A stretch of 64,000 bases of DNA, from the NCBI RefSeq assembly GCF_000002985.6, contig NC_003280.10, forward strand, positions 10,164,501 through 10,228,500, written 5' to 3'. Positions 1 to 64,000 of the stretch are shown here, in pieces (position 1 is the first letter of the stretch; each line of letters opens with the position of its first letter). A program made the position numbers and the translations under genes. The notes beneath the pieces were generated by a model. The model was not told the DNA's origin and searched no databases. It saw only the letters and a list, made by a program, of their open reading frames with translations. This DNA comes from Caenorhabditis elegans (Eukaryota; Nematoda; Chromadorea; Rhabditida; Rhabditidae).

Positions 1-1173
1 CGCACACACGCACCAATTAGACAGGAGCTTATGGCTGATTTAAGGTGAAGCTCGTTAGGGCCCCGCCTTTCCGGTATAACCTGGACGGGAGGGACACTGA
101 GGTACCAAAAATGTGCACAAGGAGCAGAAGCAGGTGTGAGTCGTTAGGGCACTGTGTTTCCGTATTCTGGTATTTTCCTAATTATTCAAAGGCCTAGAAC
201 TCAATAAGAAAGAAAAGTAGAAGGTATGGTTTAGATACCTAATGGCACCGGAAGGAGGAGTACCTCAAATCTTACGGAGGCAGGCAGGTGCTTGCCTTAA
301 AAGCGAGGCCCATTACGTCTGTGAGCCATAATCGTCGATTTTACTCAATTATTTTCGCTGGCTTCTGAATTTCACTCAATAGGGGCAGGTGCATTCGGAT
401 GGCGAACTGACTTAATCTCGCAACTGCTCTCCCAACATTTTCTCCTATTTTCGTCTTATTAATCTACTCGATAATCGACCATGGTTTCGCTTATAAGGTA
501 TGTCTCGTGTTTTATTTCGTAGGAAGAATATTTATGAGTGACATTTTTCATATTTTCCTCATGTCCTATGCCTAATTAAAATTGGATTTAAACTAGTGTG
601 GTATAACTAGAACTTTTAATTGACACCTTACAATTCAAGATTTAGGTAGATAAAAATTTTCTAGATAATACTAACAATTTAGACATTAAAAGGAAAGGAA
701 TAATGTGTCAGAGGGTGTTATACCAAAATTTCAACTAGAATTGAAATGTATATTCTCTGAAGTTAAATATGCTCAAAACGGTGTCAGGTGATAAAAGAAT
801 TTGAAATAATTGAATCGTTAATTTAAAGAATTCTCGCATGATTTATAGATTTTAAATTTAAAATATTCATTATTAGATTTTACTTATAATAAGATTCAAT
901 GTGTTTTAATGTCTGTTTCTCCCTATCAACTTTATATAACTTATTTTTCTTATTAGAATTGAACCTTCAATGCTTTACCTTTACGCCTTAGATGTATATC
1001 CGCTTTCTTTAGTGTTATCAAAAATTGGTCATTTATTAAAAAATAGAGAAATATTTTTCAAGTGTTTTGTTAATTGAAAGTTTTTTGATAAGCCCAAAGA
1101 GAGCCGGAATAGAAAAGCAATAATTTTTCAAAATTTTGTATTAGAAGTTTCCTAGATCAAATAAGAATCCTAC
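1..1173. other. Intron of daf-19 (partial); no gene seen
   Basis: No supported coding segment on either strand. The first 420 bases are less AT-rich than the rest and include a ggccccgcctttcc word whose core recurs near 18350. The remainder is AT-rich intron sequence following the exon-4 donor. Confidence 0.6.
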
Positions 1174-4100
1174 CTTGGTCAAGCCCAATTTCCATTGGCA
1201 GAACACTTAAAAATTCTCCAGTAAAGTCACTTTCTCTACTATTCTCGTTTTCCACTTCGACTTCTTCTTCGTAATCTTTTTCACCGAGTAGATAAACTGA
1301 CATATTCAGATAGTTCGTAGTACAAATGGGGTAGACAAAACCTCACACAAATGGTTCTTCGTATTCTGCGATTTAACAGAGAAAAGAAGTGAGCGTGAGA
1401 GCAGCAAAAGGAGCCATATGTGGGTATGTGCATGAAGCTGTGCTATTATCATATCTCTAGGTTCTCTTACTTCCTCTAGACTCGCCACCACACCTTTGAT
1501 TATCTATCCGTCCGTTATCTCATATTTATTTTCTTTTAAATTTTACGGGTATACTGCGTCGAAAACTAATTAGTCAAGAATCTGCGCGAGCTGGCCTCAT
1601 CATTTCTGGCAATGCCAACAGGTGGTTGATTGAAACTCACCATCTCCCACGGTACCATCATTTAGGTTAGAACATTGAAATGAGACTGGCAATGATTTCT
1701 TGAGCATCTTGATATTTGGCTTCACATCTTCAGGCTCCATTTTCTTACGAGGTGTTCCAGACGAAGAAGACCTTGTGCTTATTGTATTGTGAGTTTCTTT
1801 TGATAATCTGAAAATTTGAACTACTTGTGCATTAAATTTGACTCTAGGATTTGAATTTTAGCATGTCGAAAAGACATGGGATATGAAAAATTAACAAATA
1901 AACTAAATAGTAGTAGTATGAGATGACAAAAGTGGGGGGAAGCGGATGCGAGGTTTTCATTATTCCCCGTATCCATGGAAACGCAGAAAGGGACTCCGAA
2001 TCGGGCTTCTGTTATCACTCCACCCACTCCAAGCCGACAAGCACACCACTCCACCCGCCACTAGTTCTCCTCTTAATTGGCACGAGTTCACGAGATATTT
2101 TGGAATTTAGAAAGAACTCGTGCTTCTTCTAATTTACCTTTAATGTGAGTTTTTCTCAATTTTCAATTTCACTATTACTAATTCGGAATACCGAATTCCC
2201 TCTATTAAAGTTGCACCCCCTGCAAGCCAATCGAAAACTTGCAGCATCTAATCATCTTGAACTGACTTTTCTTGAGCTGACACCCCCGAATTTTTATTTA
2301 ATTTTGGAGCATTTACAGCCTAATATTTAGCAAATTACCAAATTTACGGAAACAATTTTTTGTCGATTTCCAAAATTATGATTGGCAAAAACTGAGTTTT
2401 TTAATCTCAAGTTTTGACTGCAAATTAAAAAAATTGGAATTTTTCCCTTTAACCTTCAAGTTCTGTTTTTATTCATCTGCATTTGTTTTTTTTTTCCGAC
2501 ACATTATTTTGTGGATTTTTCTAATTAAAGATCACATTTCTAATCTTATCCAAAATCATTTTCCATCAAGCGATGTGATCAGATTTTTCTTTTAAAAAAT
2601 AGGAAACTTCAATTATATTTTGTGGTAATTCTGGTACTTCAAACATTCGGAAATAAAATCATAGTCCTAAATAAGTTTTCTGTTCTTTCAGAGAATTGTT
2701 TTTAAAAAATTTCATTGATTTTTTAAATTATAAAAAAATTAAGAATTCTGGGAATATTTTAAAATCGTTCTCGTATCTTTAAAATATCATTGAAGCTTTT
2801 CTGAACAAAAATAAAACTTCATTTTCTCAACCAATTTCATTTACTTAAATTAAATAATTGTCTGAAAACTTTCAGACAGACTTTATATGTTTCAATATGC
2901 TTGTATGCAGCTATAGTAAATTTTTTAAACTCAAATCGATCTGTTTCAGTTTTTGATTAAAACTTCAGTTAAAATCATTTTTCCATACAACTCCTTTTGA
3001 ACTGTGCACTTTTTCAAAGTTTGGAATATTTCAATTTCAAGTTTTCAAAATTCTATCTGTTACTGTAGCTGATAATCATGTTATACTTTAGTTTTTTTTT
3101 TTTTAATATTACTAATGTTTTGAAAATCCTACATTTTCATGTAAAATTTAATTTCCTTTTCTTACTCTTTTATCGTTTCATTATTTTTCGTTGTCGTTTT
3201 ATTCCAGCTAATTTGTTTTTATTTTCAGAAAACTTCCCGCTTTTGGTCACGTTCACACACCGGGTGCTTCACCATCTTTTTCATAATTTCTTGTTCATAT
3301 CTTTGTGCTCTTCTTTCTACTTTCTCTCACTTTGCTCTTCGTTTTGGGTCTGAGAGTATAGCATAGACAAACCGACCACTACTCTACGCTAATTTATGCC
3401 CTCGCCAATTCTCCAGAGAGAAAAGATGCAAAGCCAGGAGCAGATGAAGAGAGAGAGGAACCAAAGTAGAGAGGAAGTGTGAAGATGAGAACGTTAGTTC
3501 CTCAACTTTAAACACATTTTACAAAACGCTCCATTGATAGTCAATTTGTTGGTTGTTGAAAGAAAAAACTTACGATTTTGAATCTTTGGATGCAGATCGA
3601 AGTTTTCTTTCTCCAGATGGATGTGTTTCTAGAGGCTCTTCTTTAATCGTTTTTTCAGACTTTTCAGATTTCTCCGGTGATTTTTGATTTTCGACATCTT
3701 TAAATTTCTTCCTCCAAAGTGCATCAATATCAAGTCCTTTTCGCTTCCTTGAAGGAGTCTCTCTGAAAAAATTGGTTATTGTTTTAAAGTGACCACAACT
3801 TTCAAAGCTTCAAAAATATTTCACAAGATTATATACTTTGCCAGCCTTCAAGAAAACCTAGGCCTGCTTGGAGCCTATTGTGCGCATTTTTAAAAGACCT
3901 TTCGATAAATTGATTGATTTGAAAATTAACTTAAGAAGTTCGGATTAAAATCTACATTATCAAAAACATGAAAATACCGGAGTTCACGCAAAATTGCAGT
4001 ACATTTCGATAGGCAGGCACATACACCTAGAGCCTTCTTGCCTAAGCATAAACTGAATTATGTCCTAAAGAAATACATTTGTAGAAAAAAAGCCAAATAT

Positions 4101-4821
4101 CCTAATTAAACACTACAAAAATTTCGATTTTTTTTTTGAATTTTGAAAAATCTGAAAACCTTCCGAAGTTAGTAAATTGCCAAATGTTCCGAAATTGTGA
4201 AATTGATGCCGGTTCAAATTTCTAGAACGTTCTAATTAAAATATAAAACTCGTAGAAATTTTGATTTTTTTGGTCGATTTTCAAAATTATGACAAAGTTT
4301 TCACCACTTTTTTGACTGTAAATAAAAAAAACCAAAAGTTTTGCTATAATTTTTGAACATTTAAGCACTATAGTAGTTGTTCTACGAAACGCATTTTTCA
4401 AAACTGTAAGTTTCGGTGATTTTTTTTTTGAAATATTATACATTTATTTTGATAAATAAAGTATTTTTCCTACTTCCTTCCTCATTTACTTAATTTTCTT
4501 CTTTTTTTTCTTAAACAGTTTTTTTCTTGTCATGTCACACTTTTTTTTGCTGTATCTTTTTTTTCTCCAATTCAATGTTCCTATGGCCACCCAACGACGA
4601 CACCGTGTGAAGGTCATTCATCTCTTTCTCGAAAATGGAAATAATGGGAAAAAAGTGATGGGATGGGAGAATTTGATATGATAAGATATGGGGTTTTTCT
4701 CGCACAGGTGGTCGTACAGACTTTCAGCCGATTTTTGCAGATAGACTACTCACATCTTCACGTTTTTCTCGGCTGCACTGAGCACACTGCTCGTCGATGG
4801 CACCGGCTCCTCATTGGTCAT
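1174..4821 (-). CDS. daf-19: RFX transcription factor DAF-19, N-terminal part (truncated at window left edge)
   Basis: Four coding exons on the minus strand: 4754-4821, 3574-3762, 1641-1807, 1174-1296. All joins keep frame and the last donor (1173) leads into an intron leaving the window. The product starts MTNEEPVPSTSS, then a basic stretch (TPSRKRKGLDIDALWRKKF), a Lys/Glu-rich region, a second basic stretch (SGTPRKK) and an acidic segment. The RFX DNA-binding domain must lie left of the window. DAF-19 is the RFX regulator of ciliary genes in sensory neurons. Identity rests on position next to gpd-4, orientation and exon layout known for this gene, not on a visible domain. An acceptor (tagtttcag) about 25 bases before the ATG suits trans-splicing. 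Exon 4 has a second possible start at 1303 (see separate entry), matching a gene known for N-terminally short isoforms. Confidence 0.78.
1297..1303 (-). promoter_or_regulatory. daf-19: Alternative start ATG fused to the exon-4 splice acceptor of daf-19
   Basis: On the minus strand the sequence ATGTCAG precedes exon 4. Its final CAG is the acceptor used by the long transcript (exon 4 from 1296), and its ATG at 1303-1301 opens the same frame (MSVYLLGEKDYEEE). A transcript starting inside intron 3 would therefore begin translation here and drop the first 141 or so residues. This fits the short ciliary isoforms known for the gene; linking it to a named isoform is inference. Confidence 0.6.
1808..3573. 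other. Intron 2 of daf-19; no gene seen
   Basis: AT-rich intron of about 1.77 kb between exons 2 and 3. Short open frames on both strands lack splice continuity and composition typical of exons. A mixed-composition stretch (about 3340-3490, purine-rich on the plus strand) lies just downstream of exon 2. Confidence 0.6.
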
Positions 4822-7905
<3,084 letters not shown>

Positions 7906-8422
7906 TTCTATCAGGATCTTTTATGTATAATCCATGTATTTCATAGCTATTTTTTTTATTACAGTCATCATTGAATAAACCTATTTTTCTGGTGAAATCT
8001 AGTACTTTTGTCGTGATTTTAGAAAAAGATTGAAATGACTTCTAAAGTGAATGTCTATTGGAATTCGAGACCTAACCTTTAAATTTAAAGTTGCTTCGCA
8101 TTTTGATGGTGCGAACGTGGACTATTGATAGTGTTTTGTGGTGCGTTGCGGGCTAAACCGCGACGCCTCTGACGATCTTGCACCCAAATAAATTAAACGT
8201 ATTTTTCTGATTAAAATTAACATTTCGTCTAGAAAAGCTAATTTTGCACTCATTTGAAAATAATAGCATCTTTCTTTTTTTTAATGAATCCATTTCACAT
8301 CCATTATCTGATACAAATTTTATTCTAGATGTTTTTCCTAAAGCTCCTCATTTTTCGAATATCTGTATTTAATTCGTTTTTTATTTCCAGAACAGCTGTC
8401 CTAAATCATGTTTTTTTTTCAG
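7906..8422 (+). other. gpd-4 3' flank and spacer
   Basis: Contains the gpd-4 poly(A) signal (AATAAA 7974-7979), then about 440 bases without a gene, ending in a T-rich acceptor (tttttttttcag, 8422) before the next ATG. The gap is rather long for an operon spacer. Confidence 0.6.
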
Positions 8423-8424
8423 AA

Positions 8425-9780
8425 ATGCCGTCCATCAGTAAAACGAAAAGCGGGGAGCGCTATCGAGCGCCTACCGATCAAGCTCGTAAAATGGATCGAA
8501 AAAAGGAAAACAAGAGAAACAAAAAAGACAGGCAGCAAATAAGACAAGCTATGGCGAAATACTGTAATCTGGATGAGACAACGAGCAAACTTTTGGCATT
8601 AGAACGGCAGATCCTTGGATTAGATCCTCAACCGTTCCATATCGATGTTCTCAGAAAGAAGCAGAAAGTGCTGACAGATTCGATTAATAAAAGACGGATG
8701 ACATTGCAACAGGGAAAAGAAGACGCTGAATTAAAGAAGTTTAATGACAAAATCAATGCATATCAGTCAGATTGTCAAAAACTAGCTGTTCTTGCTCGTA
8801 AGTATCATTTTTCTTTTTTTTTATAAATCACAACGTTCATTTTAGAACAAGCTCGTCTTGCCCGCGAAGCTGACCCGGACATGATCCCCTTACCAATGGG
8901 AGATGTTTCTACTGCCGGACCTGAAAGAAATAATCAACTACTTGCTCCTGCTATGATAAAGTATGTTAAATAAGTTTTGAGAATTTAAATTTTTAATTAT
9001 TTTTTAGACGTAAAGTGGAATTTCAACTTCCTCCTAGACCTGTTCGTGTAGCTGGACAAAAGCCTCCTGGGCCGCCTTGTGGATTGGCTCCAAATTTCAG
9101 TGACAGCGAAGAAGAAGAAGAGGAAGTGCACGATGATCACTATGACGACATCGATCTTGCGCCCGTACCTAGTAAGGAGTTAATTTCTTAACGAAAGTAA
9201 TTTTTGAAAAATTTCAGTTCCCGAATTCGACAACCCGTACCAGCCAATTCATAGAAATTGTAAGTTTTTATAGGCCAATTCCAACATTTAAAATTCTTAC
9301 TCCCTTTTGTCTGGAAATTTTCAAGAAATTCCCACATTAAAAAAAATGTAATAAAAATTATGTTTTGCAAATAAAATTATGTTTTGATTTCCAGACGGAC
9401 CTCCATCCTCATATAACTCAATGCCAACCAGAATGCCGCACCATCATCACCACCATCACCCACATGCGAGTTCTCATTACAATCCAATGGGTTTCCAAAA
9501 CCATCACGAAGAAGCTGTTATTTCGTCGGCTCCACAAATTAATCGCAGTAATGAACCTGCTGCTCCAGCAACACTTTCTGCTGCTCCTGAACTACGAAAC
9601 TTACGACGAGAAACTGTCAAATTAGTGCCGGCACAATTGCTCCGTCGTCCAGGAGACAACAAGACTATCGTCCCACGACAAGCGGCTCCAGTACAAAGGC
9701 GACCGGAGGTTCAGAAGCAAGCAAAAAATACCGATGAAGCTTATAATGATTTTATGAAAGAATTGGATGGTCTCATTTGA
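8425..9780 (+). CDS. WBP11-like pre-mRNA-splicing-associated protein
   Basis: Exons 8425-8797, 8846-8960, 9008-9171, 9218-9259, 9395-9780 give 359 residues. The N-terminus (TKSGERYRAPTDQARK, then a Lys/Arg-rich helix) matches the WBP11 N-terminal domain. The C-terminus (LRRETVKLVPAQLLRR ... EAYNDFMKELDGLI) matches the end of vertebrate WBP11. Between them are a proline patch, an acidic run (SDSEEEEEEV) and a His run (about residues 241-249). Family knowledge: WBP11 is a nuclear protein of late spliceosomes that binds WW domains and PP1. This version is much shorter because it lacks the long proline-rich half of the human protein. The start is fixed by an acceptor three bases upstream. AATAAA is at 9827. 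Confidence 0.85.
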
Positions 9781-10173
9781 ATTTGGATACTGTTACGAGT
9801 TTTCTTTTTTAATTATTGGCGTTTAAAATAAAAAATTATTTCTAGTTCCACGATATTATTTTCAGATTAACTTTTCAATTGCTTGTTGTTTAAACATCAA
9901 ATCGCTTTGATATTATTTCTAATAAAAAACGGGTATCCCCGCAAATACGTTCGCAATGTTCGCAGAGAAAGTCAGAGACGCAGAAATGCAAACAGTGCGA
10001 GAGTGTGCGTCGGCCATGAGAGAAACGAGAGAGGCATCCGAGTCTCCCACTTTCTCTGCCGGTCTCACCACGATCGATCGCGGTCTCGCAACGCTCTTCA
10101 CTTTACAGTTTCCATTCAGCTTTTCCTTTTAAAACTGTTTCTTCCAGGTTTCGCCTGAATCTCCTAACTAATA
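9781..10173 (+). promoter_or_regulatory. Upstream region of the zinc-finger/AT-hook gene
   Basis: After the WBP11-like poly(A) signal the sequence becomes GC-richer (9950-10100), with cgatcgatcgcg and the word GGTCTCGCAACG at 10082-10093, identical to 6512-6523 upstream of gpd-4. A consensus acceptor (gtttcttccag, ending 10147) lies about 25 bases before the ATG and suits a trans-splice site. Confidence 0.5.
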
Positions 10174-13100
10174 ATGACAGGCAGAGGCCATTCCTTGAAA
10201 GGTTAGTAAGCAAATAACAGAAAAGTATCACAGAAATACAATTTCTCGCAGAAAAGGTATTGCGAAATCAGAATAACTTTGAATTGAAGATTTTCAAAAC
10301 ATTTTCTTTAAAAACGGAAGATTTACAGTGATTTTTGAACAATAGCAGAAAAACTGTAAATTTAATTATTTGGAAAAAGCATGGCAACTTTATTTGTTCT
10401 TCCAAAATTAAAAAAAGCCAACTCTACAGGTGTAGCACATTCAAATCCCGATAGTTCTTCCGACAGTCGACGGGGCAGAGGGCGAGGTACCCGTAGATCG
10501 CAACTTCCGACGACAAGCCATGCCGATGAGCAATCCGAAGAGCACGAATTCAGAGAAGACGAGGATCCAGAATTTTTGAATGAAGATCACGAAGATGATA
10601 CTTTGGTTGAAGGAGATGATAGATCAGATATGGATAAGATTAAGTGAGACTTAATTTTTAAATCGAATGCTTATTTAATCAATCTTATTTTTCAGGCAAA
10701 TTCAACAACAAAAAATGATGATTGTCACACCGATGGCTCAGAAACGTACACGTGGCAGACCACCTAGACAGAGGACTTCAAGCCAAGCTCAGATGCCTGA
10801 CGATCTCATGGATGAAGAGCTGATGAGTCAAGATTTGTTGGAATCTGGCCCACTGGAAGGTCCGGGATCGTCTGATCGTAAGCCTGCGCCTCCTGTGCTG
10901 GTTGGACGAGGCTCGCGGGCTCGTAATGCTCCGAAAAAGCTGAACGATTTTGTGCAGCATCACCAGTTAGCGAATAAAAAGATGCAAATTCAAGAAATTT
11001 CGATTCCACTCCCACTTGCTCCAAATGCGGGAATTGAAGATAATATAGAGCCACTTATACCAAATGATGCTCACATTGAGGAAGTTCGCCACGAAGTTGT
11101 TGAAAAAGATGTTGTGAAATCAGTGATAGAACGTGATCGAGATGAAGATCAAGAACAAGAACATGCGTCGGTGGCCGATCCAGCTGGTCCTCCTCCGGCA
11201 CCAGCACACCTTGCGAACAAAGCCAATAGTAGAGGCCGTCCAGCAAATCCTATTCCACCACATCGACGTCCTGTGCCGAAAGATCTTGTTCCTCCTGGCT
11301 TCCCGAGTTTGAAGCGAGCAAGTTCTCAGAGAGATCCTACACCAATTAAGAGGAAGGACACAAGGGAAGTCGCTGAAAAAGTGCAAGAATCGCATAGGGA
11401 TCCCGAGCCAAACGATGCTCCACCTTCGCCACTTTCAATGTCAGAAGTTCCAATTGCTGCACATCAAGTTGAGATTGAAGATGAAGTAGTGCAATCTGGA
11501 TCTCCGATTGATATAGTGACGGAAGTGGAATCCAATGATGGTCCTCCACCAATGCCACCGATGCTCCTGCAGCAGCAATCATCTCAAGCTTCTTCGTCTA
11601 CTGTACCATCAGCTTCTCAAGGAGTTACCGTACCATCCACTGCATTAGATGCCACAAAGAAAAAAGAGCGTGAAGCTGGAAAAGATCTCCCATCAGAACA
11701 TTTTCCAAAGGAGAAAGCTCGTCATGTTTCCACAAGAGGACTACATCCATACGTATCCGATAAATCTCATATTTATGACGTACGAGATCAAGTTCTTATA
11801 CATCCTGAAGATATGGAACAACAAGAACAAGATGCAATTGCTCAGCAAAGAGTTTTGACTCTTCAGGGAGGAAATTTCATTGAAGATCGTATTGGTAGAT
11901 CTGATTTAATGGAAGATGAAGAAATGAAAATGATGAAATCAATACAACCACAGCAATATATTGTGGAGGAAAATGGAATGAATGTCGTTTATGAAGTTGA
12001 TCCGAATAGTGTTATTGAAGAAGAAGAACAAGTAGAAATTCAAGCAGCAGAGCAACAAGCTGAGCAATATGTGATGGATGAGCACAGTAAGCAAGGGGAG
12101 ATGGAAGATGAAGAAGATGACGATCTTCCACCACAACTTGTCCCAGAAGGAGTACCAGAAGATGCAGTTGGAGATGATGAACGTGACGAACAATCACAAG
12201 AGAAAGGTCTGGCTGTTGATGAGGATGGTAATTTCGACTTTAATATGATGGACGAAGGTGAAATGATTCGATTGCAATCTCCTGGCGGAAGAGCACACGA
12301 AGTGCGTTTTGCTCGAGATGTTCATGGAAATTCAGTGTTTATTGATGAGAATGGGCATATTGTGGAACTGGTAACCGATACAGGAGCACTTGTGGAGCCG
12401 CATAATATGGTGGAGCAGGAACAGCAAGTGATGCAGGAAGAGGTGGAACAAGAAGATGTTAAGAATAAACAACAGATTCGACAACATCAGCAGCAGCAAC
12501 AGCAAGAAGTACCAGGCGGCCAAGAAGGTGAGCTTACACTGAATAACTGGATAAAGGTGGACTACGGCCAGTTGGGAAATCATTGAAACCCATTCAAATA
12601 TAATGCTAAAATTAACTAATTTTAAATACGCTAAAAATTTGATTTTTTTCGATTTAGCAGACCTTTTTTGATTTCAAATCAAAAAAATTCCAATTTTTTA
12701 AGAAAAGTTTTACGATATTTACTTATTTAGCATCATATGTATGAACGTAGTCCACCTTCAAATGTGTTTTTAGTTTCAAAATGCTAGCTAAAGAAAAATT
12801 TTGCAGGAGCCGGCCCTGTGGATCGTGGAAATTTGGAATTCAGCTTTCTGGACACGAATAATATTTGCTGTGGCCTTTGTGGAGAAATAGTTGTCTATGA
12901 TAAACTTCTCACGGAGCATCTTCCAACTGCTCACCCTGAATATCTTTCACCTGGAGTAGAACTTGAAGAAGTCCCGTACGACAGTTGGCTTAAAACACGC
13001 CTGAAACAAGAGTCAAAGATGATGGAGAACGGATTTCGTCACTATGATGATCACGATGGTGGTGGATTTGGTGGAGCTGTCAGACTCTACTCAAAAGGAA

Positions 13101-15162
13101 TTCGACAAATGAGAAAAGTCAGTCAAATTCGTGTAAATGTCAATGAGATGACATTGCCGCAACTGGAAGTTGCTCTGAAAAGAAAGCTCGTCGAGAAAAT
13201 GGGAAGAAAAGTTCCAGTTTCCCTGGTAGATCGACTTCACGCAAGATGTGATATCTGTCAAGCTGTGGTGTCATTAAATAAAAAATTCGAAGTAATACAC
13301 CTCGTTCGTCACTTCAACGCGTGGCATCCTGCAGAACATCGATGCTCTCAGGATTGGCGGGATCCGGGATCAGCGACTACTAGCACTTCAAGACGTCCAC
13401 TTTCACTGAGCGATTTTTCTGTTGTTAGCACTGAATCCGCCGATCAAAATAATCTGCAATGCATTTGGTGTGGAATGATGATGGATCGATCAGCGCTTGG
13501 AATGCATTTCTCAGAAGTTCATGCTCAACAGATTGCGGTGCCTAATTGCTCGCTGTGCCTTCAGGAGATGGTAATGACTGCTCGATTAATGGAGAAATAC
13601 GGGGAAGACTTTGGAATTAGTCTTCCAGATGAATTTCACCTTCAATGTTCCAAACTAAATGCGAAATACAGCTCGGAGAAAGCTATGGATAAGGCTATAG
13701 ACAGACATTTGAAAAGAGCGAAGCCTGGAGTTGATCAACATGATCCAGATGATTCGCATGAAGATGCAGAAGCGGTAAGAACATTGGAAGTAGTTTGTAG
13801 CCGATTTCACTAAATTCTTAAAGATAAAAATTATTTAAAAAAAGGGAAATTCTCGATTTTAAAAGGCGCACTTTTCTGCGTCTCCATAATATTAGTTTTA
13901 ATTATTTTAACAGAATTTCATTTTTTTAGTCATTTTGAATCTCAAAAAGCAAAATATAGTTTCTTTCAGATCTGCACCACAAACAGTCAACAATCATTTG
14001 GTCGCCGCAATCGTCTGAAGCGAAAGTTTGTAAAACCATGCTTCCGACAAATCTGTCCCAATAATTCATCGTATTTCGAACCAAAATCTGCTTGTGAATG
14101 GAAGTGCCGTCTCTGCAATCGTAACGTTTACGGTGCTGTAATCTCTGCTGGAGCTATCAAGCACTATAAAGAATTCCATCCAGCCGAAACGGAGCATATG
14201 CAATATGAACTTGTCAAAGCACGTTTAGAGCGAATCGGTGATGGATCCATGGAGTTTGTTCATCCACAATTGGTTGAATGTCTGATTTGTAATCTAACAT
14301 ATGCTCTTCATAAGCCTTTCAATATTTGTCGTGCTATTCGCCATCTTCGTCTCAAACATCCTGAAGTGATGCCTGAAACTGCTGGAAAGCCAATCAGTGG
14401 CGCTGAAATTTCTGAAACTACTGACCTTCAAACTACAATCAGACGACCTAATATTCGATTTGGTGACACTATTACGGATCCAATTGAGCTGGAAAGATTC
14501 CGAAAAGATAATTTCGATCAGCAATTTGACAAGGTCCAAATTGTCTTTGGAATCAAGAAAAACAACGAGCCAGCTTACATTTTGCTTATGGAAAATGAGA
14601 AGATGGATTTAAAAATGGCACAAGAAATGGCTGGCAAAGTGCAAACAGAGGAAGATACTTCACAAGAAAGTCGATTCGATAGATTAGTTGGAAGAGATGA
14701 AACTCCACAATTCGAGGAATCTGAACCATCTACAATGTTCCGCGAAGAAACCAAACCGATGGCTCTTGAATTCCCACAACAGATTGTAGAAGAAGAAGTT
14801 GAAGAAATGGAAGAAGTTCCAGTGGAGACTGAGTTCATTCCAACATATGACGCCAATAATCCGGATCATGTGCTCATTGATGAAAATGAAATTATGGTAT
14901 GCTTTGACTCCTGATTTTCTGATATTTCATTGAATTACTTTCAGAACGACGGCAACTACGAGATGATCCAGGAGGGCGAGTATCAAGAGATTGAGGAAGA
15001 TAGAGTATGTCTTAATTTTTGGTTTAATTTCAAAAAACATATATTCAATTTCAGACTGTCCGTTACCTCACTGAAGATGAAATACGTGAAGCTCAGGCAC
15101 GTGGAGAAATACTCGAATTCGAGGAAGGCGAGTATGTCGAGGAATATGCCGTGCAGCAATGA
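10174..15162 (+). CDS. Large acidic nuclear protein with AT-hook-like motif and CX2C...HX4H zinc fingers
   Basis: Exons 10174-10201, 10430-10643, 10696-12527, 12807-13774, 13970-14896, 14945-15004, 15055-15162 give 1,378 residues. Seen: RGRGRGTRR (about residue 25), an AT-hook-like KRTRGRPPRQ (about 93), a long acidic Gln/Glu-rich disordered region to about 690, then five fingers of form CX2C-X11-17-HX4H near residues 712, 838, 910, 1061 and 1118, and an acidic tail. I do not recognise a characterised orthologue. AT-hook plus paired fingers suggests a chromatin-associated DNA-binding protein (inference). The donor at 12527 bypasses an in-frame stop at 12584, joining the fingers to the acidic half without a frame change. 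An alternative start at 10381 would replace the first ten residues. Confidence 0.85.
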
Positions 15163-15698
15163 TAGTCAATAACGACTTCTCAATTTTTGTCATAGATTTT
15201 TATTTGCTTTTTCTAATCATCATTTCTTATCCCCTGGGTTATGATATTTTAATATCTAGTTTTTTCATTCTTTTACTTTGTTCCAAATTTGAAATTCCTT
15301 TTATGTTGACCTACATTCTCCCATCTTTTTTATTACCGGTCCAGAAAGTGTTAATGACACACAGCTGTCTACACTATCTGGAACGGTAATATCGTGCCAA
15401 AGCGATCGTTCCGTGAACACTGCAATTCCGTACAGTCGGGACCCCTTTTGCAACTGTACACAGATCGATCGCTTTGTCGTTAAAATAACCTAGTTACCAA
15501 TTCAATACCCCATCCAATATATGAATTTAATTCATGTTCTGCATTATTTGATCAAATCTTGAAACATTTATTCACATTATGTACAGAGGAAATATGACGA
15601 AAAACATCTAATCTACATGTGGGAAAATGATGATTATTAATGTATTCAATAGGATTCTTTTTTATATAAATATTAGTGATTCATTCAGAAAAAGGCGT
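15163..15698 (+). other. 3' flank of the zinc-finger gene with two foldback structures
   Basis: Convergent spacer to srd-1. Holds a 21-nt-stem hairpin (15331-15391) and a second foldback (15401-15473); see the separate entries. Otherwise AT-rich, without a gene. Confidence 0.6.
15331..15391 (+). ncRNA. miRNA-precursor-like hairpin (candidate)
   Basis: Arms 15331-15351 and 15371-15391 are inverted copies with 19 of 21 positions paired and a 19-nt loop. Two isolated mismatches sit at 15339 and 15346. Size and near-perfect pairing resemble a nematode pre-miRNA, but no mature sequence is recognised. It could also be a tiny palindromic repeat. Confidence 0.35.
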
Positions 15699-18234
15699 TC
15701 ACACTTTTTCGGTTTTAGCAGCGTCGTTGTTGGCTGATTGCTGTGCCGGATTGGTTGGTTGCTTGGGTGGTTGGTTGAATTTCTGAATAAAAAGCAAAGA
15801 GGTAAAAGGATAGAAAACCAAGTATTTTGTGCAAGAGAAAATTAACCCAAAGTGTGCATCGATGAAACTCGAAAATAAATAAAACAACCGAAAAAAAAGA
15901 TTTACCTCGACAACACTGGAAACCCGATTCTCCTGTTTTCGGTAGATTCCTGTCTTTGAAATGATTCGGAGAAGTCCCTCTCTGAAAATTATCTCATTTT
16001 ACTTATCAATAGTTGCCAAAATTTTTCATTTATTGAGCCAATAATAATGTACTTGGTCTCGACACGAAGTTAAGTGCGAATGGTGTGCGCCTTTGAAGAT
16101 TACTGTAGTTCCAAACTCTCGTTGCTGTGGAATTTTCAGTGACTTTTCATAGTTTTTTGATAATTTTTTTGAAGCTACAGCACTCTTTAAAGGCGCACAC
16201 CTTTTTGCATTCAAAAAAAATTGTCGTGTCGAGATCGGGAACCGTCAAGTCAAGACCCGGTACCGTGCCCCTTCGTTTGACTTGTACTTTATTGTAATTA
16301 CCTGTACGGAGCGATGAAGATAAATGCAACCAGTGGGCTCGATGACGGAATGCAATCCATCAAACGGAATGTTATGTTCTCAGGGATTGGTCCATCGATG
16401 ATGCCAAATTCGGCAAGTGTAAAGATTCCAGACGCAACGAGCCAGAAAATTGGAATCGCAGCTTGGATTGACAAGGCCTGGAAAAATCATGTTAGACTCT
16501 AGTTATTTTTCTTACAACTCACCATAATAAGTTTTTGATGAGAAGCCTTGGTTGCTGGAGACATGCTCAATGCATTGCTGGCAAGTGTGCTCAGAGTCTA
16601 AATTATTCGAGCAGTTTTAAAATGTTACAAGACTCTAAAACTAACCTTATCTCGGAAGTAGTGAATGATAAAATAGATTGGAACACATGGCATTGTCATG
16701 TAGAAAATTGCGATCAATGATGGAATCGTAAGAACTGTGGTGTTTCCACTCACCACTATATCTGAAAACTTAGTACTTATTATAGAAATTAATTTGTGAT
16801 CTGGTCTACGAACCTCCCCAAATCTCTCTATCGTCATAATGATACTGTGGATGAAGGTCGTACATGATTTGTTTCAAGTCATTTGTGTCTCCGATATCCC
16901 AGAAGTAGAACAGCTGAAAATACATTGAATAGAAAATTCTGAAACTACTGTACCACTCACAAAGATAACAGCAGACATTGCGTAGAAAAGCGACACAATT
17001 ACAATCATCTTCTTCGTGTCTGGAGCCCCATCGACAAGCACACGGTAACGGTAGATGAAGGAAATCTAAAATATTAAAGATTTCTAACAATTGACTTTTT
17101 CAAATTAAGATACCAGTAGAATCCATTGCGAATGTGCCATCGCATGACAGACAAAGCAGTGACAGAAGAAGCAAAGCGAAGAGGAGACATATTTGCATGG
17201 TCCATGGAAGATGTATGTGAGTGATAAACCGGAGAAAATGGTTTTTTGGCAGGCAAGAAGAGATGCCACACAGGTTAGAAGATCAAAGATGGCGAAGTTG
17301 AATAGCAAAACTGCGTAACTTCTCATGTGCTTGGGAGTTCGTTTGAAGATAACGTAGATGAGCAGAAGGTTCAAGACGATTCCTAAAAAGAGATCAGTTG
17401 AAAATAATTTAATACATTAAACATTATGATTTGGAATTTTTAAACTTTATTCGGGATTTCTTTGCAGTCGAAACTAGCGTTCAGAGTTGCTATAACTGGC
17501 CGAGAAGTTGCAGAAATTTATTGTAAGTTTTGCAGGATGATCCTAGGATTACTGTAAGTGGGTTGAAAGGGTCACTTTGTAGCACATGTATACTGCTCCT
17601 GGTTTTGTACCCGATTATTTGATCTCAACGATTTATTTCAAGAATGCTACGCTAAACTAGATTATCTCGCTTTTGTAGTCCCGCCAATTCTCATCAGGCC
17701 TTCTTACAAAGTAAGTCTATTGTAGTTCCCGTTAGAATTGAATCTACAATAAAATTATATTCCATGTTTGATTATTTCCTTTAATCCACCAAAATACAAT
17801 TAGAATTCAAGGAATGTAATTTTTAAGAAATACATCTTGAACAAGGGAAATTTACTAGCGGCGCAAGTTTTGAGGAAGTAACCTATTCTTTAGGATTGAA
17901 GTTCCAGGTTATTTGACAAGTCATAAATCTAAGAAAAGCTCAGAGCCAAATGGATAGTTTTAAACAATTGGGAGAGAATACTGACTACTGGAACTATCAG
18001 AAAAACTGGAGTTCTAACGATCAAGACACTTTTTTCTAAACAACATGACTCTAGGGTTACTGTAGGTCGGTCGAAAGGATCACATGGATCAGCACCCCTC
18101 TCCCCGAAAGATAACTTACCAAATCCACAAATCACCTCTGACAGATGTTTTCCAACTTCATCCATCACAAAAGTGAACTGAAGGCTTTCGATGAGAGCCG
18201 CCCGGTTATAGGCAATCTCGGTTGGAGTCGCCAT
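15699..18234 (-). CDS. srd-1: Srd-family 7TM chemoreceptor
   Basis: Nine exons: 18120-18234, 17114-17382, 16961-17065, 16814-16913, 16646-16761, 16523-16597, 16302-16477, 15906-15981, 15699-15782; 371 residues. Seven hydrophobic segments begin near residue 36. Family-typical words: MRSYA in the first loop, IFHGPCKYVS, CHAMAHSQWILL, FIYRYRVL, HPQYHYDD, PCVPIYFIIHYFR, GPIPENITFRLMDC, IAPYREGLLRI. The C-terminal tail is hydrophilic (QPPKQPTNPAQQ). Srd proteins are nematode chemosensory GPCRs of amphid cilia. The symbol srd-1 follows from its place just right of the zinc-finger gene; srd-1 is reported as a male receptor for volatile sex pheromone. A tandem paralogue lies at 21289-23408. Confidence 0.85.
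16082..16201. repeat. Short inverted-repeat element in srd-1 intron 7
   Basis: Arms 16082-16108 (ggtgtgcgcctttgaag...tactgtag) and 16175-16201 (ctacagcactctttaaaggcgcacacc) are inverted, imperfect copies about 27 nt long. A related gtgtgcgccttt word opens another inverted repeat near 32405. MITE-like; family not named. Confidence 0.7.
17383..18119. other. Large intron 1 of srd-1
   Basis: About 740 bases between exon 1 and the first membrane segment; much longer than the other introns of the gene. AT-rich, no coding segment seen. Long first introns of worm receptors can carry enhancers; nothing specific is recognised. Confidence 0.5.
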
Positions 18235-21200
18235 CTTGATGATAAACAATCAAGTGAATCTGAAATTCAGAATAATAGAAAGCATCAGTCGATAGATGAG
18301 AGGCAGATGAGAAACGAAAGAAATTTTCCGGGGAGGTGCTCTTTAGGCCCCGCCTTTGATATAGTAGGAGGTAAATACAAAAGCATACAAAAAAGGTACA
18401 GAGAAATACAAAAATAATATGGAAATCTGTCTGAAAAATGCTTGAAATGTAGTTTTAGTCAGGTGGAACAGGCTTCTGATTGCAGTTCGCAGGATTTAAA
18501 TGCCAGATACAAAATATATGTGAAAAACTATACGAGCGTAGTGCACAGCCGAAAGCAAAATTTGTAGTTTCTAATTGTACGATGAAATAAAAGAAAAGGT
18601 AGATTACAAAATTAATTATAAAGTTAACATGCGACATAATATTACTGTAGATTCAAAAAATCATAGAAATTTTCTGGAAACTTTTTGCAACATACTAAAA
18701 AGTGTGAAAAAATGTTGGAAAAGTTTTGTATTTATAGTTCAGTATGTTTTGAAACTGTATCAGAAAGTTTTAAAGGGTATGTATGCCAAAAATATGCATC
18801 AGAATAAGAGTTCTGGCTGCAACGGGGCAATTTGAATTTGTGTTCAAGGGTTTGCTTTACATCTAAGAAAAAAATTAATTTTTTGGAACAAATATAATAA
18901 TTTTCGGCATTATGCTTTTAAAAACTATTTTTAAATTTAACAAAAATCAAGTTATCATCTCTAAAATTTTTGCATTTAATGAAATAATTTCTGCTAGTCC
19001 ATGAAAACATTCGAACATGCAAAAATAATGATTTCGAAAATCGAATGGATGTCACCTTCTAATCTCATCAAAGATAAGCCTAGTAATCTATTCTTGTTTG
19101 ATTTTTGAATTGAAATAAATTTTATTTTCAAATTAAAGCTAATCGAAAAAGCAACACAATACAACACTATTTCACTCGTTGCTTTCTTCATTTTTTAAAT
19201 TTATTTTTTTAAGTGTGGGTGGTTTTCAAAAAAAAATCTGCGAATTCCGAGAAAAATCACGATCCGCATTTTTGTAAAGATTTGGACTCAAAATCGCATG
19301 AATAAAACATCCTTTCTCTTAATTTTTTAAATAAAAGGGCAAGTGTAACTCATCAGTTAACACATGGGAATATTTAGCTTATTTTGATTGTGCTTAGGTG
19401 AGGACACGTCATATGGTAAACGGATGTTTCAATTTTTTCCATAAAACATGAATGACATTTTTAATCAGCAAATCTCTTTACTTTGATCTCGTTGCAATAT
19501 TAATTTAAGAGTATTTTCTTCGACTACAATTTTTTCGAATTTTGAAAGTTTGAGGGTTCGCTTATTACTGTTGTGCGTGATTTTTTTCAATTCATCAAAT
19601 GCGTTCCCAAATTGAATACCAATGATTGGAGGTGTCTGTGTTCGTCATTTAATTATTTTGTAAATACGCATCTTTTCACATAGCTGATGTCCCGTATGAT
19701 GAATCTTATTTCCTATATTACAATTTTATTTTCACACACCTTTCCTTTAAGTTACCACTGTGGCACCAGTAATCAACTTGACTGGGTGGCCAAAAAATAG
19801 GTCGCCCACATAAGAGAATAAAGAGAAGCGAAAGATAGAGTAGACACGGAGGTCCAAATAATCATTTTATAGTGATTTTTGTGAAAACTCGGCGGATACA
19901 GACGGTCTGGACTGGAACTGACGTACACAAAACATCGTAGTAGTGGTCATTGGATCTAGAAATTTTTTACGAGCCTATACCTTTTTTATTAAGAAATTCA
20001 AAAAATAAAACTTCAAAGTTAAGGTAGCATACTCCAGGAAAATAAATCGTCTAGACCTCGCTGAAATTCAAAAAGTCCATTTTGAAATTGTCCGAATAAA
20101 GATTAGAAAATGATCAGAACTAACTTTTAGGCATCATACTTGAATTTTGTTGAAATTGTAACCAAAGTTCAATTGATGGAAAACAGATTTGACGTTGAGT
20201 TTTTTTTTGAATAGATGGGGTTTAAAAAATAGAAAATTGATAGTGGTAGTTTTATGATTTTAAAGTTGTAAAGAACTAGAGTAGCTAGAATGAAAAAAAT
20301 GAACAAAAAATTATTAAAATCGGATGGAAAATATTAAATGATCAGAGCAATCCCCTTTAAACAACCAAATTAAATTTTGTAATATTCGAAATAATTTATT
20401 TTAATTTAAAATAAATTGTTTCGTGCCAGAAGAAAGAAATACGAAAACCGGAATAATGTTGAAAAGTTATTTTTTCAACTGAACAACTTTTTATGTAGGA
20501 AGAACTGAAGGAATTCCTGAACTTCAAGCCGGCTTTGGGTTCTAGGTTACGACAAATAGTTAAAGAATGTGGCACCAGACACCGAAATTTTGAAAAAAAT
20601 GTAGCTCTCGTCATCGAGCATTTGTTTGAATTTCTCACGGAACGTTTTTTATTCGAACTATATGAGAACTTGAATAATTGACTATGAATCTGCTTTTGAT
20701 TCCCAAATTTTTATTATATACAGATAATAAATATATAGTTTTTGAAAACATTTTGCAGATTTATCGTTGACAAAAGTTAAATTCTGAGAAGCTTAAAAAA
20801 CGAAACCGTAAAAAATTGAAAGAAAAAAAAATTTGTATGGGTTTTTCGACCACCCATAACTTTCTCACGTCAGTCAGCATTTTCAGACTGCCCTTTTTAG
20901 TTCATTAACTTTCAGATGTTCCAGCCAAAAAACATTTTCGCATGTTTCTAATTAAAACTCGTTCATATAACTTCTGCTCGACGTAACTTTCTCACATTTT
21001 TTGTGCTCCCTTGAAGTTAAATTGTCACTGGAACTCCATTTTTCCTTTTTTCATTTATTTTGTGCTATATCAGTAGTATAGTGGGAATCACTATACTACT
21101 TATATCTGATAGCTTTAAGTTCATATTCATATTCATTAGTCAGAACTTCAATTTGTACAAAAAGATTGTCAAGCAAAATATAAAACAAACAAACAATACA

Positions 21201-21288
21201 AAATATGTGGGTTAAATTATAGCCGGAAAATTTTCAGTAAGAGGGCTTGCAAAAAAAGAAAGCAAAATAAAGATTTCTTTAAAAAATA
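18235..21288. other. Intergenic region between two srd genes
   Basis: Upstream region of srd-1 and downstream region of the second srd gene. No gene supported. A short less AT-rich stretch at 19790-19960 (tggccaaaaaataggtcgcc ... ggcggatacagacggtctgg) stands out. A perfect 12-bp hairpin lies at 21072-21100. Confidence 0.55.
21072..21100. repeat. Perfect 12-bp hairpin with 5-nt loop
   Basis: agtagtatagtg (21072-21083) is followed after ggaat by cactatactact (21089-21100). An interrupted outer stem (gctat ... atagc) extends it to about 21064-21113. It lies about 190 bases downstream of the stop of the minus-strand srd gene. Confidence 0.75.
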
Positions 21289-23408
21289 TTAAAGTTGAGT
21301 TTGAACGAACGCCGTTACTTTGGGTCCAAAGACAGAAGTCACTGCCACTGTTTGCTGAAATTGCAGTGAATAAGAGAAGTATTAAAAATTGGCTAAACTT
21401 ACATCGACAATGCTGCTACCAATGATATTTGGAACGAAGAGACCAGAATTTTTCAGCAAAACCTTGAGGAGACCTTCTCTGAAAAAAAAACAAAATGTTT
21501 CAAGTCTTATGAAAAAATCACAAATTCAAATTTTTGACAGGGAAAAGGTATCTCGGTGAATGCCCCAAAATTAAAATTTAAGCTAAGAGTAAAGCCCCAT
21601 TACTATAACATTTCAAACATCTAGCCTACCTATATGGCTGAACAAAAATAATTGTGACAATTGGACTAATCAATGGAATACAATCCATTAGTCGAAATGT
21701 AATATTTTCCGGAATAGGTCCTCCAATTATTCCAAACTGTGACATTGTGAAGATTCCAGACGCAACAAGCCAAAATATCGGAATACCAGCTTGAACTGTG
21801 AGAGCCTGGAGGAGAAAACGAGTTGCCCAAAAATCTATCACCACACACTCACCCTGATAAGCTTCACATGGTTAGATTTTGCAGTGGGCGACAAATTGAT
21901 GTGAGGATTGTTCAGGATAACGCGAGTCTGAAATATTTACGAATTGCATTGAAGTTTGATACTTCATACATTATGTCGGAAATATAGAATTGCACAGTAA
22001 ATTGGTACACATGGGATTGTCATATAAAGTATTGAGATAAGAGTTATTGGAGCAAATGCTGAGATATTTCCACTGACCACAATGCCTAAATGGGAATGTG
22101 AGTTTAGATTTTTTTATGTAAGCTAGCCGGTATAAGCTTAATTCGTGTGGAATTATTTCAGAACAATCGGCTAACACATATTTGTAGTATACTCTTTTTT
22201 TTCAAAATAATAGAATGCGCTACTGTTTTTCTGATCAAAAGTTGATTGTTCAATTATTTCAGTCTGGAACATTCGTTGTGAAAGTTGTCTGTGATATACT
22301 CGAAAAAAAATCACATTTTGAAATTCCTCGTGTGCATCACTTTTGAGCGATAATTAATTAGTATTTGTTAATACCTCTAGAAACGTACTTTTCTTCCAAA
22401 TACTCTCATCATCATAATGATATTCTGGATGAACACGGGTGAGAATTTGAAACAATAGGTCGGAATCACTGTTATCAAAAACGTAGACCAACAAAAAGCA
22501 AAGTGACATAGAGTACAATGCCACTGAATTTCTTATTAAATCCTTTGCCGTTGGTGTTTCACCAGTTAGAACACGATATCGATAAATGAATGAACCGAGA
22601 AGAATCCATTGAGAATGGGCAAGCGCATGACACATGAAGCAATGACAAAAGTAGCAGAACCAGGGTGAAACATATTTACACGGACCGTGGAAGATGTAGA
22701 CGAGGGAGAAATCCGAGAAGATTACTCTACAGAAAAAATGTATATATTAGATAATTGCAATTTTCGTGCAAATTAAAGAAAATTATCAATTGCGATTTTA
22801 CAAGAAAAATCTATACTCGAAAACTCACTGTTGACATGAGAAAAACGAAATGATGCAAGTGGCAAAATCAAAAAGTGCAAAATTCAAAATATAGATGGCA
22901 TATGACCTCATTTGTATTGGAGTCCTTTTCCATATTAGGTAGATCAGAATGGCGTTGCACAGGGCTCCTGAAATGTAGATACTAATAATAGAGGGTAGAA
23001 ACTTGGTTAAAACTGCGCCCAAGTTCAGACCAAGTTTGATTCAACACTTGCCAGTAGCTCTGCGATGCCCAAGTTTTGCCAATTTCTGCCCTATGTTATT
23101 TTTTTGGGCAAGAATCAAATTGCCAAATGTTGCAAGAAAAATGACTAAAATGCTAAAAAAATGTATTGTACCAACTGAAATTCTTTATAAAATTAAATTG
23201 TTTACTTTCCTATGGGATTTACCGTAACCTGTCTATCAACTTAACAAAATATTTTAAATCAACTTTTATTTGTAAACAATATTGTTCTAAAAAAATCAAT
23301 TTTACCTGGTAAGCAAATCAGACACGATAAATACTCTGTCAACTTATCCAAAGTCATCACATATTTCAAATCATCAGTAATAGTAGAGTTTTGAATGGTG
23401 TTGTTCAT
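21289..23408 (-). CDS. srd-2: Srd-family 7TM chemoreceptor, paralogue of srd-1
   Basis: Eight exons: 23306-23408, 22829-22967, 22389-22726, 21970-22085, 21853-21927, 21630-21805, 21403-21478, 21289-21354; 362 residues. Matches the neighbouring srd-1 throughout: RTPIQMRSYA, IFHGPCKYVSPW, CHALAHSQWILLGSFIYRYRVL, HPEYHYDDESIW, IPCVPIYCAILYFR, GPIPENITFRLMDC, QPYREGLLKV. The tail is short and differs from srd-1. Same strand and tandem arrangement indicate a local duplication, though divergence is considerable and the introns differ: this gene has one inside FSCQ|QVIFSD that srd-1 lacks and misses two that srd-1 has. The symbol srd-2 is from memory of this locus and is less certain than the family. 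Confidence 0.8.
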
Positions 23409-23809
23409 AGCTCGTTTTTTCAATTTATTACGATTCAGCTATATAACAAAAAGAAAATAATGGCATATTGTCCTGTATTCCCAGTTTATATCAGCCTACT
23501 TGACGGTTATCTGGGGAATAAATATGCATACATGTTTTCATTGTGTTTGTGTTCCAGGTAATCGTACTATTGTCCTAAAAGTATATTCTACTCTACATAT
23601 TTTTAAATAGTTTTATCACAGACATAATTAATATGAAAGTTCCAAAAAGTACGAATGCAAAGTGAAATACGCGAAGTCGTGTTTTTCTGATTTGAAATTT
23701 TCGTATGAAGTCTAGACCTTATACATTTTGTGTTGTTGATTGGTGTTAGAAATACAAAAAATACAGGAAGAGTTCTTTGATTCAATACCAATAGTTATCA
23801 ATTAGGCAC
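23409..23809. other. Short spacer between the second srd gene and cdc-25.4
   Basis: About 400 bases containing the promoter-proximal region of the srd gene and the 3' flank of the phosphatase gene, both on the minus strand. Nothing further recognised. Confidence 0.5.
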
Positions 23810-24905
23810 TCAATCAATTTCTGTAAAACACGGTTCGAACAATAGACGGGCTCTCGGAGTACGGGCTCTTGGTTGTCTTGGAGTTGACGTCTCTTCGGCT
23901 CCGGTTGGTCTTTCATATCCAGACGGCACATCGATCATTTTGGGTTCGTCTAGAAGATGTTCCGAGCTAAATATTCTCATGTGAGTCTTCTTGTGCTTTG
24001 TATCATTAGCCGTGCTCTTCGATCGATGCTGTGTGTACTGTTGGAGAGCATGTCGAAACGGTCGAGCATGCATTGAGATGTAGTAACGGGGCTCACATAG
24101 ATCCTGAAAATTTGTTAATTTATTGTCAGTATGCAAATCTCTATGAGTTTTAACATATTTTCAAAGAACCTACTCTTAAAGAGACATCCGACCAAAAATT
24201 GACATATCCCTTGTCAAGCAAGTAGATTTCTGGGAAATCCAACGCCGCAGCTCTATGATTGTTACGATGTGTATCGATTTTTCGAAGACGTCGAGCCCTG
24301 AAATTCAAAGTTTATTATATTTTAGTTGAATCTTTGCAATAAAAACAGCACTAACATCGCTGGACCTCGAACTTGACTGTATTCACAATAAAATATTGGT
24401 ATAAGTCCACCCAATGTACTTTTGACTCCGTATTCGTCGTATAGGTATTTTCCCAACTCATCCAAGGAGTATATATTTACAGCACCCTAAATCATATTAT
24501 ACACGAGTGACATTTGATGGTGAATACCTTAATATGTCCACCGAAATATTCAAATGGATACCGGCAATCAAAAATAATGAGTTGAAGGCAACGAGAACGA
24601 TCACGTAGTAGAGATGCAAAAACAGTAGCAGATATACTTCTGAATGATGATGATTCTCGTTGTGGACTTTCCACTGTTGGGAGGCAGTAACGCTGAAAAT
24701 GATTTCAGATAACGATCAAGTGGCTTCTGCTTACCACAACTGGCGTCTTAACAGCTGTATCCTCTCTGGGTATTTGTTCTACTGATAATCGAGAATCTAG
24801 TCTAAAATATTTTCATTCAAATTTATTTGCTAAAGTCGGAATACCTTACCTGATACCTTGCAAATTGTCATTTTTCGATAAGCAATTGTTCACATTTTTT
24901 AACAT
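23810..24905 (-). CDS. cdc-25.4: CDC25-type dual-specificity phosphatase
   Basis: Six exons: 24850-24905, 24735-24801, 24528-24692, 24356-24486, 24174-24297, 23810-24103; 278 residues. The rhodanese-like catalytic domain is clear: LIIFDCRYPFEYFGGHIKGAVN (substrate-side DCR and EYxGGHI), then the CX5R loop CEYSQVRG with catalytic Cys followed by GP, then FPEIYLLDKGY and a CEPRYYISM motif. CDC25 enzymes remove inhibitory Thr/Tyr phosphates from CDKs. The N-terminal regulatory part is very short (about 60 residues) compared with other CDC25 proteins. The C-terminal 75 residues are basic and Pro/Thr-rich. Among the four worm CDC25s this context fits cdc-25.4, which I recall as linked to male mating behaviour. 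Confidence 0.88.
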
Positions 24906-27900
24906 TTTGTTTTCAATGCGAATTAGAGTGAGTAAATGAGAAATGATTTTTTTTGAATAAAGTGGATCTGTATTTTTTTTTTGTTTTTTTTTTGGAATAA
25001 TATTGCGTGACACTTTGCATTAATTTAATTCTTTACAAACTTTGTGTTTTAGATTTTTTTTAAATATTATGTTTAACGTTCCTGGTCTCGCTGGAAGATC
25101 TGAAAAAAAAGAAAAATTTGACCGGTTCATCAGAAGGGAAAAATCTAACGGCAAGCACCGTCAATCGTAACGGAAATGTCGGCGACCCCATTTTGGATTT
25201 GAAAATGAGAATCCGTTTTGGGTTTAGAAATTTTATCGTCGGTATGTAGAAGTCGTTGGATTTTGCAATTGCCCCAGAAGGAAATTTTTCGGTGCCATTA
25301 CATTTAAAAAATATTCGAGTATATACAGGCACACTGTATAGTGACTACTATAGTCCCTGATAGGAAAAAAATCAGAATATTAGGGCTCACTCTGACAACA
25401 ATATTCCGCTAAAGTGACGGGAAAGGAAAAGCGATTTGCTGTTGTAGTTTTTACAGGAAATTTTCAATGTTCTTAAGTTAGCAAAAAAGATTTTGGCAAT
25501 ACAGCACCAACTCCCGTATTCTTGATAACTTGCATATACAAAGACATTTTACCTGCAATCGCCGCTCATCACTGCTAGGAAACTACCAATACTGCGACTG
25601 TTCATGAAAAACGGAACACATCAAAAAGAACAACCCGAGGCGCGGGCGAGTGTTGTTGTTCTCACATTACTTTTTCTTCTCCTCTTGCAGGCTTCTGCTG
25701 GTGCATAATATTTGAGCATTCAATTTCTCCCGTTTCTCACACATGTATTTGTCTACCATGTTCCTATTCAACTTGACCAACTACCTCACGCATTCACTTT
25801 TGTTGTTGGCTTTACTCTTTGGCGCAAGTTTCGAACTTCTAGTTTTTTCCTCTTACGGTCCCGTGTGAATGGAAAGATGTGTCTATGGGCTTCAACATTT
25901 CAGACTTTCGGCTGTGAGAAGTATCCGCCTCAATTTTCTTGTCCTTCTTGGAGTTTTTTTCAAATTTTCTTTAAACTTATCATATGTTTCCCGGCTACGC
26001 TTAAATCGTCCAACTTAAAAATTAGTTCAATTTGGCTGCCGGTAGCAATTAGGAATCTATGAGAGCTGGGCATATAGTAGCAATTTAAAGTCAAAAAAGT
26101 AATGTAACAGCTCATAAAATTATATTTGAAAACGTACTAACATACATATTGTCCTTGTTTTGGCTGTTTTGAAAAGCTCCGTTCCAATGTTTTCAACAAG
26201 ATATTTAACCATATCAAGTTCTCCCTTGCTCTTCTCGTCCAATTCCTCTCACTTTTTATCTATTATTTGATCTACCCGAAAGTCTTCCCACTTCCTGGGC
26301 GGCAGGTGTCTGCATGGATGGTCAAAAAACGTTGACGACAACTCAAGTGTGAGATCATGAGCTCATCTCCACGGAGGCAAATATTATGGGCAGAAAAAGG
26401 AGCTGGTGTGATATGGTCTGTGTTGTTTTCACATCTGATGATTGGCATTGTTTTTATTTCTAGCAAAAATAATTTGATACTGCATTTCCTTTATCAGTAT
26501 TTATCAGGTTATAACTCGGCTGATTTAGAAAACATCAAAAATATTTTTTAAAAACTACAGAAAAAATAATTTTTGTATATTTAGGTGCAATACGGTTTTT
26601 TAGAAGATGTTTTTGAAAGTTTATTAGAAGTTTTTGAAATAGATGAGGCTTCAGGTGAATTTTACATTTACAGAAATACCCTTCAGCTTTCAGGCTTTAT
26701 GCCTACCCTTACCGAATGTTTTGAAAAAAGAGAGCGATGTTTTTGAAAAAATTTGAACTTTCAACATATAAGAAGAGAAGAATAAAGATGTCTCATGCGA
26801 CATCAAATTTCACTTCTAAATCAAAGTTCTAGCCTTGGATAGACCCAAATATCAAAGTATCACCCTATCACTTCCTCTTTTTTGTTTCTCCTAAAGGCCA
26901 CCTACGTCGTCCGATGCCTCAACATGTTTGTTTTGGCCTCCGGGTGATGCTTCTTAACAGCATTAAAATCGCCTTATGAGCGATTTTTTACCAATCCTTC
27001 CGGCATCATCTACCCATTCTCTTTGTCGGTTTTTCTTGCGATCCCACGTGGTTATACCACTTTCTTTTGTTCGAAAACCACGTGTAAACATATCAAGAAC
27101 ACCAAGATAGGGGTGGAGCCATGTACATTGTCTAGTGGTATTTTATTTCAATGAAAATTCTTTTCCACATTTTCTAGATTAGCCGGTGGTGGCAGAATAA
27201 ATATGATATCCCTATGACTAGAGGACAAAATATATTCCTCATTCTCCGGAAAATGCCGATGCAAAAAAGAAACAATAAGGTCTTGTCTCTTTCGTATTCC
27301 TCTTCCTCGATTAGTGCAAATAAATAGTCTATGTGTGTGTATTGCTGCCATTCCGTTTCATCAATTTGCAATATAAATTTTTTTAAAACTTTTCACACTT
27401 TTATTCTACTTTTAAATATTATATCTTTCTAATTTTTTGCAACGAATTTTTTACCAATTTTCTTTTGCTCCAATTATCTACATATTGAGCAGTAGGGGCT
27501 AGAAACCTGTTCGGAAAAATTTAAAACCGAAAATTAATAATTAATGTAGAAATATATTAGAAAAGTATTTTTTGAAAAGAAAATTTTATTTTTGTTGAAA
27601 ATTTTGTATAAACCAAAAAACTGTCTGAAAGGTGTCAGTAACCAATTTTTTCGGTGACTGAAAACTTTCAGTCACATTTTCAGATCATATTTGAGATTTT
27701 CTACAGATTTTATTATTTCAAAATCGATCAAATATTTTTTATACATCTTCACTCTTATTTTTTAATTAAAAATTTGATAGTCGATCCGAAATATGCAGTT
27801 TTGTAGATTTTCCTCGAAGTTTTGAGCTTTTGGCTATGGAATCACTATTAATTTGATTTTAATTGTGGTAACTACGGTTATCTAGAAACAATTTTCGAAT

Positions 27901-28008
27901 CCTTAATTCCAAAGAGTTCTTTCACCAAGCCTATTAAAATTTTTGCAATCTACACTTCTAACAATATTCGTTTCACAAAATTTCTCTCCACAGTTACTGT
28001 TGTTACAG
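24906..28008. other. 3.1 kb intergenic region, no firm gene
   Basis: AT-rich region between cdc-25.4 (-) and the cysteine-rich gene (+). No exon set could be joined. A stretch at 25560-26060 is less AT-rich but has no coherent frame. At 27148-27371 (-) two overlapping frames look partly protein-like (see finding). Confidence 0.55.
27148..27371 (-). pseudogene. Possible frameshifted coding remnant
   Basis: One minus-strand frame reads ETEWQQYTHIDYLFALIEEEEYERDK. A different overlapping frame then reads FLHRHFPENEEYILSSSHR ... NLENVEKNFH and stops. Each has protein-like composition in a poor ATG context and no acceptor joins them. No family is recognised and chance is quite possible. Confidence 0.2.
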
Positions 28009-28028
28009 ACTCTACATCTATTAATATA

Positions 28029-28920
28029 ATGCGGTCACTCTACATCATCAGCCTGACAATCCTCGACATAGTACTTTGCATGGCTCCAATGCCTCATATT
28101 GATTGGTGTCTTTATTGGAGATATTTCAATAAGGATCAATTTAGGCCCGAATGTAACGGAGTGTACCGTCTGAGGTTTGCGAAACATAAAGGTGAGGAAA
28201 AAAGTTTTTATTAACTTTTTAAAGAAAATTGATAATCAATTCTTTCATTCATTCTTCTCATTCAGCATAATTCCTAATTCCAGCTCACGATCATCGACCC
28301 CGAGTAACCCCTCAACTATCAAGTGTCCCATGGACACCAGCAGCACCAGTTCCAAGATTCAACTCTTTTGTCAATACGAACTCTATAATCATAAGCAATG
28401 AAAATGGATTTGGTAAGAGTTGAAAGTTAAATTAAAGCCAGAATGAAATTTCTAAGTTGCCATCTTAAAATCAAATGTTAATGCATTTCAGGAGAGTGTC
28501 GACCGCATCATACAAATTGCCAGCAATCCGGACAATGTTCATCAAATCAATTATGCATAGACAGTAATGGATATTGTTGTGGCAATAAAAAGTAGGTTAA
28601 GCAATTGATTTTGAAATCACATAATTTCCAATTTATTTTTTTCCTAACGAAACTTAGTTTTTTTTAATGAGAATACAAAAATAGAAATCGAAATTTCCAG
28701 AATAATAACCGAATGCCCATCACCATCCTCTCTTGTTGCTCATTGTGCATTCCGTCGTCGTCAAGTGAATTGGTGTGAATCAGATTCCGAATGTGCACCA
28801 CACTTGGCTCCACGTCAGAACAGATTTTTCTTTAACGACGCCACAGTTCTGGACAGCATTCAGAAGTCTCCATCACTTTGCTGCCCGACCCAATGTGGTT
28901 ATAATGTGTGTGTTCGATAG
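28029..28920 (+). CDS. Secreted cysteine-rich protein
   Basis: Exons 28029-28191, 28284-28412, 28492-28591, 28701-28920 give 203 residues. The start follows an acceptor (ctgttgttacag, 28010) and encodes a hydrophobic signal-like leader (MRSLYIISLTILDIVLC). After a Pro-rich linker come two cysteine clusters: CRPHHTNCQQSGQCSSN ... CIDSNGYCCGNK, and a last exon with CPSPSSLVAHC ... WCESDSECAPH ... CCPTQCGYNVC. The CC pairs and spacing recall small extracellular nematode domains of the WAP/lustrin kind, but I do not assign it to a named family. Likely secreted; function unknown. Confidence 0.75.
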
Positions 28921-28930
28921 GCTTCTGGTA

Positions 28931-28959
28931 TTGTGCTCTTTATACTTGAAAGAGCACAA
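28931..28959 (+). repeat. 11-bp perfect hairpin just after the stop codon
   Basis: ttgtgctcttt (28931-28941) pairs with aaagagcacaa (28949-28959) around a 7-nt loop, starting ten bases after the TAG of the cysteine-rich gene, so it would lie in its 3' UTR. Confidence 0.7.
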
Positions 28960-30392
28960 CACACCTGTGACCAGAGTCCTCATGACAAGAATTTTTTTTC
29001 AGTATTTGTATATTTCGATGAGAAAAAAACACACTTTTTGTATTTTTAGTTTGGTCAGATCTTTGCCAAAACTGCTGAACTTTTGAGCAAAACTATTTGA
29101 CGCATGACTTTCATTCTTTGCGATTGATGTGCTATGCAGATTTTCTTGAAACTTTAGCATACCGAAATTTTATTAATTAAAAGCAATTCGGTCTTTTCGA
29201 AATAATTTTTTTAAACCTCGATTAATATATATTACTTCCTTTTCTCCCCCTTTTTATGTATGTTTTATGATTGTGATTTCCAATACGTGTACATTCTTGA
29301 TTAATTTATTCTCTCCAGCAACAAGTTGCAAATTGGAATTAGAGAGTCAGTGTTAGAGAAATACGAGTTTCCCTCTTTTTAATGTAAAGTTTATTGTTTC
29401 ACCACTCGTGCAGGTGTTAACATGCTTTTTCGATCGCCCTTACGAACTTTTTTATTTATATGTCAATAAATATTTTACTGATTTCATAAAATTATTTTTA
29501 ATCATTTATTTACTATTTTAAAAAAAATTAAAATGTTGCATGATTTTAATAACCAAAATTACTAATTTTAAAAAGAAACAACACTGGTTTTATGTTGTCT
29601 GATCTGAGAAATTCGTTAGTGAAATACAAGAAAAATAGCAAAAATAACTATGTATGTACAAAATAATAGGGCACCAACAAAAATATTTTTCTGTAATATA
29701 TTTGTCATGGTTTTCTGGATTTTAAAACACTCAAAATATTATCTTGAATGAGCAAGGCATAGCTTAATCTAGAGAAAATGATGTGAGCTGATGTGAACAG
29801 AAAAAAGATACGTTCCAAAAAGTCACCAATTTTCATTGTATTATTTACCAGCATTAATTTTTTTAAATCAAGGTAGAGTAGCGTCAGCTAGGAAATTGTT
29901 AAAACCTGGATAAAATTGCCAGTTATTATAAAAAGCATTTCAAAAATAATTTTAAATTTTCTAATAGTAGTCAAAAATTGGTGGTTATTCAGTTTTGATA
30001 ATTCGTAATTTAGGAAAACTACCGTTTTTTTTTTCAAAATTTTACAAGAAGCTTTTGACTAGAAATTTTAAAATAACTGAAATGTTTTGGAGGGAATCAG
30101 TATGAAATTTGGTATTTTTGGATTATTTTATATCTATTTAGATAAAATTGGTGCCGTTTCTTTGACTATTTGTTGTTCAAAAGACCAGCAGACCAAAAGC
30201 TAAGCTTAAAATTTCTGCATATATTTCAGTTCTTTTTTACATCGTAAAAGAAAAAATTCTAATCTTTTTACCTCCATTGCGACATTTTCCCAGACTTTAT
30301 GCATCAAACATACCTCCTTTTTTGTTTTCTAGAAACTACTGAACCGGATATATGCCAGTTTTTATTTTGTGATCAGTCTTGAAATTTCTACA
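28960..30392. other. Intergenic region, no gene seen
   Basis: Very AT-rich, 1.4 kb, between the cysteine-rich gene and the next receptor. Ends in an acceptor-like gaaatttctacag (30393) before the ATG of the receptor. Confidence 0.55.
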
Positions 30393-30404
30393 GAAGAAAT
30401 AAAA

Positions 30405-32335
30405 ATGAATGACTGCGACGAGGTGAGTTCTCTGAAATTGAAGAGTTCAATATTTCAAAAAAAAAGTTTCAGGTGAACAATATATCGTATGATCCTCTAT
30501 ATCGATATAGTCAATTCTACACTCTTCTCACTTCAATTTTCTCCGTTTTTCCATTACTCTACCTGATCATTTTTAAGCTTCGTGTGTGTACATTCAATGA
30601 TAATATCAAATTTTTATATATAGTTTACTTCACTCAAATACTTATCTCAGTGCTGAACAATTGCGTTGTATTTGTGAGTTTGAAATGTTGCTGAAACATT
30701 TTCCGTGATCAGTGTGTCTGGAACTTTTTGAAATAGGAAGTTGTTTGTTGCGTGAAATTGAACATTTGGAATGCTAATTCAAAATGTTGTTTTTCCACTA
30801 CAAAAAATATGTTGTTACTCAAGTTTTTTTGATAATTAGCACAAGTCTCTGTAAGAACAATAGGACAGCGTAAGTGGGAAATTCGGCTTAAAATATCAAA
30901 AATGTCACAAATTGTCACAAAGAATGTCACAAATGTCACAAAGAGATGCTTTAAAAAAAATACAGTTCTCGTGTTTTTTTTTCCATTTTTCTTTTAGGGG
31001 GGTATTCTTGAATTTCAGAATTAAAACAATTATTCATTAATGCTTCTACAGAAAATATAATCTATACCTCGTATTTTCATAGTATAGGTTTGCTGTAAGG
31101 GCGCGGTGGATTACTGTAGGGTTACTGTGAATATATTTTAAAGGAGTCAATTTGAAATGAATTCTGTAGGAGAGAAGTTCGCGTATAACTCAGATTTCAC
31201 ACATTTTTGACGCCGAAAATTTGAACTACAATAGAGTGTATAAATAATTGTTCTTGTGGTTAAATAGTTGCTAGTAACTTAGATAGAAATCGTATAATTA
31301 CAGATTTACAGAATAATTCTTTCAGGCCCACCACGTCGTCATCCCTTTCTTGGCAGTCTCCAAGTGTGATTTGTTAGTGAATCCCGTGAAAAACCGTATC
31401 TTTCAAAATATCGGCGTTTTCGGTATTTCTTGCCCAATGCTCACAATTCTTGGAATAACTGCTGAACGCCTTCTGGCTCTGATCTTTGCTCGTTGCTACG
31501 AAAATGTTAAGCTTCATATTGGAGTGTTTATCGGTGTTTTTGCAGTGAGTAGCGTTATTATTTTTTATTATTAAAATTAAAATAAATAGTTCAGATGCTT
31601 TGCGACATGGCACTTGTCTATTTCTTCTTCCTCGATGAGAAATTCGATCAACCGTCCATCTCATACTTTATGGTTCCTGATACTTCCGGTTATAAAGTGA
31701 GTTTTCCCAGGGAATTTGGAAATTTCACCTAGGCGGCATTAAAACATAAAACCATAAATTTCAGATGAATTGGTTATGCTATTCCTTACTTGCTATTAAT
31801 AGTGTAAATTTAGTTTTCAATTATTTTTTGGTAAAGATCAACACTATTTTGAAAGAAAAGTAAGATCAGATTTAAATTATTTTAAATGCAAACACTGAAA
31901 ATTTCAGATGGCGTAATTCTTTATCAACTCGTTATCAAATGGAAGAGAACATTATAACCACGAAATTCTCCACTTTTATCTCATTTATTCATGTATTCTT
32001 CTTCTCGCTCTATCTCATTTTCACCCTAATTATTCGTCTTCTAGGACCAGGATTTTTGAAAACACAAGCCGATTTGATGTCGGTCAGAGGTGTTTACATC
32101 GTGAGAATATGGTGTTCGACAAATCATGACTAAATTACATTTTTTTCAGACTATTCCCACGTATAATTTGATTATTGGTATTGCTTCATGCGTCATTCTA
32201 CGGCATTTGCAAAGACAAAAAGTTGCAAAAGTTTATGCGGAAGTTACATTGAAGTATTCTGGAATTGACGGGGCTCAGATTCATCAAGAGGCTATTTTAA
32301 ATGTTTGGAAGACTAAGTCATCAGGACGGAAGTGA
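30405..32335 (+). CDS. Sra/Srab-type 7TM chemoreceptor
   Basis: Seven exons: 30405-30422, 30473-30673, 31326-31544, 31595-31696, 31765-31859, 31908-32100, 32150-32335; 337 residues, normal for the family. The first exon codes only MNDCDE. Hydrophobic segments alternate with the Sra-superfamily words ITAERLLALIFAR (after TM3), LSTRYQMEEN (third inner loop) and TIPTYNLIIG (TM7). These proteins are nematode chemosensory GPCRs expressed mainly in ciliated neurons. I cannot say which srab/sra number it is. Intron 2 is unusually large (652 bases) and carries a short tandem repeat. Confidence 0.82.
30674..31325 (+). other. Large intron 2 of the Sra/Srab gene
   Basis: Contains a tgtcacaaa tandem tract (30902-30945) and, near 31090-31125, a gggcgcggtggattactgtagggttactgt-type segment of the kind scattered in worm repeats. 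No coding content. Confidence 0.55.
30902..30945. repeat. Short tandem repeat, unit about atgtcacaaa, four copies
   Basis: Four slightly varied copies of tgtcacaaa(gaa) lie in a row inside the intron of the Sra/Srab gene. Confidence 0.8.
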
Positions 32336-33124
32336 CTGATTTATAATTGAAAAAATATATTACACGACAATAATATTTATGTTTAAATCGATGTTGTGCA
32401 CAAAGGTGTGCGCCTTTAAGAAGTACAGTAACCCATCCCAGTTTTTTCGCAACTTTCGTCAACTTTTATACTTTTTTATCTGAAAAATTGTTTTATTATA
32501 GAAACGAAATTGCAGTACATGAAAAAAAGTTTTTTTAACTACGAAAAACGTTTAAAAAACAGTATTATGGGTTACTGTACTTCTATGGCACAATCAATAA
32601 ATATTGCGTTGATTCTTTTTCTAAACTTTGTTCGAGCGAGAACAATTATTGTGCTTTTTTCATTGAAAAAAATTTACTCTTTATTAAAAAAAAATAATAT
32701 TTCGAATGTAATCTTGCTTTATTTGAGAGTCAATAGTTCCGTAAGATCAACAAATTCATGAGTTCTCTTTGCAAGCGCGCTCTGTGGAGCGGCGCCAGAA
32801 ATTGAATTCGCCGCGAAAAAGAAGCGCTAGAACGGAAATTCGAAAATTTTCTTCTCATTTCCTCTCATTTTATCGAGTTTCTTCGCTTTTTTTTTCATTT
32901 TTTGCTGCGTTGGCTAACTCCAAGAGCTTTCTCCACAGATACCCCGGTTTTTAAAGTCTTATATTTAGCAAATTGTGAGCTTTTGAAGTTGTTTGATGCG
33001 AAAACTCTTCGAATTTTATTGCAGAATTTATAGCTTATAGTTAACCTTCATTTTGTTCGCATTTCTTCCGCCGGTGCCATTTTACCATTTCAATTTATGA
33101 ATACTTCTAGCTTTTATTTTTCAG
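32336..33124. promoter_or_regulatory. Upstream region of the tryparedoxin-like gene, with a palindromic repeat
   Basis: The first part is a foldback repeat (32405-32584). A GC-richer stretch at 32770-32835 (gcaagcgcgctctgtggagcg ... ttcgccgcgaaa) looks like a promoter element; the last word resembles an E2F-type site (inference). The region ends in a strong acceptor (tttatttttcag, 33124) three bases before the ATG. Confidence 0.5.
32405..32584. repeat. Inverted-repeat element related to the one at 16082-16201
   Basis: agaagtacagtaaccc (32419-32434) is exactly inverted at 32569-32584 (gggttactgtacttct). The left end carries ggtgtgcgccttt, the same word found at 16082. Non-coding, MITE-like. 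Confidence 0.7.
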
Positions 33125-33126
33125 AA

Positions 33127-33681
33127 ATGTCCGAATTGCTCGCTGGAACCAAGTTGATCAACCAAGACAGCGAAGAGCTCGATGCTGGCGAGCACCTCAA
33201 GGGAAAGGTAAAACATTTCTTTTTTTTTTGAAGAAAAAATGGCAAAATTAATATTTCCAGGTCGTCGGACTCTACTTCTCGGCCAGTTGGTGTCCACCAT
33301 GCCGTCAATTCACTCCAAAGCTCACTCGATTCTTCGACGAGATTCGCAAGAAGCATCCAGAATTCGAGGTTGTTTTCGTGTCTCGCGATCGTGAAGACGG
33401 TGATCTCCGTGAATACTTCCTTGAGCACATGGGCGCCTGGACTGCAATTCCATTTGGAACTCCAAGAATTCAGTTAGTTTCAGCTAAAATCGAATTTTAA
33501 ATGTATACAAATAATTATTTTCAGAGAGCTTCTTGAACAATACGAAGTGAAGACGATCCCATCAATGCGCATTGTCAAGCCAAACGGAGATGTCGTTGTT
33601 CAGGACGCTCGCACCGAGATTCAGGACAAAGGAAATGATCCAGAAGCTCTCTGGGAAGAGTGGCTCGCTTTCTACGATTAA
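33127..33681 (+). CDS. Tryparedoxin/nucleoredoxin-like thioredoxin-fold protein
   Basis: Exons 33127-33207, 33261-33472, 33525-33681 give 149 residues, the usual tryparedoxin length. The redox motif WCPPC sits at about residues 38-42 (SASWCPPCRQFTPKL), followed by the helix FFDEIRKKHPEFEVVFVSRDRE. The cis-proline loop is KTIPSMRIVKPNGDVV. Tryparedoxin-like proteins are cytosolic thiol-disulphide reductases; substrates in worms are not shown by the sequence. The start lies three bases after an acceptor, so the mRNA is probably trans-spliced. Codon bias is strong, suggesting good expression. Its 3' end faces the kinase gene with only 150 bases between stop codons. Confidence 0.92.
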
Positions 33682-33831
33682 ATTTTCTCCACCAACGTAA
33701 CACCAAAAAATTTCAAGTTTCCTTTCACTCTAATTTATCAATTGTCACAATTTCTCACCATAATTTCAAATATTGCGGCTAATTTCGTACATTTCCCATA
33801 AAAACTTTCGCAGCCAAAGATTTATTTACAT

Positions 33832-35268
33832 TTACAGTCTAGATTTATTCGGATCCACAGACTTCGTGGTTGGCTCTGACGACACGGACAATTTCGATTT
33901 TTCCACACTTGTAGGTGGTGCCGAAGTAGTGATGGAGTTTTCCGTTTTCTTCTTGAACTCTTCCAGCTTTTCCTTCAACTCTTCAGCGGTTGGTCGTTTT
34001 TCAGCATCTACTTGCCAGCACTCGCTCATGATTTCCACCATTCTACTCGGCATTGATGGTGGTGGAGGGAGGCGATATCCGGCTCGGGTTTTGCGCTGAA
34101 AAATTCAATACACATCTAGATCCTTTTTGGCAGTATTTACCTTGACTTGAGCAGCTTTCATCTCAACATATGGCGACTTGAATGGGGTCTCGAAAAACTC
34201 CCACATCATGATTCCAAACGCGTAGACGTCAGTGTTGAAACGCGTTTCCCCGTTGTCCCAAACCTCGGGAGCCAGCCATCGGATGTTGCATGGCTTTTTA
34301 AGATCAACTTTGTAGACGGATTGGGCTCGGCACATTCCAAAGTCAGCCATCTTGACGACTCCCTTGTGAATGAGGCAGTTTCGCGACGCGATATCACGAT
34401 GGATACAGTTCTTTTTGTGCAGGTAATCCATGCCACAAGCAGCCATGTAGGTGTACTTGACGCGTGTCGGAACTTTTATTTTCTGGAAAAATTAATTTTC
34501 TTTCAGCTAAATTGGAAACACCCTCACCTCTCCCTTATCTCTCAGCCGATCCTCAACAGCTCCACCATTACAGTACTCCAGCACGAGAAGATACGGAAGA
34601 TCGTCCAAGATGAAGCCGTGAAATTTGACGATGTTCGGATGGTCATAGAGCTGCATCACTCGGGCTTCTTTCATCATTTCAGCTAAACCATCCTCGTCGG
34701 CTCCCTCTGGATCGAGCTTCTTCACTGCAATGACTTCATCCGTCTTCACGAGTTTTCCACGATACACCGTTCCATAGGCGCCTGCTCCGATCTGTTAAAA
34801 AATATAATTCAATTTAGAAAGAAACATAGAACTAAATCTCACTTTCTTCTGGAAAATCACATCCTTATGCATCAATTGGAACTTTCCTTTTGGAATGGCA
34901 CGCTTCAAGACGACCTTCTCTCCTCGAATCTCTATCGGATCAGCTTTCAACATATTGATTAGCTTCACGATGTTCTGAGAAGTTTTTCCACCGATCTTCG
35001 CCGTCTTGCTTGTTCTCTTGATCTCGTATCTCCTGATTCCTTTCTTCAATCGCACTGCCAAGAAGAGTTGCTAAAAATGAAGAACCTCCAAAAATGCTCT
35101 AAACCCAAAAATAGTACAAACCAATTTGTTAATGTCCAGCTGCTTCTTCATCGTCACCATAAAATCCCCTTCATTAACAAGTAGTTGATCTGCATCGATA
35201 TTCATCAGAGCTCCGTGGAAGTATGGAAGATTTGCATCTGCTTCCGACAATTTTTCTGTGCTGCACAT
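33832..35268 (-). CDS. Fer-type non-receptor tyrosine kinase with degenerate SH2 domain
   Basis: Exons 35122-35268, 34843-35070, 34528-34791, 34141-34482, 33832-34095 give 414 residues. An N-terminal SH2 domain (about residues 14-105, opening LPYFHGAL) is followed by a complete kinase domain: IGAGAYGTVYRG loop, AVKK lysine, helix-C EMMKEARVM, HRDIASRN catalytic loop, ADFGMCR, LAPEVW and DVYAFGIMMWE. The tail is Ser/Thr/Lys-rich. HRDIASRN and the SH2-kinase order place it in the nematode-expanded Fer-like group. Oddity: the SH2 phosphotyrosine-binding arginine (FLVR motif) is replaced, the word here being DFMVT. The kinase core looks active. The ARV1 homologue lies 183 bases upstream on the same strand, suggesting an operon. 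Confidence 0.9.
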
Positions 35269-35450
35269 CTTTTGTTTTTCTTTCAGTTAGTTTTGTTATT
35301 GGACACACAATCGATTCGTCCAGAAGATGAGAAATAATTCAATTTGATATACACTATGGGGAGTTCATTTGTTTTTTTTTGTTAGGTTTTTTCACGGAAG
35401 ACAGGTTTTTGATTACACGTATTTACTAAAACAATTGAATTTTTAAATTT

Positions 35451-36315
35451 TTAAAAAACCGAAGAAGTGAAAAGTGATCCCGTATAAGTGGAGAATGTCT
35501 TGGCGGTGAGCACAACGATGATGTTGTCAGTAGCAGAAACGGCTGGGAAAAGGACTCGTTGCACTTGGATATGTGAGACCAGCAGGAAGATTTGCATCAC
35601 AATTTGGTAGGAAGTTCGATGAGAAAGGCAGAAGACGAAGGAGATGAATACTGCGACATTTCCTGGAATTGATTTTATTTTCAGACAACTGTTGAATTTA
35701 AAAAATAAACTGTTACCATAATATCCGAGAAGTGTCGATGCAATCAGCTGCCGATAATTTGTTTCGTCATTTTTCCAAAGTGAATACATCAAAATGGCAC
35801 TGATGAATGAGAATATTTCCACGACAGAGAGCAGTAAACATCGATAGAACCTGAATAAAAAAAATTCGTTTTTTCTTTTGCTTTAATAAGTAAAAGCTCA
35901 CATCCACTCCTGATCGGTCAATTCTTTCGCTTCGTTGTTTTTATTATCACGAATCCAAACATCTGCAGCATGACTCAGCCAAAATATCACAAAAAGACGC
36001 TCGGGTCGTTGAATTCTAACATTGAGAAGAAGATGTCGATATGCTTGAACGTATTGGAGCATTAAATCGATAACAACGAGCACCACGTCATACTCGATGT
36101 ACTTGTCCACAACTTCTCCACAATTATCCTTAAAATATCGAAATTAATATTATATTTAAGAAATTCAATTTACTTACACATTCTGTTAATCGAATAACTC
36201 CCTCGGAATACTTTTTGTACAACGTCGAAGTGAATTCCTGGCAATTTACGCATGCAAATTCTTCTTTTTCCTTGCTCACTGATGCACTTTGATTTTTATA
36301 TCGTGTTTTCCACAT
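35451..36315 (-). CDS. ARV1 homologue, ER membrane lipid-homeostasis protein
   Basis: Exons 36178-36315, 35902-36128, 35717-35850, 35451-35662 give 236 residues. The N-terminus has the ARV1 homology domain: zinc-ribbon cysteines CVNC ... CDNC spaced as in the family, joined by YKKYSEGVIRLTEC, then VDKYIEYDVVLVVIDL and AYRHLLLNV. Three or four hydrophobic segments follow (VVEIFSFISAILMYSL, NVAVFISFVFCLS, QIVMQIFLLVS). ARV1 proteins act in the ER in sterol and GPI-anchor handling. I start at 36315 because an acceptor (attttcttttcag) lies just before it, although the frame stays open to an ATG at 36357. The intron 1 acceptor is a weak ttttaag at 36129. Probably the upstream gene of a pair with the kinase. 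Confidence 0.88.
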
Positions 36316-39300
36316 TTCTGAAAAGAAAATAATAGTTAAAACAGTGAAAAACGACATGAAAATCCAAAAATGTGACGATTATTTAAAACAATATGAAAAT
36401 AGTGCTCTGTAAATCGACACAAATGTCGGCTCTGGTGGCCGATGGCCGTGGCCTAGGAAACACAACAATGAAATTAACTTGTTTTAGAAATGTTTTTATT
36501 AATATTTTTGTAGTTAAAACAAAATTTGGAAATGTGCAATTAAAAATGATTTTATTATTTTTTACTTTAGAAATCCGAAAAGTATCGAATCGCTACTTTT
36601 TTTTTCGGGTACCGTTTCTGTCTTTCAACAATTTTCTATTTGAATAAATAATACAGTAACTGTACAAAGCATTTTATTTAAGTTAATTGTAAAAAATAGA
36701 AATTTGAAAATTTTTGGGGGAAAATCGAAAGACATGTGAGCAGACTAACTAGAAAATAATATCTGAAAGACTGTTGGGGGCGCTATTGTACAAAAATATA
36801 TGAACAACATAATGTTTCTTGAACGTTCTAGAACATTTCCAGATCATCGTTTACTGACACAGAGCCAAGAGAAATTCATGAAGAACAAAAGAGCATCTAA
36901 AAATATGGGAAATTTTGACGGGATTGAAAAATAAAAAATTAGGAAAAGAAGAAGCAAATGAACGAAAATGACACTGGGACGGGGGAAGGATGAAGAGTTG
37001 TGCTGGAACCGAAGTAACCAAACACTGAAAGACTTCTTGGGGAGTGGGTAGATTGAACATGTTTGAATGAACATGCTGAGACTGTTTTCGGGAGTGACCG
37101 GGAGAGTAACTGGAGAAAGACGGGAGTTTTGTTGTGGGGACAGTTGGGGGACATACTATAGTGGAAATGTGGGTGGGGCGGAAAGGGGTCTGTACATCTG
37201 TCACCGGGGGCACTCGCAGCGAATGACGACGGTGATCACCTGAAATTGAAATGTTTTAGTCGTGGATTTTGCCAATGATTTCTCATAAATTTTCATTTAA
37301 TTTTGCAGCCACGCCCAGCCGAAGCCGAAGCCAAAGCCTAGATCTAAGTCCAAGCCAAAGCCTAAGCCTAAGCCTAGGCCTAAGCCTAGACCTAAGCCTA
37401 AGCTTAGCTTCAAGCAAAATTAGGATATCGTTAACAGGAAAAAAGGTTCTTAACCAAACGAACCTCAAAATCGCCAAAAATATTTTTCGTTTTTTTTTCA
37501 AAAATTTTTTGAGAGCAGATATTGATTATTAAAATTGTTCGTCACATGCTTCTTCTATTCATAAAAGTTTGAAATTCTTTGTCGTTTTGATGTTCCCATA
37601 ATCCAGAGGCATCAATTGTCTCCTCAAAAATCAAAAGACAGGGATCAATTGCAGATGATTCGGCCAAGTTTGAGAGCTTCAAAGATTCAGAAGTGTTGTT
37701 CAAATTGAATTAGACCAAGATGAGATTCACATCTGAAATCATAAGACTACAGTAATCAAAAAAAATATTTTCAAATAAGATATTTAAAAAGATATTCATT
37801 CCATTATTAAAATTAAAATAGGGAAAAAACAAGGGGGGGGGTACACAAAAATTGAAGAGGGGAGTGGCTCGACTATACTAAATAAAAGTTTGTTGTGAAA
37901 AGAGGGGGGAGGCGGCGGTGGCCACCCGTCGTCGTCCGCATGTCTGGAGCCAGTAGAGAGGCACGGAAAATGAGATGCCAGGAATAGTGTGAAAGAGTGA
38001 GAGAATTCGAGAAGCGGTCAGCTGAGTGTCTCCGCGTTGTAGTGTCTAGGAAGGGGGTTGCGCAACTCGCAATTCGTGTGTGCATGTGTAAAATTGAGCG
38101 TGAGGGAAAGGGAGGAGAATGGCAATGGAAGAAGCTTCTCACTATATAGTACTGAAAAGGAAATATTTCAGGCTTCAGACTGTCGGAATATGAGGTGACA
38201 CAAAATTTCTGAGACAGCCTAGCTGAAACTACCGCACCATAATTTTCAACTTTGACACCCTATATCTCAGTTATTGTTGGTTTTATTCAAAAAATGTCAA
38301 CTATTATCAAGATATTTTAAAATAATTTTTTTCTATTGTTTTATGTAGATTATTTATTGACATCTTTAAAGATACAAAATTAACCTATATAAAAGTTTCA
38401 AAGTAAACCAGTTCGATGTACTACATAGAATATAATACATAGAAGAAGAATGTAGAAACACAATACGTTATTTTTGGAAAGAAACATGTATTTCTGTTCT
38501 AAAAAGTCCTCGATATATTGATAAAATCATGAACCTTTCAATATTACGATTCAGATCACTTCAATTTTATCGAATTTTGACAAATGCAATATTAATAATT
38601 CTTAATAATTCGGAAAATAGTAGAAATATGGTCATCAAAATTAAGGTATACAAGTTCAACTTTTTCAAAATTACCCATGAGGAAAAGAAATTGAAAACAT
38701 ACATCTAAGAAACGAGAAGTGGATTTCTGAAGAAGCTGAATCTCTTCCACTCCCCGCCCGATGAAAAGATGAAGAAATTGGAATCGGAGAAGAAGAAGAC
38801 GGGATTTATGGCTTTTTGTTTCGCGACAAATGGGAGGTATAGAAACCAATGAGAATGGGGAATATGTGAGAAATGAAGGAGACGAAGAAAAATTAGAGAT
38901 TGCAACAAATCATGGATTGTAAATGTATTTAGAAAGGTGTAGAGTCACGTGGCTTGTAAGATCAAGAAATTAAGAAGGTCCCAAGGAAACAATTTGTTTT
39001 CACACAAAACATAAAAATTAGCCCATGTCTAGGAAGTTTCTACGTCTGATTTCTATCAACTGAAAAACATACCGCGGAAACAAGCATTGTTTCAAACTCA
39101 GCATATTTCATATTTATATAATTTTAAATGTTCTCAATATTAAAATATCATAGTCAACTTGGTTGCAAGAACTATACTAAAATTTTCAGATAGTTTTTTT
39201 GAAACTTTTTTTCCTTCTCTACAACATTAACCACAGCAACATACAACTACAACTACACCAGCTTAACTTTCTAGAAACGAAAAATAAAATGTACATAAGA

Positions 39301-40905
39301 AAAGAAGAAAATAATAATAATGTATAATAGTCTTCTTGAAGTCAGACAGTCGTGAATGCCTAGCCACTGAACAAAGCATAATACTCGTTCATTCATGAAC
39401 AATGCGAAGCCGCGCGCGCCGACGAAATTTGCATCGAAATCGAGAGTTTGCACGATGTTCTCGGTCTCGTTGATTCGTGTAATCACTTGCAGCCATCGAC
39501 TGGCTTTGTTTGATCAGGCAAATACGATTGCGAACTGAAGCACTATAGGAAAAGGAGGAGACATTGAAACAGTCATGTATGTCCGAATGAATCAGGAGAA
39601 TGTGACCAATTGTATTGTTCTGGAGTGTGGAGATAATTTTATAAGAGGCAAGAATGGCAGATTAGCACTGAACATTTCTGGAATTCCAAAAGTTGAGAGA
39701 AGTGGAATTATTTAAATATTCTTTAAGAAATATGCACTCACTGAGTAGACATAAAGTTTTAAAGGAAGAGGAATGAAAAGTAACTGAGTAGTTTGGAAAA
39801 CAAAACGGAAAATTTTTGGCAAATAAGTTGCAACAGTCTGAAAAAAAATCTGGCCCCTTCCTCTAATGTTCCCAAGCAGGCAAAATATTTAAAGATCATT
39901 TTATTACCACAGAAGCAGTTTTCAACATTCTCACTACTGATGCTACTCTACCTCAAATACCGTGGCGTTTGCTATTCATTTCCCAAATTTTTATTGAATC
40001 ATAATTTTAAGATCAGTTCCCAACTTTTTTTTTCAAATTAGTGCATTTGCTGGAGTATGTGTAAATTTTTGTAGACTGGTGCTGAACTTTGAAGACTGTT
40101 CAATTGTCCCAATGAGAGCCCAAATAACCCTAGCCAGTGGTGCTTTCTATATGTCAAAACTCGTGATGACGTGGCGTGTAGTCTAAAATCCTCGAATCAT
40201 CTTCTGCAGTGAACTTCCCTCTGTAACCTTTGCTCGAGGCATCACCATTTCACCCATTGAAAACTCTCGGCTGCTCCCGTCACATACTTCAAAACATCGT
40301 CATGCCCTTTGCTTCTTGTCATCCTCTCCAACACATACTCTCTCTGCGATCCCGTGTGCATCTGCTGAGAGCTCTCGGGCTCTCTCAGATTCTCTATGTC
40401 ATCTCTCTCTCTGATCTTTCTTGAATCTCTCTTCCCGACGGGATCTCTCTCATCTTCCGCCCAATTCCCAACTTTTTTGCGGCTTCAAAGTTTGTTTTCC
40501 CTTCCTTTTGTTATTTTCCTATTTTCTTCCATTTTTACAGTAAAGCGGAATCTGAAATTTTATCTTCAAAAATTTTTTTGCTTCTAAAAAATCTATCATC
40601 GCTTTATTTGGTCGTTTCAAAAGCTGAAAATAAATTATTTCAAATTTGGCACAATGGGCTGAAAATTATCAAATACCAAAAGCGAAATTTTAAAATTTTA
40701 CACTTCAGTTTAGCTTTATAAACTTTATAGCTTTTTATTAATATTCTTAATTTTTTAGATTCATTTTGAAATGTTGAGTAGATGCAGAGGGGAGATTGGC
40801 AAACACCGATTTTTAGTGGTGAAGTAACCATAGTCATAGTGAAACTACTGAAATATTTTGAAAATTTTTTTACAAGCCTTAATTTTTAAAAACTTTAAAA
40901 TTTAC
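36316..40905. other. 4.6 kb region without a firmly supported gene
   Basis: Contains a common worm repeat word (gtggccgatggccgtggcctagg, 36435-36460), a C-rich (minus strand) stretch 36850-37240, an interstitial telomere-like tract (37321-37415), a purine/GC-rich block (37890-38140), a GC island with gccgcgcgcgccga at 39409-39422, and a pyrimidine-rich TC block (40200-40480) like a worm promoter or 5' UTR. At 37200-37240 (-) a consensus acceptor opens a short frame ending IRCECPR and a stop, resembling a last exon, but I found no upstream exons. None of these makes a gene I can defend. Confidence 0.5.
37321..37415. repeat. Interstitial telomere-like repeat (TTAGGC/GCCTAA, degenerate)
   Basis: The plus strand reads aagccgaagccaaagcctag and on into gcctaagcctaagcctagg and gcctaagcctagacctaag. 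These are variant copies of GCCTAA, the complement of the C. elegans telomere unit TTAGGC. About a dozen hexamer-sized units, several exact. The SRSQSLDLSPSQ-type peptides it encodes are a repeat artefact. Confidence 0.85.
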
Positions 40906-41871
40906 GGCAAATACTCATTGACTCCAAAATCATTGACTACCTGTTCTCATTGCCTACCCTTGCTCATTGACTACCCTTGCTCTTTGCCTTCCTGTTCTCA
41001 TTGCCTATCCTTTGCTCATTGTCTACTCATTTTCTTCATCAGTCAAGAGGCACGTACAAGGACCGTTTTCCAAGAATACATCAAAGGTACATCTACTCAA
41101 TTTGTTCATTCATTCAAAGGGTATACATATTTACAATCTTTCAATATGTACACAACATTTCGGGCAACAATTAGTAGTAGCTGAGTCATGTTTTAATTTA
41201 TATTAATTTTGATAGGACACGAAAAAGCTGGGCAACATTCATTATTCATCAACATTAATAGCAACAATGGCAACAAAAAACAACAATTAAAAATTTGAAA
41301 AAAAAGTGACAAAGAACGTAAAATCAATAACAATGAAATTTGGCATAAGAAATTCATTCGGAGTCGAAGTCAATCACTCGTTTTCTGCTTTTGAGTATAT
41401 AGGAACATGACGCCGTAGTATCAGACATGTCAGACAAGGTTGCACTGGAGTTGATGACTCCGAATGAATTTCTTATGCCAAATTTCATTGTTATTGATTT
41501 TACGTTCTTTGTCACTTTTTTTTTCAAATTTTTAATTGTTGTTTTTTGTTGCCATTGTTGCTATTAATGTTGATGAATAATGAATGTTGCCCAGCCTTTT
41601 CGTGTCCTATCAAAATTAATATAAATTAAAACATGACTCAGCTACTACTAATTGTTGCCCGAAATGTTGTGTACATATTGAAAGATTGTAAATATGTATA
41701 CCCTTTGAATGAATGAACAAATTGAGTAGATGTACCTTTGGTGTATTCTTGGAATACGGTCCTTGTACGTGCCTCTTGACTGATGAAGAAAATGAGTAGA
41801 CAATGAGCAAGGGTAGGCAATGAGAATAGGTAGTCAATGATTTTGGAGTCAATGAGTATTTGCCACAATTT
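40906..41871. repeat. Foldback element: near-identical inverted arms of about 420-460 bp
   Basis: The left arm (40906-41365, starting gcaaatactcattgactcc) is repeated in reverse orientation at 41456-41871 (ending ggagtcaatgagtatttgc), with a unique 90-base centre. Over most of their length the arms differ at only a few positions (for example atcaaagg/accaaagg, ccgttttcc/ccgtattcc, aaaagctgg/aaaggctgg). The left arm has about 44 extra bases in its outer ctcattgactaccc-type minisatellite section. The same small open frame appears on both arms in mirror image, so it is not a gene. High identity indicates recent formation or homogenisation. Confidence 0.92.
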
Positions 41872-42275
41872 ACTTGTTCAAGGATTTAGCTCTTTCGTGT
41901 AGAGGTTAAAACTTTAAGGCCGAAGGTGTAGGTCGCCTAAAATGCAGGCGATAAGTTGTGTGCCTACAATGTTTTCGTTTGTCTCGAATTGTGTTTTTTC
42001 CATTAATTCGGTTGTTTATTTACCCAAACACTTCACCTTCAATTGCAGAAAACCTCAATGTTTTGCTTTCCGAAGACCAAAATAGATATTTCATAAAATT
42101 TCTCTCAGAAAAAAAGAGAATAACATGTGGAATGTGGTGAACAATTTCTATGAATTTTCTCTTATATCCAGATGCTTTTTCATTTGAACCTTTGAACTTC
42201 AACCCTTGATTTTTATTGTTGCAGATCTTCACAACATATACAGGGTACCAAAAATGTATCTACAATAACTATACC
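41872..42275 (+). other. Upstream region and 5' leader of the LRR gene
   Basis: About 400 bases between the foldback element and the LRR start codon. An acceptor (ttttattgttgcag, about 42225) precedes a 50-base leader containing a tiny upstream frame ATG-TAT-CTA-CAA-TAA (42254-42268), then the main ATG at 42276 in ccATGG context. Confidence 0.55.
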
Positions 42276-44592
42276 ATGGTAAAGTCCCTTCTGAATCTGT
42301 GTCTTTCGGCTGTGTGCCAACATGAGCTGAACAGTGAGCTGAGCTTCATCCCAGTTGAGTGTCGTCAGAAATTATTAGAATTTTTCTGTAGTCATGACCA
42401 GGTGAGTCGGCAAACTATCAGACCAACAGTTAGAACATCCAATTTCCAGCTTTCGGCATCAGATTGCTCGACACTCGTGTGCTCCAAATACTTTGGCTGC
42501 AATATCCCATCTCTAACATTTTATTTGTCAGCTGAGCTTACGGACGAGATGCTCAATCAACTGACCACCAACAATAAATATGTGGAGAAAATCACGCTGG
42601 TCGATTGTCCAAACGTCACTAACCTCGGAGCACAGGCGGTCACCACAGGACAAATTCTGCTGAGACAGTTGGAATTGAGGGCAATGCACCAATTGACAGA
42701 TCAGTGTTTGGAGAATGTGTACAGTCCATTTTTGTACTCGGTTGATTTATCTGGATGTGGAAAGGTGAGAGGCCTGATTTCGAGACTTTTCTAGAAAAGA
42801 TCTCTCGAACTTTGAGAATGCGCCAGAAAGGTGACTATGTTTGCCGAGCTTGTATCGGAGATGTGCGGCATACACAGACAACTTACAAAATTCAACTTTT
42901 CTCGTTGTTTTTTTTTTTGAAGTTTTTAATCCGAAATGTGTATAGAAATACATAGAAAGTATTATACTTTCAAAAAATAATATTACTGTCACCAGAGTTT
43001 TTTTTATGTTGCAAAATGTCATCACATGGATACTTCGAGTAAGTTTTTGGGCAACTTCTCAAAACTTTTGATTAAAAATGAAATTATGTTTTAATTTTAA
43101 AAAATTATATAAACAAATATTTTTTTAACAAAAATTTATAATTTGAAATGTTGACACAACGGTGAGAAGAATGGTATTCTGTAAACTTTCTCTGCAATTT
43201 TAAAATAGATAAATATCTGTGCTCAAATTTGTAGAAAGAAATAAATATTTCACCTGCCATTTTCAAATTTTACTGTAATTTCAGATTACGAGCCAAGGAA
43301 TTCGAACTCTTCTCATCAAAAACCCGACGATCGGATGTTTATACTTAAACCACTGCCGCTCCCTCGACGATCAAGTATTGTATGACATTGCTCACTATGT
43401 TGGAGATCGGCTTCATGTTGGTGATCCTTCCTATATATCATATAACTTACTTCCTTATTATTTTAGGTTCTCGAGCTCGACTTCCCAACATCCTTGGCTG
43501 ATCCAGCTGCTGCTCTTCACTACTTGTCCTCCCAATGCCCAAACCTTTCACAGCTGTCCTTGGCTCGATTTTTCCACGAGGTACTAGACATATGCTTTTT
43601 TATTATGAACTCTTTTTTTCCTTAGAACCTTGAGGATGTTGAAAACAATGTTCAGTTTGTGATCGATGGAGGGAATTTGAAAACATTGGATTTGTACGGG
43701 AATTACTTTTCATTAATGCCACAGCTTCCACCAACAGTTCAATCGATTCGATTATCAGTGTCTGGAGATGAAGACTCACAGCAGTTGCTCTCCACTTTAA
43801 TGGATCAACCGTTTTTGAACAGTATCAATTTAATTGTATCAGTTAGAGAAGCTAATATTGTAAGTTTAAATACAAGTTTATGCTTTACAAGAAAAATGTA
43901 TTTCCAGCAAGCCGTTGACAATGCAAATCACCTTCTCTGTGCCATTATCCCACTTCTTGGACATAAAATCACCAAGCTTCAAATATCAGTTCCACGTCTT
44001 TTCGATGAACCTCTGAAACTTGTCACAGAATACCTTCCAAATCTAACTCACCTTTCTCTTGAAATCAATCATCTCAATACCAATATTCTCCAAAAATATT
44101 TTGCCGGTGGCTCAAAATCGAATGCTTCAAAGTTGAAATGTTTGAAGATTTGTCGAATGAGAATGACATATCGAGTTCTTTTTGCAATTGCTCGTGGAGC
44201 TCGTAATCTCACTGATCTTGAAACTTCACATATGTCCAGCGTTGATGATCGATTTTTATGTCTTTTGGGTGGAAATTGCCGACAATTAAGATGTTTGAAT
44301 ATTAATGGATGCAGAATGGTCAGCGATAAAGGACTGGCGGTTTTGGCAAAGTAAGCCTTCAAAATTTTTTTTGAATACTTCAAGGTTAACCTAAAAACAT
44401 TCCAGACGTTGCCCTCTCCGTGAAGTCCGAATCCGTGGCACCGCCTGCACTGACAAGTCCATCTATACACTGGCACAATTCTGTCCAGAGCTCGAATGGA
44501 TCTCATATGCCGACTATTCAGGTCGTCCAAAATTCTCCGATGCTGCACTTCAATGTCTTCGTGATTCTTGTATTCAGAAAGTTATTTGTTGA
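42276..44592 (+). CDS. Leucine-rich-repeat protein, AMN1/FBXL-like, possible VHL-box N-terminus
   Basis: Exons 42276-42401, 42450-42764, 43285-43416, 43467-43580, 43626-43859, 43908-44350, 44406-44592 give 516 residues. The body is built of cysteine-type LRRs (for example KITLVDCPNVTNLGAQAV, LYSVDLSGCGKITSQGI, LRCLNINGCRMVSDKGLAVL, VRIRGTACTDKSIYTLAQFC). The N-terminus (SLLNLCLSAVCQHEL ... FIPVECRQKLLEFF) resembles the Elongin-BC/VHL-box segment of ZYG-11-like CUL2 substrate receptors, so a ubiquitin-ligase adaptor role is plausible but inferred. Intron 1 (42402-42449) is a 48-base, in-frame intron and could be read through. The donor at 43417 (GTTGGT) is weak but is the only one that keeps the LRR frame. 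Poly(A) signals are near 44739. Confidence 0.82.
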
Positions 44593-44916
44593 ATTGTTTT
44601 AAGTTCTACATATTTTTTCTTACAGGTCTAAAAGTTTGTCTGACAATTTTTTTAAAACAATATTAATATGAATATGTAATTTCTGTATGTTTGCCGTGGG
44701 ATACCTCAAAAGATATTTAAAGTCCATGTCTGATTTAAATAAAATAAAACATTCCTATTCGAGAGTAATGTATGAGAGGAATTAGGAAATTGAGAATTTT
44801 ATGAAAACATTGATTTTTTCAGAAGTTCTTGAATTTTCTACATGTTCCTATAAAAATTACTTCCTTTCTCGAAACTTTCCAGAATTTGTGACTTTGGTAA
44901 CCGTATATTTAGTGGA

Positions 44917-44950
44917 GATTCCCATCATACCACCTGCTGAGCCGGTGATC
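44917..44950 (+). promoter_or_regulatory. Duplicated CSL-containing module, copy 1
   Basis: A 34-base core beginning gattcccatcatacc and ending gagccggtgatc. It recurs at 45200-45233 with one mismatch; similarity continues more weakly on both sides (about 44884-45005). Includes TTCCCAT. Confidence 0.75.
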
Positions 44951-45199
44951 TTTTCCTTGCTCATCAATTTATGCGGCTCCCACTTTGGTGGTGATTATGA
45001 GAAAATGTGAACTAAAAGCTTGAATTTGAAGATTTTTTTCTAGATGAAATAACTACAATAACAATAACTTTTCAGAAACATAAAGTTCCCTTTTGGGATG
45101 TTTTTTTTCTGGAAAACGTCTTTTCAACACCAATATGTTTTCTTCATTTTTCGTAAAATACCCAGGATCTGTCACTTTGGTAGCCGGATATTGAGCCCA

Positions 45200-45233
45200 G
45201 ATTCCCATCATACCCCCTGCTGAGCCGGTGATC
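45200..45233 (+). promoter_or_regulatory. Duplicated CSL-containing module, copy 2
   Basis: Second copy of the 34-base core (33 of 34 identical to 44917-44950), 283 bases downstream in the same orientation, again with TTCCCAT near its start. Confidence 0.75.
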
Positions 45234-48200
45234 CTTTCACCTGATCCAAGCGGTTCGCACTTGGGTGTTTTCCGAGATTGACTGAAATTGAGGATGTAGA
45301 TCAGAAGATTCCGGAAGTTATAATCATGGGAAAATATAGTTTTTGCTAATGAGAAATTGAATTTTGGACGTAGGGCAATTTCTATAGACAACAGAAACCT
45401 AACATTCCAAAATCTTTACTTACAAGCTCCCCAGGAACATTTAATTTTTTTGCAACAAATTCGAGGTCGTTAGTCAGTTCATCAAGTCAGTCGGGATATG
45501 GTGTCTGCATAAGGTGTCGGTGTCTATAAAAACGTTAGTGTATCGCTCAAATTTATGAGCGCCGCGCGCGCCGAGTCGGCCTGTATCAAAGGGACACACG
45601 TTCAGATTTATGGCGTGTTCGTGCGAAGATGGGCGCCTTCCGCACTCAAGATTTGATCGCCAATTCCCAATTTGTTGCGAAAATTGGCGAAGAGATCGGA
45701 CGAATCGAGGAGACGCGGAGACACGTAGGAGGACACGCTTTACGAGGAGGTGTACGGTATAGAGAAAGGACATATTTTATGAAGGTTCCAGTGACAATGA
45801 TTTCTAGTGATATTTATGGCACAGACATTTTATATGGCTTTTGTCGTTTGCTACGATAATATCGCATTTTTATTGTTGGATCAATTTTGAACACTACTGT
45901 AGATTTATACTTTTGTAAAGATCTTTTTTGGGTTCTAGGTCTCTACGAGAGTAATCAGGCTTTTTGTAAGATACACTAAATTTAAAATCTTTGTTTATTC
46001 ACGTACAGAAAAATTTAAAGTTTACAGGTTTCGGGTGGATTTCATTTTGTGAGTTGAGTTAAAATTGGAAACCGCTCAAACTTTCTTCAAATTAAGTATA
46101 ATTAAATTGAAATTCACTCGAGCTGAATTCTAGACCATATTTCAATTCCACACTGCCTTTAAATAAATATTTTCCCATGGTAATTATTTCCGGAATCTTC
46201 AGAGTTTAGGTCTCGGAGGGCATTGATCACAGAAAACACCATTGTGTGAACCGCTTGTAGAGATGAGCAGGTGAGCAGATTGATGGCTCAGTCGGCCAAT
46301 GTTTTGGTACTCTCAGTTTTTTCTGCCAATGGTCTGTACAATTGCAACTTACTCATTTTAACTTTGTCTGAAAAAGTTACGAAGTTACGTTAACTCAAAA
46401 ATTCCGATATAAATTCCTAAGCAACTACTACTAACTGAACAATTTATTTGATAGTTCTAAAAGTCCCAGGTAATTTTCCCATGACCTTTATACCTTCAGA
46501 TTCACAACCGGAAACCGACACATTCAGATTTCACACCTAGGTGTCAATTGCTCGTTCCTATCTGACAGTACACATTTTTCAAAAATAATTAATTTTCTAT
46601 TGGCTTTAAAGGTAAAGAAAGTCCCATAGAAGTTCCACGTGGAATTCCGTTTTAATGCGAGACCGCACGAAAAGAGGTACCAATTTAGGAAATTGTGGGA
46701 ATTGTGCCGTTTCCCATGTCGAAAAACTGTGGGGTACTCCAAAAATTGTGAGATATGGGAAAATATTCCAATAGAGAAAATGAAGCGACTGTAAGTTTCA
46801 GATTTTCGAAAGTCAAAGAAATGGAATGCAACCTAAAAAAGCAATAAATAAACTTCAAGTGTAGCCTAGGAAACATGCTACGTCCTACGCAAAGAAAATC
46901 TTCAAAGTTTTTTTGCTGTCTACATTTTTCACTTAACAGTTCATATTCGTTTGAAGAGTCGTGCAAAGTTTGACCAAAAAATATTACTTTTTTTTGAAAA
47001 CATGTTTTTCTGGGTCATCATTTTTAGGTTCACATGTTCTTTATAAAAGTTTCTACCGAAAAAAGGGTAAACAATTAAATCAGTTTCTTTTTCAATTTTT
47101 TTGGTATTAGCCGAGAGCGATTCTAATTTCTATGCACTTCAATACTAAACTTGTATGTACATTTTTCTCGACGGCACGGTCAGTAAGATGGGGACCCCTT
47201 TCTTCTCCGTTACCTTCGTCCCAAATGATATCCTCTTCCAATCTTTATGATCAAGTCGTGGCGCAAGGTGTTCTTCTTCTTTCCTTCTCGTAAATGTTGC
47301 CCTCTTGCCGCCGACAACACTGTGTGGAATAAAATAGATAAGTATCTGAGAACCAATAATTACCATTGCCTCTACTCTCTGTACAGATTGGGGCGACAAA
47401 ATGGCGTAACTTGAAGACAAGACGGAAATTTGTGGAAAAAACGATTGATCTTGGAGTGATAGGATCATTTTTTGAATGTTATGGTTTTATTTGTTGCTGT
47501 TTCATTTTTTTACTATTTTTTGGTTTTTTTTTGTAATTAGAATAATGATGTAGATTTTTTCTGACCGTTATCCTAGCATTCCTAAACTTTTCCTACCGTA
47601 ACCCTTTCCATATTTAAGCACCCTTCTTGTTGGAATTTTCTCCTCCTTCCGAAACAAAATGACACAGTTAATGAAAGGGACGGTGAAACTTCTCCGTGTT
47701 TTAAGGTTTATCAACAGAAGGTCGATCCGTACTTGGAGATACAACGCCGACGCACACGCTCGCACGCGGAGGGGCTACTTAGGTAATAAGCGTATCGGAA
47801 AAGAATCCCGACTTCCGACCGGAAAGACGGGTTCAATTGAGTGACAGGTAGCAAATGGGAGAATGGGGGAATGGTGTACGGTAGGTACGCAATACGTCGT
47901 GTAATATGGTGTAAAAATAGTGATTATTCAGTCGATTAAAGACGGGGGTCTTCTTGAAAATTTCTTCAGAACTCACCAATTCAGCCAAATGGGGTACAAA
48001 CATCGTATTTCAAACGGTTTAAGTCAACTGCCATTATGCCGTACTGTAGTTTTCCAACTGTATTCTTCAAGACGTTTTTCCCCAATATTTACAGAGCAAT
48101 CAACTGTTTTCTCATGAATATGTTTAAGGAAAACGAATACTAAATCATATGATTTTTCGTCGGAGTGCTGATTTATGAATCCGTATTTTATTTTTAGCTT

Positions 48201-51200
48201 TTGCATCGGAATTTTGAAACATAAGTTTTATATTTTACATATTCTTTTAATTTTGCAAAACGCATTTTAGAAATGGTACAGGCACTTTTCGTTATTGTTA
48301 TCTAGATTTCAAACAGCTTATATCTTTGTTGTCGTTTGTTTTGTTCAACAATTGTTACTTGGCAAAAAAATTGTCTTCTTTCTCTATTGGTTTGTAGTTG
48401 ACTATTTATTTGTATCGTCAAAATGTGAAGTAGTGTGATGCAAGTGAAAATACGGTTCCTGTGAACCCTGAAATAGCTACCAGCTATCCCCCTAGTCAAA
48501 AAACCAAGTCGAATAAAATATATAATTTGTCATCCAATAAGCTTGTTCATAGCGCGCCACCACGTGTGGATATCTCAATTTGTCCAGTATGCCGACAAAG
48601 AATCAATGGGTGGCTGCCCAGTTGGAAGTCCTATGGTGCAGTCGTTTTTTTATGGATATCGCCCCACATTTTGTTCAGCCCACTTTGATGGCGCCCGCTT
48701 CACCCAACCACCTTCGACAAATGATGTGTGCATAATTAATGAGAGTTTTCACCTGTGAGATGAGGTCGGTTAGTTGATGGTGAAAGGGCGCGGGCGGGCG
48801 AGTAAAAAACTGACGGACGGCGGTGATGATGAGTATGCTGTTAATGCAGGTGCTGATGGGAAAAAATTGGAAAAACATACACATATGTTTGGGTAAGTAC
48901 GGGCTATTGAACTTTAATGACCTTGTTTCGCTTTTTTCACTTTTTGAAGTAAAAACTTGCTAGGTCACAGTTTTCTGTTTCTAAATATTTTTCTACATAA
49001 TTTTTTGGTAGGGTTTCCAATTTGCAACGCTCCATACTGAGAGCCCCTGTAATTCAGAATATTTTTTTGCACGCTCATCATAGTCTAGGTTCAGTTCAAA
49101 TTCAAATTTATCTACTGTAGTCCGGCAGCCGGTGTTGAACGTGCGCTTCAAAATTTCAGCACTAAAATTACCGTTCATTTCAGCTTTAATAAAACTGTCT
49201 TAAAGTTTCGAAAAAATCTAGTAATTCCTCCCTTTTTTCTATCTGTTTATTTTAAGATTTCACATGCAGACCCATATTCTCACAGATTTATTTCCTGAGA
49301 ACAGAGTGCTCCATACGTGGCAAGGCCTTGAACAGCCCGCAGACGTAACTTGTAACATGCCTGTTCGGACTCATTTTGGTGAGAGTCTCCCAGGACTTGA
49401 AATATTAGTTTCTTCTATAAACTGTAACAATCTATTCACCAAAAATCCAATTTTTAAATTTTTATTGCAATTTGTTTACTGATTGGAAATTACACTTTTA
49501 CATATAGATGACGATGATGTGGTGTGTTTACAAGTATACCTACAGTTTACAATCGAAGGTGAACATTTACATAATTATGATGTTGACAAGACTTGAACAT
49601 TTAGTCCTAGAAGATTATCACATAGCATGTTTCATCCACAAATCATGGCACCGTTCCCTCTCCTTAATCTCACTGCATCATGATGCTGACAGCCGGATGG
49701 ATGAACCCTTCACGGTGAAAAGGGCGCGCGCGCGGTCCCCTCTTTTGATCTATCCACAATTTTTGACACGAGATAGTAATAGACACTATGGGATGGGAAA
49801 TCGAAATTTGGTGCAGAATTGAGGAAGAAAATAAATGTCGAGCAATTGCAATTTGTCATAGGATTACTGTAGTTTTGGTATAAAACCCTTAATGTACATG
49901 TTAGTTAGTCAAAGAAAATAATTATTATGAAGTTTATATATTTTCCCATGCTTCTGGGATTCCCAGGATCCTAGCATCACTCCACATTCCCATCTGATTG
50001 TTCCGCGTGTCATCCACAGTCACGGAGAAGTACATCATAAAATCCGCGTTCTTGTTCCGTGTCAATTTGCTCGCGGCGGTGTTCACTCGTCTTACTTGTC
50101 ATCATCAAATGTTGTTTCCCATACCGATTTATCATTGTCGGGGCGACGTGATTGTGGTGGTGCAGGTGTGTAGAGTGGTGAGAGATCGGGGGATATGAAG
50201 AGGTTGGGGATGTGAGAGGGCTTGGAGAGTTATCGCGCACTATTGGCTCTGATCTCGCCGACGACAACACTGATATCTTACAAAACACAAAACAACGAGG
50301 ATTTTAGTGAATTGGATGATTGGTGGAGTTTATGAAGCTAGGAGGCGACTAATTGCCCTAGATAATGGCTTATAACTGTTCCAAATTTTATACCATAAAA
50401 ATATACTTCTCTGGAAAGTTATGCATAGTCATAGTCTTCCACGTTCTTTATTTCCTAGTTTATATGGATACTCAGCATTTGAATATACACAGCTCTGCTG
50501 ATTTTACAATTTATTGTTTAAATTGAGTATACTCAATTGCCTCCAAGTATACTGCACATGTCTACCATAGGAACCAGGGCGGCCACAAAATTACCGTATA
50601 TTCTAGTGGAGTAGCACCCGAGTTGTCAATTTTAACAATTTTCAATGGAACAAACGGCAACTGAAATATAAGCTGTCAAAGTTGAACAAGTGGGGTAGAA
50701 CACTATATTTGACCAGAAATTTTAAAAAAGTTATTTATTTTTCTATTAACCAAAAGTAAACATTTTTGAACACAGTTCTTTGTTATTTTTTTTAGAAAAA
50801 CAAACCAAGAAATCTATTTTTGTCAAAAAAACAACTTTCCCACCTCTCTCATCCAAAACTTGCTACCTAATTACAGCGATTCTACCCTTGCATAAACCAT
50901 AATTATTTACTCTGATATCAAGATCAGATAAAGTACAATATTCACCGGAACAAGAATTTCCCATGAGCCCAGCATGCTCATTTAGGTACTTGACTCAAGA
51001 TGGTGCAATGTTCCCACATTACAATTTAGAAGGGACATGCATATCTAAAGATGCCGACGAGATTACTTGTACAATTATAGTAAGAACATGTACTGATGGT
51101 ACAAGATGTAGAGTGTGAAAAATTGTCTGGATTACTGTAGTTTTGAAGATTACTGTACTAGATACTGTACTTAGATAAAAGTTTATTTTTGTGAATTTGA

Positions 51201-53548
51201 AGTGCGTAGAGTTTTCCAAGCAACCTTTCGAATGGGGCAATTCTAACCAAAAAATATCCCAAATCTTGAAGTTTTATATGCACTCCAAATAGTAGTTACC
51301 GTATTTCCTCTATTAGTACTGCACCCCATTATTTTACTTTGAAAAGGTAGAAAAAGAAATAACAAATATTTTGGTAGGGACAATTTTGTATAGTTGAACA
51401 ATGGGTTGCAATACTGGTAGAGGAAATACAGTAAGTTAACTGGATGTTCTAATCTGCTTTTTGGCTCTGTTAGCAATTTACAATGAGCTAAAGAATGTTT
51501 GTCTGAAAATGTAGTTTTACTTGAAATCCCCGTTTCTACGTGTAGAAAATGCAAGAATTACTCAACAATGTAAGTAAACTGGTTTTATTTAAACATCTAA
51601 AAAATTCGTTACATCTCACTTTTTTTCATATTCAAATGTAATCATTGATTCTTGTTGTTGTTCTAGATCTAGAAAAACTGGGTCATCATGCAAATCATAA
51701 ACATGCATACCATAAAATCGGTATACCTAGAAGGTATACCCAAATGTTTACAACTCATGATGATATAGTGCATCTCCACCTTGTGCACCTCCATATGCAT
51801 TCAGATGTTTACAGACTATCATAAAAGTCTCCAGCACGCCGTTTATGATATTGTTTACCAGAATGCACGTAGATATTCCAGATTATTTGAATATTTCTAG
51901 ATTTGAAATATACCAAAAATTTCCCAGGGTCCCCCATCTCCAGAATCACAGCCGGAAGTCGGTCTCAATTTCGCACCACAGTGTCAAAATATAATACCGA
52001 AAAAACCTTGCTAATTGTCGTGAGAACCTAGTGTAAATATAACAACAATATGGTATTTTATAGGAGGGAAATTGAAAATATAAGTACATAGAAATAATGT
52101 TGAAATTCTCAGGACCACGCGTGTCAGATGGCTGGGAACGGTGTATGTACCAAATTAGCGCGCAATGGGAAATCTGCAATATTCTCACAGTTGTGGAAGG
52201 TCATGGAGTGTCAGGTTTAGATGGGATCTATGAAAACGATATTGAAGATAAAAATAACATTGAAATCCATTATGTTCCTTATTTGTTTCATACTCGGTGT
52301 TTTCTAACTTTCGCCTAAAACATACACATATAATTGGTTGAAAAGTTGGAAAATTCCAGAAAACGTATTTTCTGTAATTTTAAACCTGAGTTGTATTAGG
52401 CTTGTTTAAGACGAGAAATAAATTGGCGGTAAATGCCAAATAGACAGTTGTGTTCTGAAAAAACAAGCCTTACAGACTTGAATAAAGTTCTAACCATGTC
52501 ATAGAGCGTGCGCAGGCCCTACCGTAGAAAACAAAACATTCTACTATTTTGATCTCTGTAAAAGTTGATCTCCTAGAACTTAAATGAAACCAACTTTGTT
52601 ACGTTGAGTTTGTAGATCGTAAGTATAAAATGTTTGTCGATGCAACCTTGAATATTTTTTTTTAATGTAGGAAATTTTTAGGGTACATTCACTACGCAAG
52701 TACCTATTTTTGTCTTCCAATAATTGCCAACGTATTCAAATTTAAAAGAACTCATATCATTATCATCTATCAAAATTCAACTCTCTAACCTATATCTTCC
52801 CACAGTCTCACTAGTTCTCTCATCTTCACGTGCCCCTATATTCCCACCACTTCCGTTATACCCCTCTCTCCCTGCACCTTTCCCATGGTTGCCTGCCAGC
52901 CAAAGGAGGCGTGGCCTATGCACATCCAACGAGACGGTCCCCGCCTCTAGACGCGTCCGGTTGCAATTAGTCAACAAGTGGGGGCTATCAGAATTTACTT
53001 TCATTCATACATCTTCTTCTCATTTTTTTGTTTGTTTTTTAGTTCCAGTATTTACTTTAGCTGTTTTGAGATTTTGAGAAGTGTATTTAGTATACATTCC
53101 TAATTATTTTTTGCCCTAAATTCTTTAGAGTCTTACAGTAGCAAATCTACAGTAGTCTATAGCTATGGTTAAGAGTTTCAGCTACAGTAGCAACATAGTT
53201 CTACCTCACCAGAAATAGTATTGCTACTGTAGCGCTTCCAATTTCTAGTTTTCCTTAAATTAACCAATTCTCACTTCATTTTAACATTCTTCCCCCGAAT
53301 TCTCTATGTCTCACCTCACTATCAGTCTTCCAAATTTTCACCTCAAGTACAGTACATCTGAAACTCTAACACCTCCCCATGCATTTTACTGCCTGTAGAT
53401 CCCTCTTGTTTACCAACTTCTTTCATGTTCTTCCGGTCTGCCGTTTCACTTCCTTTTCTCACCTTGTCGGACCCCTAGCTCTCCATTAAAGGATTAGTAC
53501 CGCCTGAGCATCCGCCCGGCTCTTCACAGTGTCGCCTCTCACCAGGGG

Positions 53549-53680
53549 TTATCAAACCAATATGGTCAAGAGTTGTGGGAAACTGTGTCATGACTCAAGT
53601 GCTTTTTTCCCATGCACACTTATCAAATGATTCCCACACTGATAACTCGGCACGTCTTTTGTGGTTGATAGTGATGGGAA
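53549..53680 (+). promoter_or_regulatory. Promoter-proximal ref-1 cluster: four CSL sites with GATA sites
   Basis: TTATCA at 53549; GTGGGAA at 53575; TTCCCAT at 53607; TTATCA at 53620; TTCCCAC at 53631; TGATAA at 53640; ATGGGAA at 53674. All lie within 132 bases and about 300-420 bases before the ref-1 ATG. The core GATA-CSL-GATA group spans only 26 bases. Endodermal GATA factors plus Notch input would fit embryonic ref-1 expression; that link is inference. Confidence 0.6.
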
Positions 53681-53972
53681 CCATTGGGATATAATTTTTT
53701 TTGGCGAAACGACACAAAAAGTGGGTTTTTAGGGTTTAAGGCAATTAAATTTCTACGAATAAGATTCTAATCTAGAAAAAGAAGGCGTGCTGTAGAAGTG
53801 AGGGGTACTGTAAATCGCCACGCTCCCTCTTCCGAATGGTTTATGACTTTTCTCTATATCTCCTTCTCTTTCTCTATATTTCTCAAATTCCGCAACATTT
53901 CTCCCTTCTTGATTTTGTTCATTTACAAATCGAGCTATAAAAATCAATAAAAACTTAATTTTTTTTCCAGAA

Positions 53973-55236
53973 ATGGTCCTCATCAGTACCCCACCACCAG
54001 CTTACGCTCATAACAGAAAAACATCACAGGAGAAGAAACGACGAGATGAGATTAATGCAAAGATCAAGGAGCTTCAACTATTGATTCAAAATGAATCGGA
54101 TAATGAGAAAATGACGTGAGTTTTCTATTCGTTTAGTGTTATCTTCATTCAAATCTTACTAATTTTCAGCCAAGGTGATGTCTTAAACCGTGCAGTCGAA
54201 GTGGTCAGTCGCATGGAAACCGAATCACCTGGACCATCATCAAATCCAAATCGCAAAGGATTCTTTGACGGATTCCGATCAATCGAGTCGCTCACTTATT
54301 CCTTCATCAAATCCCTGGGCGTCAATTCAGATGTCTGTCAGGATTTTGTGCAACGTGCCAAGCAGTTTTTCGATCGAGAACGTTCATCTTTGCTGAGCAC
54401 TGTATCTGGAAAATCAAAGAGAAGATCTGAGTCGGAAATTCTCCACTCTTCAATGAGCTATAGATCCCAGTCAAGCTCTCCATCGACATCGGAATCTGGA
54501 ATCACAATTGATAGAAAGGAAGTGAAAAAGAATAGAGAGCAAGATAGAAGAGATCGTCAGGGAGAAGCTTTTGATGCTTTGAAGAACTTTATCATTGAGA
54601 ACAAGCTCATGACATCTCATCAAGTGTAAGCTTAAATTTTCCCAATACCATAAATTAAACTTTTCCTTTTTTCAGCGAAAAAATGCAACGCTTGAACACC
54701 CTGGATATCATAATTGCCTACATTCAAAACAAGAAGCACAATTTTGTTAGTCGAAGCGACCAGGAGCAGTCACTCTATGCACATGCAATTGCAGAGGGAA
54801 AGAAGACTGCAAAAAACATTGCCTTCCAATTTTTCAAGGTGAGTTGTCAGGAACTTCGAGAAGATTTTTTTAAATGTTATCAATATATTTTCAGAGCGAC
54901 CGTCACCTCGTTGTCCGATGCGCAGACCTTGAAAAGTTCTTCGAATTCTCCTTATCACCAAAGCCACTCTTTGGATTCCCATCCATGCCCATCCCAATTC
55001 CACCACCATCATTCCCAATCTTCCCATTCCGGCCATTCCCATTCTTCCCAATGCCAATGGCACCAATGGCAACAAGTCCAAAATCTCAACAGTCTCCATC
55101 ATATTCACTGGATTCTCCACCACCATCATCCGATACTTCTTCGTCATCAATCGAAACACCATCCACTCCAAATGAGAACTCGAATTCCAATCCTAAAGCT
55201 TCAAGAAAGAGTAAGCTGTTCAGACCATGGGAATAA
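53973..55236 (+). CDS. ref-1: REF-1, double basic helix-loop-helix transcription factor
   Basis: Exons 53973-54115, 54170-54625, 54676-54838, 54895-55236 give 367 residues. bHLH 1 lies at about residues 14-62 (SQEKKRRDEINAKIKEL, then loop and helix 2 ending RAVEVVSRM). bHLH 2 lies at about 174-235 (NREQDRRDRQGEAFDAL ... LNTLDIIIAYIQ). Two bHLHs in one chain define the nematode REF-1 family, relatives of Hairy/E(spl). Between them is a Ser-rich linker. The last residues, KLFRPWE, are a variant of the WRPW Groucho-binding motif, expected to recruit UNC-37. The Pro/Met-rich stretch before the tail (FPSMPIPIPPPS) is low complexity. Known roles: Notch-dependent embryonic patterning and Hox-linked epidermal fates. 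The ATG follows an acceptor (ttttttttccag) by two bases. AATAAA is at 55505. Confidence 0.96.
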
Positions 55237-58200
55237 CTTTTCTAAAAAATATATCTCCTTTAATTGTAATTTAGTGTTAAAAGTATATATTCTTATTAAT
55301 AATTTATCAACCTCAAAATGTTATCGACTTTTTCAACTTATCATATCATTATCATCTCACAACCAAAATCTAGTTTTATTGTCACGGGCTATTAAGCTTA
55401 CCGGTAGGTTTTATAAATCCTTAATTGTTGTTTTCCCTCAGTATTCATAATATTTATATTGAATTTTCCGATTTTCAGTGATTTTGAAGATTAAATGACT
55501 GCAGAATAAAGTATTTATTATCTCTATTATAGTGTTGTATTCTGGTACCTTGTTTCCCATGGCAATTGGTTGCTCATTGCCACGTGTCTCGATAGAATGA
55601 TGTGACAGTTTTTATTCTCCCACCACCTTGTTCCAGACAGACGACTAATTAGTGTTTTAGTGGGAAATGGTTAATACAATGATACTTCTAATTCAGAGGG
55701 TTTAAATCCACAAGGAAAGTATTTCCGCTCTAAATTGAACTTCCGAATGTAACCTAGCTATTTTTTTCTTTGTAAAGTTGATGCCTTTTGAAAAAAACAT
55801 GTTGAACATTTTGCAGATTTTTTTCAACATATAACATTTTTCGAAATGGCTTCCGGATGATAATCTAACCCTAAACACCCTGAAGCATTAAAAATCTCCA
55901 TTAAAGTGAATGCATTTTGAATTTAAAGCTGAGTTTGAAATGTAAACCTTTTTTGTGATAAACAAATATTTTCGAATTCCTCAAAAGTTCAAATAAGAAT
56001 TGCCGATCTTTGAGGTTTCTCTGTTGTTTCCTGCGAATTGTCATCTCGCCGATTATTTGGCCGTTCAGTATTTAGAAACAGTACATTTTAGCCTGGTGTG
56101 CCCCCGATACAAACTTCCTTTGTCATCTTTTCTCATGCAATATTTTCCAGAAAAGTTTTGTATAAAAATGCACTGATGCTGGAAACTCAATTTTTGCCAC
56201 AATTTTTTCCCGAAACTTTTCGCATCTTACTTATAAATATTTGTACTTTAGTTTAGTAAGTTGACATTTACAAATCAAAAGTGCGTAAAACTTTTTTAAT
56301 GCGGAAACCCAGAGAAAAAGTGTGTTCGGACTGTTGAGGCGATTGTCTCGAAGTTGTTGGCGAACCCGAACCGGTCCGCTTTGTTTGTCTCTCAAAACCT
56401 CTTCATTTTCTTTTATCTATCATATTTCACCTATGTTCTATACACCCATTCACCCCCATTTTATGTATGTGAAAAAATGAAAATTTGCATCTGAATTCAG
56501 AATATTTTTGTCGTTTTTTATAAGCATTCCTTTTAGGTGTCAATTTTAACATCTCCAAGGAAAATGGTTTCGAGTTTTTTAAAAATTTATATTTAGAAAG
56601 TCTGATAACAATACTTTATTTTAGGATTAATGTTAAGATCCGAAATTTTTTCATAAATGTATGGCTTCTTCCGCAAATGCAAAACAATTGACACGACTCT
56701 AAAAGTTTTCTTTTTTTTCTGTGATTTATATGTGATGTAATTTTTCTGTGACTTTGTTGCATATACATATGTAGAGTTTAAAATAATTTTCTAAAAAATC
56801 AATCTTGACAATTTTTCACTTATATGTCTAAAATTTTTTTGTAAATTTAATTGGGTAAGTTTATCTATGATACTATAATTTTTAAAAAATCGGGTTACAA
56901 TAAAATGTATCACAGCTTTCGTTTTTCATTAGCAAATACTTTGGAATAGTTATAGAAAACTTTTAAATGATCATAAATGTCTTCAAAGTAAATAAATACA
57001 AATATTGAAGCGTCTTCATTCCAATGGAATGAACAAATTGAAAATCCGATAAAGATTTAATTGAAAAATATTGGAAATGCTCCTCTTCTTCTTTTTCACA
57101 TTCACATCGTCCATTTCTCTTCAATCAACCAAAGCGATTCGAATTTTGTTGAAACAATATTCTTTTGCTCTTTCTCTTTCTCTTCCAGTTTCCAGCCCTT
57201 TTCATTCAATTCTCTTTTCTATGTGTGAAGCACCAAAAGCACAAAACTCGAGGAGCATTTTTCTTTATCAAAAAGGAATTGTGAAAATTTCCCAATTTAG
57301 TCTGAATTATTTTTCCACACACCGTTATCGAATTGTGCTCCTCGCCGTGGCTAGTATGACGTTATCATACTGTCATTAGGTCATATGTATTATATTTCAC
57401 ACTTTTACTTTATTGTGCTCCTTTTTTCTTGAAATGTCATTCTTTTTTCTTGCAGTTGTAGAATTTCCGGAAACTTTTTTTTCTGAAAATATAGGAATAG
57501 GGAGTTGATTGGGTTATTGGAGCTCGAATTAAACTGAGGGTAAATAAGTTTTTAGGAAATAATTTTGAAGGGCTGTGGTGCTTTTGTCAAAATATACGCG
57601 ATTTTTTAAAAACCAAATATGAAAAAAAAAATTTCAGTCACGGTTTTGGCAAATTTTCAAAATTTTGAAAAGTGTGATTAGTTGAGATATTTCAACTATC
57701 CTTGCACATTTGAGCCAATCTTTAGCACAAAGAATTAAAGCATAAAACACATTTTTGCCGGCTTTCAAAATTTTGATAGATAAATAGTAATTGTTATAGA
57801 AACTTCTTTTGCCAATTTTGCAGAAAACTTTCATAATCTCCAATCGCAATTTTCTTGTTGAAAACCTATTCATTCCTCTAATAGAAACTACATTTTTAAA
57901 ACTTATTTATAAATTAATTGGAAAAATTCACAAATATCCAGGCAAATAAGACATCTTGTTTAAAAAAATGTAATATCTTTCAATATTACTTGAAGCCTTC
58001 CCAGCCGCTTCTTGTGAATTTTCTAAAAATTTCTAAGCGAACTATTTTAAAAAATTAGATTTTTGATCAAGTTCTTGTTTTATATTCTTTGATTTTTTTT
58101 TCAAACGGGAAAGTATGATTGATAGTTTTTTTACCGGAAAAATACAACAATTTTTGATAAGAGATTATTCATTTTAACAACTGAATTGCATTTCACTAGT

Positions 58201-58377
58201 TGAATAAAATAACTTTTGTTATGAGAAATTGAAGAAACACCACATTTTCGTAATTGCTTATAAGTTTTAAATTAATTTCTAAATCAGAAATTCTTTCAAT
58301 CGTTCTTTTGCAAGGAAGACCGTTAAAATTTTCTTTTTTATGTGCATCCAATTTCATAAATCCTTCAATTTCTCAGC
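55237..58377. other. Intergenic region between ref-1 and plc-3
   Basis: About 3.1 kb, AT-rich, no gene supported. Two more RTGGGAA-type sites (55554, 55660) lie just beyond the ref-1 poly(A) signal. A pyrimidine-rich stretch at 57080-57230 gives a hydrophobic open frame that is not convincing as a gene. The segment ends with an acceptor (caatttctcag, 58376) directly before the plc-3 ATG. Confidence 0.55.
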
Positions 58378-61300
58378 ATGCAACACGGCTCACTTGGCCC
58401 ATCATCGTCGTCTCGAAAGACTACAGTAACCAGCACAGCGGGCTCCGTTCACCTTCATCACCGCTCTTCAAATGGTTTCTCGACAGCATCACGAGCTCAA
58501 TTGAACCGTCACAATGAAATGGATTTTGGGAAAATGTTTGCGGCAATGGAGAAAGGTCACAAAGTGTGCAAAATTGCGGTGTTGAAGAAATGGGATCCAG
58601 CCTATAAACAATTAACGTTGGATCGGTACTCGAGGCAGATTTTTCTGACAAAATTGGAACTGTCAGCTGTTAGGTAAGAGGATAAGTAACATCGCATGAA
58701 ATTCATTTACATTTTTTTCAGAAATAAACCGACAATTCTAGATATTCGACAAATCCGTGAAGTACAGACATTGAATTACAAATTGAACACAATTAAAGTA
58801 GATGATAAATGGAAAAAGGATCGAGAAATCGTAAATTTTGATTCAAAAGCCATTCTAATCATCTCATATGGAATGGGATTTGCTCTTTCCTATTGGATTC
58901 TTTTGTGTGAGTTTTTGTTAAAATAATTATTCAATAGTTTGAAAGAAAAATGTTATAGTTGAAAGTGAGGATGCGTGCAAATTATGGTCACAAGGACTTC
59001 ATAATTTGATGATGGACACAAGAGATCGAGACTCATCCCCTCATCCATTGAGAATTGAACGATTTCTGCATAAACACTTTTTGAGTTTAATGTCACCGGC
59101 TAATGATGCGTAAGTTCAAAAATTGCAGAATTTTTTAATAATAACAATTTTCCAGCGTTGCTCGAAAGCATATGAAACCATTTGTTCAAACCTCCCTCCA
59201 ATTCAAAGTTCAATCTGATCAGCTCCAACAAGTGACAGAAGATCAAATGAATTCTGATCAATTCAGTTTTGCCAGTCGTCAACTTATCCATGTACCTGAA
59301 CTCTTCTCTTCAAGATTCGCTGATCTTGCTGAAAAACATGAACGAAAAGGTCTTGTGGTGACGTTTCAAAATTTTTTGCGATTTCTTGATGGCAAACAAT
59401 TCGATGAACTTGCCTCGAATCGAACGAGAGCTTTGGAGTTTTTGAATCGATATTTTCAAGAAGATCAAGCATATTTTGGAGATAGAAATGAGCCTTCAAT
59501 GACTGTTTTCGAGTTTTGTGATTTTTTATTTTCAAGGGAGAATTCGCTGTGGGACCCAACAAATGAGAAAGTTACTCATGATATGAGCAGACCATTGTCT
59601 CATTATTGGATTGCCAGCTCGCATAATACGTTTGTTTTTTTTTTGGTCTATATAAGTGCTAAACCAGTAATTTAATTCCAGATACTTGACGGGTGACCAA
59701 CTTCGATCTGAATCTTCTTTGGATTGTTATGCTCAAGCTCTTTTGATGGGTTGTAGATGCATTGAGTGTAAGTTTTAGAGACAATTTTCACTGTTTTATA
59801 AATAATTTTATTTTTCAGTAGATTGCTGGGATGGACAGAAGAAGCCCGGGTCAGCCGAGTTCATTGATATTGTCATCTATCACGGGTATACGATGACCTC
59901 AAAAATTTTGCTCCGCGACGTGCTTCACGTCATCCGTCACTATGCATTTGTTACGAGTGAATATCCAGTAATTCTATCAATTGAGGACAACTGCTCGGTG
60001 CCAGCTCAACGGCTTCTAGCTCAAGAACTGAAAGATATTCTTGGTGATTATTTATTGACACAACCAGCAAATCGTGAAGAAAAACAATTGCCCTCCCCGG
60101 CCGCGTTGAAGAAGAAAATTATCGTGAAGCATAAGAAGTTGCCGATAGAAAGCGAGGATTTGGCAGCTGTGGTGAAAACTGATGAGTGTAAGTTTTATGA
60201 AATTACTCTAGTTTCCTAGTAGTAAAGGTATAAATCATTTTGCTAAATGATTTTTGTTTCAGTCCAAGACACGGAAATCATATCTCGCGAATGTGTAAAG
60301 AAGGGGATCCTGATGGTAAAAAACAACAACAGTCACGAATGGACATCTCATGTTTTCATATTATTCCCTGATCGTCTTTGCTACCTGATTCAAACCGCTG
60401 ATCCTGAAAATCCAAATGACGATACAGTGAGTGTAAGTGGAGATGAAGAACGGGAAGAAGAGACGCCTTCTGGATTTGGAGTGAAACCTGAAGAAATGCA
60501 TGTGACTGAAGAATGGTTCCATGGAAGATGTGAACGGGATGAAGCGAAAAAACGGATTCTAGAGCATAAGGAGAAGGGAAATGGATTGTTTATGATTCGA
60601 GATTCGAATCTGTTCATTGGAGATTTCTCACTTTCGATTCTACATGACGGGAAAGTTCATCATGTTCGGATAAGATCCAAGATTATTGATAGTGAGTTTT
60701 TCTATGTTTTGCATGTAACATGTATTCGAGAATTACAGTAAATAGAAGAGAAACTTTTAATAAAATTTTCAACTTTTCAATTTTTCAGAAGAGAAAAAAT
60801 ATTACTTCATGGATAACAAAGTCTGCGACACTCTTTACGAGTTGGTCTCTTACTACACCCGTCACTACCTCACAACTGCTCATTTCAAAATGGTGCTCAC
60901 GATTCCATGTCCTCAACCACAACCGCATCTTAATCAGCCATGGTTCTCTGCTACTGCTGACAAGGAAAAAGCCGAAGAACTTTTGAGCTTGGTGCCAGAA
61001 GATGGTGCTTTCCTAATTCGGACGTCATCGACTGACTCTTCAGTTTACGTTCTTTCGCTAAAAGTCGACGGCGAATTCTGGCATTATCGATTGAAAAGAG
61101 ATGGAAGAATTTTCGTGGTGAATCAAAAAGTATTCGAGAATTTGAATCAAATTGTTGAATTCTATGCGAATCGAGAATTTGTTAGAGGAATTAGTCTTCG
61201 ATTCCCTGTCAATGAGAAGGATATATCACACCTGACAGCTGAACTTGCAGAAGCTCGTACTCCAGGTTGCTATATGGATCTGAAGGATTTGGATAAAGAA

Positions 61301-64000
61301 GTTCAAGCTCGAGCACTTCGACCGTATCGAGGAACAGCTGATGATGAACTTTCGTTCCCAGCGAATGTTATTATCACAGTACTCCGGAAGGAAGAAGGTC
61401 TTTGGAGAGGAAGATATGGATCGTTGACTGGATGGTTCCCTTCGGCCCATGTACAAGAGATTCTACCAGAGAAAGTTTCAACTTCAGGTTAGTTTGAAAA
61501 AATTAATGTAAACAGTTTATCTCATAAAATAGCAAGTTTAAATTAAGTAGTCACTATCAAAAAGGGAACTGAATTTCGTGTGGGCTCACTATTATTATTT
61601 GTATTCTTTTGAAATAGTTTAGAAGCTGCCAATATATTTAGTGTAGCATCACGATATGGTTTATGCACAATGAGCATCACAATAGTTGAAATCAAACCAT
61701 GAAGAGATAGCAAGCATAAAGAAATATTAGTTTGAGCTGTAATGAATATAGTAACTAGATTATAGTTTTAAAAGTGTTACCTTGATTATGATACTCCAGA
61801 GAAACTTGAATAATTACAAATAGAAATGGAATAAACATTAGTAAAACAGGAATAGTAACTTGAATACAAATTGCTCGAAATAGTCTCTTTTGTAAATTTC
61901 TAGTCCTTTCTGATTTTCTATCATCTTTTCCACTTAAATTCATCAAAAGTCGAATGACAAAATAAATAATCTGCCCTTCAATCAATGAACTAGTGATAAT
62001 AACTGAATAGTGAGTTACACGGACATCCAGAGCTAACACAAAAAATCGATTTTCATCGACTTCACATGGAAATTGTTCCTTAACTATTTTGATAGCTTCC
62101 GACTGATTTGGAATACGTAAAATAGTTGGAATGACAAAAGTGAACGCCAGTAAATAGTTGAAAATAAAGAACAGAGCTCGTCTGACTTTTCGACTAGAAA
62201 ACTCGAAAATAATGGTGTTATAGCGGTTCTCGAAAATGTGAAGAATTGCTACACCGGTTACTGAAATGATAAAATATAAAGTTCCAAATTTCCTGCAAAA
62301 CTTACAAACAATTACAGTCAACATAACATAAATTTGAAATGGAATATTCACATCCAAATAACCCAGCAATCCCATGGGAAACCCTGACATTGACGGTAAA
62401 AGTATAAATGGAGCAACAAATAATCCCATAAATAAATCCATTAAAGTACTCCAAAAATGCAAATTAAATATGACCAATTTGACAAGATTCATTTGATTCG
62501 GGGTTTTGCACAAAATACAGTACCCTCCGAATATGTAAATTGGAATTCCAACAGCCGATATTATGTGTAGACTTATTTGTAAAAACTTGGGAGAATGAAA
62601 GAATGATAGAGTGGGACAAGAAGCTTGCATTCGATAGAAATTTGAGTTTTAGTCAGATCTGAAAAGAAGAAAAATAAAGTATCATCCCTTCTATGCTTCA
62701 ATGATTTTTTAAAAATTTGATTATTCTATCAGAGTAAAGTGAAATCAAACATCAAAGTTTTCAGAAACTAGCAACTACAACACAATCGAGCTAGCTGGAA
62801 CACTAATTGAACGGATTCATGATGCTGATCGTCCGAATGTTATCAGAATATCACAATCAAATCAACATTGGATGAACAAGCAATATTATTTGTTGGCTGC
62901 TTCTTGTAAGTTGTTCTTCGAACTGAAATTCTGGGGTTTACAATTTCGACAGGCTACAAATTGTGTTGATATGGCCCGAAAGAAAATAGAAACTCTTTAA
63001 AAAAATTTCAAACATTATTTAAATTAAATTTGGAAATTTTGTGACAATTGAAAGCGTACCTGAATCTACAAACTACTACAAAAATTTATTTAAAAAAAAT
63101 TCAAAACGGAGAAGAAAAAAAAAACAAATTAGATTCACTTTACGCAAATATTTTTCAACCTGGATCCCAACTTAACTTAAACTATAATTTTCCAGCCTCC
63201 GAGGAAGCAGATGGTTGGCAAAACAATCTCTTCGAGCTGACTCGTTCAGTTAACACAAAAATGAGCATACTCCGAACCAAAGAAAAAGAAAAACGAATTG
63301 CCGCTGAGCTCTCAAATCTAGTCGTCTACTGTCAAGCTGTTCCATTCGACCCAGCCCATATCTACAATGACGCTTTCTATGAAATGTGCTCATTTGTCGA
63401 GGGAAAACTTGACAAACTGGTTGAAAAGGGGCTTCTTCCGTTTAATTCCCGAAAACTCTCGAGGGTCTATCCGAACGGAAGTCGAATCACATCGAATAAT
63501 TATAGTCCGGTTCCAATGTGGAATGCAGGATGTCATATGGTTGCACTAAACTATCAAACCGGTGATAAACCCATGCAGTTGAATCAAGGAAAGTTTTTGG
63601 CAAATGGAAGATGCGGGTACCTACTGAAACCAGATTATATGTTAACTGATGACTTCGATCCTACGAACACGGAAAAGTTTGCAACAGCTTATCCCATTCG
63701 ACTGAATGTTCAAGTGATTGGAGGACGTCATTTGTCAAGAAAAGATAAGAATAAAGGAATATGCTCCCCATTTGTGGAAATTGAAATTATTGGAATGCCA
63801 TGTGACACAAAAGTTTTTCAAACTAAAACTATAGGTAATTTTTAATATTTTTTTTCCTTTTTAAAAATAAGTTTCTAAATTTCAATTAAAATTTCAGCAT
63901 CAAACGGTCTTAATCCGATCTGGAATCAAACTTTCACATTTGAGATCCAGTGTCCCGAAGTAGCACTGATCAGATTCCACGTGGAAGACGGTGACTTTGT
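58378..64000 (+). CDS. plc-3: Phospholipase C gamma (truncated at window right edge)
   Basis: Exons 58378-58673, 58722-58906, 58959-59109, 59156-59629, 59682-59767, 59819-60187, 60263-60691, 60789-61487, 62765-62905, 63196-63834, 63898-64000+; 1,190 residues so far. Order: PH (about 60-190), EF-type helices, X catalytic half with SSHNTYLTGDQ (His 367) and VIYHGYT (His 419), then the gamma-specific array: split PH, SH2 (EEWFHG, about 604), SH2 (PWFSAT, about 714), SH3 (about 835-893, ALRPYRG ... GWFPSAHV), second half of the split PH, Y half (about 979-1090) and the start of C2 (about 1110). It hydrolyses PIP2 to IP3 and diacylglycerol; in C. elegans it acts upstream of the IP3 receptor, for example in ovulation and rhythmic contraction. 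The start is the first in-frame ATG after an acceptor. Confidence 0.95.
61488..62764 (+). other. plc-3 intron 8 hosting a nested antisense receptor gene
   Basis: The largest intron of plc-3 seen here (1,277 bases). Its middle is filled by the complete minus-strand Srh gene (61543-62630), leaving about 55 and 135 bases at either side. Confidence 0.85.
61543..62630 (-). CDS. Srh-family 7TM chemoreceptor nested in a plc-3 intron
   Basis: Exons 62306-62630, 61781-62260, 61543-61736 give 332 residues, the typical Srh length. Family words: [12 protein letters not shown] (TM2), [23 protein letters not shown] (after TM3), [13 protein letters not shown] (TM6) and [19 protein letters not shown] (TM7 and tail). 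Intron 1 (62261-62305, 45 bases) is a multiple of three and open, so an unspliced reading also stays in frame; splicing restores IVLTGVAI, which fits the family better. Srh proteins are nematode chemosensory GPCRs. The whole gene lies antisense inside plc-3 intron 8. I cannot give its srh number. Confidence 0.85.

Follow-up and report, generated by a model that had tools for sequence, protein, structure and literature searches.

The window, that is, the whole 64,000-nucleotide stretch of DNA that was analysed, corresponds to positions 10,164,501-10,228,500 of chromosome II in the 100,286,401-base genome of Caenorhabditis elegans. Towards its right end lies a gene whose spliced protein matched the Pfam family HLH (PF00010, 1.8e-14) in two stretches and ended in FRPWE. 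We take this two-HLH protein to be REF-1, encoded by ref-1, a name that agrees with the literature. The start ATG at 53973 is preceded by a TTTTCCAG acceptor, and exon 1 ends near 54115 by reading. A protein search of the genome with one REF-1 exon matched only itself, and a wider search for the HLH family returned 33 places. In the worm embryo this gene is well established as being targeted directly by Notch, and its long 5′ region is the subject of this analysis.

The interval studied (44593-53972, 9.4 kb) is bounded by gene ends, independently of the position of any site. Its left limit is the end of a leucine-rich-repeat-like gene (the LRR matches were weak and sub-threshold) and its right limit is the ATG of ref-1. 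Pfam searches with five open reading frame stretches from the interval, looking for a hidden gene, returned no family above the cut-off and one sub-threshold DUF, while the window gave no match to Rfam and none in a tRNA search (which used the bacterial code). A minus-strand open frame of 120 codons (45056-45415) overlaps a direct repeat and has a partial second copy at 44860-45024, which a genome-wide protein search showed to be 57% identical, with one stop. Elsewhere in the genome this frame had no match at E 10, and it belonged to no Pfam family at E 0.1; it may be a small orphan gene, a pseudogene or a non-coding duplicate. To the left of the LRR-like gene we observed two period-17 tandem repeats (40930-41026 and 41796-41840), and the near-identical translations of the open reading frames at 40937-41206 and 41616-41885, on opposite strands, suggest an inverted duplication.

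Sites matching RTGGGAA were located by an exact scan of both strands. The main features are the following (a group joins sites up to 200 bp apart):

44857-44955 and 45139-45238, no strand assigned: direct repeat, 82% identical, one ATGGGAA per copy (44919, 45202)
45247-45337 and 46167-46257, no strand assigned: arms of an inverted repeat, 73% identical (37-bp core 86%), ATGGGAA at 45326 and 46172
46476..46482, minus strand: single ATGGGAA (exact scan)
46695..46761, no strand assigned: distal group of three sites (46695, 46711, 46755), nearest HGATAR 137 bp away
48856..48862, plus strand: single ATGGGAA (exact scan)
49793..50122, no strand assigned: distal group of four sites, including 49943 and 49987 (exact scan)
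50837..51017, minus strand: distal group of three sites, with one TATTTAC and one AGATAA inside
52165..52171, plus strand: single ATGGGAA on the border of the 1.8-kb promoter (exact scan)
52797..52886, minus strand: triple of 90 bp (52797, 52841, 52880), all on the same strand, less than 1.8 kb from the ATG
53575..53680, strands +,-,-,+: proximal group of four sites starting at 53575, 53607, 53631 and 53674 (exact scan)
53973..55236, plus strand: ref-1 coding region (Pfam HLH on the spliced protein; ATG and exon boundaries by reading)

Density of RTGGGAA sites upstream of ref-1

The interval contained 24 RTGGGAA sites (17 ATGGGAA and 7 GTGGGAA), or 2.56 per kb. To its left, positions 1-44592 contained 15 (0.34 per kb, the same as the 0.333 per kb of the genome as a whole), and positions 53973-64000 (10,028 bases) contained 7. 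The original prediction, with 21 sites (2.2 per kb) in the interval and roughly a dozen (0.3 per kb) to its left, had slightly undercounted both, and the excess that it described turned out to be stronger. Given the genome total of 33,383 RTGGGAA in 100.29 Mb, 3.12 sites would be expected in the interval (Poisson P 6e-14), and its density is about seven times that of the rest of the genome. A dinucleotide-shuffled control, which the prediction had proposed, bore out the excess: among 1000 shuffles of the interval the mean was 3.15 and the maximum 10, against 24 observed.

Twenty random 10-kb regions of the genome displayed 0-8 sites, with a mean of 3.55 and a variance larger than Poisson. This over-dispersion weakens the P value of the interval from 6e-14 to about 2e-7, as obtained from a negative-binomial fit to the 20 regions, which corresponds to about 0.002 over 10,000 windows. 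Counting duplicated pairs once leaves about 22 independent sites, for which the negative binomial gives about 0.01 over 10,000 windows. The density (24 against 3.1) thus far exceeds the genomic and shuffled background, as is characteristic of a homotypic CSL/LAG-1 cluster. Long regulatory intervals may commonly carry some of this excess, as the controls used here were the genome mean, shuffles and random regions.

The enrichment continues past 53972, and the best-scoring segment spans 44919-55660 with 30 sites. By reading, three of the six sites on the gene side fall in Phe-Pro codons and one lies across the codons of the C-terminal Pro-Trp-Glu. Inside the coding sequence, RTGGGAA occurs at 54976, 55021 and 55036, in a Phe-Pro-rich stretch, and at 55227, in the FRPWE codons; the occurrences at 54976-55233 may be attributable to coding constraint. 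Across the genome, RTGGGAA outnumbers the reversed control word about threefold (33,383 against 11,041). Satellite arrays bear RTGGGAA, by which naive searches for LAG-1 clusters are inflated.

Proximal and distal groups of sites

Five groups of three or more sites were found (3, 4, 3, 3 and 4 sites), besides one pair and five singles. These groups comprised 17 of the 24 sites, against 7.9 under uniform placement (P 0.007), and nine adjacent gaps were of up to 60 bp, against 3.3 expected (P 0.001), both considering the interval alone. The groups named in the prediction were accurate (46695-46761, 67 bases with a head-to-head pair at 46695/46711 separated by 9 bases; 49943/49987; 53575-53680), and its grouping has to be extended by the triple at 52797-52886 and by the quadruple at 49793-50122, which absorbs the 49943/49987 pair. 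A genome-wide search with a pattern of three sites on one strand also retrieved the triple, which was among the first 100 matches, those listed, out of 755.

A 44-bp periodicity was considered and rejected. Distances of 43-44 bp made up 4 of the 14 pair distances up to 100 bp, with a marginal P of 0.045 in a jitter control (best 3-bp bin). Throughout the genome, same-strand pairs with a gap of 36-38 occurred 57 times, compared with 51 for the reversed control, and many of the 57 were in repeats by eye.

The proximal part (52171-53972, assuming that the published 1.8-kb promoter ends at the ATG) contained 7 sites against 0.6 expected. Three GATA motifs lie inside the proximal group (53620, 53640, 53666) and one just upstream of it (53549), so that the 151 bp of 53540-53690 contain four HGATAR, against 0.45 expected, beside four LAG-1 sites. 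LAG-1 sites adjoining GATA motifs near a promoter, the arrangement of a Notch-GATA enhancer, are thus found at 53540-53690. Such an enhancer of ref-1 was reportedly described by Neves, English and Priess in 2007. Position and composition of 53575-53680 agree with the published 153-bp fragment, and we infer that the two are probably the same enhancer; part of the array would therefore already be explained. Both a 1.8-kb and a 153-bp ref-1 reporter are active in the Notch-signalled cell pm8 (PMC3764189), and disrupting head-to-head sites left a ref-1 reporter unaffected (PMC9058496). A partnership with GATA across the whole array was rejected, since the interval contains 26 HGATAR against 28.1 expected. 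Nine of the 24 sites, all four proximal ones included, have an HGATAR within 40 bp, compared with 20% of positions.

Beyond 1.8 kb from the ATG lie 17 sites, counting the one at 52165 that straddles the edge and enters neither the proximal nor the distal count against expectation. The sites at 44919/45202 and 45326/46172 occupy matching positions of duplicates, so the members of each pair are not independent. The array had been predicted to reach back to the LRR gene, and five sites do lie at 44.9-46.5 kb, but four of them are these two duplicated pairs, leaving few independent ones. The duplicated pairs favour an alternative in which only the proximal 1.8 kb, with its 7 sites, is functional and the distal sites are neutral remnants produced by local duplication, by base composition or by chance, and the activity of the 1.8-kb and 153-bp reporters agrees with it, as expression in pm8 suggests that the distal array may be dispensable. 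The distal excess, however, survives the duplications. In the distal part (44593-52170) 16 sites were found against 2.5 expected, and with duplicates counted once 14 remain, a 5.5-fold excess (P 5e-7). Without the duplicated block (46204-52170) there are 12 sites against 2.0 (P 1e-6), and from 46772 on, leaving out the 46.7-kb triple and the site at 46476, there are 8 against 1.8 (P 6e-4). Base composition alone is further contradicted by the one-base variants of ATGGGAA, which, except for GTGGGAA, were enriched at most 2.7-fold. We therefore consider it unlikely that the proximal part alone is functional.

From their sequence, it is plausible that the distal sites are candidate additional Notch enhancers. 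A more specific reading, which we put forward tentatively, is that the 17 sites beyond 1.8 kb might constitute three or more further Notch-responsive enhancers, providing separate or redundant inputs in non-endodermal cells; it also specifies that distal sites are mostly ATGGGAA and mostly without close GATA partners. The prediction of several distributed Notch enhancers stands insofar as the array is motif-specific, clumped and enriched outside the 1.8 kb; its proximal portion, in turn, is very probably the known enhancer, and its distal portion provides candidates. Whole-worm LAG-1 ChIP-seq of mid-L4 animals displayed no peak at ref-1 (PMC7153901), which the authors of that study explain by the stage or the number of cells. 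No mention of the distal sites was found in the available parts of PMC3764189, PMC7153901, PMC9058496, PMC4817974, PMC3606163, PMC8289040 and PMC6316802, a statement that applies to those parts and not to the literature as a whole.

Motif specificity and repeat content

Enrichment of words in the interval was evaluated against a background of 244.6 kb (the 20 random 10-kb regions plus the window left of the interval). TGGGAA was the most enriched of 1,903 6-mers, and among 4,553 7-mers ATGGGAA ranked 1 and GTGGGAA ranked 25. The base preceding TGGGAA was decisive for the enrichment, which was 8.9-fold with A, 5.1-fold with G, 2.6-fold with C and 0.5-fold with T; one-base variants of ATGGGAA at all other positions reached 0 to 2.7-fold. 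The excess is thus specific to RTGGGAA over neighbouring words, as in a homotypic CSL/LAG-1 cluster. As RTGGGAA is the preference of LAG-1 (PMC3764189, PMC6316802), the array fits LAG-1/CSL. Meanwhile, GTGGGAA is given as the canonical form in PMC7153901, and the 17 of 24 sites that are ATGGGAA count against a LAG-1 array. The ratio of A to G forms (17:7) did not differ from that of background sites (50:36, P 0.35). In a post hoc comparison, the site was preceded by A in 1 of 24 cases in the interval, 30 of 86 in the background (Fisher P 0.002 for interval against background) and 2 of 17 in lag-1.

Ikaros proteins and CSL have the TGGGAA core in common, TTGGGAA being the form expected for Ikaros, and TCCCNNGGGA is the motif of UNC-3. 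The top rank of TGGGAA among 6-mers would also be expected if the excess were due to a different protein recognising a related core, for instance UNC-3 or a zinc finger of the hunchback/Ikaros type. This is very improbable: TTGGGAA occurred once against 2.1 expected, A or G being favoured at the first base, TCCCNNGGGA had no occurrence in the interval, and REF-1 is described as a direct target of LIN-12 (PMC4817974).

Two other words were enriched, both noted post hoc. The forkhead-type TGTTTAC occurred 8 times at 47067-53407 against 1.1 expected (TRTTTAC 12 against 2.8), with three copies at 51745, 51806 and 51852. PHA-4/FoxA sites close to LAG-1 sites predict expression in pm8 (PMC3764189); in the interval, only 3 of the 24 LAG-1 sites have a TRTTTAC within 110 bp. 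GGTGCAG occurred five times (48635, 49810, 50159, 51319, 52872) against 0.2 expected. Two copies have a LAG-1 site (49793, 52880) no more than 20 bp away, and the copy at 51319 is inside a dispersed-repeat piece.

Such pieces, belonging to one or more short dispersed repeat families, were found at approximately 48313-48428, 50620-50708 and 51290-51441, the last being an inverted repeat, with about 100 matches elsewhere. Elsewhere, two or three of them often occur together, and they are probably parts of one element. A genome search with 46600-53560 returned 100 further matches, all in these three short stretches (40 of 113 candidates scored), while searches with 44593-46599 and 53560-53700 returned only self-matches; the search method ignores very frequent words and scores a subset of the candidates. 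No tandem repeats were called in 44593-53972. That satellites or dispersed repeats bearing RTGGGAA landed in the interval is suggested by the three-site pattern, whose matches elsewhere were mostly satellite arrays by eye (among the 100 of 755 listed), and by the presence of three dispersed pieces and two local duplications with sites, but it is almost certainly not the explanation, and can largely be dismissed for the 20 sites that the two duplications do not contain, since no tandem repeat was called, the dispersed pieces contain none of the 24 sites, and both flanking stretches matched only themselves among the candidates scored.

Proposed mechanism and comparison with known systems

The excess of sites, their motif specificity, their clumping and the juxtaposition of LAG-1 with GATA motifs in the proximal group are observed directly. 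We consider it likely that they reflect a homotypic LAG-1/CSL array which selection has preserved in the long region upstream of ref-1, and the literature describes ref-1 as directly targeted by Notch. Both this selection and any distal activity we infer from the pattern. According to this proposal, cleavage of LIN-12 or GLP-1 would lead LAG-1 and the Notch intracellular domain to occupy several sites per group. By analogy with sygl-1, the grouped sites would synergise in cis, with polarity not being crucial and with no need for the paired arrangement known from flies and mammals, and would thereby activate ref-1. Endodermal GATA factors would act together with the proximal group (53575-53680), while the distal groups (46.7, 49.8-50.1 and 50.8-51.0 kb) and the 52.8-kb triple would most likely provide further inputs from Notch, perhaps as redundant enhancers or as ones serving other cells. 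Besides the predominance of ATGGGAA, the lack of GATA enrichment over the interval and the missing mid-L4 ChIP-seq peak at ref-1 (PMC7153901) count against this proposal.

Collectively, the predicted observation was right and strong, and its interpretation divides into a proximal part that is known and a distal part that provides candidates. If the distal enhancers are real, ref-1 would be under the control of a distributed LAG-1 array and not of a single switch. Working distal groups would provide a compact test of the number and form (ATGGGAA or GTGGGAA) of LAG-1 sites per Notch-signalled cell, and of redundant Notch-target enhancers in an animal without the paired-site mechanism. If they are inactive, they would serve as a warning that a strong and specific excess of sites need not equal an enhancer.

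A cluster of LAG-1 sites in lag-1 has reportedly been linked to autoregulation by Choi et al. in 2013. Two 10-kb pieces of lag-1 contained 17 and 5 RTGGGAA, fewer than the ref-1 interval. The 17-site piece lies just 5′ of the DNA-binding exons and is, like ref-1, a homotypic array in a gene of the Notch pathway. Its sites are mostly GTGGGAA (13 of 17), whereas those of ref-1 are mostly ATGGGAA (17 of 24; P 0.004). The density of LAG-1 sites in the lag-1 gene is also described in PMC3764189.

In sygl-1, two or more sites are required and act synergistically, polarity not being crucial (PMC9058496). In the literature, the number of LAG-1 sites matters and their polarity does not. While sygl-1 displays one compact three-site CGTGGGAA cluster, ref-1 displays several groups across 9 kb.

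The paired Su(H) sites of flies and mammals have in common with ref-1 the presence of CSL sites at a HES-type gene and a close head-to-head pair. Their spacing is about 15-17 bp, and the Notch interface that they need is not conserved in nematodes (PMC9058496). The head-to-head gaps at ref-1 are 9 bp (46695/46711) and 25 bp (53575/53607), outside this spacing, and we rejected these pairs as paired sites of the fly and mammalian type.

A close likeness is also that to the published Notch-GATA enhancer of ref-1, which belongs to the same gene and combines LAG-1 and GATA motifs within approximately 150 bp; of the 24 sites it would cover between 4 and 7.
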